This document shows, one piece after another, positions 1 through 64,000 of a stretch of 64,000 nt of DNA. The stretch's first letter is position 1, and every line of letters starts with the position of its first letter. The DNA comes from Aurantiochytrium sp. KH105 (Eukaryota; Sar; Bigyra; Thraustochytrida; Thraustochytriidae), in assembly GCA_003116975.1 (NCBI GenBank), contig BGKB01000038.1, forward strand, positions 1 to 64,000. The letters run 5' to 3'. Under the pieces are notes generated by a model. It saw only the letters and a list, made by a program, of their open reading frames with translations. It was not told the origin of the DNA and did no database searches. The position numbers and the translations under genes were made by a program.

Positions 1-32
1 CGAACAATCGCAAGAGGTCAGGGTCGCCAGCA

Positions 33-1928
33 ATGATCCCCTCGGCAGAACCAACGCGGACAGCGAGTACATCCAAACCGGCGACGATGCCTTCATCCTC
101 GAAACGAGCACTTCTCGCAACAAGCACAGAGTGGCGCAATCGCGACTCCGACCTGCTCAAGAACGGGACGACGAGACCTCCGCACATTTCCGCCTCAACG
201 GAGGAGACCAAGCTTGAGGACCGCGGAGCGAACACGGTCCACGCGACGCCAGTCAATGCGCATCGCATCTCGGCCGTGCCGCCCCCGCACCCGACCCGCT
301 CGCCAGCCACCAAGGCCATGGCCATGCCCAGCACTGCCTCGACAACTGCATCGGGCAGGGCGAACCCTCCCGCGGGTGGCAACTCGCGAATCAAGGGACC
401 CTGGACGCGCGAGGAAGACGAGCTCTTGGCCAAGCTTGTAAAAGAATTTGGGCCCAAAAAGTGGTCTGTTATTGCCTCGCACGTTCCCGGCCGCATCGGC
501 AAGCAGTGCAGGGAGCGCTGGCTCAACCACTTGGACGCATCGGTGAAAAAGACCCCTTGGTCCGAAGCCGAGGACGCCACTTTGCTCAAGGCCCAACAGC
601 AAATTGGAAACCGATGGTGCGAGATCGCCAAAATGCTGCCTGGGCGTCCCGAAAATGCCGTCAAGAATCGTTGGAACTCGCTCATGAACCGCAGATATCC
701 CAAGCACAAGGGCGGTGCTTCGGCTTCGTCCTCGCCGGCCGCCGCCAGCTCGGCGGCCTCTGCCCAACGAATGCACGCTGGCGCCCACCTTCAATCCACT
801 CGCCCCTCGCACGCGGCGGCAATGATGACTCAAGGTCGCCATGCTACCAACATGGGCTACATGCCTAGTCATCAAGCCTACGCCGGTACATACAGCAGCA
901 ACAACGGGGGCATGACCAGCAGCACCAGCTCTACCGCCACAAAAAAGAAGTCGTCCACTTCGCGTAAGACCTCTCCCGCCAGCACCAAAAGGAGCTCGCG
1001 GGCCGCTGGCAGCGCCTCCCCCACGACTTCTCCTGCTGTTGCAACAACGACAAGCTCGTCGAGTACGGGTACGGGTACCTCCACAGGCACTCGACGATCG
1101 CCGCGCACGCGCGAAACGCATGATAGCAATCTCGAGAACCACTCGCTCAACCTTTCGTCTCAGGAAGCGCCTATGCCAGCCAAGCCGACAGCTGCAGATA
1201 ACGAGCTCGCGACAAAGGAGCGCAAACGCCCGCCTCCCGCACTCAACCTTTCCGCCACTGAGCTCAACACATTTTCGATGTCACCTACTCACAACCAGCT
1301 AGGTGGCTATCCTGATCATCCAATGCTCGCACCCTCGGCGCACGGCACGCCCCGTAGCGTGACATCCATGTTTGATCGCTTCGCTGCGAGTGTCGGCGCC
1401 CACAGCGATGCCGACCTTTTGGGCAGCATGGATCTCGACGCGGTTGGCAATGGGCCTACCACGGCGTCGCCTCCATCCACGGAGGATGCCGCGGCAAGCA
1501 GCGCACTCACGAACTCGCTCGTGGGGCTCTCGATTGATGACGATTTCAAGGATCTTCTTGGCGACATCACGCTGGCTGCAACGCCGCGTCGACCTGCCCC
1601 TGGGTCAAACTCGCACAGCATGATGGCTTCAGGAGCGCCATCGAGCTGCCGGATGAGCGGCAGCTCTAGACTCAGCGCCACTTTTCGGGCATCCTCACCC
1701 AGGGCGTCTGCCTCGCCTCGAGGTCTTGACCTCAATCTTTTGGACTCCTTGCATCTCCATGATGGCTTTGGCTTTCCTGCATCAACCACTTCTGTAGCAG
1801 CCTCGGACTTCAACTTTGATCTCTCGACCCCGCGACTCACGCAGTGCCAGAGTCCCGTCACCAAAATTCGTTCTGATATTTCGCGCTTTTTTGATGAAGG
1901 CAGGCTTGATGCCGACGCCGCAGCATGA
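33..1928 (+). CDS. R2R3-type MYB DNA-binding transcription factor (5' end may lie outside the window)
   Basis: Two tandem MYB repeats are visible at about residues 119-168 and 171-220 of 631. Each has the three regularly spaced tryptophans of the fold: W124, W144, W163 in the first and W176, W195, W214 in the second. Motifs such as [11 protein letters not shown] and [11 protein letters not shown] match the R2 repeat of animal, plant and protist c-MYB-like proteins, so sequence-specific DNA binding in the nucleus is expected. The remaining ~400 residues are low-complexity Ser/Thr/Ala/Pro-rich sequence typical of regulatory tails, with no second domain that I recognise. The frame stays open upstream of this ATG to base 3, so the true start may lie to the left and the protein may be longer. 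No intron is needed. Which promoters it controls cannot be read from the sequence. Confidence 0.9.
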
Positions 1929-2447
1929 ATCGAGAGTCAGCAGTTCTAAATCAAAACCAAAAAGATTGTACAGCCACAAATGCTCCTCTTCCTGGCCCTT
2001 TTTCCTCTGCCCGAGCCTTTGCCTTCCCTTGCCATGCAATGCAACAACCACGACCATTCTTCTGGGGTATCTCTGCCAATGGCTCCTGCCTGCAATCAGC
2101 AGCTGCAGCTGACTCTGCTTGCCACCGTCCCCAATGGTTCTGTCGGCGAAATCTCATAGGTCACCATCTGCGTGAAGCTTTCCCTTCTCCTCCCTTCCCT
2201 TTCCTTCCCTGTTTTGCCTTTGTTATAAAAAGTTGTGCAACCAGCACTTGTCGTCTGCCAGTGTGCAGAGGAGTGCCGTGCAGTGCAGTGCAGTGCAGTG
2301 GAGTGCAGTGCAAGGCAGCGAGCAGTGCCTGGCTGACATAGCCGATGCCTGTGAAATCCAATCCACAGCGTCTCACCGCTCGCCTCGTGCGTCGCTGGCT
2401 ACCCTAGACGCCCAAGGCTGCGCGCCAGCGCGCGCAGAAAGGGAACC
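1929..2447. other. Intergenic region, MYB gene to amino-acid transporter
   Basis: No gene is seen. A TATA-like TTATAAAA lies near 2222-2229, about 220 bases before the transporter ATG, and could be part of its promoter. It is followed by a short GTGCA pentamer array. Both are in the expected 5' flank of the downstream gene, but their function is inferred. Confidence 0.5.
2274..2313. repeat. GTGCA pentanucleotide tandem repeat
   Basis: About eight imperfect copies of GTGCA run through this stretch, interrupted by GTGCC and GTGGA. They lie in the presumed 5' untranslated or promoter region of the downstream amino-acid transporter. Confidence 0.8.
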
Positions 2448-4319
<1,872 letters not shown>

Positions 4320-4746
4320 GGCCACGTATGATTTGCCACTGATTTTGATTCTTTGATCCCCTTCTCTTTTTCTGATGTTCTTTCTTCATGCCGCGCAAAG
4401 ACGGGAAACAGGTGAATCTGTGCTCTGTCTGCCGCGTACAAGCGAGAGGATGCTGCGTACAACAGCAAGCCTTTCTCTTGCTTTCGTCCCCCTCAATGTT
4501 CTCCTCCTGTTCATCAGCATGCCTATAATGTATTATTCGCCGCCCGCGCCATCGCGGTGTGTTCTCAACCTAACCGTGAGCGATTACCCCCCCAAAAAAC
4601 AACACTTGATTGCTTCTTCACCCAGCTTTACAGGGAAAATTTCCCAAACCGGATTCACTTCACAGTGCGCACGCAGTCAAAGACGGGCCGGCCGGCCAGC
4701 CAGACAGCGAGCTAGCTAGCCAGCGACGCCTTGGACGCTCGCGAGA
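4320..4746. other. Intergenic region, transporter to SNF2-LRR gene
   Basis: No gene is seen. The stretch holds the presumed 3' flank of the transporter and the 5' flank of the helicase gene. A short GCCGGCCGGCC and GAGCTAGCTAGCC block lies just before the helicase start. Confidence 0.5.
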
Positions 4747-7700
4747 ATGTCTCGGGCCGCAGCTCCGCCTGCGAGTAATAAGCGCGCCAAGCTTGCGCTG
4801 GACCTTGAGTTGAGCTCAGATGAAGACGACCACTTCTCTGGCGACGATGACCATACCTCGCGCGCGGCTCTGCCGAAGCAGACAATACAACCACCAAAGG
4901 TCGCGAACGCAAGTACGGCCGCGAACAAGCCTCGCAAAGGCGGTGCTGTAAAGACACGAGCAAGTCGGGCTCGCGCCCCTGCCAAAGGACAACCAAAAGC
5001 CAGAAGAAATCCCCCCCGAACGCGTTCTCGCGCCGTCGCTGCCGAAGACATTGAGGAAGATGATAGTCTTCTTGACGATGGTGACGAAGAGGAAGAAGAA
5101 AATGACGACGACGACAACGATCCCACGCTCAAAGGTTTTATTGTCTTTACCTCTGACGAAGAAGAAGAGGAAGACGATGATGAGGAAGTCGTTCTGGAAA
5201 GCGGCGATGATATCGATATGTCGGACGACGAAGGCATGAACGAGGAGAAAAAGAATAAAAGGACGAAAAGGGGAAAAAGCACGACGCCTCCGCGGCGCAA
5301 ACTCAAACGCGCTCGGCACAATAAAGGCAAACGAATCAAGGAATCAACTGCCAAGCTTGCCGCATTTGATGCCTTGCAAGACGAAGAAGACCGGAAGGAA
5401 GCAGCTGCGCGTGAAAAGATGCGCGAAGTCCTGTCGAAAATGGAGGACAATCGTGCCACGAGACTTTTTGATCTTTGCCAGATTCCCCCCACTCTCAATG
5501 CTTCGCTCCATCCCCACCAACACCAAGCTTTGAGCTGGCTCTACACGCAGGAATTGAAGCATCAATGCGGTATGCTCTGCGACGACCAGGGCCTCGGAAA
5601 AACAGTCGAAATGATTGCCCTCATTCTGAAAAATACCCCCGACAAGTGGAAAGCCAAGAGAGAGAAGCGCATTGAAGAGAACAAACGCAAGTTTTCACAG
5701 GGCAAAATCGCCGACCGCGATCTACCCTTTCCCGAAGGCTGCTCCAAGACGACACTTTGCGTGCTGCCCATTTCTCTCATCAAGCAGTGGAAAACCGAAA
5801 TTGAGCGCTTCAGCAGTGGGCTTCTTCGCGTCGGCGTCTACGACACCAATGCGGACCGCGACGAGCTCAGCAGGACCTTTGACGAGTACGACGTTATTCT
5901 TACAACGTATTCCATCATGCGTATTGAGGGCGAGAAACCGGACGAGAAGAAACGCAAGAACGAAGAAGACGCCTCGCAAGATCGGCGTCGAGCATTCGTT
6001 CGGCGCCAGGTTCTCGCAGAACGTGAGCATGCGTTCAAGGAGCGTCACACCAATCAATCAGTCTTCACAAGGCTCGGCCCCCTCTTTCGCCACTACTGGT
6101 ACAGAGTTGTTCTTGACGAGAGTCACATCATCAAAACCTCGACCACATCGACGTACAGAGCAGCATGCAGACTCTTATCGCTTCACCGCTGGTGTGTCAC
6201 AGGCACTCCAATTCACAACTCGCTCGACGAGCTCTACAGTCAGCTTTCCTTTCTCGTTCACGTACATATGGCCTCTTCGAAAGCGGAATGGAAGAAGCTG
6301 ATCACTAAACCGATCACTGAGGTGGTTGACATGAATGCCAAGGGCAACACATCAGTCAAAGATTCGCTCAAGAAAGATATCGAAGTTGCCTGGCAGCTGC
6401 TTGCTCGTTGCATCTCTGACTTTGTGATTCGCAGGACCAAGCACACTCCCAATGCTGACAACACCCTGTCCCTGGTGCCTCTTCCATACCGTGACACCTT
6501 TATCCGCCACATCCCTCTCGGCCAACTCGAGCGGAGGAACTACGACCGTCTCTACGCGTGTTCGCGTGACGCCTTTCAGCGTATCGCAGGAGAGACCATG
6601 GACGTCATCATGAAGAATATGTTCGTCTGGCTCATTCGCTTGCGCCAGTTTTGCAACCACCCGCTACTTATTGCGCATGCTCTCGGAGCCGACGACCTCA
6701 TGACGACCTTGTTGCGGGATGACGAGGATTCTGGCTCCGATGGTGATGACGACGACGACGAAAACAACGAGGATGACAACTTCTTTGGCCAGAATGCTGC
6801 CAAGGGCGACGGCATGACTGGCCCTGGCGCTCTCAATGCAGAAATCAAGATCCCCCAGAACTTTAGTGCCGCGAATTCTGAGCGTGTCGAAGCCTTAGTG
6901 ACCGAATGGTCGACAGACGCCAACCTGAGTGGCGCAGACTTGGTTAATCTTCGAAAGTCAGCCATCATCACCGTCAAGCAAGAGATTCGAAAAGCACGCA
7001 AGCTAGCTCGCTCCCAGGCACGCGCTGCGTATGAAAAGCGCCGAATGGAAGATAATGAGCTCTTGACACTTGACGATGCAGAAGACGCTCCAACTACACA
7101 CCTGCGGAGTCCTGCTCTCGAACGATTTTACGAATCGCTTCAGCAGCAGCCCAACGAGACAGCATTTCAAATGGCAAGGAGACGCGCGACATTTTGGCCT
7201 AGCAGCAAGCTTGCTGCCATAATCGAGGACCTTCTCGCGTTGCGCCGGCAAAATCCGAGCCTTAAGGCCTTGGTTTTCTCACAGTTCACTAAATACCTCG
7301 ATCTGATTGAGCATGCCATCATCAGATACGGCTTCAAGGTCGTCCGCCTCGATGGCACGATGAGTCAAGCGGAGCGCGAGGTCTCCCTCGAACGCTTTCG
7401 GGACGACCCTTCTGTCAACATTTTTCTTATTAGCTTGCGCGCAGGTGGGCTCGGACTCAATCTTGTGGCTGGCTCCGACGTGCTCATCGCAGATCCTTGG
7501 TGGAACGAGAGCCTCGAGGCTCAGGCGATTGACCGTGTGCACCGTATCGGCCAACTCAAGCCTGTACGCGTTATTCGCTACGTTACCAACCACTCGATCG
7601 AGGAACAAATGCTCAGGATGCAGGAGCGTAAACGCGCTCTCAGCGCCGGGGCCTTCTCCGAAAAGTTCCAGGATGCCAAGACGTTGACCCTCCAAGATCT

Positions 7701-9693
7701 GCAAAACATTTTCGAAGACCACACGACAAGCGCCGGTATCCTCGAAACCACAGAGGACGGCACGCACAAAACATCTCTGCAGATGGTGTACGAGAGTCTC
7801 GAGAAGCAGCTTGAAGAGGTCGAACATGGGGTGCGCAACGCAGTCGGGGAGTGTATCGGCCCGCACCCGAATCGAACTCCTCCCACGCTTGTCTCCCAGA
7901 GTGCCTCGGCCTTCTTTGCGCAGAGTTGCCCGGGTGCCATTGGCACGCTGCGGCGCATTCGCGACTGTGGCAACGTCATCGACGACGCCCTGAGCGATGG
8001 TCTTGATTTTATTGGTGACCACGCTAGTGACAATGGCGCTGGTGACGCTGCTGCGCGCCTTCGCGCCGCGACAGCGGCTTTGCCGTGTCTCAGGTCACTC
8101 AAGAATCGCGGGACACTTTCGACCTGCATGCTATCGCTCGCGAATCATCTCGACTGCAACGAGAGCTTTGCGCAGAGTCAAGTACTTGCGAAGGTGCAGG
8201 GTTTCATGTTGAATGGAACCCGACCTGCATCGCTGCGCTACAGTGCTATAAACACACTTCGAGACCCGTCGCTGGGAAATCTGCGGTCCTTACATCTGGA
8301 ATGTTGCCAGCCTTTGACGCCGGATCTTCTTCGGGAAGCTGCACGGCTGAGTGGCCATTCGCTGCGCGAGCTGCGCCTCATCAATTGCGGGCATGTGCTT
8401 GATGACGACACCGTGGCTACCGTTCTCGATATTTGCGGCGAGCTCCGCGCTGTGGAGTTCACTTGTGCGTACAAACTGCTACGGCTCGACCGTGTATTCG
8501 CGCAAGATGGTCTGCAAGAGATCTCAATGAGGGACTGTCACGAGGCAAGAATCTCGCACGATGGCCTCGTTCGTCTGAACTGGTCCGCACTTTCCACCTT
8601 GGAGATCCTTGATCTCTCCCACTGCAAGAACCTGCTTGGACAGCGACGCGACGCACGGGCCGAGATTCTGGGCGTTGACCACGAAAAGGATACTGTAAGC
8701 TACGTGATTGAAAACACGCCACGTCTTCGCGTGCTTCGATGCGCTGGTGCCGACCAGCACACGTTCAACCAAGCAATGTTGAAGGCGATCTCGACACGCT
8801 TGTTTGCTCTTAAAGAGCTCGATGTAAGCGAGTGTGTCAATCTTTTCGCCTCACGCTCCTTTCTGACCGAGCTCGTAGAGACTGCTCCTGACTTGCGCAC
8901 AGTGCGAATGTCTCGATGCCCTATTCCCAACATCCAAGACCGTGAACAGAGTCTACTTCGCGAAAAGTTCCACATGGAGACCGTCGCGGCCAAAAAGATT
9001 TCTATGGAGCATGTAGATGAAGAGACCATCAATAGAACCATCATGGAGATGTCGGCGAAGACTGACGTGCCGGGCGAAAGCGGCGTCAACGTGCAAAAGG
9101 AGCGACTCATGGACATGAACGACAATTTTCTGTCGGTCCCGCCGAGCGCACAAAAGAGACCTCCTCCCCCGCGGAGCGGGCCCGTGGCTACCATGTCTGG
9201 CGCGACACAGCAGGGCGATGCTACTGTGGCAAGCAGCGGGCAAGGTGCCGAGGATGCCGAAGAGGCGAAAACGGCACAGGCGACGACGGAAGATCCTCTG
9301 CGCGAGGGCGCTAGACACCTTTTGTACTCCTTGAGCAAGCTTTCGAAATTGGAGGTCTTAGAACTCGGGCTCATGGATGTCATTGACGACTTTTTGGTGC
9401 GGAGCGTTGCGAAGAGCTGCCCGAATCTGCGTGTGGTCAACTTTTCTGGCTGCTCCGGGATCTCTGACAATGGTGTGCGCGCGCTTGCGTTCCTGCACAA
9501 GCTCGAAGAATTGGATCTCTCGTGGTGCCCTGCCATATCCCACGCCACGGTCATTGGTCTCTTGCAACACTTACCGCGACTGCGTTCCCTTCGTCTCTAC
9601 GGCTGCCACGACCTCGACGTTCTCAAGATATCAGAGGCCATTCGAACCCGCGCAATTAGCTGCAACCCCGTGCTCTCCGTCTGGTTCGGGTAG
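4747..9693 (+). CDS. SNF2-family DNA translocase (Rad5/Rad16-like) fused to C-terminal leucine-rich repeats
   Basis: This 1648-residue protein starts with a basic and acidic disordered region (1-230). The SNF2 ATPase core follows: Walker A as DQGLGKT at 280-286, DESH at 457-460, and the helicase C lobe from about 837 with DRVHRIGQ at 929-936. The TGTPIHNSLDELYSQLSFL block is typical of the Rad5/Rad16/HLTF group. These enzymes translocate on DNA with ATP and act in nucleotide excision or post-replication repair or in chromatin remodelling. The group normally carries a C3HC4 RING between the lobes. Here that interval is acidic and lysine-rich and contains no cysteine, so the RING is absent. Residues about 1179-1395 and 1536-1640 are AMN1-like, cysteine-containing leucine-rich repeats, separated by a low-complexity linker. 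Yeast Rad16 partners with the LRR protein Rad7, so this may be a fused equivalent (inference). Nuclear location is expected. Confidence 0.88.
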   Translation: MSRAAAPPASNKRAKLALDLELSSDEDDHFSGDDDHTSRAALPKQTIQPPKVANASTAANKPRKGGAVKTRASRARAPAKGQPKARRNPPRTRSRAVAAEDIEEDDSLLDDGDEEEEENDDDDNDPTLKGFIVFTSDEEEEEDDDEEVVLESGDDIDMSDDEGMNEEKKNKRTKRGKSTTPPRRKLKRARHNKGKRIKESTAKLAAFDALQDEEDRKEAAAREKMREVLSKMEDNRATRLFDLCQIPPTLNASLHPHQHQALSWLYTQELKHQCGMLCDDQGLGKTVEMIALILKNTPDKWKAKREKRIEENKRKFSQGKIADRDLPFPEGCSKTTLCVLPISLIKQWKTEIERFSSGLLRVGVYDTNADRDELSRTFDEYDVILTTYSIMRIEGEKPDEKKRKNEEDASQDRRRAFVRRQVLAEREHAFKERHTNQSVFTRLGPLFRHYWYRVVLDESHIIKTSTTSTYRAACRLLSLHRWCVTGTPIHNSLDELYSQLSFLVHVHMASSKAEWKKLITKPITEVVDMNAKGNTSVKDSLKKDIEVAWQLLARCISDFVIRRTKHTPNADNTLSLVPLPYRDTFIRHIPLGQLERRNYDRLYACSRDAFQRIAGETMDVIMKNMFVWLIRLRQFCNHPLLIAHALGADDLMTTLLRDDEDSGSDGDDDDDENNEDDNFFGQNAAKGDGMTGPGALNAEIKIPQNFSAANSERVEALVTEWSTDANLSGADLVNLRKSAIITVKQEIRKARKLARSQARAAYEKRRMEDNELLTLDDAEDAPTTHLRSPALERFYESLQQQPNETAFQMARRRATFWPSSKLAAIIEDLLALRRQNPSLKALVFSQFTKYLDLIEHAIIRYGFKVVRLDGTMSQAEREVSLERFRDDPSVNIFLISLRAGGLGLNLVAGSDVLIADPWWNESLEAQAIDRVHRIGQLKPVRVIRYVTNHSIEEQMLRMQERKRALSAGAFSEKFQDAKTLTLQDLQNIFEDHTTSAGILETTEDGTHKTSLQMVYESLEKQLEEVEHGVRNAVGECIGPHPNRTPPTLVSQSASAFFAQSCPGAIGTLRRIRDCGNVIDDALSDGLDFIGDHASDNGAGDAAARLRAATAALPCLRSLKNRGTLSTCMLSLANHLDCNESFAQSQVLAKVQGFMLNGTRPASLRYSAINTLRDPSLGNLRSLHLECCQPLTPDLLREAARLSGHSLRELRLINCGHVLDDDTVATVLDICGELRAVEFTCAYKLLRLDRVFAQDGLQEISMRDCHEARISHDGLVRLNWSALSTLEILDLSHCKNLLGQRRDARAEILGVDHEKDTVSYVIENTPRLRVLRCAGADQHTFNQAMLKAISTRLFALKELDVSECVNLFASRSFLTELVETAPDLRTVRMSRCPIPNIQDREQSLLREKFHMETVAAKKISMEHVDEETINRTIMEMSAKTDVPGESGVNVQKERLMDMNDNFLSVPPSAQKRPPPPRSGPVATMSGATQQGDATVASSGQGAEDAEEAKTAQATTEDPLREGARHLLYSLSKLSKLEVLELGLMDVIDDFLVRSVAKSCPNLRVVNFSGCSGISDNGVRALAFLHKLEELDLSWCPAISHATVIGLLQHLPRLRSLRLYGCHDLDVLKISEAIRTRAISCNPVLSVWFG

Positions 9694-9880
9694 TCGTACT
9701 AGTTGTAGACAGTAGGCCTAGTAATAAAGACTTGTATGGTTAACATGGATGATGATGTGACAGCAAAACCAACTTTCGCAAGCAGAGTGGTGGACGCGCG
9801 GCTCACACGTACACGTGCGGAGGAGACGCGCAAGCTCTACGCGGGGAAGTAAAGCTTTGGGCCTCGAGAGAAGAGCCGCG

Positions 9881-10077
9881 ATGCTCGGCGTGGTGCGTGC
9901 AAGAGCCTCGACCGCAAACTACACGCGTGAGTCGAGGCGCTGGATCACTGGGCGCAGAAAGGCAGCACAGGAGCGCCAGCGGCGACAATGGCGACAGGGC
10001 GTGCAGCAGATGCTCGTCGAGCGGTGGGAGCTGCGCGAGGCCCAGAGGCTGCAGCAAGCGAAAGAAGCACAGCTTTT

Positions 10078-10110
<33 letters not shown>

Positions 10111-11032
10111 GCAAAAGGGGAAGCCAATTGAGGCAAATTCCACCCGAAAATGGTACATGAGAATACCTGGCGTGCAGAGCTTGTATGACTACTATGCATG
10201 GGTTAAGCCCGCTTTCGCTCCCTTAAGCTATCCCTCCGGATACGATATTCCATATTGGTATCGTAAGAAGTACACGCTCGAGGATTTCCGGAGAGGTTTT
10301 GTGGACGGAACGCGCATGTACATACGATCCTTCAAGGACCCTGATGTGGTGGACCACGGCATTCTCGATCCCAAAGAGCTTGAGCGCAAGATGAAAAAGG
10401 AGGAAAAGGAAATGGATGAGCTCGCAGAAAAGGTCAAGGTTACTCGAAAACAGGCCCAGAAGGGTCTTGGCATGACACGATCGATTCTCGAGGGCTTACG
10501 CGATGGCATGACAAGCTTTGTCGAGGGTTACAAAGAAGGTCGTGTGCAAGCCATGGCCGACATCGAAGAGGATAATCGCAAGAGAGCCAAAGAAGGAAAA
10601 CGACCCCGCGGTATCACGTCATTCTTGCTTCAAGGAGACGACGAAGATGCCGAGAAACTAAAACGCTCATCGAAATTTACGCTCAACAAGTACAGGAAAC
10701 TCCGCGCCGACCGCGTGCGCATCGCTCGAGAAATCAAGGAAAAGGCTGAGGAAGAAGCCGAGGAAGCTCTTTGGGACAAAGCAGAGGCAGAACTGAAGGC
10801 TGAGGCCGCCGCAGAAGTAGCTCGTCGTGAGGCCGCGGAGGCTGAGCGTATTGCCCGCGGCCCTCAGTACGAGACAGGCGTAGGCAGTCACAAGCGACGA
10901 AGGGCAGCAAAACGATTCTCGCGAGTGCTTGACGCTCACTCCGACGGGGAGGACCCGCATACTGGCGAGAAAGGGAAGGAAAGTGAGGAAGGTGGACTGC
11001 CCATCTCGAAGGAGACCAAAAGGGATACTTAG
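9881..11032 (+). CDS. Unrecognised basic/coiled-coil protein, possibly mitochondrial
   Basis: I do not recognise a family. From the ATG at 9881 the protein is 383 residues; the frame opens 22 codons earlier, but only on a GTG. The first ~35 residues are rich in Arg, Ala, Ser and Thr with few acids (MLGVVRARASTANYTRES), which resembles a mitochondrial presequence (inference). Then come a basic coiled-coil with a ten-glutamine run, a more ordered aromatic block (YYAWVKPAFAPLSYPSGYD and YWYRKKYTLEDFRRGF), a helical region containing two GL/GM-type repeats (GLGMTRSILEGLRDGM) and a charged Glu/Ala-rich coiled-coil tail. The aromatic block looks conserved in style and would be the best probe for relatives. 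The gene is convergent with the kinesin gene downstream. Confidence 0.75.
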
Positions 11033-11484
11033 AATGCAAAATGGGAACGCGATTCGAGACGCTTTATCGCGCTTTTGATGCAGATTGCCGATCATTTTTC
11101 TTCTGACCTCGACAGAAACTGTGAAAGCTTGGTCACGTTGCCGCGCAGTATGTTGTTTGTCGGATCCTGTGCGCATATACTTTTTCTCTTTCACACCGTC
11201 GGATGTCCAGGAGGAGACAATGCAGCTGCCACTAGGGCAGTGTATGGCGCAGCAGAAATTTCTGCTTCAATGTCGACACGCGGGCACAGTTTCTTTTTCT
11301 GGGGGGGGGGGGCATCTGGTCTGAATTTCTTCAAGGAACCCATGATCGACCCAATTTTTCTCTTCAGTCATCCAATCAAGGCAGACCCGTTTTTTAAAAC
11401 TAAACATTGTACTGGCAAACGAGTCACGGTGGCGCTCATTGCTAATTGGAATTATATTTAGTACACAAAGAAGGCGCCTAAGGC
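11033..11484. other. Convergent intergenic region with a G12 run
   Basis: No gene is seen. This is the shared 3' flank of two convergent genes. It holds a run of twelve G at 11301-11312 and several T-rich stretches. No RNA gene or repeat family is recognised. Confidence 0.6.
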
Positions 11485-14400
11485 CTACTTGCTTGAAGAA
11501 GAAGACGTTGCCGCATGGGTCTCTTTGATGGCGAGCGCCTGAAGACAGCGTGTGACGAGGTTGAATAGACCTGTCAAATCTTTGTTCACGCCTTCGGGAA
11601 GCTCTTCCGACTGTGACCGAACTTGGACAACGATCGACTTGATCTTGTCCATGATGGTTTGCATGGCAAGCTGCTCTTTGGCATGGTTGATGGAGCGCTG
11701 CCGAAGCTTCTCCATCTCCACGAGCAAACTCTCGTTGTCGCCCGAGGGAAGCCGTGCGCGCGGAGATTTGGGCGTGCGCGGGATCCCCGATGCGTACTGA
11801 GCGCTTTTGGCGCTGGCGAGAGCCGATTGCATTTCCTGGCGCTCCTTGGCCATATTTTCGAGCTGGACGCGCATCTTGGCGTTTTCCTCGCGAACCGAGC
11901 GCAGCTGATTGTCTCGCTTCGCAACTCGAGCGGTCATTTGCTCGCGAAATGTCTGATATTGTTCCGTGAGCGCGCGCACACGCTGTTCCAAGCGCGCGTT
12001 GGCCTCGGCACCCTCCGATTTACCTGTCCGAAAGTCCATCTCCTTGGAAAGACTACTCGCGCTCCGTGGACGGGCACTCGATTGATCCGCGCTCCGGTCC
12101 TGACCTTGCGTGACCCCCAGGCCATGATCTGCCTCCGCGCCAACGGCAAGAGTAAGAACCTTATCCTTTTGCTGCTGCGCGAATGTGACGATCTTGTTGT
12201 CCTCCACATAGGAGGAATCCGGGTCTGGATTAACTCCGAGCGCCTGTCGCAGTTCTCTGCTCTTTTCGTCCGCCCCCGGCGTTGCGTGTTGAGACTCGAG
12301 TGCAAGGCGCTTGAGATGGATGAGCTCGGTCGTTTTCTCGTCCAAGCGCTCCTCGGTATCGCGACGTTTCTTTTCGCTCTCGTCGAGCTCGTCCTGCAGC
12401 GCAATGATCTGGTCGTCCCGTTCGTTGAGACGCTGGGTGAGGTTGACCATAATATCCCGCTGTTTGAGCAAAAGCTGCTTGTAGCGATCCGTCTGGGCAA
12501 GCTGGACTTCGATCTGCTCGCGTTCACGCTCGAGGTCCTCGACCTTGGCGCTGTACTCGGCCCGCATTTGGTCCCGATGCGCTTTGAGTGCAGTGCGAAA
12601 CTGCGGCGTGTCTTGCACGTTGCTCAAGTGAATCGAGCCCGGTCCACCCATGAGCATCTTGCTCTGCAGCTGGGCGATGCGCTCCTCGAGCTGACGTTTG
12701 GCCTCTTTTTCTCTCATGAACTCCACGGAGCGAGACTCGAGCGCGCGCAGCGCAGCCATTTTGTCGGCTTCGGCGCGACGCTTTTGGTCTTCAAGCTCGA
12801 GCACAACACGCTGGTCGACGACATTTTTCGACTTTTGCGCCAGCTCTCGGCGCAAGCGCTTGAGTTCGCGCTCGTACTTTCGCAAGAGCGAGTTCTTGTC
12901 AACGTCCTCGTTGACGCAAGCTTTGTTGCGGATGCTTTTGGCCCGATTGGCGAACTTGAGCGTTGAAAGGGTCTCCGAGATGGCGTCGCCAGCAGGGCTG
13001 ATCATAGCGTACATGGCTGTCTTGCAGTTGCCACCCAGACTGTCCTCCAAGATGCGCGTCAGCTTCGAATCCCGATACGGGATATGCTGCCGGCCGCGGT
13101 CATCAGTGAGAGCCGAAATGACGTTACCTAGCGCAGACAGCGAGCGATTAATTTTGCGGCTTTCCTCGAGGCGCTGGCCAGTCGCTCCAGAGATGCGAAC
13201 CCGCTCCGAGCCCGCCAAATCGACAAGGTTGAGCTTGGCGATGCGGAAGCGCTGGCGGACCAAGTCCTCGGGTGACTTGTCCCCAAATGCATTGGCAATG
13301 AGCATTTTCTCGAACTGTTCAGATGAAATGCTTCGGCCCTGCAGGTCTACAAAGGTGGTTTCGCACTGCTCGACGATAATCTTGAGAATGGCGTGACTAC
13401 GGCTACTCACTTCGTTAAGTTTGGTTTTGCCTGTGGCGCGTCCTGCCGCCCCGCGCGACATGAGTTTAAAGATCTCCGCGGGTGACCGCACCACCCATTC
13501 GGACAGACCTTCGACGTATACTCCTCTTGTGTTTTCCTTCGACCTGTCGTCTTCCCTGATTTGCAGATTGGCATTTTCGGGCTTGAGGAGATCATAGATG
13601 ACATCGTTGTAAATTTGCAGATAAGAGGCGCGCACCAAGAAGCGATTTCCCCCAGATGCCTTTTCTTGAATGTGCGAAAAGATTTGTTCGATAGCGCGCG
13701 GAACGACGCCTCGGTCCTCAAAGCGCTCAGCATCGCCTTCCATCGTGTACGTTTTGCCAGTGCCGGTTTGACCGTATGCGAAGATGGTAGCGTTGTAGCC
13801 TTCAAGGCAAGACGCAACCAGTGAGCGAGCAGACCGATCGTAGATTTCGCGTTGCGAAGAACCCATGCCGTGTACCGCATCGAATGTAAATGAGCTGTGA
13901 TCTGTTATTTGTACGGAATTTTGTTCCGGGGTCACGTGTACGAGCTGAGGTGCTCGTCTGTCATCGTGAGCCAAATACGGGCGCAGTCGAACGACAACTT
14001 GGACGCGTTGCATGGCGCGTTGAGAGAAAGAATCAGCCCGGCTTTCTCGACTTAGGAATCGAATGGAGCTCGACTCGCGTGGACGCTGTTGCTGCTGAGA
14101 TTCTGCTTGATCTTCATCTTCATCAGCGTACATGTCTTCATTCTGAACGAGAGCATCAACAAGCTCCATGTCGATTTCGCTGCCAGCGACCTCGGCTGCA
14201 GCAATGGCAACGCGCCCGACCTCTTCCATCATCATTTGGTCTTCGAGGATGTCTTGCGCACTACCACCGCCACCCGTGTGAGGACTTCGGCTGCCAGTTG
14301 TGGTGCCACGATCACGAGGAGACCCCATGGAGACCTGGTCTGCCTCATCTTCACTGTACATGAAACTATCGTACTTTTCATCCTCGTCTGGGCCCTCGGT

Positions 14401-14562
14401 GTCCTCGTCGTCCATTTCTTTACGCGCTTTGTGGGTCCTGTTCGCGAACAAGGTTTCGTCGCCGTCGAGGAGATCGCCGGCCAGCAGAGACGGCGACGAA
14501 GTAGATCGATGGCTGCTCGTGCCGCTACTCTGCCTCCTCACGAGGCGTTGCCGCGCGTCCAT
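11485..14562 (-). CDS. Kinesin with an N-proximal motor domain
   Basis: The 1025-residue protein has a kinesin motor at about residues 186-548. Diagnostic motifs are the P-loop GQTGTGKT (264-271), switch I NEVSSRSHAIL, switch II LVDLAGSER and HIPYRDSKLTRILEDSLGG. It is therefore expected to be an ATP-driven microtubule motor. The neck after the motor (NSLLRKYERELKRLRREL) leads into heptad-like coiled coils to about residue 1000, which suggests dimerisation. No PH, FHA or armadillo domain is seen, so cargo and subfamily stay open. A feature to note is the acidic, Ser-rich extension of about 185 residues ahead of the motor. The coordinates start at an ATG. A frame of 447 codons runs antisense through the coding region but is a shadow of codon bias. 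Confidence 0.93.
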   Translation of the reverse strand: MDARQRLVRRQSSGTSSHRSTSSPSLLAGDLLDGDETLFANRTHKARKEMDDEDTEGPDEDEKYDSFMYSEDEADQVSMGSPRDRGTTTGSRSPHTGGGGSAQDILEDQMMMEEVGRVAIAAAEVAGSEIDMELVDALVQNEDMYADEDEDQAESQQQQRPRESSSIRFLSRESRADSFSQRAMQRVQVVVRLRPYLAHDDRRAPQLVHVTPEQNSVQITDHSSFTFDAVHGMGSSQREIYDRSARSLVASCLEGYNATIFAYGQTGTGKTYTMEGDAERFEDRGVVPRAIEQIFSHIQEKASGGNRFLVRASYLQIYNDVIYDLLKPENANLQIREDDRSKENTRGVYVEGLSEWVVRSPAEIFKLMSRGAAGRATGKTKLNEVSSRSHAILKIIVEQCETTFVDLQGRSISSEQFEKMLIANAFGDKSPEDLVRQRFRIAKLNLVDLAGSERVRISGATGQRLEESRKINRSLSALGNVISALTDDRGRQHIPYRDSKLTRILEDSLGGNCKTAMYAMISPAGDAISETLSTLKFANRAKSIRNKACVNEDVDKNSLLRKYERELKRLRRELAQKSKNVVDQRVVLELEDQKRRAEADKMAALRALESRSVEFMREKEAKRQLEERIAQLQSKMLMGGPGSIHLSNVQDTPQFRTALKAHRDQMRAEYSAKVEDLEREREQIEVQLAQTDRYKQLLLKQRDIMVNLTQRLNERDDQIIALQDELDESEKKRRDTEERLDEKTTELIHLKRLALESQHATPGADEKSRELRQALGVNPDPDSSYVEDNKIVTFAQQQKDKVLTLAVGAEADHGLGVTQGQDRSADQSSARPRSASSLSKEMDFRTGKSEGAEANARLEQRVRALTEQYQTFREQMTARVAKRDNQLRSVREENAKMRVQLENMAKERQEMQSALASAKSAQYASGIPRTPKSPRARLPSGDNESLLVEMEKLRQRSINHAKEQLAMQTIMDKIKSIVVQVRSQSEELPEGVNKDLTGLFNLVTRCLQALAIKETHAATSSSSSK

Positions 14563-15038
14563 CTTGCGCGCCGCTCGCCTCGCGACTCAGAACGGTTCGG
14601 GGGAGCCCAAGATTGTTGTGTCTGTGTTCTTCTTGTCACGCGCAACCGTTGCGCGCTTGCTGCCGCAAGCAGGACGCAGAATGCTCTTTGCGGCGAACGG
14701 ACTCTACGGTGTAGTGCGGCGAGGCTCGACAACGTCGCGCCTCACGCCTGCTCCAAGACCTTTTCGCGCGCCAAGCCCGTTCGTGCTCTGTCGAACTGTT
14801 CTCCCAAGTAAAGAGTGAAACCCGTTGGGAGGGTCACAATGCCATGTAGCGTTTGCTGCTCATCAATGGGACTTGTCCAGCCAAGAAGAGGTGAAACTTG
14901 TGGGCGGGAAATGAGGGGGAGATTTTTAAAATGTAGTACATACAGTGGACTTGGGTTTGGTAAATGTCATGTACAGTTTTGAAGGCTCGCGTGGCAAGCG
15001 TGACATGGCCAGCGCCATGTGCTTTGCGAGAATGCAAA
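14563..15038. other. Intergenic region between two minus-strand genes
   Basis: No gene is seen. It holds the 5' flank of the kinesin gene (GC-rich, 14563-14830) and the 3' flank of the PSP1-domain gene (AT-richer, 14840-15038). Confidence 0.5.
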
Positions 15039-16670
15039 TTAGAAGGGCTCGCAGTCGCGGCGCTGGAACCAAACGCGTGCTTTGAGACCAAATGCCTTGG
15101 ACTTCTTCAAGCTCTTGTACACGTCCTCGCTAAAGGGGTTCCATTCGGTCTTCTTGGAGCAGTCGACAAAGATGATGAGGCGCTTTTTGTCAAATTGAAG
15201 CTCGACGTCGACAACGCGAAGCGTCTTGGCGATCTTTTTCATGCGCGCGTCCTGCTTGGCGAGGATCCTGCGGCAAAACGGCAAAATGTCCTCTTCGAGG
15301 TCGCGGCAGGAGAGGCGCATTGCCAAGTCCTGCGGGGTGGCCAGGCGAATAACGGGCATGAATGGGATCTTTGGGATGTGCGGTGTCAGCTTGCACGGTT
15401 CGACCTTGATGATCCTGCCAAGATCCTCGCCACGGTCCATGTTCATGACCACCTCGAGGTCTTTCCCGGCGTTCTGACGGCAAGCGAACTCGTCGAGGAT
15501 ATGAAAGCCAGGAGATCCATTTAAAGCCTTGACCTCGTTCGGGGCCTGGAAGAGCGCAACTCGAGCGTTCTTGAATGCGACATGCAAGAGAACGATCATG
15601 CCCGTCTCGTGAGGGCCAGGAATGACTGGATCGCTCGGATGCGGTTTCGCACCCGCCAGGGTGAACGAGTTCTTGGTATCGATCACCGTGAAGCCATCGT
15701 TGGCGTAGCGCTCCACAGCGGCCAGCTCTGTCTTGAGGTCGCGCGCATTCAAGATGCGTTGAAGGACGGGCTTGTAAGGCGGCGCCCAGGCAGACGTGCT
15801 CATCGGCGACGAGGACGAAAAATGGTCCGCAGCATGGTCCCTGGTGGGCCGCTGAGCACCAACAGCGAGGGAGCGCGGAGGGAGACAGATTTGAGACCGA
15901 AGGGATCGCTTCTCGTGCGCCGAGGCCGAATCTGAGAGATGGAGCGGCGGCGTCGTGGTGAGCAATTGCGCAGAAGGGCTTGAGCGTAGCGGATGCGCTC
16001 CAAGTTGGACTGCATTTCGCCATGGGTTGGCTCGCGGGTATCCGTCGCGCATTGTGAAAGGCTCGGAGTCTGCACCCAGCTCGTGCAGACGGTCTTGGGC
16101 GCTGTGGTGCTCGTCAATAGTTTGCCGGTAGGCTTTCCACACTGGCACTTGATGCGTTCGAGGCATGTGCGCGACAAAACGGCTCGCCAGAAAGCCTTCG
16201 TTGTCCAGATTCGGGTCATCAAATTCTGAGAGGGCCTTTTGTGCAGCGACGCAGAAGGGATTGCTTCTGTACTCGCGTTGCGTCGCGGCCACATCGCTTT
16301 CAAAACGTTGGAAAAAAAGGTCCGAAGGAATGAGACCCAGTGCTTCTTGGTCGTCGGGCGCGCCGGCTGCAGCGACCGAGGGCTCAAACATGTGCGAGGG
16401 ATCGGTATCAGCAGAGTAGAGACCGGCATCAGGGTGAGCCGGGTCCTCGAGATGCTGGATGATTTCAAATGTCTCAAGTGCGATTAACTTGCCAAGCGAT
16501 GGGCACACCTCGCGGGGTGCGGAAGATGCACTGGTTTCGTGATGGGCCGGGGCCAAGCCTTCAAGGCTTTTGCACGCCCAGATGCTGTCATTGAAAAAGT
16601 TGTGCGGGTGGTCCCGCGAGGCGTCGCTAGTTTCGCGCGCCAGTTCCTTCGACCAGGGCGTGGGCTCCAT
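15039..16670 (-). CDS. PSP1 C-terminal domain protein
   Basis: Taken from the first ATG, the protein is 543 residues; the frame is open further upstream only on a GTG at 16802. The C-terminal ~130 residues match the PSP1 (YaaT-like) domain: DRGEDLGRIIKVEP from residue 412, then VIRLATPQDLAMRL, EEDILPFCRRI, RVVDVELQFDKKRLIIF, and a terminal KARVWF strand. Proteins with this domain include yeast Psp1 (a suppressor of DNA polymerase alpha mutants) and bacterial YaaT. The biochemical activity is poorly defined in the family, and YaaT is linked to RNA maturation and phosphorelay. The N-terminal ~280 residues are Ser/Pro/His-rich and probably disordered, containing only a few ordered-looking patches such as ESDVAATQREYRSNPF. 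The gene is the second of two minus-strand genes separated by about 480 bases. Confidence 0.8.
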   Translation of the reverse strand: MEPTPWSKELARETSDASRDHPHNFFNDSIWACKSLEGLAPAHHETSASSAPREVCPSLGKLIALETFEIIQHLEDPAHPDAGLYSADTDPSHMFEPSVAAAGAPDDQEALGLIPSDLFFQRFESDVAATQREYRSNPFCVAAQKALSEFDDPNLDNEGFLASRFVAHMPRTHQVPVWKAYRQTIDEHHSAQDRLHELGADSEPFTMRDGYPRANPWRNAVQLGAHPLRSSPSAQLLTTTPPLHLSDSASAHEKRSLRSQICLPPRSLAVGAQRPTRDHAADHFSSSSPMSTSAWAPPYKPVLQRILNARDLKTELAAVERYANDGFTVIDTKNSFTLAGAKPHPSDPVIPGPHETGMIVLLHVAFKNARVALFQAPNEVKALNGSPGFHILDEFACRQNAGKDLEVVMNMDRGEDLGRIIKVEPCKLTPHIPKIPFMPVIRLATPQDLAMRLSCRDLEEDILPFCRRILAKQDARMKKIAKTLRVVDVELQFDKKRLIIFVDCSKKTEWNPFSEDVYKSLKKSKAFGLKARVWFQRRDCEPF

Positions 16671-16847
16671 GCTCGCTCCTGAACTTTCGTCGGATTCGTT
16701 CTTGTCCTTGTCGTTCTTGATGTTGTTATCGTCCTCGTGAAGGCGACGGTGGCGAACGGCGGCGGTACTCCAAGCGCGTCGGGTTCGTCCGGTGTCGCGC
16801 ACGTCTTCACGACTCCTGCGTCGTGCGTTTTGAGCAAACGTTTGTGG

Positions 16848-16868
16848 ATTTGAATTCCAAATTCAAAT
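16848..16868. promoter_or_regulatory. Perfect 9-bp inverted repeat upstream of the PSP1 gene
   Basis: ATTTGAATT, then CCA, then AATTCAAAT forms a perfect 9-base inverted repeat with a 3-base spacer. It sits about 180 bases upstream of the PSP1-domain ATG, in a locally AT-rich patch (16840-16930) that stands out from its GC-rich surroundings. A dimeric transcription factor site is possible, but there is no direct evidence. Confidence 0.35.
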
Positions 16869-17641
16869 TCCTGTTTGCCCGCGTTCGCTTGAAGTTTTGA
16901 TTTTGAATTTTTGAAGAATTTCAAAATCCTTCTCTCCTGTCAGCGAGATCTGGCAGCGTGTTTAGCCGGCGGGTCGAGGAGCGGCGCAAAAGATGCCGGA
17001 GACCGAGCGAATCCGCCTTCAAAGCCTCGTCTGAGAGTCCGAGATGCTTCGTCGACCAAACGACCTCTTCGTCTTTCCCTTTTCCCTTGTCTGCTATGGA
17101 GTCAGTGAGCCCAACGTAGGCGGTAGTCAGTTACAGTTAGCCCCGCGTTGCGTTTTCGTGTGCGTCGTGTTGCCAGTTAAGTCAGTCTCTGTCCCGCTCC
17201 AGCCACGTTTCAAACCGTCACCCAACCACGTGCGCGCCCAAGCTCAGCATACTATGAGAAGGCAAGACAAGATGCGAAGGAAGCGAGTCGTCGAGCGACC
17301 TTGCAAGCCTGCCAATGTCCATCCGCTCGCAAGCTCGCCAGCCTGCCGTCCTCTTCGAAGAACGACAAAAGTTCGCTCCGCCTCCCTCTGTCTCTCGGCC
17401 CCTCTGCCTCCTCCCCTCTGCGCCCTCCGCCCCCCACGGGACCCCACCAGTGATGACCTCCGGACGCGCGCAGGCTACGCCGCGCCCGGTAGCGCGCCCC
17501 TAGGCCCGCCTAGATCCCCGCCTCGACATCCCAAACCAGCAACGTAGTACAGCCCGAAGCAGCAGGCCGCGGGCGGCAGGGCGCCTAGTTCGGGCCGGCC
17601 GGCCGCGTTCCGGGAGGGGAGACGTACCTGAGCTCGGACCG

Positions 17642-17715
17642 CACGCCGCGGCGCCCGTTTGATCGCGCGCCACGCCGCGGCGCCCGTTCGGTTGCGCGCC
17701 ACGCCGCGGCGCGAG
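17642..17715. repeat. 29-bp tandem repeat with CGCCGCGGCG palindromic core
   Basis: CACGCCGCGGCG begins at 17642, 17671 and 17700, a 29-base period with the spacer CCCGTTtgatcgcgcg or a close variant. A further copy of CACGCCGCGGCGCGAG lies at 18045. The CGCCGCGGCG core is self-complementary. Confidence 0.85.
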
Positions 17716-17782
17716 TGCGAAGATGAAACGAAGAAGGGAGGGAATAAGCGAACGAAGAAATGGAACGATCGCGAGCAGCGCA

Positions 17783-17858
17783 GATGAGATGAGATGAGAT
17801 GAGATGAGATGAGATGAGATGAGATGAGATGAGATGAGATGAGATGAGATGAGATGAG
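17783..17858. repeat. GATGA pentanucleotide array, about 15 copies
   Basis: Seventy-six bases of perfect GATGA units, ending where the phase breaks at GAGCTGCG. On the minus strand it reads as Ser-His-Leu-Ile-Ser repeats, which creates spurious reading frames. Confidence 0.97.
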
Positions 17859-20832
17859 CTGCGAAGGCAAGACAGCGGCCCGTGGTGCGCGCTCGCGCGC
17901 TCGCGCGCGCGAGACGTGGAAAATGCGCGTGTGCACACCGGGATTCTCACGCTCGCTCAAAGAGGACAGGGCCGACGAGACCGCGGGGGTCGCGCGGCAA
18001 AATATGGATGCTCAGCTGCGCTTGCGAGATGGGTTCGCAAGCGCCACGCCGCGGCGCGAGGCGTCGCAGGCGCGTGCGAGTCTGGGTTTGCGTTTTGCCG
18101 CGTAAAACTGGGAATGAAAGCAAATTATCGCGACGAGCAAGCAGCGACAAGTGTAATGAAAAGAACTCGAGACGACGACGGTTATTTACTGGCTTCGCGA
18201 CTGGCGACGCCGTCGCGTGACGGACGGGCGGCTAGGCAGGCATTTCTCGAGCCGTGGCGACCATAGACGCTACGAAAGCCGCCTTGAAAATTGCTGATGG
18301 GTGCCGCGCACAGAGAAGGCGACACAATCCGAGTCTTTTTAAGCAAGAGCAGCAGCAGCAGCAGTGGACGCGGACCGCAGCACCCGTTGTTCGATCCTGG
18401 CCTAAGTGTAGCAAGCCGAAGATCGATCGAGCGATCGATCATCCAACCAATCGATTCAGGTTGATCGACCAATCTGTCAGGGGGAGACCGGCAGAGACGA
18501 CCTGCCTAGGTCTTCTCGCGTGGGGGCGCGACAGACGCCAGGGGTAGCTGTCGAGCGCAGTTTCCTTCTCGGTCCGCAGCGCGTGTGCCACCAAGCAGCG
18601 AGTGGCGTCGCTGCCGCGGCCTGGCGGCCCGCCTGTTCGTGTGCAACACTGGGCTCCGCCTGGTCCTCCACGGTTTCGACTGATCATCTCGAAGCAGCCC
18701 TGCGCTGCCGGAATTCGTCCGCGGCTGTAGCACACTTCGCCAGCGTGCCACCAGCCAGAAAGACAAGAAGGACTCGCAATGATTGCCGCGTCGTACCACC
18801 TTAATGGCCAGGGCAGCTTTCTTCAGAATGAACGCTCCGCAGTTCGATTGCTGGCCGCCCTGCCGAGCCGCGGGCCGGCCTGCTCTGCTCTGCTCTGCTC
18901 TGCTCTGGTGCACGACACTTGCATTTCGTAATGAAGCGCGTGGGCTTTCGATCGTGCCCTCGTCATCGCGAGAGGAAGAACTGCTCAGGATCGCGGCGCG
19001 ACCAAGGCGCTGTATTGTTTTTCGCGTTTCCATGGCATGGACGGACAGGTGGTAGGATCCTGCCTCGGCGAGGACTGCAGGCCGTCGCAGAGTTTGCCCC
19101 AGTCTGGGCAACGAGTGAGCGACCAAGATTCCTTCTTGATCAACTCATCGATGCTTGGCTTGCTTACGCGAACGACTGGCTGGCCGGTTGCCTACCTACT
19201 GCCTGCCCTGATGCCTGCCTGACTCGCCCGGGAGAGTCAGACATCTGCCAGTGGACAAGTATGGTCGCAGCCTCAACTGCAAGGCGCCGCGCGCCGCCCC
19301 CCGCGCGGCGCAAACATCATCGAGCGTGCCATACAAGACAACTTGAATTGGTGAGCTCCGAGCTTCTCCTCCAGCTCAGCTCCCTCCTCCTCGCGGAAGC
19401 GAGATGTCCGGGACGGTCGCAAGGAAAGAAGAATGCTTCGCTTTTCTAATCAAAGAAGAAAATTCAACCATTGGTGATGGTTGGCGGTCAAGGATCGAAG
19501 AAGAAAAGCAAATAACCACACCACACACGCTCAGAAGACTAAGACTACGAGCTTGGCAGCCCAAGATCGTCGGGCCAGCAGCAGCAGCTGCAGCAGCAGC
19601 AGCATATTTCACAGCACGTTGGTCATAGACATTGTGCTTCCGCGCGACCCGCTGGAGCGAGTGCCATTCCTGGCAAACGTCTTAAAAGGAAGATCGAGCA
19701 CCTAGAATTGGTAGACACTATGGTCATTCTTCCAATGGTAATCTTGCAAGTGGTCTTTTAAAAAGTTTGCGTCGCAGGCTCCCTCGCTCGGACACTCGCG
19801 AACTACGGCCCCGGCCCCGGTCTGTCGATCGCTTGTCATATCAAACGCAAGTGAGCCGTCTAAAGGGCTAGAGGGCTCGCGCGCAGTTCGAGATGTTAAA
19901 GTGGGCAGTGTCCAGGCGTCAAAAAAAGTTCTTGGGCTGGTCTTGTTGCTGAAAGGACGCGGTCTGCGGCCTTCACCCATCGTGTTGAGGCGTTGCAGGC
20001 ATCGCAGACGTCAATCAATGTGAACAGTGAGCTTGTTCTATACTTGTCCAGGCTTGAGACGCTTGCCAAGACGTCGACGTCGGAGGATGGTGTCGAGAAA
20101 GCGCCGAGGGCTGGAGAGGGCTGTCACAACAGTTGCGGTCCTCACTCGAGTTGAATTGAAGGGCTGGCTCGTGAAATGCTCCCTCCCTCTCCGAGTCAGC
20201 AGGAGGATCCACTTCAGTGGTTGAAGATCCAAGCGAACGCATCAGAGTGTAGCCTCGTCTAAGTTGATGTTAAGGGGTCATGCAAGGCTCCGTCCCCTCT
20301 GTCAGGAGGAGGTCTTTCTCCAGTGGCTGCATACGATTCAAGATCGAAGCAAACGCCACAAAGAGCAGCCAGGTCTTCGACGTCTAGTCTGTTGCTGCGC
20401 AGCCAAGCCAACGGAGGGCTCTGAAAGATCGATCATTCGCGTCCGGCCAGTCCATGAGAGCAAGAGATCGACCAAATGTTTGGACGACCGATTGGTTGGC
20501 CGGCTGATCGATACATGCAAGCAAGCAAAACGAGCAGACGAACGCGCAAAACTCGTGAGAAGGAACAGACAAATCAATAAAAAGAAGCGCATGTATTGCA
20601 AAAAAAAAAGTCGGTTCAAATTCGACAGCCTTTCCGTTATTTCAACGAACAGCCTGCTTGATTTTTTTACGCTGCTGGTGCTGGTGCTGCTCGCTGCCTC
20701 TCCATCCATCTATCCTTGGAAAAGGTGCGCGTTGCCGTGTAGGCCCTCGAAAAAAATAAGGTGAAGCACGGCTGACTCAAAATGATTGGGCCCCAGTTGA
20801 TGATCCTGCGTCGCAGGCGGAAGGAAGTCAAG

Positions 20833-21885
20833 TCAAGCTTCGGACCAGGCGGAGGTCGGGCCGGCCAAGTCGCGGAGCCATCCCTGAAGAAGATCCAGAG
20901 AGAACTGTAGATGATCGCCTGGGGACTCGCGGAAAAGAATCTTACCTGCTTCGGCGAGAGTACGCAGTCCAAATGCGTCCGAGACGTACGCCTTGGTCTG
21001 ATTAAAGGGCAAAAGATGCTCGAAACTTTCGTCGTCAAAGTACGCAAACCAGGCTGTCTCGCGAGGAAAGATCATGGTGTCCTTCTTTGCTTTGACAAGC
21101 ACAAGCCTGGAAAGGGATGCGAATCGCGTCTTGTAGGAAGTCGCGTCCTTGTGATCGACCTCGTTGTTCAGAAATGGCAAAAACGTGTTGCTCGCAAGGT
21201 ATGCTTCGTTTTCCCCGGGAATTTTGAGAAAGTTGGCTTGCGCAATGTGGTCCTGGATCAAGGCTGAATAAGCCGCGTCGCCAACAAGATCTGTCGCTTT
21301 CTTGCAAAGGTAGCCGACCCAGCCCTCCGGGTTGCAGCGCGGGAGACTTGCCGTGCCTGCAAGCGGGCCATTGATGCTCAAGAAGCCATGTACAGGCGGA
21401 TCATTGAATCTCTCGATATAGCCACGAATCACCAGATTGCCTTGGCTTAGGCCTATGGCGGAAAACCCCTTGGAGAGCTTGGCGTCGGCACGGACTTTGG
21501 CTGCAAAGTGCTCCACCTGCTTGTTCATGTTCATGAAGAACCCGTTTGTGGTATCTTCGGGCTGGTTATCGCCGTCGCCAATGCACGTACTGTATACGCC
21601 AAGGTACTGTCCAGAGAACTCGGTGACTTGGGCCATGCCAGGATTGAAGCACGAGTCGCCCATGCCATGAGCAAAGACCAACGGCAGGGAGCCCGCCTTC
21701 CGCACGGCGACCTTGATCATGTCATCCTTCACACGAAGAGCCCTTTGGTCGAGCATTACAGCGGTTAGCGAAGTCAAGTCCACTTGGCCCACTACAGCGT
21801 CCGCTTTGGCATGTTGTACGTGCGTAAAGCTCGCAAGCACCAGGGCGACAAGACCTACGAGGTCTCTCGCACGGGTCGTTGTCAT
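20833..21885 (-). CDS. Palmitoyl-protein thioesterase (PPT1-like)
   Basis: This 350-residue alpha/beta hydrolase matches lysosomal palmitoyl-protein thioesterase 1, which removes thioester-linked fatty acids from cysteines of proteins during their degradation. A hydrophobic signal peptide covers about residues 1-28, ending HVQHAKA. The oxyanion and entry motif LPLVFAHGMGDSC is at 67-79. The nucleophile serine is S147 in GLSQGN. The block GFLSINGPLAGTASLPRC (167-184) is characteristic of PPT1. Catalytic Asp and His candidates are D269 and H325 (SPGDHLQF). NQT at 295-297 is a potential N-glycosylation site. Length is close to the ~300 residues of animal PPT1. The gene is divergent from the BET-like gene across 1.4 kb. 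Secretion to a lysosome or vacuole is expected. Confidence 0.93.
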   Translation of the reverse strand: MTTTRARDLVGLVALVLASFTHVQHAKADAVVGQVDLTSLTAVMLDQRALRVKDDMIKVAVRKAGSLPLVFAHGMGDSCFNPGMAQVTEFSGQYLGVYSTCIGDGDNQPEDTTNGFFMNMNKQVEHFAAKVRADAKLSKGFSAIGLSQGNLVIRGYIERFNDPPVHGFLSINGPLAGTASLPRCNPEGWVGYLCKKATDLVGDAAYSALIQDHIAQANFLKIPGENEAYLASNTFLPFLNNEVDHKDATSYKTRFASLSRLVLVKAKKDTMIFPRETAWFAYFDDESFEHLLPFNQTKAYVSDAFGLRTLAEAGKILFRESPGDHLQFSLDLLQGWLRDLAGPTSAWSEA

Positions 21886-23294
21886 CTTTCTCCTTTCCAG
21901 GCCTGGCTGGACCTATACCCTCGCACCCAAGGTTTCCCTCTTCACTTCTCCCTTCTTTTCCCTTCCCTTCCCTTCCCTTGCCGTCCCTCTCCCTCCTTCT
22001 CTCCCTTGCGTCGCGCTACAACTCGCAAGCTCCGCTCCGTCGCGCCGCGAGATCTGCTCGATTGCGCTCTCGCAAAGCGCGAGGTCCGGATCTTCATCTA
22101 CTTCCTATCATCAAATACAATCCGAAAAAAAGGTAAGGGACCTAATTGGCACAGAAACGGACCTAAAAGGCGGCCTCTTTCCAAGTTTCGCGGGGATGCC
22201 TTTTTTTTTTCCCTTTCCGCGCACTTGGCCCAAGCAGACATGCGCTCCGAGCGCTCCGAGCGCGACTGCCGAGGCTCGCGCGCTGCAGGCTGCCGCTGCC
22301 GCGCGACGATGCGCGTGCAGGGGCGCCCGCCTCCAGCTCCGCGAGCGCCTGCGGAGCGGCACATCGTTCAGAGCAGAGCAGAGCGGATGCGAGACGAGCG
22401 AGAAGCAGCAGGCCTCGCAAGCACTGGCGGCTCGCTCGCTTCCCCTCGCCCCCGCTCGAGGCAACGGCGTCCTCGCGCGCCGCGTGCTCGGCGGCCCTCC
22501 TCCCGTCCTCCCCGGCCCGCGCCCGCCCGCCCGCTCGCCCGCGCCCGCGCGCCGCAGCGGCAGCGGTGCCCGCGCTCGCGGTGTAGACGCGGCAAATGCG
22601 GGGCGCCAATCAGCAGCGGCGGCGGCAGCAGATCCCTATTGCCCGCCGCGCCGCGTCCTCGCCCCGAGTCCCGGCGCCGCGCCGCGCTCGCGCTGGACGG
22701 CCTGGCGCGCGCACGCCGCCCTCCGCTCGCGTGCGTGCGTGCGTGCGGAGGCGCGCGCGCGTGCTCCGGCGAGCGCCCGGGGAGTGGAACTCGCCCGCGG
22801 CCGAGGCAGGCAAACAGACAGACGGGCAGACAGACCCATCCATCCGTCCATCTATCCCTCCCTCCCTCCCTCCGTCGACCTGCGCGCGAGGGGAAAACCC
22901 ATTTGCCCGCGCCGCTAGCTGGCTAGCTGGCTGGCGGCCAGCCGCGCGCGCCAAGCTGCGCAGACGCGGCGTCTGGCGCGGCGCGAGACGTCGTTGACGC
23001 GGCCGTTCTGCACGCTACGCGAAGAACCGCTGACCGGCCGGCTCTGTCTTGGCGCATCTCCGTGTCCCGACGGTGGCGATAGTGACAAAGAGAGAGGAAG
23101 AAGAGAGGCATTGGGGAGGAGCGACGCGACGTCACTCGCCCCTGCGCTGACCGCTTGCCAGTCGAGCGATCGTGGTTCTCTCTCTCTCCTTCTCTCTCTT
23201 TGTCTCTTTGTCCCTGTTGTGTTTAAGAAGCTGTTGCTCGCCCGAGTTCTCTCTGTTTGTTTGCGAGAAAGAACATACATTGTAGCATCGAACG
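21886..23294. other. Divergent intergenic region, PPT1 and BET-like genes
   Basis: No gene is seen. This shared 5' region is strikingly GC-rich from about 22240 to 23040, with CTCC, GGCA/GACA and GCTGG-type short repeats (22796-22935), and pyrimidine-rich near both ends (CCCTT near 21955-21985 and CTCTCTC near 23176-23210). Long frames through it on both strands are Arg/Pro/Ala/Ser-rich and lack domains. Confidence 0.55.
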
Positions 23295-24923
23295 ATGCGG
23301 CCCGTCATGCGCGGGACTCTCGCCAAGGATGACAGGGGCAAGCTCGTGTTTGAAGGTCGCTGGGCAATGCAGGAAGCAGATCTCGCCAAAGTCGAGCTCT
23401 GCGCACCCTTCCAATACGAGCGTATGGGTGACCTTCCCGTCAAGACGGGTGAGCGGAGCGGCCCAATGAAGACCGAAGCGCCGCCCCCACATTGTCTCGC
23501 GCGCAGTGGCCTTTTTGCAGGATTCTTTGACGTACAGGGCGTCTCCCCGCAACAAGCCAGTAAATTCACAGAAAAGAACGTCACCATCACGTTTGCGAAG
23601 CGTTCGTCCTCCTCTGCTGACAAAGTCTTTAGCGTCAAGGGCAGCGGCACGAATAAGCTTGGCAAGTTTACGTTGAGCGGGGAGCTCGACGAAAGCTCTG
23701 GACTGATGACAATTTTTCGCGAGTATGCGCCGCGTCGACGGGCTGCAAGTGGTCAAAACCGGCGACAACGGGAACTGGGAATGCTGAGTAGCACAGGTGT
23801 ATCTGCCGTTCGAACTCCAGCAACGGTGCGCGGTCAACGTAAGAAGCGAAACACCGTTGCTACAAATGCAGAGGTAGCGGCTACTGCAACGGTAACGGCG
23901 GCAGGTGTGAGCGAAAGTGGATGCTATGGCCCAGTAACGAAGTCGGACAAGGCGATGCTTGAGAAGCTGGCGGGCCTACTGGAGGACCTCATGGAGTGTG
24001 ACACGCAGCGCTACTTTTGTACCCCGGTAGACGCGGAGAAACTAGGCCTACTCGACTATCACCAAATTGTAGCGCATCCAATGGACTTGGGTACCGTCAA
24101 GACTCGAGCAAGCAAAGATTTTTACGCTACTGCTGTTGCCATGCAAAAGGATATCGAGCAGACCTTTTCCAATGCATTGTTGTATAATGCTCGGGGGAGC
24201 GCTGTGTATAAAAAAGCAGCCGAACTGGCCGCCACTTTTGCAAGTGGACTGCGCGAACTCTTGCAAATCTCGACTCCGCGCTGTGTGCTCGGGAAAAGGC
24301 AGTCCATTCCGAAAGTGGCTTTTGAGGTTACGCACGAGTCCTCGCTCGGACCCAAGCGTGTCAAGCGCTCGCACTCTTCAAATAGTGGTGGGCAGAGCAA
24401 TGCCTCAAGTTGCTCAAAGAAATCCAAGGTGAAGCAGCTCGGTGGCGGAGGAGGAGTTGGCAACAGTATTGTTGAGGATGAGGAAGTGGCTCGACTCCGC
24501 GCCCAAGTGGCTTCCATGTCACAACACCTGCAGCAACTCCAGGGCGCTTCTCCTATCGGCCCTTTGAGCCCTTTTGGGAATGATTTGGGCTTTGACATTG
24601 ATTTTGACGCCGCTACCCCTGTTCCCCTCGCCCCTGCCCAGCCCATCAAGCGATCTGCCAAGTCTGAGCGCGCTCTCGCGCGCGCGCAGAAGTTGTACGA
24701 GATGAAACGACGTCTTGGCCGGGATATTAATCTTCTCAACGGAGACAAGTTGCGACGTATCCTTGACATGATTGCTGCTGCCGGCGTCGAGCTTCCAATA
24801 TCCGCCTTTGGCGAGATCGAGCTTGATCTCGACCTCCTCAACGAAGACACCCTGAAAAGCGTGCGGAAATTTGTTTCGCGCCAGCTGCAGGCCATTCAGC
24901 CCAACTACCGTCCATTGGCTTGA
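23295..24923 (+). CDS. BET-like protein: single bromodomain plus NET/ET domain
   Basis: The 542-residue protein has a bromodomain at about 221-320 (YFCTPVDAEKLGLLDYHQII-like region, HPMDLGTVKTR) with the acetyl-lysine-binding asparagine at N298 in LLYNARGSAVY. A NET/ET domain follows at about 475-536 (RLGRDINLLNGDKLRRIL and FGEIELDLDLLNEDTL). This order is that of BET chromatin readers, which bind acetylated histones and recruit transcription complexes. It has one bromodomain, as in plant GTE proteins, not two as in BRD2-4. The N-terminal ~145 residues form a separate beta-rich-looking unit with RGTLAKDDRGKLVFEGRW and VKGSGTNKLGKFTLSGELD; I cannot name it. The C-terminus ends soon after the NET domain. 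The start is the first ATG after the GC-rich divergent promoter region. Confidence 0.9.
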   Translation: MRPVMRGTLAKDDRGKLVFEGRWAMQEADLAKVELCAPFQYERMGDLPVKTGERSGPMKTEAPPPHCLARSGLFAGFFDVQGVSPQQASKFTEKNVTITFAKRSSSSADKVFSVKGSGTNKLGKFTLSGELDESSGLMTIFREYAPRRRAASGQNRRQRELGMLSSTGVSAVRTPATVRGQRKKRNTVATNAEVAATATVTAAGVSESGCYGPVTKSDKAMLEKLAGLLEDLMECDTQRYFCTPVDAEKLGLLDYHQIVAHPMDLGTVKTRASKDFYATAVAMQKDIEQTFSNALLYNARGSAVYKKAAELAATFASGLRELLQISTPRCVLGKRQSIPKVAFEVTHESSLGPKRVKRSHSSNSGGQSNASSCSKKSKVKQLGGGGGVGNSIVEDEEVARLRAQVASMSQHLQQLQGASPIGPLSPFGNDLGFDIDFDAATPVPLAPAQPIKRSAKSERALARAQKLYEMKRRLGRDINLLNGDKLRRILDMIAAAGVELPISAFGEIELDLDLLNEDTLKSVRKFVSRQLQAIQPNYRPLA

Positions 24924-25582
24924 CAGTGAACACCTGTTGGCTCTCGCGCATTTCCTACCCCTACCGAGGTCTCCCCTCCCGCTCACAACCAGCTTGAAAG
25001 TCGGCCACAGCCACCTACATGTACAATTTCAATTCTATACTGCTCATGTTCGTCTCCTTGCGTCCCCAACCAGGAGTGCTTGGGTTGGCCCTGCCGCGCG
25101 ACGAGTCAGCTTCTGACAGAACGCCTGGCGCGCCTCGCTCCCTCTCTCCCTCCCCCTCCCTCGAGGGACCCGGAGCAGGTGTCCCTCCGGACTGACGCGC
25201 GACGACGCAAGGCCCGCGACGCCGCGACGCCGCGACCGCCGCGACCGCCGCGACGCCGCGACCGCCGCGACCGCCGCCGCGCCGCGGGCTGCAGCAGCTG
25301 CAGCTGCGCTGCGCGGGCGGCGGCAGACGCGCAAGGGCCCGGCGGCGGAGGGCGCGGGCGCGGCGCAACGAGGCGAGGCGGCAGGCACGGGCGGGCGGGC
25401 GGCGGAGGGAGGCACGCGCCTGCTGCGGGCGCGGGAGCGGCTGCATCGCGCTGCTGACGTCGTCGCGAGGCGAAGAAAGCAGGGCAGACAGAAGCAGCGG
25501 CGGAGAAAGGAGGGGGACGCGACCTCGCGCGTCGAGAGCGGGCCTCGGCAAAGCGACTTCACGCGGAAGGCCAGCCAGCGAG
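24924..25582. other. Intergenic region, BET-like gene to Ntn hydrolase gene
   Basis: No gene is seen. From about 25200 onward it is extremely GC-rich, with GCGACGCC/GCGACCGCC 9-base-like repeats at 25216-25285, just upstream of the next gene. This is presumably 5' flank or untranslated leader. Confidence 0.5.
25216..25285. repeat. GCGACCGCC-type 9-bp GC-rich tandem repeat
   Basis: Units alternating GCGACGCC and GCGACCGCC run for about 70 bases. They lie about 300 bases upstream of the Ntn-hydrolase ATG. Confidence 0.85.
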
Positions 25583-26884
25583 ATGAAGGCGGCCTCGTGG
25601 TGGCTCGCGGCGGTCGCGCTCTGGGCGGCCGTCGCGGGCGGCGGGGCGTGCACGTACGTGGAGGTGCGGTACGGCAAGGGCGAGGAGGACTTCCTGATTG
25701 GCAGGACCATGGAGCTCGGCGGCCTCTCGCTCGAGAAAGGGTGGAAAATGACCGCATTTCGGAGAGGCGTCCGCTTCCCGTATTCGCTCTTGCCCATCAA
25801 AGTCATGGAGCCCATCGTGGAGAACATGGAGCCGGTCGAGGCACTCGCAACGTCGAGGAGGCGCTTGCGGGCAGCCAATCGCCAGCCCGCTACTGCCGAC
25901 GCGGTGCTCAAATCTCCGGTCAGCGAAAACGTCGAGCGAAAGCGACATTTCCATACATCCATTGGATTCCTTGCGAGCACAGGGTCGCTCCAGATGCTTG
26001 GCTTTGAGCTCGAGGCCATCGTTGACGGAATGAATGAGGCTGGTCTTACAATGTCTGCGCACACGCACATGCGTGCTCAGTACGCTCAAGACACGCCTGC
26101 AGCCGAGAATGCCGCCGTTCATGTAGATTATCTTGTGCTCATTCCCTGGGTGCTCGGACGCTTCAACTCGACGTCAGCTGTCGTTGATGCGCTCACGTCG
26201 GGGGAAGTTGCAGTGGTGGGCCACGTGCTTCTTCCCAAGCAGCTTTCGATTCACTTTGCTCTTGCCGACGCGCACGGGCATAGCGTTGTACTCGAGTGGG
26301 TCAAAGGTTCGCTGCGGGTGCACGAAAACAGCGTTGGGGTCCTCACCAATGATCCCGAGTTCGATTGGCACCTGCTCAACCTCAACCGGTTCTCTTCCAT
26401 CAGTCCGCAGAGTTCTGGTTGGGGTGACACGATTGGCCTGACCGAAACGGAAGAGGGTCCTGTCCCCGTACCAGGAAACCATGGACTCAACCTTGTGGGT
26501 CTTCCCGGTGACGCCGGCCCAGAAGCCCGTTTTGTTCGCACTTTTGTTCTTCGTGAACTCGCCATGTACAACGCGCCTGTGACGACCCGGCGGGAGGCTT
26601 TTCAGCTCACGACGGGTCTGCTCAATAATGTATTCATCCCCAACGGTGTTGCCGCCAAGCTCTCCTTTACAGATGTCGGCGACTTTACGCAGTGGGCCTT
26701 AATCAAGGACCCAAAGGCACGGCGCACGTTTTATCGATCGTACAACGACAACTCATGGAAGATGATCGATATGGCGCGTCTTGATGACTTCTTCCGCAGC
26801 GCAGACGGGGACGAGAAGCTTGCACTTCACGTCTTTACCGACAGCGATGGCGTTGAAGATGTCACCAAGAATCTCTCTGTATAA
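25583..26884 (+). CDS. Secreted choloylglycine hydrolase / penicillin V acylase family (Ntn hydrolase, C59)
   Basis: The 433-residue protein opens with a hydrophobic signal peptide (MKAASWWLAAVALWAAVAGG) directly followed by A22-C23. The sequence CTYVEVRYGKG, then FLIGRTMEL, matches the N-terminus of choloylglycine hydrolase-type Ntn hydrolases, whose N-terminal cysteine becomes the nucleophile after cleavage. Other family blocks are DGMNEAGLTMSAH, SIHFALADAHGHSVVLEW and GVLTNDPEFDWHLLNLNRF. Such enzymes cleave amide bonds (bile-salt conjugates, penicillin V, N-acyl homoserine lactones, N-acylethanolamines). The natural substrate here is unknown. Signal cleavage at A22|C23 would expose the nucleophile. 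The protein is longer than bacterial relatives (~320-360), with an insert of about 40 residues at 85-125. The family is mostly bacterial, so ancient transfer is possible but not shown. Confidence 0.87.
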   Translation: MKAASWWLAAVALWAAVAGGGACTYVEVRYGKGEEDFLIGRTMELGGLSLEKGWKMTAFRRGVRFPYSLLPIKVMEPIVENMEPVEALATSRRRLRAANRQPATADAVLKSPVSENVERKRHFHTSIGFLASTGSLQMLGFELEAIVDGMNEAGLTMSAHTHMRAQYAQDTPAAENAAVHVDYLVLIPWVLGRFNSTSAVVDALTSGEVAVVGHVLLPKQLSIHFALADAHGHSVVLEWVKGSLRVHENSVGVLTNDPEFDWHLLNLNRFSSISPQSSGWGDTIGLTETEEGPVPVPGNHGLNLVGLPGDAGPEARFVRTFVLRELAMYNAPVTTRREAFQLTTGLLNNVFIPNGVAAKLSFTDVGDFTQWALIKDPKARRTFYRSYNDNSWKMIDMARLDDFFRSADGDEKLALHVFTDSDGVEDVTKNLSV

Positions 26885-27235
26885 CAACCCATTTTTTTTT
26901 TCTCAATCCTCGTTCTCCCAAGTTATTTCTTTCACACCACACTCTGACTTTGTCGCTTGAGTGTTGACTTGCTCGTCAAGACAATCGAGCTGGTATGGAG
27001 TCTGGATTCGGCTAAAACGTCTCGGAGATATGCAAATGTTGTAAACTCTTTCTTTTGTGCAAGCAAGTGCATAATAGAAAACAAAAGCTTTCGTCTGCGC
27101 GAGTTCATTGAATTACAATGCTTTATTCGTTCGTTCATTCATTCGTTCGAGTGATCAAAGCAAAGAGAACGCACCTGTCGTCGTCGTTGTTGTCGTCGTC
27201 GTCGTTGTTGTTGATTTTGTTGTTGCACGAGTCAA
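26885..27235. other. Convergent intergenic region with a GTC/GTT repeat
   Basis: No gene is seen. It is the shared 3' flank of the Ntn hydrolase and the kinase, AT-richer than its surroundings. It contains ATTC/GTTC repeats near 27127-27150 and a GTC/GTT trinucleotide run near 27177-27225. Confidence 0.55.
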
Positions 27236-29086
27236 TCAAAAGGTTCGCGATGCAGTACCTTCGCAAAAGCTATGGCGCGACATGTGTGGGCCTTGAATGC
27301 GTCGAGGCGTTCTTACGTCCCGAGCATGCGCATGATTGGAGCGTTCTGGCGCTGCAGCGTGGCCCTCTTCAGGGCGGCCGTCAGCGTGCTCGTAGTATTG
27401 GACTCGTTCTTGCGCGAGGCGAAATACATCGCGCGCCGAGGGTCGGTCTTCAGGTTCTGTCAGTAAAATGAACGCAACAATCCTTGCGAAACGATCCGAA
27501 TAGGTGCGAGAGAGCGGAAAGTACTCGGCATGCAGAATGCGCGTAAATAGGGTTTTCATGGTCTTGCAGCCGACCTCAAAAGGGCTGTGCAGCATGGCCA
27601 GTTCGTACAAGAGGCAACCGAGGCTCCAGACGTCTGACTTGAAATCATGGCCAGCGCCTTGCAAGACCTCTGGGGCCATATAGAGAGGCGTGCCTACTTT
27701 GGAGTAGGCACGAACGGTAGCTTGGCTTAGCGCGCGGCTGAGTCCGAGATCACCGAGTTTAATGCGACCGTCCGGCATGACAAAAACATTGGCAGGCTTG
27801 ATATCGCGATGAATCATGCGACGCTCGTGCATGAAGGCTAGCGCGCAAGAAATTTGGACAAAATAGTTCCAGATAACTCGCTCGTGAAAGCGCGACTGCT
27901 TGGCCCGTACACGCTTGAGCATGCGCTTAAGATCTCCTGCGACAGCCCATTCAAGCACAATAAAGAGGCCTTCGGGCGCGTGAAAGTGCTCAAAGCACTT
28001 GATAATATTCGGATGATCCAGAGACTGAAGTACCCGGATCTCCTTGACGCTCTTGGAGCGGCTCTGGTCCGACTCAAGACCAGTAAGTCGCACGCGCTTG
28101 AGAGCATACTTGGTGCCGTCACTAAGTTTTGTTGCAGCGTACACTGTGGAAAAGCTTCCGCGTCCGAGGATTGAGTGTACCTTGAAGGCCTTGAGCCTCG
28201 AGTTCGAGTTCGAGTTCGAGCTTGTCGTACTTTGCGATGTTTCGGAAGCATCGGTGGCCGGCGATGACGATTCGTCCTCCTTTTTCTCTTCTACTTTCTT
28301 TTCCTCGTCCTCATCAACGCCATCACCCGACCTTAAATCAGAGGCATGGCCGATGCCAACCTCGCCATCTTCTCGGCATTCGCGGTCGCGCTGGCGCCGC
28401 GCCTCAATCTCTCGCACAAATCTCTCGGGATCCCCGCGAATGTCACCAAGCATCGCAGCAAACTCGCGCGTTTTCGTCTCGTGAAGCGCGCGCCCAGGAA
28501 TACGAAGTACTCGGTTTTGTTCGCCTGCCAGAGCCAGCGACGCGGGCTGTTCGAGCTGCGCAAGCCCTCCATCGGCCGCGAGAGCAAGCTGCGCAAATGC
28601 AGCATCAAGCGTCTCTTTGATCTCGTGAGTGCTGTTTCGCGCGCTGCTCATCGTCTCGCGAGCATCACGTCCAAGGGTGCCAGAGCTGCCGGCGCTGGTA
28701 AGGCACGAGGACGACAATGACGGGGAGGTTGTAGCTGATGATGAAGAGGAGAGCGACGAGGTTGATGAGGACGCCGATGCAATCGATGAGACCGTGAGGG
28801 CTACAGAAGATGCCGGAGAGGACGGGAGAGGTAATACCGATTGTCCACGACCCTGCGCTGGGGATAGAGCATTCGAGTCTGTGGAGGAGGAGCGTTCGTT
28901 GCAGCCATAATGTTTGCCACGTTGAAACGATGGCGCAAGGCCTCTTGATGGCAGCGACAAGCTCATCGTGGAACGCCTTTTGCTCTCGTGACCGACAGAC
29001 CTTTTAGCTTGCTGTGTCTTAATATAGCCCTTGTCTTCAACGCGAGCACGAGGACCGACGTTCGCATCACTGCGAGCGTGAGACAT
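27236..29086 (-). CDS. NEK-like serine/threonine protein kinase
   Basis: From the first ATG (29086) the protein is 616 residues; the frame extends 27 codons upstream only to a TTG. The kinase domain starts near residue 301 (FKVHSILGRGSFSTVY) and is complete: lysine in KYALKRVRL, catalytic HRDIKPANV with D428, DLG in place of DFG (LGDLGLSRAL) as in NIMA-related kinases, activation segment VGTPLYMAPEVL, and SDVWSLGCLLYELAML. It most resembles NEK6/NEK7, which act in mitosis, cilia and centrosomes. The N-terminal ~300 residues are Ser/Thr-rich low complexity followed by a short coiled-coil with an acidic Lys/Glu stretch. Unlike short NEK6/7, the kinase is C-terminal after a long regulatory tail. 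The gene is convergent with the Ntn hydrolase gene. Confidence 0.9.
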   Translation of the reverse strand: MSHARSDANVGPRARVEDKGYIKTQQAKRSVGHESKRRSTMSLSLPSRGLAPSFQRGKHYGCNERSSSTDSNALSPAQGRGQSVLPLPSSPASSVALTVSSIASASSSTSSLSSSSSATTSPSLSSSCLTSAGSSGTLGRDARETMSSARNSTHEIKETLDAAFAQLALAADGGLAQLEQPASLALAGEQNRVLRIPGRALHETKTREFAAMLGDIRGDPERFVREIEARRQRDRECREDGEVGIGHASDLRSGDGVDEDEEKKVEEKKEDESSSPATDASETSQSTTSSNSNSNSRLKAFKVHSILGRGSFSTVYAATKLSDGTKYALKRVRLTGLESDQSRSKSVKEIRVLQSLDHPNIIKCFEHFHAPEGLFIVLEWAVAGDLKRMLKRVRAKQSRFHERVIWNYFVQISCALAFMHERRMIHRDIKPANVFVMPDGRIKLGDLGLSRALSQATVRAYSKVGTPLYMAPEVLQGAGHDFKSDVWSLGCLLYELAMLHSPFEVGCKTMKTLFTRILHAEYFPLSRTYSDRFARIVAFILLTEPEDRPSARDVFRLAQERVQYYEHADGRPEEGHAAAPERSNHAHARDVRTPRRIQGPHMSRHSFCEGTASRTF

Positions 29087-29168
29087 CGTCCGCACCGACC
29101 TTGGCGCTGTTGGCGTTGACGTGAATTTTGGCCGACGCCCCTTGCGGCGACCTCGCTCCTGTATCAAG

Positions 29169-29232
<64 letters not shown>

Positions 29233-29443
29233 CTTGCTGTAGAGGCTTCGAGTTCTTTGCCAGAATTGAAGAGGATTGTATTTTATCCGTTGGGACATGG
29301 TTCTCAAGGTTCGAAATTTTCTCATTCCATCAAGTTCGTCGTTTGCAAGCTAAACTTTTTTTTCTTTTTTTCAGTGAAGAGATCAGCGCGAAAGGAGGAA
29401 GGCCTAGGCCTAATGGAAAGGAATGATGTCTTTATTGTTCTTT
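29087..29443. other. Intergenic region, NEK gene 5' flank to MFS gene 3' flank
   Basis: No gene is seen. Its main feature is a long GCCT array about 80 bases upstream of the kinase ATG, followed by T-rich sequence near the 3' end of the MFS gene. Confidence 0.6.
29168..29232. repeat. (GCCT)n tetranucleotide array, about 16 copies
   Basis: Near-perfect GCCT units fill 65 bases and end in GCTTGCTG. On the minus strand the array sits in the 5' flank of the NEK-like kinase. Confidence 0.97.
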
Positions 29444-30769
29444 CTAATCACGCTTCGACGATTCCTCTTTGCGTTGTACAAGGTCGAGAAGGGACGCTTT
29501 CGAGGTGGTCTGCGAGAAGACCAATGTGACAGCGGCGAGAATCGCAGCAGCATGCGCAATCCCTGAAAACCCTCGCTGTTCGTAGAGAAAGCCACCAATA
29601 AGCGGGGATACGATGCCAACAAAGGAACGAAGCCCGTGCGACATTGCAATGGCAGACCCAGCGCTACCCTGGTCGACAGCGAGGGACATGAGCGAGGAGC
29701 TCAGCGTGTATAGAAGCGTGCTAGAAATTGTCATTGGCACTGTGAGCACAAGAAGAGATTCATAGGTGCTGATGGCCGGAACAAAGGCATAGCAAGCCAT
29801 TTGAATCGCAGCCGCAGCAGCGACAGCATGGGCCTCGCCCAGATATCGTGTTGCAGGAGCAATGACGAGCACGTTGGTGCCCAGTCCCACAAAAGCTGCA
29901 AAGGAAATGTAGCGTCCCATGGACGAGGGCTGAAGCCCAAAGACCTCTTCGCCCGCGAGAGGAAGCATCGAGCGAAAGCTGCCAATGCCCACTGAGATGG
30001 GAAAGAGGAGTAAGAGTAAATTGCGAATCCGGGGAACCATTGCCAGTCGCAGAAACTCTTTGACCTGGTCAATTGCGGCCGAAGGTCCCACATTTTTGGA
30101 AGATTCTTTCTCGGGAGATGATCCACTTCGTTTGTAGGCGGGCATGAATGCTAGCGTAATCGCAATGCTTATAGCCGTGAGCGCAGCGGCCACAAGTGCA
30201 GCACTTTGAAATCCCAGATTGGTCCCAATCTCACCTCCAAGATATGAGCCAATTACCATGCCAGCGGCGTAGGAAAGACTGAGTCTACCCATTGCAGCCG
30301 AGCGGTTTTGCTCAAAGGTGAGTTGGGAAATTGCGGCTTGCGAACACAACATACAATGCTGCAAGAATGCAGGCACGCGACTCAGAGCTAGCATTGCGTA
30401 CGACGTGGCCGTGCCCATGAGAAGGTACATTACGAGGCTGCCGAAATGGCTCGCGATAATGGTGGCGCGCGCCCCACGTTCGTCAGTGAGTCTACCCATC
30501 ATTGGCCCTCCTAACAAGGAAAGCACCGAGAGAACGCTCTCCAAGGTGCCAAAGTCAACAGCGTCACCGCCCAGCTCTTTGCTAAGATAAGAAAGGACTG
30601 GGCGCTGGATCCAGAACGCCAGCGAGTAGACAAAGATGCTTTGATGGACAAGCAAGAGCCCCAATGAGCTCTTGCTCTCTCCACCTGCCAGGAACCTGCT
30701 CAACGAGCCCCAAAGCCCCTCTGTTTCGGAGCTTGAGCTCGTTGACGAGCTTGGCGTGGACTTCTCCAT
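29444..30769 (-). CDS. Major facilitator superfamily transporter (SLC22A18/MFSD-like)
   Basis: The 441-residue protein has about 12 hydrophobic segments in two halves separated by a polar loop (AFMPAYKRSGSSPEKESS). The motif GRLTDERGAR between segments 2 and 3 is the MFS motif A signature. The ensemble, with LGGDAVDFGTLESVLSVLSLLGGP, resembles multidrug/organic-cation antiporter-like members such as SLC22A18 and MFSD9/10. The substrate and membrane are unknown. The N-terminus is a Ser-rich cytosolic tail starting MEKSTPSSSTSSSS. The start is an ATG. The gene is divergent from the cysteine-rich membrane protein gene, with about 700 bases between them. Confidence 0.87.
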   Translation of the reverse strand: MEKSTPSSSTSSSSETEGLWGSLSRFLAGGESKSSLGLLLVHQSIFVYSLAFWIQRPVLSYLSKELGGDAVDFGTLESVLSVLSLLGGPMMGRLTDERGARATIIASHFGSLVMYLLMGTATSYAMLALSRVPAFLQHCMLCSQAAISQLTFEQNRSAAMGRLSLSYAAGMVIGSYLGGEIGTNLGFQSAALVAAALTAISIAITLAFMPAYKRSGSSPEKESSKNVGPSAAIDQVKEFLRLAMVPRIRNLLLLLFPISVGIGSFRSMLPLAGEEVFGLQPSSMGRYISFAAFVGLGTNVLVIAPATRYLGEAHAVAAAAAIQMACYAFVPAISTYESLLVLTVPMTISSTLLYTLSSSLMSLAVDQGSAGSAIAMSHGLRSFVGIVSPLIGGFLYEQRGFSGIAHAAAILAAVTLVFSQTTSKASLLDLVQRKEESSKRD

Positions 30770-31479
30770 CGTGAGTACTTTGCGCGTATGGAGAGGCTGA
30801 GCTCGAAGTGAGCGGCGAGACAGAAGACGCGCGTGTTTGTTGGATGGTTGGAGAGGGTGTGACGCGCGCGCTGCCTGTCTACAGGCTTGGCTTTAGGCCG
30901 ACGAGCAGCTGCCCCGCTAAACGAGGGGCCCTTCAAAGCTTGGGCTCCTTCGAGTTTTCTTTCCCGTAAAAAAAAAAGAAAAAAAAAAAGAATGAACGGC
31001 AAAACTTTCGGCGCATAGATGCGCCGGGTTCCACGTACAACGGCTATATTGCTTGATTGCGTACAGCACTGCGCGCGTGCACTGGCTTTAGGATTTCTGT
31101 GCGCGTGCATCGTATACGTCGTAGGTTGAGCTCATGAGATGAGAAGAGGTCGTTTGTTGCTTATTGGAGCGTCTGACCGCTCCACGTATGAGTTGCTTTT
31201 TGTATGAAAGAACGACGCTGAGAGACAAACGAAGCATCGCGGAAGCATAGCAGAAACGGGGTGTGGCCGCTTGGCCCTGCACGAAAGCGTCCGAGACTGC
31301 ACACGAGCACGAAAGCGCGAGAACACGCGAGCACGCGAGCAAGCAACATATTCTTCTGGTGGCGGCGGGGGAATACGTGACAAACAAGCGAATCGAGGCG
31401 TGCGAGAGCAGGCCGAAGTCCCTTCTCGATATTTGTTATTGGGTGACAGCGTTTGACCTTTTCTCCTAGAGCAGCAAGA
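30770..31479. other. Divergent intergenic region, MFS and cysteine-rich protein genes
   Basis: No gene is seen. It contains purine runs (A10 G A11-like, around 30966-30990) and short GCGAGCAC-type repeats near 31320-31345. It probably holds both promoters. Confidence 0.5.
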
Positions 31480-32061
31480 ATGTGGAACTCCGAGGCGGAC
31501 AAGTACTGGAAAGAAAAGGAAAAGACGAAGCGGCGCGCTGCGCTGCAGCGCAAGCTTATCATCGCTGCAAGCGTCCTGGCGATTATCGTTGTCACATATA
31601 TTGGATATTCCGTACGGGCATGGATGCTTGCTCCAGTTCCAGAGATCAAGAACACGACGGTTCCCAAGGAGATCGTCATTCCCAACGAGGTGTTGCAGAC
31701 CTGTCGGAGCGAATGCAGAGCCAATATGATCGACTTTTGCAACTCGGAATGCAGATTCGCGCATCAGGAGATGCCGCGGCCGACGATCTTCCGCGCATGC
31801 CAGTCTCCCTGCATCAAGGTAGCGCAGGCCACCTGCGACTATGCAACCAGTGAAAAGGCTCTTTTGCGTCGACAGTGCCGCAACTCGGGCGAGACGGTGG
31901 CTTTTCAGGAATGCCGTGCCTACGAGAACCACCTTCCGCGACCACGAATCCAGCAAGTTTGCAAGGTGGGTTCCAAGTCTTCCGTCACGTATACCTGCAC
32001 GGAGGCTGCAAAGTGCATCAATCGGCAAATGGACACCTTGAAGGTGGCTCATGAACTCTAG
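31480..32061 (+). CDS. Small type II membrane protein with a 12-cysteine luminal domain
   Basis: I do not recognise a family. From the ATG in AGCAAGAATG the protein is 193 residues; the frame opens nine codons earlier on a TTG. A basic, charged N-terminus (MWNSEADKYWKEKEKTKRR) precedes one hydrophobic segment at about 26-46 (LIIAASVLAIIVVTYIGYSV), giving an expected N-in/C-out orientation. The remaining ~145 residues carry twelve cysteines arranged in CxxxC pairs (TCRSEC, FCNSEC, ACQSPC), compatible with six disulfides in a secretory compartment. A potential N-glycosylation site NTT lies just past the membrane segment. Function is unknown. Confidence 0.75.
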   Translation: MWNSEADKYWKEKEKTKRRAALQRKLIIAASVLAIIVVTYIGYSVRAWMLAPVPEIKNTTVPKEIVIPNEVLQTCRSECRANMIDFCNSECRFAHQEMPRPTIFRACQSPCIKVAQATCDYATSEKALLRRQCRNSGETVAFQECRAYENHLPRPRIQQVCKVGSKSSVTYTCTEAAKCINRQMDTLKVAHEL

Positions 32062-33355
32062 CGAGCGAGCACCTCTAGGCGTTGTTGGTCGTTGGTCCAT
32101 TCTCGCAGCAGGAGCAAGACACAGGGACTCTTTGGTTGGGAGCAAAATTTTTAAAAGGCGGAAGTGAACACAACAAACTATCATTTATCATTGAAACACT
32201 GTATGTAAATGTCATTCTGCGATGGAAAAGTTCGATAGACGAAGCAAATCGTTAGACCTCCGAAATGAGAACAATAGTCCCCTCTTTTTTCTCTGTCTCT
32301 CTCTAGGTTGTCCTCTCCCCTTTAGGTCAGATAGGAAGGTAGTATGCTCAGTCCATCGTAGTCAAAATTTCATCCACACGGGCCGTTCGGACAAGGCTGA
32401 AACTTATATTTATAATGAATCATCACCGCACACGACCTTTACAACCCCCTTCCCCTTCCCAATCTCAATGCACTATAGCTTCTACTCTTCTCTCGCGACA
32501 TGTTGGTTGCGAGTAGTGGTGCATGTGACGCTGGACCTCGGTAGGATCAACTGAAAAATAAAGATTTGAAGTATCGATCAGCACGCCGTCACCTCGAAAG
32601 ATGGCCGTCGCGAGTCTGCCAGAAAATCTCTGTCGTCACAGGCCATTAAGCGGAGCCACTCACTACTCGCGCCACGACACATCCACGTCCACGTTTCATC
32701 CTTTGAGACAGCGTTGCAAACACGGCACGGCACAGCATGGTACGCAAGTCACCACTTCGCAACGCCATGCAACGCGCGCGCGCTCTTGATCCTCTCCTCT
32801 TCCGCCCCGTCCACACCACTCCTGTGGCTCACCGACAAGACGAGACAAACATACCTACGAATGAGTTGCCATTGGTTGGGGATGCCGGTTTGCTGCGCCA
32901 GCCCGCTCGATGATTTGCTTTGCCGATCCTCTTGAGCGCCTCCAAGCCATCAATCCGGTATCACCTTCGCGGTACAGCAAAGAACTGGCAAGAACGAACG
33001 GCAGAGGTTCGCCGTCGAAATGGGTTGTGGCGATAGAGCCGCGATCGACCGCGATAATAAAAAAATGCAAAAGAAGAAAAGCACGAGAAGAAAAAGAAAG
33101 AATCGCGCGCCTGGAGCCCGACGCGCTGCGTGGGAAAGCCGTACCTTAGCAGGGCGCCTTCCTTCGCGTTCGCGCCGCCGGAAAAAAGGATTTTCATCTC
33201 CCCGCGATTGGGACCTTGGCTCGGAGCCCGGCCAAGAGCGCAAGGTGCATGCGCCTTGCCCCAAAACAGAAGATTGAACTTGCAAGCCCAGCGACGGCGT
33301 CGCAGGCCCAAAGAGCGAGGACCAAAGAAAACGTCGAGGGTGAGCGTCTTCAACA
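32062..33355. other. Intergenic region, 1.3 kb
   Basis: No gene is seen. The region changes from moderately AT-rich (32150-32580) to GC-rich toward the next gene. Frames shorter than ~135 codons overlap on both strands, and none shows a domain. It holds the likely promoter of the VPS9 gene. Confidence 0.5.
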
Positions 33356-33545
33356 ATGGCGGAGTTCTACCTTAGCGCAAAAAGTGGTACATCTTCATGG
33401 CAGCAAGCTGGAGAACCACAAGTGAAAACTGATACCGGAGAGCTTGGCCATGAACACCGCGGTCATGACGTCGTGAACAGCAACAACAATGTCAAAGATC
33501 ATCATGATGCTTTCGGTAAAGATGGAAAAGTAGAAGAAGAAGAAG

Positions 33546-33584
<39 letters not shown>

Positions 33585-35137
33585 ATGAAGAAGAAGAAGA
33601 AGAAGACGACGACGACGACGACGAAGGCTTTTGGGAAAACGCACTTTTTACCGCGCTGCGAGAGCGTGTTACCGACTTTGAGCGCCAAGCGAGTGATCTC
33701 GGTTGGTACATTTTAGTTCCAACCCGTGCGTCCCTTGAGGCGGCAGGATTGGTACTCAGGGTTGGGACAAGTGTTCTTCGCAAGCACGTTGTACATGCAT
33801 CACCTTATCTGCGCGGAGAGTTTGTCAACTTTTCGGGAGATCGGCTCCTCGTGCAGCACGGATTCGTCGTTGTCGTTCGCGACCGACATGAAAGAGCCAC
33901 CGCTAACGATAGATACAAGATTGTCAGCGAGGAGACTTGCTTTGGGAAAGGCGGTTCATACAAGGTGCTCATGATTGATCGGCCCATTCTCGGGGATACA
34001 CAGCATATCGATTCGTATCTCCCGCCAGACGCTGCGCCAGTTTTCGCAGAGGATGGATCAGCTGTCTTTGATGAGACTCGTCCCGTCGATGAATGGATGT
34101 TCGTTCTAAATCGAGATCGCAACAATAGTGCAGTGCTCCGCCAATTGGAACGTTTCACTGAGGACTTTCGCCGCAGCTACGTGCTCGTGACCAATCGCGT
34201 TGGCATTGCGGATTTTGTTCGAAAGATGAATGTGAGCATTGAAAGCGCCGTAGACGGACTCGTGGTGGACAATCGCCCGCGCTTTGGTCAAGCGGCATCC
34301 AATAGACGTTTCCGCGCAATGCTGCGCCGCGTTGTTGAGGCCTTTGCCTTTCTTGGGGTGCATGATATGGTATTCGGCGCACTCGTCCAGTACTATCGCG
34401 AGCAAGAGATTCTTGTCCTAGCGCAGCTTGGTGCGCATAAGGATGCGATGAACTCTTCGGCAGAACGAAATAGCACACAATTTTTCGAAGATCTCAATCA
34501 GCAACGATGTCCGCTGGCCAAGCTTGAGTTTCTACGTGATTATCTGCGCGTCTCTTCGCTGCACGGAGATTTCACACTCAATGCGGACAACATTCTTAGC
34601 ACACTCGTGGATCGTCTTGCAAATCTTCCAGTGCATGCTGCGTCGCGCGCACACATCTTGGCGAATCTTCATTACATGCAAAGTTTTCATACATCGTCCA
34701 TGCCCAACGATCTGCGTTACCTTCTCTACCAATTTCGGGCTGCAATTTGCTTTCTTTCGGGCAAAGAGGATGTCGAAGACATTGGTTCATCGCCGCAGAT
34801 TCTGACGCACCCCCCATCGCGCAAGCAAACGCCAGATCGCGTCCTTGCGCGAGCAAAACCCCGGCCCGCAGGGCAACTTGGCGTCTCGAGCATTCTCGGC
34901 ACAAATGGCAAGGTCGACAATGGTGACGAGGATAATGAGCGGGGAGAAGACGAAAGTGACGATGATAGTGAAGACGACAGCGAAGACGATAGTGAGGATG
35001 ACAGCGGCGGCGACGACGACGATGATAGTACCTGCGGCGGTGGTGGTGAGAGAACCAAACGGTCGGCAGCAAAACTTGGAGGCTTTCTGACTGCCTTGAT
35101 GAATAGCGACGCTGATGTTGTCTCCTCATCACGATAA
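33356..35137 (+). CDS. VPS9-domain Rab GEF with VARP/ANKRD27-like N-terminus
   Basis: The 593-residue protein begins with a low-complexity region: E60-64, twelve alanines at 65-76, then E and D runs to 90. Residues about 92-160 (FWENALFTALRERVTDFERQ, LGWYILVPTRASL, VLRKHVVHASPYL) match in order the N-terminal region of VARP/ANKRD27. About 335-480 is VPS9-like: FGALVQYYREQEILVLAQL, KLEFLRDYLRVS, ADNILSTLVDRLAN (from 410), ANLHYMQSF, and LRYLLYQFRAAICFL. VPS9 domains catalyse nucleotide exchange on Rab5/Rab21 GTPases at endosomes. Unlike VARP there are no ankyrin repeats: the C-terminus is a disordered, strongly acidic tail (SEDDSEDD repeats). The assignment rests on remembered pattern similarity, not on a search. 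Confidence 0.75.
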
Positions 35138-35640
35138 GTTCTGGTGGGGGGAGGAAGACATGTATCTTTGTCTAATTCTCTTTACCTTTTCATTTGAAAG
35201 ATTGAACCGTTGCGAATGCTTGCGTACTTTTCTGTGCTCTGACCGACGCTGACATTCTTCTCTGGCCAAAAAACGCAACGAAAGCATTTTCTATTTGTCA
35301 CGTTCGCCCAGAGACTGGCCATCGAGATGACCCAGCCGACGAGCCCAACCTGAACTCGACGCACCATCTTTTTCCCTCCCTGCCCAAAATGCTCTCCCTC
35401 TCGTTATGTCCTCCTCGACAACGGAGTGAGGTGAGCTGGCGACGAAACGAAGCCTGCGCGCAGAGCAACTACGCCCGGCGAGGCGGGGTGCGCAGAAGCG
35501 AGGCGCCGCGAGCCTGGCCGCGCGACGCGCGTGCGCCGGTGCGTGCGCGTGGTCCTCCGTGTCCTCCTTGCTCGCGCCCGCTCGCTGCGCGTAGCAAGTG
35601 CACGAGGCGAAGAAGACGGGCGAGAACATCGTCGCCAGCC
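35138..35640. other. Intergenic region upstream of the MED12-like gene
   Basis: No separate gene is seen. The last ~250 bases are GC-rich. An in-frame ATG at 35389 could extend the next protein by 84 residues of Arg-rich sequence, but the ATG at 35641 has the better context. Confidence 0.5.
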
Positions 35641-37803
35641 ATGGCGTCAAGCGCTGGCGGCCTTGGGCTGAGCGGCGGCAAGGCTGGCGCGGCAGGCGTC
35701 TCGCCTGTTGCAGCAGACACCCTTCCGCAGGAGGCGCTCGAACGCATCTTCAAGTTTACAAGGTTTCCGCGCGACAAGGAGGCGATCTTGAAGCCGTCAT
35801 TGGGTCTCCCGGTAAGTTTGAGGAGCGACAGAAACGTATGGTGACGTGCTCGATGAAGGCGGATTGTCTAACCTGCTGTGCTTTGGGAAATCTGATGACT
35901 CTCTCCTCAGGCATTTGATCCAGCACCGCTTGATGAGAACGAAGCCTTTCCGGAAACTCTCAACACGGTGGACTCGGCTGGCTTTGTTGAGCCAGCTCCC
36001 CGACTGAGCAATAACAGCGAGTATGGGTCGTTCCTCGTTAGCACGCTCAAGCACAATGCTAACATCGTGCAAGGCATGGCTGAACGCGTCGATGCCATGT
36101 TTGACGAGTGGGAGGAGGAGCGTTCCAAGGAAGTCGTGTACAGGATGGACGGCTTGAAAAAGTTTTTTCGATCTGTAGTGGTGACGGATAATGAACAGGA
36201 GCTTGAGCGCTTTCTGGATCGAGTAATTTCGGACGAAGAAAGCTTTGCGCACTTGGTCGAGAGCGCCACCAAGATCCCGGTGCGCACGGTCCAACCGCGT
36301 CATCAGCGAGCGGCGGCGGATCCCTTGACGCGCGATTTGTGTGGGCGAACATTGTCTCCGCTACATGCTGGTTGGTGGGTCCGACTGACACAGTTAAAGT
36401 CGCGGGAGCAGTCGGGCGCTTCGGCATACACGCAAGCAGCTTGGAGTCCGTCTCTGCGCGATGCTGATTCGAGCAAACAAGCGTGGACCGGCGTGCTGTC
36501 GGGACTCATTTTCCAAACAGTGTCAGAGATTGCCGAGCCACGAGGGCAGCGTCCGAAGATGCGCATTGGACTGAACCGAAATACCCCAGACCCAGACCGT
36601 CGCAAAGCCTCGGTAGCGAGCATTTCTGCGCGGCAACTAACCTCAAGGAACAAGCTCAATGAGAGCAAGCTTGAACAATTTGAGTATCTATGGGAGCTCG
36701 CCCGCTCTCACTTTGAGGCTGGGCTCATCATTCAGGATCGCTTTCTAAGGAACATGGTGGAGTCAGTAATGGGGCGCATGCACATGGAAGCGACTACAGG
36801 TCCAGCAAAGTGGAAAGGACCGCTTCCTCTGTTCGTGTGTTACCTTTTCGTCTCCAAGTTGGCTCGGCTGGCGCCTTTTATGAATGAGTCTGTCTTGCGC
36901 CAGTTTTGGTTGCATTGCACGTACAACCTCCGAGCATTATACTGGGCCAAGGCCGGGGCGAGGTCCGGATCCAATGGGGGCGCTCCATCACCAGAGGGGG
37001 AGCTCGCGATTGAACACGACGTGGCATTTGATGCCTACGCCGATATTTTGCAAGGCGCCATTCGATTTGTAGCCGTGGCAACGCCCCCGAAAATATTTCG
37101 CTCGTGGGAGCGTGATCTCCAAGTGCCAGGATCACTGAGCCGATCCCCGAGCTCTGCGGGCGGACGATCTGCGTCGGGTTTATCATCAGACCGGCGGTCC
37201 GGTGGTCAAGGGCAAAAAAATCAAACTCAGGAAGTGGCGCCTACGTGGTGGGCTGAGGCCCCGACCCCTGTAGGTGCAGGTGCTAATTCGTCTGGTATTT
37301 CAGGTAGCAGCGGCGCGCCAGGTGATAGTTCGGCAGCGGGTGGGTCTGGCGGGGGAGGCAGTGCTACATCGCCGATGAATTCGATTCCTGGAGGCGGGGC
37401 TTTCGGGGCTCAACAGGGAATGGAAGACGGCGTCTTTCCTCTGTGCACGACGGCTGGCGCAATGTCGGCCGAACAAGCGCGTCTTCCACCGACTGCGCCT
37501 GCGGGAATTGCTACCGCAGCCAGTGTGCGTTCCCTACAGCCAGGGAGCGTAACGTTAAATTTTGCAGCGCGAGCAAGGGGCCGAAAGCGTCGTCGTCAAG
37601 AAATGCATCCAAATTTGGATCCATGGCTCAAGTTTGAGCTCATCCCAAACACACCAAGTCTGCACTATTTGCTTCGGGGTGCACGAAAGGTGAGGCGACC
37701 TCAACTTCACCCGACTCAATTCGGAATTATGCGCTCAAGTTCTTTGCAGTCAACAACGTCATCATCAAGCACCATGCACCATGTACGAGCAGTAAATATG
37801 TAA
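35641..37803 (+). CDS. Spliced gene, possible Mediator subunit 12-like protein
   Basis: The gene has two exons: 35641-35811 and 35911-37803, joined in phase 0 to give 687 residues. The intron is described separately. The start is ATG in GCCATGG. An order of blocks reminiscent of the MED12 N-terminus is visible: FDEWEEE, then FLDRVISDEESFAHLVESA, IPVRTVQ, HAGWWVRLTQL, LEQFEYLWELARSHFEAGLI with FLRNMVESVMGRM, and LPLFVCYLFVSKLA. These resemble the MED12 blocks for kinase-module assembly, with an intervening TP/GGSG-rich disordered stretch. MED12 activates CDK8 within the Mediator kinase module. The similarity is from memory and distant, and the protein is much shorter than MED12 (>1,300 residues). 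The 3' end is uncertain because of a second candidate intron. Confidence 0.45.
35812..35910 (+). other. Intron, 99 bp, in the MED12-like gene
   Basis: CCCG|GTAAGT at the 5' junction and a pyrimidine-rich CTCTCCTCAG|GC at the 3' junction give a consensus GT-AG intron. Removing it joins codon 57 to codon 58 in phase 0, and the downstream frame stays open. Without splicing the first exon stops after a few codons (SLRSDRNVW), and the second exon has no good ATG. This is the only intron I regard as well supported in the window. Confidence 0.8.
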
Positions 37804-38180
37804 TCAATGACGATAAATTTGGATCGATCTCTTGCGAGCTTTGGGATGATAATTTTTCAAAAATCATTAGGTTCGTAAGTTCAAGTTGAGATGCACTTTT
37901 CAAAACCCGGAACGAAGAAGTTGACTGGCGGTATATGAAGCCTGTTAGGTTCGTGTGCTCGCTGAGATAGCGAGACACCAAGATCAAACCAAAGACAAAC
38001 CGAAGACAAACCAAAACCATACCAGGGACAAACCAAGGATAAACCAAGGACAAACCAAGGACAGCGCGTTTGTACTGCACTTCTTGCGACTCATTTCATC
38101 GCTAGGATTGAAGTTATCTTTGAAAATGTATCCAGCTTTAATGTCGCGCTCTGGATCTCAAGGCCTCTTTTCTCCCACAG
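37690..38180 (+). other. Possible second intron of the MED12-like gene
   Basis: GAAAG|GTGAGG at 37690 is a good donor and TTTCTCCCACAG at 38180 a good acceptor. Both are phase 0, and the exon after the acceptor stays open for 20 codons to a TAG at 38243. If used, the protein would end differently and be 670 residues. The unspliced frame instead ends at 37803 in Ser/Met-rich sequence. RNA evidence would be needed to choose. Confidence 0.3.
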
Positions 38181-38323
38181 CGTTTCCTATTCCTTGCATT
38201 GTCGATCTCTTTTCAAATACAAAGGTTCGTGACTAGTTTTTAGAGATTGTGTGCAAAAAGTTGTCTTCTTTCTGGAAAGGAAAAACATTCTTGATGATTG
38301 TAGACAAACGGATATGTTGAAAA
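37804..38323. other. Convergent intergenic region with a GACAAACCAAG repeat
   Basis: No independent gene is seen, unless the last exon of the MED12-like gene lies here. Around 37984-38063 about seven degenerate 10-11-base units related to GACAAACCAAG follow one another. Confidence 0.55.
37984..38063. repeat. Degenerate 10-11-bp tandem repeat, unit GACAAACCAAG
   Basis: Successive AAACCAAAGAC, AAACCGAAGAC, AAACCAAAACC, ATACCAGGGAC, AAACCAAGGAT and AAACCAAGGAC units are visible. They lie between two convergent genes. Confidence 0.85.
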
Positions 38324-40435
38324 TCAGGGAGGCGAAGGAGAGAAGCCAATGCGCACAAAGAGAAAAGAGTCCTGCGACGCACCATTTTTGTGATACAGCT
38401 GCACCATGCGGTAGCCTGGAACAATGGCTGTGACGGGAACAACGCGCTGACCAATAAAGTCGTCCTTGCCGACGAGATCATGATCGTTGACGACGAAACT
38501 AAGAAGTGCAAGCTCCGGTTGACGCACAGAGAACTTGAAGGTTTCGTTCCATGATGGATTGAAGCCATTGTCATCAACATGACGCGTAATGCAACGACGC
38601 TGGTCGACCTCGATTCCATGAAGCGAAACCTCGACATAAGGATCAATGACCTCACTTGAGTCACTCTGGCCCAGTGGCTTGGGGAGGTAATGCCCGGAAA
38701 TCACAGAAACGGTCATTTCACAAACGACGTCTTTAGGAAGGCCATCCCAGGGAGTAAAAGAATCGCCGAGCTGGAAAGAGGGCTTGAGGACGTAGCCACA
38801 GCCTCCATTGTCACTAAATCGACCTTGATTGAGCCAAACGGGAAGAGAATTTGTCTGATAATTGAGCGCGACAAGCTGGCAGCCGGCGTTCCAGGCCGAA
38901 ACAGGGTCATAGTTGGAGGAGTCCACGCGAGAGCCGGCAGGATAGACGCGCACAAGGTGGCGCTGCGCGTACTCGCAGAGGTCCCGCATCGGGTAGCCGG
39001 CCTTCGTGAGCTTGTGCATTTTACCTTCGACAATTGAGGAAGAAGACGCAAAGGGGGGCTCTTTGAAGTCGACGCGCTGACTGGCCTTTTCGTGCGTAAA
39101 CTTGAGCTTGACATTTTTGATGTACATGACCTTGAGGAGCTGATCATCCACGCCAAGAGACTTTGCGGTATCAACATCTTCATCGTCGTCGTCGTCCTCG
39201 TCGTTGAGTGCGAGTGAAGAGAGAGACATGATGTCCGAAGAGGGCTCAACCACCGTGTTTTCGGGCGCTTCCGGAAGCTTGGAGTTACCGACATCGCTGG
39301 CCACAGTGGCAATGCCTTCAGTCGCGCCGTCTGACGCGCGTTTGGCATTCTGCTTGACCTTGATTGGCTTGTCCCGAATGACAATCTTGCCCTTGAGGTC
39401 TTCGGGGGAGAGCCAGCAGTCTGGACCACGCGTCCAGTCGGGCTTGCCGCTACCGTCGTCGTGACCAGGCCATTGAAAGAGATGATCTCCAAAGGTGGAC
39501 TTGAGCATGTCGACTTGAACCTTTTGCTGGGGCAAAGAACAGTGGTTCTCAATGGTGATGATGACGGGATACTCGGACGCTTCAAAGGCACACTCCTTGA
39601 TGGCTTTGAGGCACTCGCGCATGGGCACAGGCTTGCACATGGTGTGACCGTGATTGACGATGGGTTCCCCGTCGCTGCCGTCCCATGCATCCAATTCGAT
39701 GACACGAACACCGAGCTTGAGCGCACGGGCCACGGCGGTGCCGGAACTTTCACTGCTCATCTGGTTTCCTGTCAGGTAGGTGTTGTGGGAAGACGAAATA
39801 AAGTAGTGGCTCAGGGGTTGTGTCATGTCTTGATAGACTTGAAAGTGCATCTGATGATCCATGATGGCGTTGAATTCGTTGTCTGTGAGGAGACGCTGAA
39901 AACCCTCATAGGTAAGCACAGGTCCCTCTTGAAGGCTCTCTTCATCAATATCCGAGTCGAGAAAGTCCTTGATTTCCCGTTCTGATGCTCCCTCGTGCTT
40001 GAGGATGAGCTCTACGCATTCCAGAAGAGTCAGGTCAACCTTGCTCATGGAGGAGGAGAGAAGGTAGCGGGAGAGTTCCTCGGCGATCATGCCTTCGTTG
40101 GACGCGCACGCGCGCTCGAAGACTTTTTGCATGTCAGGGAGAGACTGCACTGCGCTAAAGAGAGCCTGGAACTCGTCAAAGTCGAGGGTACCGTTGCCGT
40201 CGGCGTCGAACTCGGCGAACTTTAACCGGAGTTCTCTCTCGGGGATGGCGACATTGAGCTTGTGCAGGACCTTTTTCACTTCTTTGAGCGAGAGCACGCC
40301 GTCGTTGTTCTTGTCGCCGGCCTTCCATTCGGCGAGGCACCTCGAGTCAAAGCTCAGGTACCGCCCGCGCTGGCCGAGCCGTTCCTCGGCGGCGCGCGCC
40401 GCGGCCGCGCCGGTCTTGGACTGCGCGCACCCCAT
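38324..40435 (-). CDS. Phosphoinositide-specific phospholipase C, EF-hand type, with predicted N-terminal lipidation
   Basis: The 703-residue protein has two clear EF-hand loops (DKNNDGVLSLKE at 41-52 and DADGNGTLDFDE at 77-88), a PLC X domain from about 205 with catalytic histidines H217 (SSSHNTYLTGN) and H262 (NHGHT), an acidic X-Y linker, a Y domain around 440-560 (YPAGSRVDSSNYDP, GCQLVALNYQT) and a C2 domain at about 565-695 (DPYVEVSLHG). It hydrolyses PIP2 to diacylglycerol and IP3 at the membrane under calcium control. The N-terminus is MGCAQSKTG, a consensus for glycine myristoylation and cysteine palmitoylation; no PH domain precedes the EF hands. The start is an ATG, and the gene is divergent from the Derlin gene across 1.3 kb. 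Confidence 0.94.
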   Translation of the reverse strand: MGCAQSKTGAAAARAAEERLGQRGRYLSFDSRCLAEWKAGDKNNDGVLSLKEVKKVLHKLNVAIPERELRLKFAEFDADGNGTLDFDEFQALFSAVQSLPDMQKVFERACASNEGMIAEELSRYLLSSSMSKVDLTLLECVELILKHEGASEREIKDFLDSDIDEESLQEGPVLTYEGFQRLLTDNEFNAIMDHQMHFQVYQDMTQPLSHYFISSSHNTYLTGNQMSSESSGTAVARALKLGVRVIELDAWDGSDGEPIVNHGHTMCKPVPMRECLKAIKECAFEASEYPVIITIENHCSLPQQKVQVDMLKSTFGDHLFQWPGHDDGSGKPDWTRGPDCWLSPEDLKGKIVIRDKPIKVKQNAKRASDGATEGIATVASDVGNSKLPEAPENTVVEPSSDIMSLSSLALNDEDDDDDEDVDTAKSLGVDDQLLKVMYIKNVKLKFTHEKASQRVDFKEPPFASSSSIVEGKMHKLTKAGYPMRDLCEYAQRHLVRVYPAGSRVDSSNYDPVSAWNAGCQLVALNYQTNSLPVWLNQGRFSDNGGCGYVLKPSFQLGDSFTPWDGLPKDVVCEMTVSVISGHYLPKPLGQSDSSEVIDPYVEVSLHGIEVDQRRCITRHVDDNGFNPSWNETFKFSVRQPELALLSFVVNDHDLVGKDDFIGQRVVPVTAIVPGYRMVQLYHKNGASQDSFLFVRIGFSPSPP

Positions 40436-41740
40436 TTTCTCGCGGCACTCGCTGCCCGGTCTGCCTCTCTCCTCTCTCCCCGCGCCTCGCGGGCCACCCC
40501 CCGCTGCGCAGCGCTGCGCCGCGCCGCGCCGAGCTTGCCGCGCTCCGCGCCTCGCGCAGCTCCCGCTCTTCGTCCCTGGACGCGCTTGGTTGATCGAGAT
40601 TTGCCTTCAGGCAAACTACTACTATACCTAACTAAGAGTAGCCATACTTCTGTATACCTGGCTATAGGTATAGTGGGAGGAGAGAAAGTAGTAAGTTGAA
40701 ACCAACACACGCAAGTCCGGCCAGCGTGGTCCTGCGATTGCGATTGCGATTGCGGCTGCGATCGCGGTTGCCGTGCTTGCCCTTGACTGCTTGCTGCTGC
40801 TTGCACGTGGGTGGTGTACTACGTCTGTCTGCTGCTGCGTGCATGCGCGTCTGTCTACAACATGCAAGGCATGCATCTCTTGAGCGTGTGCACGCGGCGT
40901 AAAAGTGTCCGTCTGTGCGGTTGTTGTTGCCTCGGAAGATTTCCGATCGTTCGGCAGTGGAAGAGTGATTGTGACCGACGACTAATGTGGTGGAGGCCTA
41001 GTGACCCGGACCTAGCTGCGGAATTCGAGAGGCTTCGTCGAGTAGATGATGGCGCGGTTCTTTCTTCGTGCCCGCCCGCCACTGGCGACGCTTCGCATGG
41101 CCAAATTTGGCGCATGCCTGGCCTCATTCTAGCGTCGCGCCAGCCATTGCAGTCAGATTGACTCGCCGCCGAAGTCTCGCCAAGCGACGCAAAAATGCGG
41201 AACGATTGAAAAGCCAGCGTCGAGCGCTAAAGGTCCGCCGTAACCCCCCCGTTTGGCCCGGGATATCGGCCTTATCTGACGACCTGGGAGTTGATTGAGG
41301 TCATCGCAGGAAGTCTCTGGTGGGGGGTCCGTGCAATGTATCTGTGAACTCATCGACACCCGGCGCGCAATAGGCGCGGCAGAGGAGGGGGGGCCGCCAC
41401 GGTGGAAAGGCGATCCGCTACGGGCAGATAGACATGCACGTTCGAGGAGGGTGGGGAAGAAAACGAGGAGAAGCTCTCGAAGGACGCCGGCGAAGCAGGC
41501 GCGGGAGAGAGTTGGCGCGGACCGCGAGTCGCCGGCACCGCGGCAGACCCGCTTGTGAAGAAGCGAGCCAGGGCAGGCGGAGAAGCAAGCGAGCAAGCAC
41601 GCAAGCAAGCGAGAAGAGAAGATCGCGAGCGGCGGCGAGAAGGCGAGCGAGGCAAACCTAGGAGGTTCTGGTGCGCGCGTGCGCGCGTGTGCGGAGAGCG
41701 AGGCTGCTTTGGGAGCGATAGTTGGGAACTCGTAGGGAAG
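40436..41740. other. Divergent intergenic region, PLC and Derlin genes
   Basis: No gene is seen. It includes a TATA-like, AT-rich patch (40615-40690), a GCGATTGCGATTGCGGCTGCG stretch (40735-40765), and purine-rich GCAAGCGA repeats near 41580-41620 just ahead of the Derlin start. Confidence 0.5.
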
Positions 41741-42463
41741 ATGTCCACGCCGCAGGAAATGTGGGAGGCCCTGCCGCCGCTAAGCAAGACGTGGCTGGGG
41801 CTGTCCGTGCTGGCCACATTGACGACAGAGCTGGGGACGATTTCGACTTCTAGTCTTCACTTTGCGGCGCCTCTGGTGTACCGCGACTTTCAACTTTGGC
41901 GGCTTGTGTCGACGTTTTTCTATTTCGGCAAGCCTTCGTTTGGATTTTTGATGTCTCTCTTCATGTTGGCGCGATTTTCAAGCTCTGTCGAGATGGATCC
42001 TTTTAAAACGTCGCGTATGGGAGGCTCTGCGGACTACGCTTTTATGCTCATGATTATGGGCACTGGCTGCTTGCTAATTTCATGGTACATGCAGATGCCT
42101 TTTATGGCGCATTCTCTCGTCTTTGGCGTCTTGTATGTTTGGAGCAAGAGGCATCCAGAGGACCCAACGAGTATCTGGGGTTTTCGGTTTACGGGAAAGC
42201 ATCTTCCCTGGGCTCTTATGGCCTTTACGGTGCTCATTGGTGGCTCCCCGATTCCTGACATTATTGGTGTCATTGTGGGCCATGTGTACTACTTTTTGGT
42301 CGATGCCTATCCGCGCATGAAGGGTGGACCCGTCGTGCAGACGCCCGAATTTCTCATTGCTCTCGTACACGGAGCAACCGCGCAACCATACGCGGCTCCG
42401 GCAGGCGCCACGACTGGTTTTCAGCGTCACAATTGGGGCGTCGGTCGTCGTCTCGGCGACTAA
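41741..42463 (+). CDS. Derlin (ER-associated degradation membrane protein)
   Basis: From the first ATG the protein is 240 residues; a longer in-frame extension opens on a GTG. Derlins are multi-span, rhomboid-like ER proteins that help extract misfolded proteins for degradation by p97 and the proteasome. Visible signs are LSKTWLGLSVLATL near the start, DFQLWRLVSTFFYFGKPSFGF, the family-typical LMIMGTGCLLISWY segment, and ALMAFTVLIGGSPIPDIIGVIVGHVYYFLVD. The C-terminus ends HNWGVGRRLGD, resembling the p97-binding SHP box (GxGxxLG) of Derlins. The length is as expected for Derlin-1/-2. Confidence 0.93.
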   Translation: MSTPQEMWEALPPLSKTWLGLSVLATLTTELGTISTSSLHFAAPLVYRDFQLWRLVSTFFYFGKPSFGFLMSLFMLARFSSSVEMDPFKTSRMGGSADYAFMLMIMGTGCLLISWYMQMPFMAHSLVFGVLYVWSKRHPEDPTSIWGFRFTGKHLPWALMAFTVLIGGSPIPDIIGVIVGHVYYFLVDAYPRMKGGPVVQTPEFLIALVHGATAQPYAAPAGATTGFQRHNWGVGRRLGD

Positions 42464-42548
42464 AGTAGACTGATCAAGCTTTTTATTGGAAGAAAAGTCT
42501 TGCATTGCTCTGGTCCGTCAGTCTTGTATACGTCGAGGCACATTTTGC

Positions 42549-43133
42549 TCATTTCTGCTTTTGAAAAGGCAAGTGTTTCGCTCGCCCGAGGCGATTCTTT
42601 GTACTCTCTGGGGAGGCAAGCTTTTTTCGCTCGCCCGAGGCGATTCTTTTACTGTCACGGAAGGCAAGTTTTTCTCGCTCGCTCAATGCGACTTCTGCTT
42701 TTGTTGAAGCATGGCGGTGAGCGCGAATGATCTGTAGGAAATTAGGATAATGCCGATGAATTCTGTTTCGCGAGCAGTCATCGCTGGAGTTCTCGGCGCG
42801 CCTCCACTTTTTAAAAATATATCCTTTGACATTGAAACTTTGACCAATGCCTTTATCGTTTTTCTTCTGCAATGGACCCACGGTGTCGCCTTGTGCGACC
42901 TGGCGTGCGTGCATGGGTGAATGATACCAGGGAAAGTCTTTAATGTAGAATCCGCCCAAAAGAGCAATTTCCTGACAATTCTTCATTTGCTTGTGAAGAT
43001 CCCACACAGACGAGGAGTAATACTTGATCGTCGGCGGACATTGCAAACTCGCGCGGACAAAAGAGACTCGGCTGCAAATCAAATTGATAAAAGTGGTAGA
43101 TATTTTGCACGGTAAATGAATGCGATAGTTCAT
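42549..43133 (-). CDS. Questionable reading frame or decayed gene in the AT-rich island
   Basis: From the first ATG the frame gives 194 residues, beginning MNYRIHLPCKISTTFINLI. Its composition (Ile, Phe, Tyr, Asn, Lys) is unlike the Arg/Pro/Ala/Ser-rich spurious frames elsewhere, and blocks such as VWDLHKQMKNCQEIALLGGF and FYIKDFPWYHSPMHARQ look protein-like. I recognise no family. The C-terminal part runs into the 47-bp repeat, where it becomes Lys/Arg/Glu-rich, so the end is unlikely to be native. It may be a chance frame, an orphan gene or a pseudogene. Confidence 0.25.
   Translation of the reverse strand: MNYRIHLPCKISTTFINLICSRVSFVRASLQCPPTIKYYSSSVWDLHKQMKNCQEIALLGGFYIKDFPWYHSPMHARQVAQGDTVGPLQKKNDKGIGQSFNVKGYIFKKWRRAENSSDDCSRNRIHRHYPNFLQIIRAHRHASTKAEVALSEREKLAFRDSKRIASGERKKLASPESTKNRLGRAKHLPFQKQK
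42568..42710. repeat. Three imperfect 47-48 bp tandem repeats
   Basis: GGCAAG begins units at 42568, 42615 and 42663, each followed by TTTCGCTCGCCCGAGGCGATTC or a decayed form of it (the third is CTCGCTCGCTCAATGCGAC). They lie about 100 bases downstream of the Derlin stop codon. Confidence 0.85.
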
Positions 43134-45934
43134 ACCGAAGTAAGGTTCTTGGATTTGTGTCAAAACAGAATAACCCAAGCTAGCCAAAGAGAATAGGCCT
43201 TGCCAATCCTATTGCCAAGAAAGAACCGACGCGCGTGTACTGATCTCTCGGGCACGTTCATTGGTCTTTGTGGTCGATGAAGTGACCAAAGTTCGTAACA
43301 GAGACTAACGAGACTCAAAATTTGCGCAGAGAGAGCCAATTACATTGGAATGGGAGATAAGAATAGCACCAGATGATTGCAAGCTCGCAAGCAAATTTCA
43401 CTTGGATCAAAGCAAACGCTGGCAATAAAATGAAGACATGGCTAGCTTGGATTGCGCTCAGTCTGGAGATGTGCAAAGAAGCTCCGATGGTGCAAGATCG
43501 GATCGCGCGAGCGTGGATTCCGTATCAATCAAACACGTCCAAAGCCTCGGAAACCCTGGGTTGTCAAACGGCGAGAGCTGGACTTGGCAACCAACTCCAC
43601 GTCGCGAGAGACAATCTGTTTCGAAAAAGAGGCTCTGGGCTGAAGGTGAGAGGACGAGGAGATTATCTGAGTAGCTTGCGCGCGTTCAATGCCGCTTTTG
43701 AAGTCACGTGAATTCTATTCGCAAATCTGCAGAGGCAGACGCACCAGATGACACTGTGTGAAGTTTACGACGACAAAGTGTGGTGATGACGGGTCAATCG
43801 GCGAAAGATGTATAAGAGAGGCTCGAGATAAGGTGTTGCTGAAGCTGCAGGATTAACATGTAAGAGAAGGAATGCTGCAGCAAGGAAAGACAAGGTCAAG
43901 CTCCGTGTTGGATCATAATAAAGAAGTGGACCTTTCCAAAGATCTAAAAAATGTCAGTAGGAAAGCTGCTCTAAGACAGACAGACGCCCAAGAAAGAACA
44001 GCGAAGGGGCACGACGCAGGAACAACTGATTTAGCATCGACCCGCGCCGTGGGAACGCGCGGGGTTGGGACCAGCACAAGGCCACACCATGCGTCCGCGC
44101 TGAACCTGGACCCATACCCGAAATAGACCTGCATAATCATTGAGCTACCTACTAGAGACGGACCAGGCTAGCGACCTGGGACCACTGAGCCGAGCAAAGT
44201 AGGCAGCAACCAAAGTCGAAGCCAGAAGCCGGCAGACTCCAAATACACTTGCATTTTTTAATTGTAATCATTCTGCGAGCAGCAGTGTGAGAAGCCTACA
44301 ATTACTTTTCCGTTTCGTGCTTGCCACGAAGCGGGATTTCTTAGACGTTTAGTGAAAATCACTTGTTCATTTCATTCGTTTGCTGTCTGAGGAAATCACC
44401 GTCAACTTGTTCGCCACATTTTTTATGTTCTGCACGAGCAGAATCTGATAAAGACCATTTGTGCGTTATTAGCCATATGGTCTGTGTCGAGCGTGCTTCA
44501 TCCGGCTCTAGAGTCTGATATGTCGCGTCTGTCGAGGACATGGAGAATTCCGTTCCTTACCTCCTTCTCTTTGACGGGGTTACTTCAGGACTCTCGCGCA
44601 TGTCCCGAAGATATCCCTCACGAAGAACTAACAAGTAAAGATCCTAATTTCGTCAAGGAGCCTCTCCGCAGAGGCACAGTTGCCACCGCAGACCAGATCT
44701 TCTCCTCTGTCTTTCATCGTCGTCATAGGATGACGAATCTTGGGCTACATGCATGTATGTATGTCTTGGGGACTCGCAGGGAGGGAGGCGAAGCGACCGC
44801 AAGTTTGCCTTCGTATACACATACTACATATCTTACAGCTGGCTGCAGTGCGGCTGGCACGTGCTCTGTGCTTGAAGCGGAGAGGGCGGCGGGCGCGGCA
44901 CCCAGGTTACCTCCGGCCACCTTTGGCCCAAGATCCGCGAGAGAACTTGTTCTTTTCCTTTCCCTCCCCCGCCGACCCCGACTCAAGACCATGCAGCCTG
45001 CGCCAGAGCACAGTTGTCCCGACCTGACCCGCCTCGCCTCGCCTCGCCTGTTCGTTCCCCTCCAGGTTTCTTCCTGCGGCGAGATTCGCTCGAATCTCTG
45101 GCCGGCCGGGGGCCTCCCGCGTCCACGTTCCTCTCCGTCGTTGCCTCGCCAGGCCGTCACTTCCTCCCCTGCAGTCCGGGCTTCTCCCGCGGCACCTTTC
45201 GTCGCAGCCGTCCTGCCGCTCATCTTCGAAGCCGCTGCTCCTCCGCCCCTGCACTCATTGGGGTGAACGTGTTGTGTTGTGTTCGCCGTGGCGTCTTTCC
45301 TCTTGCTTTTCTTCAATTCCTTCCTTTCTTTCTCACTACGTTCTCCGGGCCGTGCCGTTCGCCCGTGGCCGACCACCCTCCCAAGGCGGCTCCACACTGC
45401 CAGCCAGCCAGCCAGCCAGCCCGCGCCGACCGTCCGCCGCGGCGTCTTTCTTGGCCGCTTCGTGTCGCCGCGGCGCCCGAGAGAGCGCCTGAGAGAGACT
45501 GGCGGTCGCGCAGAAAAGCCGGGCAAGACGGACACCGCAGTCCCCCACCAAACCCCTCCGTCCCACACTTCTTCCTCACCTTTCTTTTAACCCGCCCCCC
45601 CCCTCCTCCACAGATAAAGAGCGATCAGGCACCGCACCCGCAACCGTCGGCCGGTAGTTGCGCGTTGACTGCGGGCACGGTTTCTCTTCGCCCGCAGGAG
45701 GCCGGTGGATGCCTGCGCGACTCGCCCCGAGCGAGCCGCAGTGCAGCCACCGCCAGTGCAGCCAGATCAGGGCGAGCGAGTCCGACAGAGCGAGCCGCGG
45801 CCGGCCGGCGGAGGCGCAGCGACCGGCCTCGCAGCCAGCTAGGTCCTGCGGATCGATTTCCTCCCTCTCTCCCGCCGCCACTGCCCGCCTGCTTCCCTCC
45901 TCCCTGCGGGCGGCAGCTGCTGCCTGCGCCGAGT

Positions 45935-45992
45935 CACTCACTTACTCACTCGCTCCCTCACTCGCTCACTCACTCGCTCGCCCGCTCGCTCC
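45935..45992. repeat. ACTC/GCTC tetranucleotide array
   Basis: A degenerate array of ACTC, ACTT and GCTC units. Related CACTCACTCG runs recur at 47674-47755 and 47868-47890. Confidence 0.8.
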
Positions 45993-47155
45993 TCTCGGCA
46001 GGGCCGGCGCCGTCTGCCACTTCGCTGACACTTCGCCGCGACTTCGCCGAGGGCCGCGGCGTCGCGCGCGCGAGGTCGGCCGCGTCCGCCATCCCCGAGC
46101 GGCCTGGCGGGTCTTTTCTTCAGCCAGAAGGCGCGCGCGTGGCCCCGGCCGAGCGAGCGTTGGGCGGGCGGTCCGCGATGCGCTGCAGCAGCCAGCTGAG
46201 GCCAGCCTGCTTCGCGTTTTTTCAATTCAACTCGGATCAGAATCTCTTTTCGAGAAAGGGCAGGGGATCCTCGCTGCATCCCCGACGCGGTGCGAACGGC
46301 GGCCGGCCGGGGGGGGGGCTTCGACGCAGGAGCCCACCCCGCGCGCCCAGGCCCAGGCCCAGGCCAGGCCAGGCGCGTTCAGGCCTTCACGCGAGCGAGG
46401 GGAGCGGGGAGCGATCGAGGAGGGCCCGGCGAGACTCGAGGTAAGCTTGCCGAGCGGCTCCGCGAGGCTGGCGGAGGCGTCAGGCGCGGAAGCCGCCTCT
46501 GCACTGTGGATACTGCGGTACCGCATGTGGTGCCCTCGCGCTGCTTGCCTTTCCGCCTGCCTGTCTTTCAGGCCTCCTCTGGTGACCGCCCGACCGACTG
46601 ACTTACTAACCAACCACCCAACCAACCACCACGTGCCAGCAGCCATGGCAGCAGCCGCCAGATTCACGGCCGGTGGCGGGCCAGGGAAGCCAGAGGCGGC
46701 CAGTCGCGCGGCCGTCCTAGCGCAGGCAGCAGATTTTCTTTATTTCTGTCTGTCCATCGGCAGCTGAGGTTGCTTTTTTCAACTTTTTTTAACTTTTTCT
46801 CCTGCCTTTCTTTTCCTCTCCTCCCCTTTTCGCGCCTCTCGGGCCACGGATCGCTCGCTACCTCTCGGCCGAGACGCGGTCTGCCTCCCGGCCTCCTCCC
46901 TCCCTCCCTCCCTTCCTCTCGAAGCGGCCGCGTCGACTCACGTCGGCCACAGCTTCGGACGCCTCTCGCGATTGCCAAAACCTGGCGCCCGCCGCCACTA
47001 CTCGGATGCCTGCCGCGTGGCTGCTTCGCGATGCCAGTTATGTGGGGCCGGCCGGCCAGGCGCAGCACGAAAGACCGCGCCTTCATCCACCATGGCCAGC
47101 GAGAGCAAGCGAGCGAGCGAGCGAGCTTCTGCGCTCGATCAATCCATGGCCATGA

Positions 47156-47176
47156 TCGATCGATCGATCGATCGAA
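47156..47176. repeat. (GATC)n array
   Basis: About five GATC units. Further GATCGATC arrays lie at 49351-49372, 49790-49805, 53310-53340, 53640-53670 and 59895-59920, so this self-complementary unit is used repeatedly in the desert. Confidence 0.9.
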
Positions 47177-47379
47177 GTCGGGCCAGCCACCGCGACCAGC
47201 CAGCTGCACGCCTACCGCAGCTGTCGGCGGGTCTGGGACGCTTCGCGCGGCGGCGCGTGTCGCTGCGGCCGCAACGAACGTGAGACCAGTCCAGTCTGTT
47301 GATCCGAGGCCTCTTGTCCGCTGTGAGCCGCAGCCCAGACGCTTCTCGAGGCAGCGCCTGCTCTGGCTGGCCGTGGCTG

Positions 47380-47380
<1 letters not shown>

Positions 47381-47426
<46 letters not shown>
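47381..47426. repeat. (GGCT)n array, about 11 copies
   Basis: GGCT units run without interruption from GTGGCT to GGCTGGCCAC. A second short block follows after one interruption. Confidence 0.95.
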
Positions 47427-47427
<1 letters not shown>

Positions 47428-47591
47428 CACTGGCTGGCTGGCCAGGAAAATTCACGACGCGGTCGCGTCGCGGCCACCAATCTTTCGAAGTCTTCGAGAT
47501 CCAAACGGCGCGGCGCCTACCGCCACTGCCGGCCGGCCCGCCGCCGCTGACCGCGCAACGAACGAACCTCGCCGTGAACGATGCGTCACCT

Positions 47592-47640
47592 CGCGAGTTG
47601 AGTCGAGTCGAGTTGCGTCGAGTCGAACCGAGTTGATTCG
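47592..47640. repeat. GAGTC/GAGTT pentanucleotide array
   Basis: Degenerate GTCGA/GTTGA units (GAGTTGAGTCGAGTCGAG and similar) run for about 50 bases. Confidence 0.8.
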
Positions 47641-49319
47641 AGTCAGGTCGCTGTCGCGGTTCGGGAATGAAATTCCCCACTCACTCGCGCACTCACATCC
47701 TCTTTTCCTCCAGTTCCCCCCCCTCGCGCACTCACTCGCGCATTCACTCGCACTCTGCGCGACCTGCGGCGGCTCTCGAAGTGGTGGAATTCTCGAGCCG
47801 CGCCACCTGGCTGGCCGCGTGCCGTCGCACCGTCGCGGCCCAAGCATCGCGCCGTCGCGGCGCCGCGACTCACTCACTCACAGTCAGTCACCTCCGGCTC
47901 CGCGCGTGTGCGGTGTGTGCCTCCGCCGCGCCAAGGGCCGCGGGTCTAAATTTCCGTAACCGTTCTTAGGACTCGCTAGGCCCTGTCCCCCCCCATTCCC
48001 CCTCTCCCGCCGCTCCCTCCCTGCGCTCCTTGGGAGCCGCAGCCGCGCGCTCCTCCCCGCGGGCGCGCCTGAGGCCCTCCCTCCCTGCGCCGGCCGCAGA
48101 GCCGAGTGCCTGCGCGAGGACGAGACGCAGGCAGGCGGGCCTCTGCAGCTGCAGCGAGCGACCTTGGCGACCTCGGCGGAGAGCGCACGAAGGGCGAGGA
48201 AGAATCCGAGCGCCGCCCACCTCCGGCTCCAGAGACGTCTTTCATTGTGAGGCTGGCAAGCAGCAGCCGCCGCGCGAGAAAGACGATGCCGGCGTGAGGG
48301 AGAGCGAAAGATGTTTCTCAGTGGGCCACGGGTGGCTGTCGTTGCTCGCCACGACGGAGACCTTGCCGTCCTCGCCGGGAGGAGGAGCGAGAGGGACAAC
48401 GCTCTTTTTTTGTCCGGGATCGAATGCTTCCTCTTCCACCGCCTCGCGCAGCTCGTCAGGCGGTCTCAGGCATTCATAGGAGCACGAAAAGCACTGAGCA
48501 AGCGGAAAGTTTTATCTGGCTTCTCTTAGGAACTGCGTCTTTCCGCCAGCAGCCAAGCGTTCGAGGCGGTTGGCCTGATGCAGATTGCAGCCTCCAGGCA
48601 CCATCAGCTCCCCCTCCTTTGCCCCCTAGACCGCTCGCTACCCGATCGGTGAAAACCACTGCAACAAACCTTTTCGCTCGTCTCGATTTGTGTCGCGTCG
48701 CCTACGGCGATATAGCGCCACATCAGCCACCACGGGCGGCGGCTGTCGAGGCAGAGCGCCCCATGTCCACAATACTTTTCAGCAGAAGGCGAGATTTGTC
48801 CGTTTGCACACGGCTCTTTAATTTTTGCGCTCAGGGATTTATTTGTGCTCGCTACCACTTTTCACCCGTATCCTGCACTTCTTTTGTACGGCCGCAACTG
48901 CAGCTGCAGCTGCAGCTGCAGGCAACTCCGCAGCTATCTACCCCCGCAATTCCTTAAACGGTCCAGGCTTGCCCTCCGGGCGACGGTCCAAGACTCGCCG
49001 GCCAGCCACAGCTACCCTTCTCGCTCTCCTCCCCCCTCTGTGTTGAAAATTTATTCTCCCCTTCTTTCTTTCATTCTTTCGTCCATCATGGCCACTGTCA
49101 ATGCAGTGCACTGCGCGACCGACCGAGTGGGTGTGCACGGCCGAAAATCAAAAACCGGTTGGTGTGGGGGCGAGCGACTGCGACCGTGCGAGCCTGGCCG
49201 CTGCCGCTCGCTGTGCCTCGACATGGTCTCCCCCTTTCGAGGGCTTCGAAGATGGGGCGCGGGGCCCGAGGTTCTCAGGCCTCCGGCGGCTCCCTCGCTC
49301 GCTCGATCGCTTGGTGAAT

Positions 49320-49372
49320 GGATGGCATGGATGGATGGATGGATGGATGGATCGATCGATCGATCGGCCGGG
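49320..49372. repeat. (ATGG)n passing directly into (ATCG)n
   Basis: Six ATGG-type units (ATGGATGGATGG...) are followed without a gap by GATCGATCGATCG. The two arrays differ by one base per unit. Confidence 0.92.
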
Positions 49373-49599
49373 CCACAGCACCGGGCTGGCGGAGAGAGGC
49401 CCGCGTGACGAGGGAGGTGGCCCCGACGTGTTTTGGAGGCCTGTTGGCCGGCCGGCGAGCGTGTCTTTCGCACGTGGGCGCACGTGTCGCGGCGACGGTA
49501 CGGGCGAGTCGGTCTTGCTGCTTTCGAGAGCGACTGTGCTGGCAGCGGGGGAATATCTCCTTCTCCGATGGCGTGACGGAAAGGCAACGAGTGAACGAA

Positions 49600-49672
49600 T
49601 GAATCAACGAGCGAACCAACGAACGAACGAACGAACGAATGAACGAATGAACGAACGAGCGAACGAACGGTC
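49600..49672. repeat. CGAA/TGAA tetranucleotide array
   Basis: GAACGAACGAACG and GAATGAACGAATG units alternate for about 70 bases. Confidence 0.9.
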
Positions 49673-50147
49673 TGCCCAACCCCCAGTGAACACAGCGAGG
49701 CGAGCGCTCGCTCCCGTCGCTTCGATCGATCGCAGCAATCCGCCGAAGTCGGATGTCGGTCACCTGATCGATGGTCAACAAACAGATCGATCAATTGATC
49801 GATCGCCACGCCAGGCACCCGAAATTTGGACTGAAGAAACGACCGACCCGCAGAGCGAACTTGCGCATGCAGGCAACGCAGGTTGCGCACAGAGGGAGAT
49901 GGAGAGAGGGAATGGCTGAGTGAGAGGAGCTCGAGGGATAGAACTTGCTCCTCGGCCGCTTCCGACCGCCTCTGCCACACGCAGCCGCCGCTTCCGCACC
50001 GACCATCGGCCACTGGCCTGGTGGCAGGACTGACTGACTAACTGGCGCTGCGCCTACAGTAGCAGCGCAGAGAGAGGCAGCGGGCGTGTGGGAAAGTAAA
50101 CGAAAGATAGAAGAACTAGCGAGATCGTGATCTTGACTTCTGTCAGG

Positions 50148-50168
50148 GAGAGAGAGAGAGAGAGAGAG
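50148..50168. repeat. (GA)n dinucleotide array
   Basis: AGAG units run for about 20 bases. A similar array lies at 51378-51403, followed at 51420-51450 by GCGT units. Confidence 0.92.
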
Positions 50169-52449
50169 TGAAAGAGACATTTACAGACTCACGGCTGCGG
50201 CCCGCGCGCATCGTGGAGAGCTCTGCTGTCGGCGCTCTGCACTCACCTCGTCCGCGTCACGCCCGGACTGGCGGCCGCCATCGTTTTCTCTCTCTGTTTG
50301 CGTGTCTACGCCGCAACCGCTGCCGGTTGCGCGACCTTGTTTCTTTTACTTTTCTACTTTCTTCCTGTTTCTCTCGCTACCTGAACCGCCACATGACCAA
50401 CCGACTGTGGAAGCGGAAATGGCAAAAGCGAAGAGGAAGAAGACCTCGTACTGGCCACCGAAGCATCTCCGCCTCGTTCGTCTCCATGCCACACCCGCCA
50501 CCGCTCGCAGGGCCTGGCGCCGCGCGAGTTTTCTTCGCCAGGCCGGCCAGCTGCGGAGCGCACGCCCGCGTGACTGCTCCGGACCGGAACGCGGCAGCGC
50601 GCGGTGCGTCCTTGAGTGGAGAGGGAGAAAGGGAACGTATGAAAGAAAGAAAGAAAGCCGTAGTGGCCGGGTCAATCGCCAGCCCTGCAAGCGAGCAAGG
50701 AGGCACGCAGTAGTTGGTCGAAGGAGGCTGGAGTGGCCACACAGACAGGCGCGGAAAAGCAAGAAACAACGAATGAAATAAGAAAGAAAGAATAAAGCGA
50801 AGAATGGAACTCCACGGGTCTACAGAGAAAGAAAGAAAGCTTGGACCGAGCGCGCATGCGCGGATCGACCGCTCGCGGCTGCTTTAGCTCCGAGATCAAT
50901 CTGCTGGAGCCAAGTCTCTCCCACTCCGACTGGCCCGCGACGCCGGAACGCTGGCCGACCTCCGGGAACACGAGCAACGCAACTGCAACGAGAGACGGAA
51001 AGTCGAGCGCGACGCGGAGGCGACGCACGCGAGAGAGCGCATGCAAGACACTGCAGCATGCAAAAGCAAAGCAAGTCGCCGCCGATCTACCTTTCCTCGC
51101 AAGGTAGAGGGAACGGAGCGGCATCGCCCTCGACAATCGAAGCGAGGGGCGGCATGGCTCACTGGCATACATGAACGAGCCGGCAAGCGTTCAGACCAGC
51201 ATGGTCACTCCCACGAGCCGCCGTGCAGCGTGTGTGGGCGTTTCAGGGCACTAGCCTCGTCGGGATGCATCGTTCGCACGAGTGAACTCACCCTTGCATC
51301 GATAAGCGAGAGAAAGATTGACGCTAACAGTAAGTTCTCTCGAAAGCAAGCGCCAACAAGCTTAGCTGCACAGCACGAGAGAGAGAGAGAGAGAGAGAGA
51401 GAGCCGCAGCTCGGTTCGACTGCGTGCGTGCGTGCGTGCTGCGTGCGTGCATGCACCCATCCCCGCGACGCAGGGCTAGGCTTCCTCGTCCGCGCAGCCA
51501 CCGCGGGGTGGCTGCACTGCGAGGCTTCTGCGCTGCCAAAAGCTTGCTGCCTTAGCTGTTGCAGTTGCAGCGCGCGGCAGCGAGGCGGCCTCCAGGTCGG
51601 TGAGGGAGGGTGCTCTCGCACGCGCGTTGCCTCCCTCCCTCTCCCTCCCGACCTGCCCCTGCTTGGCACGCTCCCCACCGCTAGCGAAAGACCGCCTCAC
51701 CGCCATGGCGACTCACCGACCCACCGACCGACGCGTGTCGAGCGTCATCGCGCGCGAGGGGCGGCGACCCCAACCGCGATCGGAGCCCGGACGAGACGCG
51801 CGACAGCGACAGCGACAGCGATCCCCTGCGCGCAGAAATCCTTTTCGACGCAGCCCCGTGCGGCGCGGCCCGGGCGAGGCGAGCCGACGCGAGGTCGTGT
51901 CGCGAGCGGCAGCGCGGCGGCACGGGCGTTCTGCAGTGGCAGCTGCTGCCGCTGCCGCTGCAGCTCCTCCGCACGCTCGGGGTCTCGCGAGCGTGCTTCC
52001 CCTCGCCACCAGCTGCGGGCCGCTGCGGACCGGCGATAACCCCGCGGTCTTTCCCCACACCGGCGTTAAGGCATGCTGGCCTGGCTTCGCCGCCCCTGAT
52101 TGGTGCGGGAGGGAAGGAACAGCGCCGGTCTTTTGGCGGTCCGCGTGGCGCCAGAGCGGCGCGATGCTGTGGATGCCTGGCTGGCACTGCCGACGATGCC
52201 AGATCTGGCTGCGCTTCTGCTACACTAGCCCCCTAGTGGCTGGCTGGCTGTGTGGTGAGAACTGCGCAGTGCAAAAAGTGGCAGCGGCAGCGGCAGCGGC
52301 CGGCTGCGGCTTGCAAGCCAAGGCGACACGATCTTCGTTGCGAGGACGCGGCGGGAATGAACCCTACCTGTGAACTTCCGGACGTACTTGCGACGCGCAT
52401 GCTTCTTTTGGCGACTATTCGACCGCGCGTGCAATGTATCGATTCATGC

Positions 52450-52500
52450 GTCCTTGCCAGCCAGCCAACCAGCCAACAGCCAGCCAGCCAGCAGCCAACA
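52450..52500. repeat. CAGC/CAAC tetranucleotide array
   Basis: Alternating CAGC and CAAC units (CCAGCCAGCCAACC and the like) run for about 50 bases. Confidence 0.85.
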
Positions 52501-53639
52501 GCTCATCCGGCGGCCTCACATCAAGGGCCGGGATCCCGGGGGTTGGCCGCTGGGCACCGCTGCGCTGCCAGTCAGACACCTGGCCGGCCGGACGGCCGGA
52601 CGGGGAAGCCGCGTGGGCGATCGCAAGCACCGCACACATACATGCATTCATTCAGGCATGCATAGGTGCATGCATGCATCCAGCCAGGCATAGATGCATT
52701 CGTGCAAGGCGACTGTTTGCGACAGACCTGTCGCCGAGGCCGCCTTCGAGAGCCAGCTGTAGCAGCAAGCAAGTCTTGTTCGGCACCTGGCAATCGTGGC
52801 TCGTAGCCCACTGCTAGCCAACACTAGCCCAGACGCAAGACGAGTATGAAGAATCAGACGGGTAAAAAATGTCAGATGTTCCAAGGGCTTCCCTTGCGCA
52901 CAGGCTTTGCAAGCTTTGCAGGCTTTACAGGCTTTACTGGATTTGCGTCGTGGCGGGTACGCAAGACCACGTTGGTTGGCCGAAGATCGATAAATCAGTG
53001 CAGCCACCCGCGAGGCTCGGCCCAGACTTGCTCGCCTGGGAACGGTTCTCGACTCGAAATGAGTTGGCTGAGGCCGCAGGTGGCCGCAAAAGCAAGCATG
53101 CAAGCACGCAAGCAGCCAGAGCAGGCAGTCTGCTTCTGCTCATTACTTCCTCCGTCTTCCCAGGCCCGGACGACCAAGCAAGTGCTGCTGCTGCATCGGC
53201 CGAGCCGCATCGAGCCTCGCGCGAGGTACGGCCCGCGAGAAGGGGGACACAGGGCAGGGCAGGGAAGTAGGAAAGGGGTGGGGGAGGGGGCGGCCGTGCC
53301 CGGGGACAGATCAACTGATCGATCGATCGATCGATCGACCAACCTCTCGCCCACCCACGCAGCCGGGGCGAAGCAACCGACCGGCCAACCGCCCTCCCTC
53401 TCCCTACGCACACTCCACCGTGGAGCGCTCCCCTGTGCGCTTGCTTCCCAACTGAAAGACGCGTCTGGCTCCGCCCGCACGGTCGACCACGAGCGCGACC
53501 CGGGAGCGAGGAAGGACGCAGGCGAGCCAACAAGGAAGCAGGCTGACTTTGGAAGCAGGCGAGCAAGGAAGCAAGGAAGCAAGAACAGCAAGCAAGCTAG
53601 CAAGCAACAGCGAGCAAGTGTCCGACTGACTGGCAATTG

Positions 53640-53668
53640 ATTGATCGATCGATCGATCGATCGATCGA
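53640..53668. repeat. (GATC)7 array
   Basis: The sequence TTGATTGATC runs into perfect GATC units. It is the longest GATC run in the window. Confidence 0.95.
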
Positions 53669-56235
53669 TAGAAAAACTGTCTCGCTGGGGCCAGCCCTTC
53701 CTCTCTGGTCCTTTGCCTCTGGCTTGGCTCCGATCTTGGCATCGGTCTGGCGGCCAGCAGCGCGATCGACTAACTGCCTACCTTCGAATCGGGGAAGCTC
53801 GCGTGTCGCGCTGACGCGACGGGTGCTTCGGAGAGGGAGCAAAACAAGCGAAGGACAACAGGAAAGACTCAAGCGCGCGCGCCCCCGCGTTGTCCATCCG
53901 TCTCATCTTGTGTGGCCCGCCGATACCAAGCGCGCTTGGCTGAGGTCTACGCACGCGCATCGAGTAGGACGACAGACACGCGGCAGCTACACGACACGAG
54001 CGCACATCCAAGGTGTAGGCGGTGAATAATTGCTCGCTTGCTTTACTTTTTTTTCTTTAAAAGTTGCTTACCTTAACCCGACTCGATCCGGCCGGGGACG
54101 GTCGAGAATCGACGCCGCTCGCAACGAAGCACCTCAAAGGTGCAGCGCGGATCGCGCGTGGCGGCCAGTGCTGCCGGCCACAGCGAGCAACTAACCAACC
54201 AACCATTCAACCACGCAACCAACCAATCGAGAGAGAGAGAGAAAGCTGCCGCGCGCTTATACCCACCCGAAGCCCGCAGCCTGACCTATGCAGCTGCGGC
54301 GGCAAATTACGCAGCCTCCGAGACGCTCTCCCGCTCCGCGTCCGGCCTGGACTGGCGGCGGCAGCTTCCCCTTCCCTGAGCACGTACGTATACCTTATGC
54401 TTGCACGCACCCACGCACGCACGCACGCACGTCGTGACAGCGAAGTTGATTGCGGGCGGGTGGCGGCGGACGTGCTTTGGTGCGCGGAGAACAGCTGCGG
54501 CCGCCCGAGCTGGCGAAGCCATCCAGCACAAGCAAGAGGTCCCGCGTCCAGGCTCCGCTAGGCCCGGGCTCGGGCTTCCTTAGACCCAGCCAGGCCCGGT
54601 TCGAGACCGGGGCCCAGCGGACCGAGGCCCGGCCACGGGCCGAGGCCGCCTCCGGCCGCTGGCTGACGCAGACGCCGCCGCATCGCATTCCTGGCCTCGC
54701 CTTCCGCTTCCAACGCTTGGCTTGGCTTGCCTTGGCCTTGCTTGACTTTGCTTCCTTCCCAAGAATCCCGGCTCCTCCTGGGCCTAGCCAGGGTGAGACA
54801 CTCGATGTGCCTGCGCGCCTCAGAGTGCGTCTTTCATGGGGCGTCCTGCGAACTGCGAGCCACACCGCCTGACCCGGACTGAGAACCAGCTGAGGGGAAG
54901 GGGACGCACGGCGGGTGTACTAAGAGGCGAACGAGTCCGCGCCGAAAGAGCAGCCGCCGCCCACTGCCACTGCACATTTGATTGATCGCCTGCAACTGCT
55001 ACGTACCCGGAGTCGTTGGCTGCTGCGGGCCTTTCAGTCGCGGCCTCTGTCAACATTTTAAAGGCTGTGGACCACAGTGGCATGGGTTGGGGGCGGCTCT
55101 ACCCGCACGAGGTCTTGCGAGCCTCTGCCCCTGCCCAGGCTCCCTGACCCGGGCGGCGGGCCAACCTGAAACTACCGCGCTGCGGGGGCGACCCCTCTCG
55201 CCACCGAGCGGGAGAACGGCGCGTGGCGTGGCGCCTGCGGAGCGCAAGAGGCAATCAATTGCCGCTTCTTCTTGCCCATCCATCGCCTGCTGCGTCGCGG
55301 CCGTTCGTTCGCTCGTTCGCTCGCAGGATCGCTCCGGCACCGAGCCCTGGCGAGCCTACGAACGCATTGCGACGCCCGATCGCGTAAGCGAGAGAAGAAT
55401 TGCGGGCAAGGCAGGCCTGGAGAAGAAAAAAAAGAAAAGAACACCACTAGTGGCTGGGTGCCAGTGGGTGAACGAACGTGCGACCGACTTGGGAACCGAT
55501 CGATAAATCGAGCGAGCTTGAAAAAGCGAGAGAGGAGGGTAGTTACAAGAAGGCGTGGTTGATTGCGTACCGCGGGCAAGGGGAGGTCCTGTTGCTCCCC
55601 GCGCGGTTTTCTGAAGGACCAAGACCTCCACATCGCCGCACACTTGACGATGCGTTACGTTTCTTTACCACTGGCAACTTTCCGTTCGCTCTCCTGGAGG
55701 ATATGGTGTGGAGAGGAGTCGATCGCTGCACTGCCACAGGAGCAGCAGCAAATGCTGCTCCTGGCCACAGACCAAATGCGTCGATCCAGCACCGAGCTCG
55801 ATCGATAGTGTATGCTGGCTTGTGCGGTGCTAGACTAGCTCTCCGCTTCCATCTGATCGATGCCGCGTCGACGCGACCGGACGCGATGCAGCTTGCCGGT
55901 CCGGACTGTCGACTGACTGGCTGAGTTGCAGCATTTGCTTCCCTGCAGCCAAAAGTTTCGTTGCGTAGCCAGTACGTAAAAAGAAGAATCGCGCCTTGGG
56001 GTTGGGTTGGCCAGTAAGAAAACATTTTGCTCTTTTTCTTTTCTTTTTATATAATCAGCCAGCCAGGTACCACTGTTTTGTTCGTTCGTTCAATCAATCG
56101 ATTGTTTGATCGATCAATCCATCGTTCGTCTGGCGGTTGAATTTTGACGTCGATGAAGCGGTCCGCACGGTCGCTCCAGCAGGATTGCGTCGCGCGCAAA
56201 AACGTGGCGCCACAGTGTGCGACACTTGGCGGTCG

Positions 56236-56236
56236 G

Positions 56237-56287
<51 letters not shown>
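56236..56287. repeat. (GCCT)n array, about 13 copies
   Basis: GCCT units run without a break. The same unit forms the array next to the NEK kinase gene at 29168-29232. Confidence 0.96.
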
Positions 56288-57274
56288 GCCATCTGTTCTG
56301 GCCAGCAAGTACCACCGGATGTCTGTTTCCTCGAGAACGAGGCCCGCAGTCCGCGTGAAGCAAAGTTTGCATCCGCAGCTGAGGTCAACGGCCACCTGGG
56401 CCTGGCGGCGAACATGAACAACCACGCAAGCAGACAGGCGGCGTCCGATCTGGTCGAGTCGCCGCGCGATTTTCCCGCCAATCTTGGGCAGGCCAGCTGG
56501 AATCGAATCGACCCTGAAACGTATCCCTTGAGCGGCGGCTTGCGCGGGTCTGATTCTCGTGCTCGACCGCCGGATTGGACGCCACACGCGTCCAGCAGGC
56601 TTTTAACGGAAGCGAAATTGCTGCAACGAGCGCGAGCGAATTAGCGAAACGAGTCGGAAAAAATGCAGCACAGCAGAAGCCGCGCAGGACCTCGAAGCGC
56701 ACTGGCTTGAGGCTGACGCCGAGACCTTGTCTGGGCTCGCAGTCGCACGCGAGAAAGATCACTCAGCTGCAGCGAGCGAGCAGAGGCGCGTGCTTGCCTA
56801 TGCGTTCATTCATTCACATATCAATCATTCTCTGCTCTCCTCTCCTCTCCCAAGGGCGCGCGTCTTTCACGTCTTTCACCCCGCCGCCGAGTCGAAGACT
56901 GCAGCAAGTATGAAAAAGAAAGAAGCCCGCGAGCTTGCGTGGGTGGGGCGATGGCCGTCCTTCCGTGCCGGCCGTGTCCTCGCTCGCCAGCCCCCCCTTG
57001 GACCCCCTCCCTCCCTCTTTTCATCTTTCCTTTCCTTGGACAAGCCGCCGGTAGGTCGGTCTCGCGGTCTGCGGATCTCGCGAGATCGTGGCGGGGGCCA
57101 GAACGAACAGGCCTTCCTTCCGTCTTGTCTGTGGCCGCCCGCTCATTATTGCTCTTTTGAGATCGCTCCTCCTGCGCGCAGAAGATTCTCTCTGGGCCTT
57201 GCCAGGAGCAATTGCTTTCATGACGACACGATCGGTCCAGCGGGCGATCGACCGAACGCAGGCGCAGCGAAGGA

Positions 57275-57277
57275 AAT

Positions 57278-57308
<31 letters not shown>
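57275..57308. repeat. (CAAG)n array, about 8 copies
   Basis: CAAG units run from AATCAAGC to CAAGAAAA. Confidence 0.95.
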
Positions 57309-57309
<1 letters not shown>

Positions 57310-58605
57310 AAAACGAGGGTCCTCCGAATCAATTTCTGCGCCTTCGCCCACGCCTCGCGCTCCACCTTTGCTTTTCCTCCCTTCCCCACGGCAAACCGAG
57401 GCCTCGGTCGCGCGTCGCGCTCGCATGCGAAGCGTGTACGTGCAAGCAAGGCGCCGAGCGAGGCGAGCCCGGGTTGCTCGAGAAATTCGAGGCAGAGCAG
57501 GGAAGGGAAAGAAAGCACGAACGCAAGGAACGCCTCGGATGGATTGATCGACGGATGGGCGAGCACTGCGCGCACTGCGGAGAGCAGGAGAGCAACGGCC
57601 AGAAAGAAAGAATCGAAGAAGGAAAAAAGGAATGAATGAAACGAAGCGACTACGGCCCATGCAGGCGGGCGGGCGCGGCGCAGCGCAGCGCGTCAGGCCC
57701 ACTCAGACCTAGTCGATGAAACCTAACCTAGTCGATGAAACCTCCGGGCGAAGACTAGACGGGATGCCGCTGCACTGCGCAAGACGAGGTCGCGTGCGAG
57801 TCAAATGTAGCAGGCTGGTTGCGCAAAGAAACGGATGCAAGCAGCGGTGCGTTGACCGTCTTTCTTTTTTCTGTTTCTCTGTTTGCTTCATTATTTGTTT
57901 CTTTTCGTTTGCTTGCTTGCCTGCTTGCTTGCGTGTAATGTTTTGCAAGAAATGCATTCACCTTTCTCTATTAGCCACACCGGCCAGAAAAGCGCAAGAC
58001 GAAGCCAAAGAAACGACAGCAGTTGCGGTCTCGAATCCAGGCCTCGCAGGCTGGCTCGCTCGCTGGTTAGCTTTCCTTTCTCCGTACCTGCCGGCCGCCA
58101 GCGGCCAGTCAGCACCTGCATTACGGGACAGGACAGGCGCAGGAGCGGGGACGCAGAGCGCGTCGCGTGGGTGATGGTTGTCCTCGCCTCGCATGGAGCC
58201 AACGGCACCTGTATACTTTTTGTCCCTCCCGTCCCGCAGGAGCCAGGCGCCTCCCACAGAGGCTGCGGTTCGATCCGCGTCGATAGGCGCGCCGCGCCCG
58301 CAGTGTCAGCATCAGGGTCGCTCATCTCGAACTGTGGACTTTCCCCACCACACCGTTTCTTCCACTTGGCTCGCCTGTCCATTCTACTTATGTTAATCCG
58401 CCACAGGCTCCTCCTCGTTCTCCTTCTCCTCATCCTGTTTCTTCCCTGCCTGCGCCCGCCTGCCTCGGCCGCCGCGCCTTTCTCCCGGCTATCCGATCCG
58501 CCGGCCGCCGCGGGTCGTTTCTCGCGCTCGATCCCGCTGCAGTCCTGGGTCGGCGCGCGGCCACGAGCCGCCAGGCGCAGTCTCGCCGAGGGTCTTTCCT
58601 TCTTT

Positions 58606-58608
58606 TCT

Positions 58609-58639
<31 letters not shown>
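58606..58639. repeat. (TTTC)n array, about 8 copies
   Basis: A TTTC array is preceded by TTTTCTTC. The purine complement (AAAG) appears at 60540-60601 in the same desert. Confidence 0.93.
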
Positions 58640-59802
58640 CATAGTCAGGCTCTGTTCGATTCGAACCGCGCCTCACTGACAGTGAGCCTACTTTCTTGCG
58701 GCGCGCTGCTTTACTTCCGCGGTAGTTACCGCCGGCGCATGCTTCGCCGCGCCACGCCTCGAGACGCGCGACGGCGACCAGCCCCCGCCTGCGGACGCCG
58801 CGTCCCGGCCGCCGCGAAGTAGCTGCACCGGGCGTCCACGGGCGCGGAGCTGCGTAGGCAGGTAGGCAGGCAAGCAAGCGTCCGAGGGGAAGAAGGCGGC
58901 GAGGAAGTGAAGCGACGCAGAAGAGGAAGAGCGAAGAGCAAAGAAGGAACAAGGTGCGGAGCAAGCAAGCAAGGAAGGCACCCGGCTAGCTGGCGAGCGA
59001 GCGGGCGAGCGATCATTTGGAACGAGCGGCAGCGGCGCGTGGAACAGTCGGCCTCTCTCTGCTCAGCTCAGGCAGGCGTGGTGCTGCAGTGACGGGCAGA
59101 GGCGGCGGGTCGAGGGGGGGCGGTGGTCCACAGTGGGGCGGCAACGGCCCCGCAGTACAAGCGTCCGCGGGGCCTCCCGCAGCATGCTCCCGCCCCTAGG
59201 CATTTGAAAGACCCCTTTCGAATCCGGTCTTCTTTCCTCCTTCTCTGGCAGCGCCGCAGAAGACACTGGCCGGCTGTCAGAGTGGCACGCTGAGAGAGAG
59301 GGCGGTTGTAAGGCGAAGCCAAGCCTAAGAGTCGTTTCTCCCTTTGCCCCGAGTCGCCACTCGTCTATACCTGCCAAGATAAATTAAAAAACGTTCTTCC
59401 GTTCACTCTTTTCTGGGTTCGCCTCCCCGCCCCCCCGGCTTCCGCGGTCGCGAAGTGCAGTGCACTTGCCTGTATGTGTGGGCGCGCTGCAGCTGCGTGC
59501 GTGATGATGGACGACCATGCGCGCAGGCTCGCTCGCGCGGAGGCGAGGCTCGAGCACCCACCTGGCTGGCCGCGCAGCCTGGCCGGTGCGGGCGGCTGAG
59601 CCGCGGCCCGCTCGCGCTCGCTGCTCCGCGATGTTCTGACCACTACCACCCGCAGACGAGCGGCGGCGACTCGATCGAATGGATGGATCGATGGTTGATT
59701 GATTGATTCTCTCATTGATTGACTGATTGATTGGTTGATTGCGAGAGCGAGAGAGACGCGGCGCAGAGCCGCGACCAGCGCTTCCAGGCCGCCGCTTCCT
59801 GA

Positions 59803-59824
59803 CATGCATGCATGCATGCATGCA

Positions 59825-59855
<31 letters not shown>
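59803..59855. repeat. (ATGC)n passing directly into (GTGC)n
   Basis: Six ATGC units (CATGCATGC...) change to GTGC units with no gap. As with ATGG/ATCG at 49320, the two units differ by one base. Confidence 0.95.
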
Positions 59856-59857
<2 letters not shown>

Positions 59858-60092
59858 GGTCCGCGGCCCGCCAGCCAACGCGCAAGCCGGTCGATCGGTC
59901 GATCGATCGATGGATCGATCACTGCGTCGATCCGCCCACACCCATTTACTTGCGGCCAGCGCAGCGACGGCAAGCCACGGAGCATCCACGCATCCATCTG
60001 GCCGTCCATACGTGGATTCATGCGTCGATAAGCGAACGGACGAACGGCCAGGCGCAGGCGCCGCGAGGTCCGTGGATCGACGCATCGCGAGA

Positions 60093-60131
60093 GAGCGGAC
60101 GGGCGGGCGGGCGGGCGGGCGGGCGGGCGGG
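60093..60131. repeat. (GGGC)n array, about 9 copies
   Basis: GGGC units run from GACGGGCG to GGCGACTAAT. Confidence 0.95.
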
Positions 60132-60539
60132 CGACTAATCGATCGCTCGATCCATCCATCCGCGCGATGCTTGCTGTCGCATCCATGCAATAGCAGGCAA
60201 CGAATGAACCGCGCGGTCGACACGGCGCGGCACGAGGAAAAACAAAAGAAGAAGGGAAAAAGAAAAATGAAAGATGAAAAGAAAAGAAAAAAAAGAAAAA
60301 TGAAAAGAAAAGAAAAAAAGAAAAAAGGAAAGACCTTGCGTGCGCAACCAACCGAGTGGCCGGCCCGCCTCCACCCACCCTGTCCCCTCAGTTCGGCCGC
60401 CGGGGCTCTGCGGGGATAAGGGAAGCCGCGGCCTGCCAGCTGCAGCTGGCTGATGGGCAGCGCTGCGGGAAGGGACGCTGAAGGACCTGGGGGCGCGCCG
60501 AGCGACCGGGCAGGGGGGAGGGAGGGAGAGATTCCCGCA

Positions 60540-60601
60540 AAGAAAGAAGGAAAGAAATAAAGAAATAAAGAAATAAATGAAGAAAGAAAGAAAGAAAGAA
60601 A
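60540..60601. repeat. (AAAG)n/(AAAT)n array
   Basis: AAAG units with an internal AAATAAAG block. Confidence 0.9.
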
Positions 60602-60939
60602 GTCGATGCCGCGAGGTCCCACTGGGCGCGGCGCGTCTCCTCTGGCCGGCCGCGCTGCTCCCAGACGCAGACGCGAGCCAGCGAAAGCAGGGCAGACCAG
60701 GGCAGACCAGCCGGAAGAAGCAGAGCGGAGGCCGCCACGGCGCCCGAAGCAAAACCGGAACCAGAACCAGAACGTCTTTGCACGGCGAGAGCCTGCCTGC
60801 CCAGCGCATAGTCGTGAGACGGACCATAGATAGAAGAAGAGGAGGAGAAGAAGAAGAAGCGAAAGAAGCGAAAGAAGGAGCAGAACCAGAACGGAGCAAA
60901 GCCGCCGGCGCGAGAAGCAGCTCGCGCGCCATACATACA

Positions 60940-60996
60940 GCACGCGCGTACGCACGCACGCAAGCACGCACGCACGCAAGCACGCACGCAAGCACG
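60940..60996. repeat. GCAC/GCAA tetranucleotide array
   Basis: GCACGCACGCAAGCAC units run for about 55 bases, some 370 bases upstream of the AP2 gene start. Confidence 0.9.
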
Positions 60997-61365
60997 CGCC
61001 CTCGCTCGCTTGCGCCCCTCGCGCCTCCGGCTCGAAGCAGCAGCAGCGGCAGCGAGTGCGAGAGTGAAGGAAGCAAAAGCGACGCAGATCGCGTCCATCG
61101 GTCGGCCTACCCGCCGCTCTTCAACGTCTCGGCACCGCCAGCGACCGACCACACCGGACGCGGCAGAGGAGCAGGGGAGACAGCCAGAGCTGCCCGCGCC
61201 GCGCACGCCGCGCTGCGAGTGCCTGCCTGTCTGCCTACCTACCTGCGCGCGGAAGCGACGCTCGCTTGGCACGACCTCGCAGGTGTACATTGACGGGAAA
61301 AGAGGGAGCAGCTCAAGCAGGAAGACAGGGGCACATTAGCAAGACAAGAGCTAAGCAGGATCAGG

Positions 61366-61452
61366 ATGCCAAGCGCCTACACCGCCCAGCAAAACGCGGG
61401 CGAGGACGTGGCCTCGCTCATGGCCAAGCTCTACAACATGCCGCAGCTGTAC

Positions 61453-61492
<40 letters not shown>

Positions 61493-62901
61493 TGCTGCAG
61501 CTGCTGCAAGCCCAGAGGGCGACCCTCGCCGCCGCCGCGGGACTCGCAGCCAACAGCCACGAGGGCGCGTCCGCGCCGCCTGTCCTGAGCAGACGGTCCA
61601 CCTCCCAGAACAGCAGCACTAGCACGAGCTCCAGCGGGAGCAACTACAACGCCAGTCAGTTCGCCCTCCCGGGAGGCTTCAACAGCAACCAAGCCGATTC
61701 ATTCTTGCAGGCGAGCGCGGCAAGTGAGGCAGCACTGCGCGCCTCCATCCTGCGCCATCTCCTCGCACAGAAAGACGATTATCTCTTGAACCAGGTACAG
61801 CAGCAGCAGACGCAGACCCCGTCATTCCCCATGAACTACCTGGAACGGGCAGTGAACCAGCACGGCCTCGACGAATCAACCCATGCGTCAGCTGATATTC
61901 AGCAACAGCAGCAGCAGCGACTGGCCCAGCTCATGCAAGAGTCATCTGCATTCACCAACCGGGGCCGGGCCTCCTCTCTGGCCGACGATACACACAGCCA
62001 GGCCTCGCAGAGATCCGGGACTTCCACGAGTACAGAACACTGCTCTGTAGGCTCCATGAATGATCTGCACACTCAACCGGGCAAGTTCCCATCATTCTTT
62101 GGCCCAAACAACTCTTCAAACTCGAGTAGCTTGGGGTCCATCGCAGACTTTTTCCTCACGGCACCGTCGCGCAGCGACACTTTTCCACGAACAGCTTCGT
62201 CCATGCGCTCAAACCAGACTGATAAGCCCGGTCCCTCGGCAGCTGACCTTCCCGCCCAGCTTGCGCCGCCCCAGGCGTCTCAGCTCAGTGCAACCATCGC
62301 CAACCTCATGGCCCTCTCTGGCAACACTGCCGACACCCACACCATGGCAGCCAGCCTCGGTCTTCTTGGTGCCGGCACCAAGCGCAAGAGCTTCTCGCAA
62401 GACCTAGATGACGGACTCTACCATGCCGAGAACAACTTCGAGGCTCTCTCGCGCCAAAGCCATGCCGGGTCCACGACGACAGCGTCTCTATCTCGCAACC
62501 CTTCCGAGCTCACCACTGCTGGCGCTCCCCCTCCCTTGCCACAGGCAAAGGCCACAGGTGCTACTGCTTCTGCCAAGGCTACTTCTGTCACCAAGGACGA
62601 GTCTGACGACAGCGGCTTCAAGAAGCGCCGCAAGCGTCGTCGCATCAAGCCTTGGAGCTCCCGCTTCCAGGGTGTTTCCTGGCACAAGCGCGACAAGCGC
62701 TGGGTCGCGCGCATTTGGGTCGAGGGCAAAACGCAAAACCTTGGCACCTTTGTCAACGAGGAGCATGCAGCCCTCGTTGTCGATCGTCGTGTCATTCGCG
62801 TCTTTGGCGAAGATGGCGGAGGTATGCCTCTCAACATCCCTAAACGCGAAGACCGCCGCCGTCTTGCTCTCGAGTTCGGGCTCTCCGAGCCAGACATTTA
62901 G
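61366..62901 (+). CDS. AP2/ERF-domain transcription factor
   Basis: The 511-residue protein has a single AP2-type DNA-binding domain near its C-terminus, residues about 431-492, with the family pattern SSRFQGVSWHKRDKRWVARIW, GKTQNLGTF, EEHAALVVDRR. A strongly basic block (FKKRRKRRRIK, ending at 428) directly precedes it and would serve as a nuclear localisation signal and aid DNA binding. The N-terminal ~400 residues are Gln/Ser/Ala-rich, with several polyglutamine runs near residues 27-42 and 172-186, as is common in activation regions. It is expected to bind DNA in the nucleus; the targets are unknown. The start codon is ATG. The gene lies at the end of the microsatellite-rich desert, whose last ~1 kb may be its promoter. 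Confidence 0.9.
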
Positions 62902-63176
62902 ATGTGCATTCTCAGATGCGCAAACACCACCAATCTGTGCCCTAGTGCATCCGGTCCGCGGCACCCTTGCACCATGTGGCACAACCTCTCGTACTCTCAT
63001 CATCTCGACCGCAATTTTTAATGCAAACGCTTTGACGTTCTGCACCCTGTACTCATTGTCATCCCCAATTTTACCCCTTCTTTTTTCCTTTACCTTTCTT
63101 CTCGCTTCTGATCTTGTTCGTCCCATCTTGAAGAGCTCCTCTCACTACTTTCCATCTTCAACATTCATCAAGACTC
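62902..63176. other. AP2 gene 3' flank
   Basis: No gene is seen. The sequence is the presumed 3' untranslated region, with pyrimidine-rich stretches (63070-63130). Confidence 0.4.
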
Positions 63177-63644
63177 ATGCAATCGCGGAACTCCATTCCC
63201 TTCTTCCTCCTGACTCTTCCACGCCTTTTACTTTTGTGTAGCCCAATGGACAGGTTTTGTCTGGCAAACAGTGAGCTCAGTATCGTCTTCTACTTCCAGA
63301 ATTTCGCACGCCTTTTATTTTCGTGCAGGTCATTCAATCTGACAAACGATGAACTCATATTCTTCTTCTTCTTCTTCCAGGCTTTCGCTCTTCTCTTTCT
63401 TTTGTGCAGCCCGATGGACAGGTTTTGTCTGGCAAACAATGGACTCAGTATCGTCGTCTACTTCCAGAATTTCGCACGCCTTTTATTTTCGTGCAGGTCA
63501 TTCAATCTGACAAACGATGCACTCGTTTTCTTCTTCTTCTTCCAGGCTTTCGCTAGTCATTTACCTTGTGCAGCAGGTTTTGTTTGGCACTCAGTAAACT
63601 CATTCTCTTCAAGTTCTGCTTGGCAAACTTCTGTTTCCATGTAA
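63177..63644 (+). CDS. Small repeat-encoded reading frame, coding status doubtful
   Basis: An ATG-initiated frame of 155 residues covers the 168-bp duplication. Because 168 is a multiple of three, both copies are read in the same frame, giving two 56-residue units with LCSPMDRFCLAN, YFQNFARLLFSCRSFNLTND and a phenylalanine run. A few residues differ between the units (for example S/N, E/G, F/V). The composition is hydrophobic and Phe-rich and there is no clear domain. It could equally be a non-coding 3' region with T-rich DNA, and I give it low weight. Confidence 0.22.
   Translation: MQSRNSIPFFLLTLPRLLLLCSPMDRFCLANSELSIVFYFQNFARLLFSCRSFNLTNDELIFFFFFFQAFALLFLLCSPMDRFCLANNGLSIVVYFQNFARLLFSCRSFNLTNDALVFFFFFQAFASHLPCAAGFVWHSVNSFSSSSAWQTSVSM
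63241..63600. repeat. 168-bp tandem duplication downstream of the AP2 gene
   Basis: GCCCAATGGACAGGTTTTG at 63241 recurs as GCCCGATGGACAGGTTTTG at 63409, and the following ~150 bases match closely, including TTCGCACGCC and TTTATTTTCGTGCAGG. A third, partial and decayed copy begins near 63571. The copies contain internal (TTC)n runs. Confidence 0.93.
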
Positions 63645-64000
63645 CGTTTGCAAGGTATTTCTCTTGTCTAGCTTTATTTTCTCTTGTCCCTTTTTAGAAT
63701 AACAGAAATCCTCCCTTCTTCCTCTTCTCGTATATGCGCGCGCGACTTTCGTACACAAAAGGTAGCCAACTCACATTTCAGACACAAACATTCATCCTAC
63801 CAATTTCAGAGGTTTATAAAATCAACTCGAGTTTTCTTCCTAGACGATCTGCTCGCTCGATCGGAACGCGTCTTCAGTCCTCGAGCGTTTGTACAGTCAC
63901 CCGCGAGGAGCTTGTGTCCGGCGACTCAATGTCCCTACGACTCTGAATTAGCAAAAGCTCTGCATTAGGATTAACCCCCTCGTCCACGCCGCGCTTCGTG
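63645..64000. other. Window end, no gene seen
   Basis: No supported gene. The sequence is moderately AT-rich with TTTTAGAATAAC-like T-rich stretches, and changes to GC-richer DNA at the right edge. A gene may start beyond the window. Confidence 0.4.

What the first reader, a model, noticed from the sequence alone, without database searches (positions are those of the whole stretch)
4747..9693. SNF2 translocase fused to AMN1-like leucine-rich repeats, without the RING expected for Rad5/Rad16 relatives
The sequence shows a complete SNF2 core (DQGLGKT, DESH, DRVHRIGQ) and about 460 C-terminal residues of cysteine-containing LRRs in one uninterrupted frame. In yeast, Rad16 (SNF2 with RING) acts together with Rad7 (LRR protein) in global-genome nucleotide excision repair. 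A single polypeptide with both parts would be a fused form of that pair, and here the interval between the helicase lobes contains no cysteine at all, so the ubiquitin-ligase part appears lost. The Walker A region also reads DDQGLGKT where most relatives have DEMGLGKT or DDMGLGKT. Rad7/Rad16 identity of the halves is inference.
Basis: partly seen in the sequence, partly recalled or inferred. Interest (0 to 1): 0.7.

Follow-up and report, generated by a model that had tools for sequence, protein, structure and literature searches.

The report
DNA translocase with leucine-rich repeat tail
A protist gene joins a DNA-pulling motor of the Rad5/Rad16 repair group to a protein-binding leucine-rich repeat tail and lacks the group's usual ubiquitin-ligase finger; the join is conserved on two genomic copies, but it is probably an extra relative of Rad16, because the same genome has a separate Rad16-like gene.

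Summary
One uninterrupted 1648-residue frame (4747-9693, +) carries both SNF2 lobes and about twelve cysteine-type leucine-rich repeats (LRRs). No RING was found: no cysteine at residues 637-1035 and no CxxC anywhere. A second genomic copy (contig C63) has the same architecture; differences are mostly synonymous (Ka/Ks 0.13 overall, 0.04-0.05 in the SNF2 lobes, 0.09 in the LRR region). An LTxxDLxxLF motif that ends three RING-bearing relatives of this genome sits at residue 980, so the LRRs look appended to a complete motor.

The Rad7-Rad16 fusion reading is only partly supported. The motor falls in the Rad5/16-like group (100/100), but the genome also has RING-bearing Rad16-like (L031), HLTF/Rad5-like (L019) and SHPRH (L022) genes, and the window's place inside the group is unresolved. 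The LRRs score higher with FBXL2, FBXL17 and Skp2 than with Rad7, a test of limited power. No clear separate Rad7 turned up with yeast Rad7 as probe, so a Rad7-like role is not excluded. RING absence has precedents (Arabidopsis RAD16b, Tetrahymena Lodestar). Best reading: a RING-less Rad5/16-group translocase with an LRR partner-binding module, a new combination of known parts.

The parts
4747..9693 (+). complete coding frame, 1648 aa
   Evidence: second copy on contig C63 also open, 1655 aa, same main Pfam domains
4747..5466 (+). charged, probably disordered N-terminal region (residues 1-240)
   Evidence: 25% D/E, 20% K/R, no Cys; all 9 indel columns between copies fall in residues 142-170
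5515..6663 (+). SNF2 ATPase lobe 1 (residues 257-639), Walker A DDQGLGKT at 5581-5604, DESH at 6115-6126
   Evidence: Pfam PF00176; motif positions
6679..7191 (+). acidic cysteine-free linker (residues 645-815) between the lobes, where RING-bearing relatives carry the RING
   Evidence: in L019 the RING (824-870) lies between the lobes
7222..7551 (+). helicase C-terminal lobe (residues 826-935), DRVHRIGQ
   Evidence: Pfam PF00271
7684..7713 (+). LTLQDLQNIF (residues 980-989), the motif with which L019, L031 and L022 end
7744..8241 (+). junction region between motor and LRRs (residues 1000-1165), no recognised domain
   Evidence: no Pfam match; 8 synonymous and 5 non-synonymous differences, no indel, between copies over residues 1001-1165
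8242..8943 (+). LRR block 1 (residues 1166-1399), about 8 cysteine-type repeats by eye
   Evidence: Ka/Ks 0.07; not confidently folded in the single-sequence model
8944..9321 (+). low-complexity insert inside the LRR region (residues 1400-1525)
   Evidence: Ka/Ks 0.28
9322..9690 (+). LRR block 2 (residues 1526-1648), 4 repeats to the C-terminus
   Evidence: Pfam LRR_6; PDB matches to FBXL2, FBXL17, Skp2, Rad7; pLDDT mostly 67-85 with strand-helix alternation in a single-sequence AlphaFold2 model; 6 synonymous and 0 non-synonymous differences between copies

Best explanation
A Rad5/16-group SNF2 double-stranded-DNA translocase that lacks a RING and carries a C-terminal cysteine-type LRR solenoid in the same chain. 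The motor would hydrolyse ATP and move along DNA, clearing or remodelling bound proteins; the LRR solenoid would bind a partner (a chromatin or repair protein, or a ubiquitin-ligase scaffold) and so decide where the motor acts. It is an extra paralogue beside the genome's own RING-bearing Rad16-like, HLTF/Rad5-like and SHPRH genes. Shown: domain content, absence of RING, group membership, conservation of the fused frame on two genomic copies. Inferred: translocation, partner binding, any role in repair.
For: SNF2 part matches solved Rad5 at 209.6 bits, next Swr1 155.3. Tree of 21 rows: window, its second copy, L019, L022, L031 and Rad5 form one side of a branch, 100/100; in the 27-row tree the group of 10 rows is set against 17 at 100/99. 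Both copies are open; Ka/Ks 0.04 lobe 1, 0.05 lobe 2, 0.09 LRR region. LTxxDLxxLF occurs in 5 of 28 proteins examined: at the very end of L019, L031 and L022, and at residues 980 and 987 of the window protein and its copy, where about 660 residues follow it. LRR half: PDB matches, repeat statistics. Separate RING genes L019, L022, L027, L031.
Against: No transcript, biochemistry or structure of the whole protein. The model of residues 1031-1648 is poor outside block 2 (mean pLDDT 45.9). Position inside the Rad5/16 group is not resolved: uniting the window with L031 is not rejected (p-AU 0.235), nor with L022 (0.235) or L019 (0.071). The motif LTxxDLxxLF is missing from the fourth RING gene, L027, and from the long-branch rows L028 and L035. 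Walker A carries an unusual Q, so ATPase activity is not certain, though lobe 1 is strongly constrained.
Confidence: 0.6

Rival explanations
1. A fused Rad7-Rad16 pair: a duplicated Rad16 lost its RING and became joined to Rad7, giving one chain that recognises and clears chromatin at UV lesions in global-genome excision repair.
For: Rad16 and Rad7 form a complex and their genes are conserved neighbours in Pezizomycotina (PMC2871058, passages); AtRAD16b is a RING-less Rad16 (PMC10454142, passages); the second lobe matches a recalled Rad16 at 38% over 231 residues including the C-terminal LTxxDLxxLF; the tree does not reject window plus L031 (p-AU 0.235); no clear separate Rad7 was found with yeast Rad7 as probe; Rad4/XPC family matches exist in the genome.
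Against: A separate RING-bearing Rad16-like gene exists (L031); the window core is about equally close to L019 (266 summed bits) and L031 (265). LRRs do not score best with Rad7; in the own-genome search with Rad7 the window's two copies rank 9th and 10th of 32 listed matches. The Rad16-type cysteine pairs inside lobe 1 (recalled feature) are absent (no CxxC).
Confidence: 0.2
2. A Lodestar/TTF2-type member (Rad5/16-like without RING and HIRAN) that acquired LRRs, acting in mitotic chromosome separation or transcript release.
For: A Tetrahymena Rad5/16-like protein was assigned to Lodestar because it lacks RING and HIRAN (PMC9786623, passages); both are absent here.
Against: Absence of two domains is a weak criterion; no Lodestar or TTF2 sequence could be put in the tree. 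The DPWWN...DRVHRIGQ stretch looks closer to Rad16/Rad5 than to TTF2 as I recall it.
Confidence: 0.17
3. Gene-model artefact: two neighbouring genes read as one frame, or an assembly error.
For: No RNA data in these tools.
Against: The frame has no stop; the second copy on contig C63 has the same join, no indel after residue 170, and mostly synonymous differences in both halves.
Confidence: 0.03

Closest known systems
Rad16 (yeast, Arabidopsis RAD16/RAD16b)
   Same: Rad5/16-group SNF2 motor; RAD16b also lacks RING (PMC10454142, passages)
   Different: No RING, no CxxC, LRR tail in the same chain; a better Rad16 match (L031) is in the same genome
Rad5/HLTF
   Same: Best-scoring solved structure to the motor is Rad5
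   Different: No HIRAN, no RING; L019 is the RING-bearing HLTF/Rad5-like gene here
Lodestar/TTF2 subfamily
   Same: Rad5/16-like without RING and HIRAN, as in the Tetrahymena assignment (PMC9786623, passages)
   Different: LRR tail; sequence relationship not tested
Rad7
   Same: LRR protein that partners Rad16; one 61-residue stretch aligns at 39%
   Different: FBXL2, FBXL17 and Skp2 score higher; no convincing match to the Rad7 pre-LRR region
F-box LRR proteins (FBXL2, FBXL17, Skp2)
   Same: Cysteine-type LRRs, best matches
   Different: No F-box listed up to E = 1; joined to an SNF2 motor

Membership tests
SNF2 superfamily | two helicase lobes with SNF2 motifs | tested here: met
   PF00176 and PF00271 over cut-off
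Rad5/16-like group | phylogenetic placement of the motor | tested here: met
   100/100 against 15 other rows, 100/99 in the larger tree; named references few (Rad5, Swr1, recalled Rad16)
Rad16 | RING between the lobes | tested here: not met
   no Cys 637-1035, no CxxC, no RING model; but RAD16b of Arabidopsis lacks it too
Rad16 | orthology (closest gene to Rad16 in this genome) | tested here: not met
   L031 is closer: 499 vs 272 summed bits with a recalled, unverified Rad16, and pairs with it; AU test without recalled Rad16 does not reject window plus L031
Rad5/HLTF | HIRAN domain and RING | tested here: not met
   neither in Pfam scan to E = 1
Lodestar/TTF2 | no RING and no HIRAN | tested here: met
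   criterion from PMC9786623 (passages)
Lodestar/TTF2 | sequence placement with Lodestar | not testable with these tools
   no Lodestar sequence at hand
Rad7 | LRRs closer to Rad7 than to F-box LRR proteins | tested here: inconclusive
   30.7 bits vs 66.7 for FBXL2, but canonical LRR proteins outscore Rad7 for other queries too
Rad7 | elongin-binding (BC-box) N-terminal part | tested here: inconclusive
   only consensus match (recalled consensus) is inside an LRR at 1181
F-box LRR (FBXL) | F-box | tested here: not met
   no F-box match to E = 1

The most novel reading that the evidence does not exclude
The fusion is this lineage's substitute for Rad7: a RING-less Rad16 paralogue that carries its own Rad7-type LRR adaptor, works beside the RING-bearing Rad16-like protein L031, and merges lesion-site clearing and partner recognition in one chain.
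Probability: 0.17. Interest if true: 0.6.

Novelty: new variant of a known kind. Interest (0 to 1): 0.38.

Why it matters
An SNF2 motor and an LRR module in one chain suggests the two cooperate physically, as Rad16 and Rad7 do as separate proteins. If the LRRs prove Rad7-like, the Rad7-Rad16 link would have been made covalent in a lineage far from fungi and plants, giving a single-chain version for structural work. If not, it is an example of a repair-type translocase with a new targeting module and no ligase finger.

Tried and rejected
Rejected or undecided: (1) Red-alga origin, my first guess from the intron-poor frames: no phycobilisome and no light-harvesting family match in the genome. 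A heterotrophic, intron-poor protist of thraustochytrid type is my inference; no call names the organism. (2) L045 (contig C21, fourth-ranked match to Rad7 and apparent second copy of the top match on C68, which was not read) as the missing Rad7: it scores 112.8 bits with FBXL2 against 39.7 with Rad7 and has F-box matches below the curated cut-offs (20.1 and 17.0 bits); the own-genome F-box search did not list it among its 6 matches. I read it as an F-box LRR protein, with that weakness. (3) L046 (contig C150), whose match to Rad7 began furthest upstream: 29.6 bits in the 299 residues read, no clear Rad7 features; undecided. (4) Rad7 pre-LRR region as a query: two matches, both at E 0.715. (5) Viral contigs: 4 stretches matched a pattern, none was confirmed as a relative of the motor. 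Phage records: 279 match the query, all under 60% identity, none covering 80% of it. NCBIfam: only helicase models far below their cut-offs. (6) Three LRR loci read were of no use: two (L039, L041) were read on the wrong strand. (7) Papers on such a fusion: searches returned 0 papers; some searches gave listings (one search showed 20 of 27) in which no title or abstract start named an SNF2-LRR fusion. Only passages of three papers were read.

Not completed: second structure prediction, fold search, Cullin count (not completed).

Full report
1. The observation. The frame 4747-9693 (+) encodes 1648 residues without interruption; an in-frame stop lies at 4717. Pfam finds SNF2-rel_dom at 257-639, Helicase_C at 826-935 and LRR_6 at 1558-1581; no RING, HIRAN or F-box model is among the 9 families listed up to E = 1. 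There is no cysteine from 637 to 1035 and no CxxC pair anywhere, so an ordinary RING between the lobes is excluded. The repeat core LxxLxLxxC occurs 9 times after residue 1030 and 0 times before; 0 of 2000 shuffles of the C-terminal part reached 9, while a looser pattern gave 3, reached by 37 of 2000. By eye there are about twelve repeats in two blocks, 1166-1399 and 1526-1648, around a low-complexity insert.

2. Is the join real? The window's own assembly has 76.0 Mb in 367 contigs, and SNF2 matches come mostly as pairs of near-equal score on different contigs. The window gene has a second copy on contig C63 with the same open frame of 1655 aa and the same main Pfam domains. Codon comparison (88.5 synonymous, 39.5 non-synonymous differences) gives Ks 0.082 and Ka 0.011; Ka/Ks is 0.33 in residues 1-240, 0.04 in lobe 1, 0.17 in the linker, 0.05 in lobe 2, 0.19 over residues 1001-1165, 0.07 in LRR block 1, 0.28 in the insert, and block 2 has 6 synonymous and 0 non-synonymous differences. 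All 9 indel columns lie at residues 142-170. Both halves are therefore constrained and in one frame, on small counts per part; transcript evidence was not available. A single-sequence AlphaFold2 model of residues 1031-1648 is poor overall (mean pLDDT 45.9), but block 2 is mostly at 67-85 with alternating strand and helix.

3. The motor. Against solved structures it matches Rad5 at 209.6 bits, next Swr1 at 155.3. I fetched 27 loci from the genome, one per apparent gene among 56 matches, and Pfam-scanned 15 of these 27; L034 is XPB. L019 (HLTF/Rad5-like), L022 (SHPRH), L027 and L031 carry RING models. In a 27-row tree (23 own loci, the window, Rad5, Swr1, recalled Rad16; L030, L032, L033, L034 left out) ten rows including the window form the Rad5/16-like side against 17 at 100/99, and L031 pairs with recalled Rad16 at 98/94; four rows have long branches there. 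Without recalled Rad16 and with nine own loci left out (L025, L027-L030, L032-L035; 21 rows) the group has 100/100, but inside it placements are open: window with L031 p-AU 0.235, with L022 0.235, with L019 0.071. Recalled Rad16 matches L031 at 499 summed bits, L019 at 304, the window at 272; the window core itself is about equally close to L019 (266) and L031 (265). The recalled Rad16 is a lead, not a verified reference.

4. Architecture clue. LTxxDLxxLF occurs in 5 of 28 proteins examined (27 loci and the window): it starts at 1105 of 1117 in L019, 1568 of 1579 in L031 and 1737 of 1747 in L022, and at 980 and 987 in the window protein and its copy; L027 lacks it. The window protein thus looks like a complete Rad5/16-type motor with about 660 residues added. 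The linker in the RING position is acidic and cysteine-free. Walker A reads CDDQGLGKT in both copies; of 26 other extracted proteins 25 have a GxGKT, 21 with M before it and none with Q.

5. The LRR half. Best solved matches are FBXL2 (66.7 bits), FBXL17 (62.1), Skp2 (38.5) and Rad7 (30.7). This ranking has limited power: an apparent F-box LRR protein of the same genome gives FBXL2 112.8 and Rad7 39.7, and Rad7 itself finds FBXL17 and FBXL2 next after itself. Yeast Rad7, whose typed residues 165-565 print identical to 5zb2_A, has 32 listed matches in the genome, best 30.7 bits; the window's copies rank 9th and 10th. The Rad7 pre-LRR part finds only two matches at E 0.715. So the LRRs are of the general cysteine type, not demonstrably Rad7, and no separate Rad7 was identified; yeast Rad7 may be too divergent a probe, and the search scores only the best candidates.

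6. Comparison with what is known. Rad16 and Rad7 are partners and conserved neighbours in Pezizomycotina (PMC2871058, passages). Arabidopsis RAD16 binds RAD7, and RAD16b lacks the RING (PMC10454142, passages). A Tetrahymena Rad5/16-like protein without RING and HIRAN was assigned to Lodestar (PMC9786623, passages). RING absence is therefore not unusual; the LRR tail on the motor is the unusual part. Three searches for a paper on such a fusion returned none, in an open-access library only and with narrow term sets.

7. Verdict. A conserved fusion of a RING-less Rad5/16-group translocase with a cysteine-type LRR module, most likely an extra paralogue using the LRRs to bind a partner. The single-chain Rad7-Rad16 reading is possible but not favoured.

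Noticed in passing
L031:3084-7823 (+): The genome's Rad16-like gene carries a PARP-type zinc finger at its N-terminus and two RING-like stretches.
   Followed up: partly
L029:1269-4757 (-): SNF2 gene with an N-terminal PARP-type zinc finger and a C-terminal HNH nuclease domain.
   Followed up: no
G000:C198:19522-19728 and C155:20809-21012: HIRAN domain in a ~1290-residue frame on contigs not listed among the SNF2 matches: HIRAN apparently separate from the Rad5/HLTF-like gene.
   Followed up: no
window:25583-26884 (+): Choloylglycine-hydrolase family protein (CBAH, 1.4e-36) in a eukaryotic genome.
   Followed up: no
G000:C38:278420-278692: A Rad4/XPC family match on the same contig as the window, besides another pair on C26 and C1.
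   Followed up: no
window:63231-63554: 168-base unit repeated about twice, 93% matches, near the window's end.
   Followed up: no
whole genome G000: SNF2 matches come mostly as pairs of near-equal score on different contigs, with Ks about 0.08 for the window gene: probably an unmerged heterozygous or hybrid assembly.
   Followed up: partly
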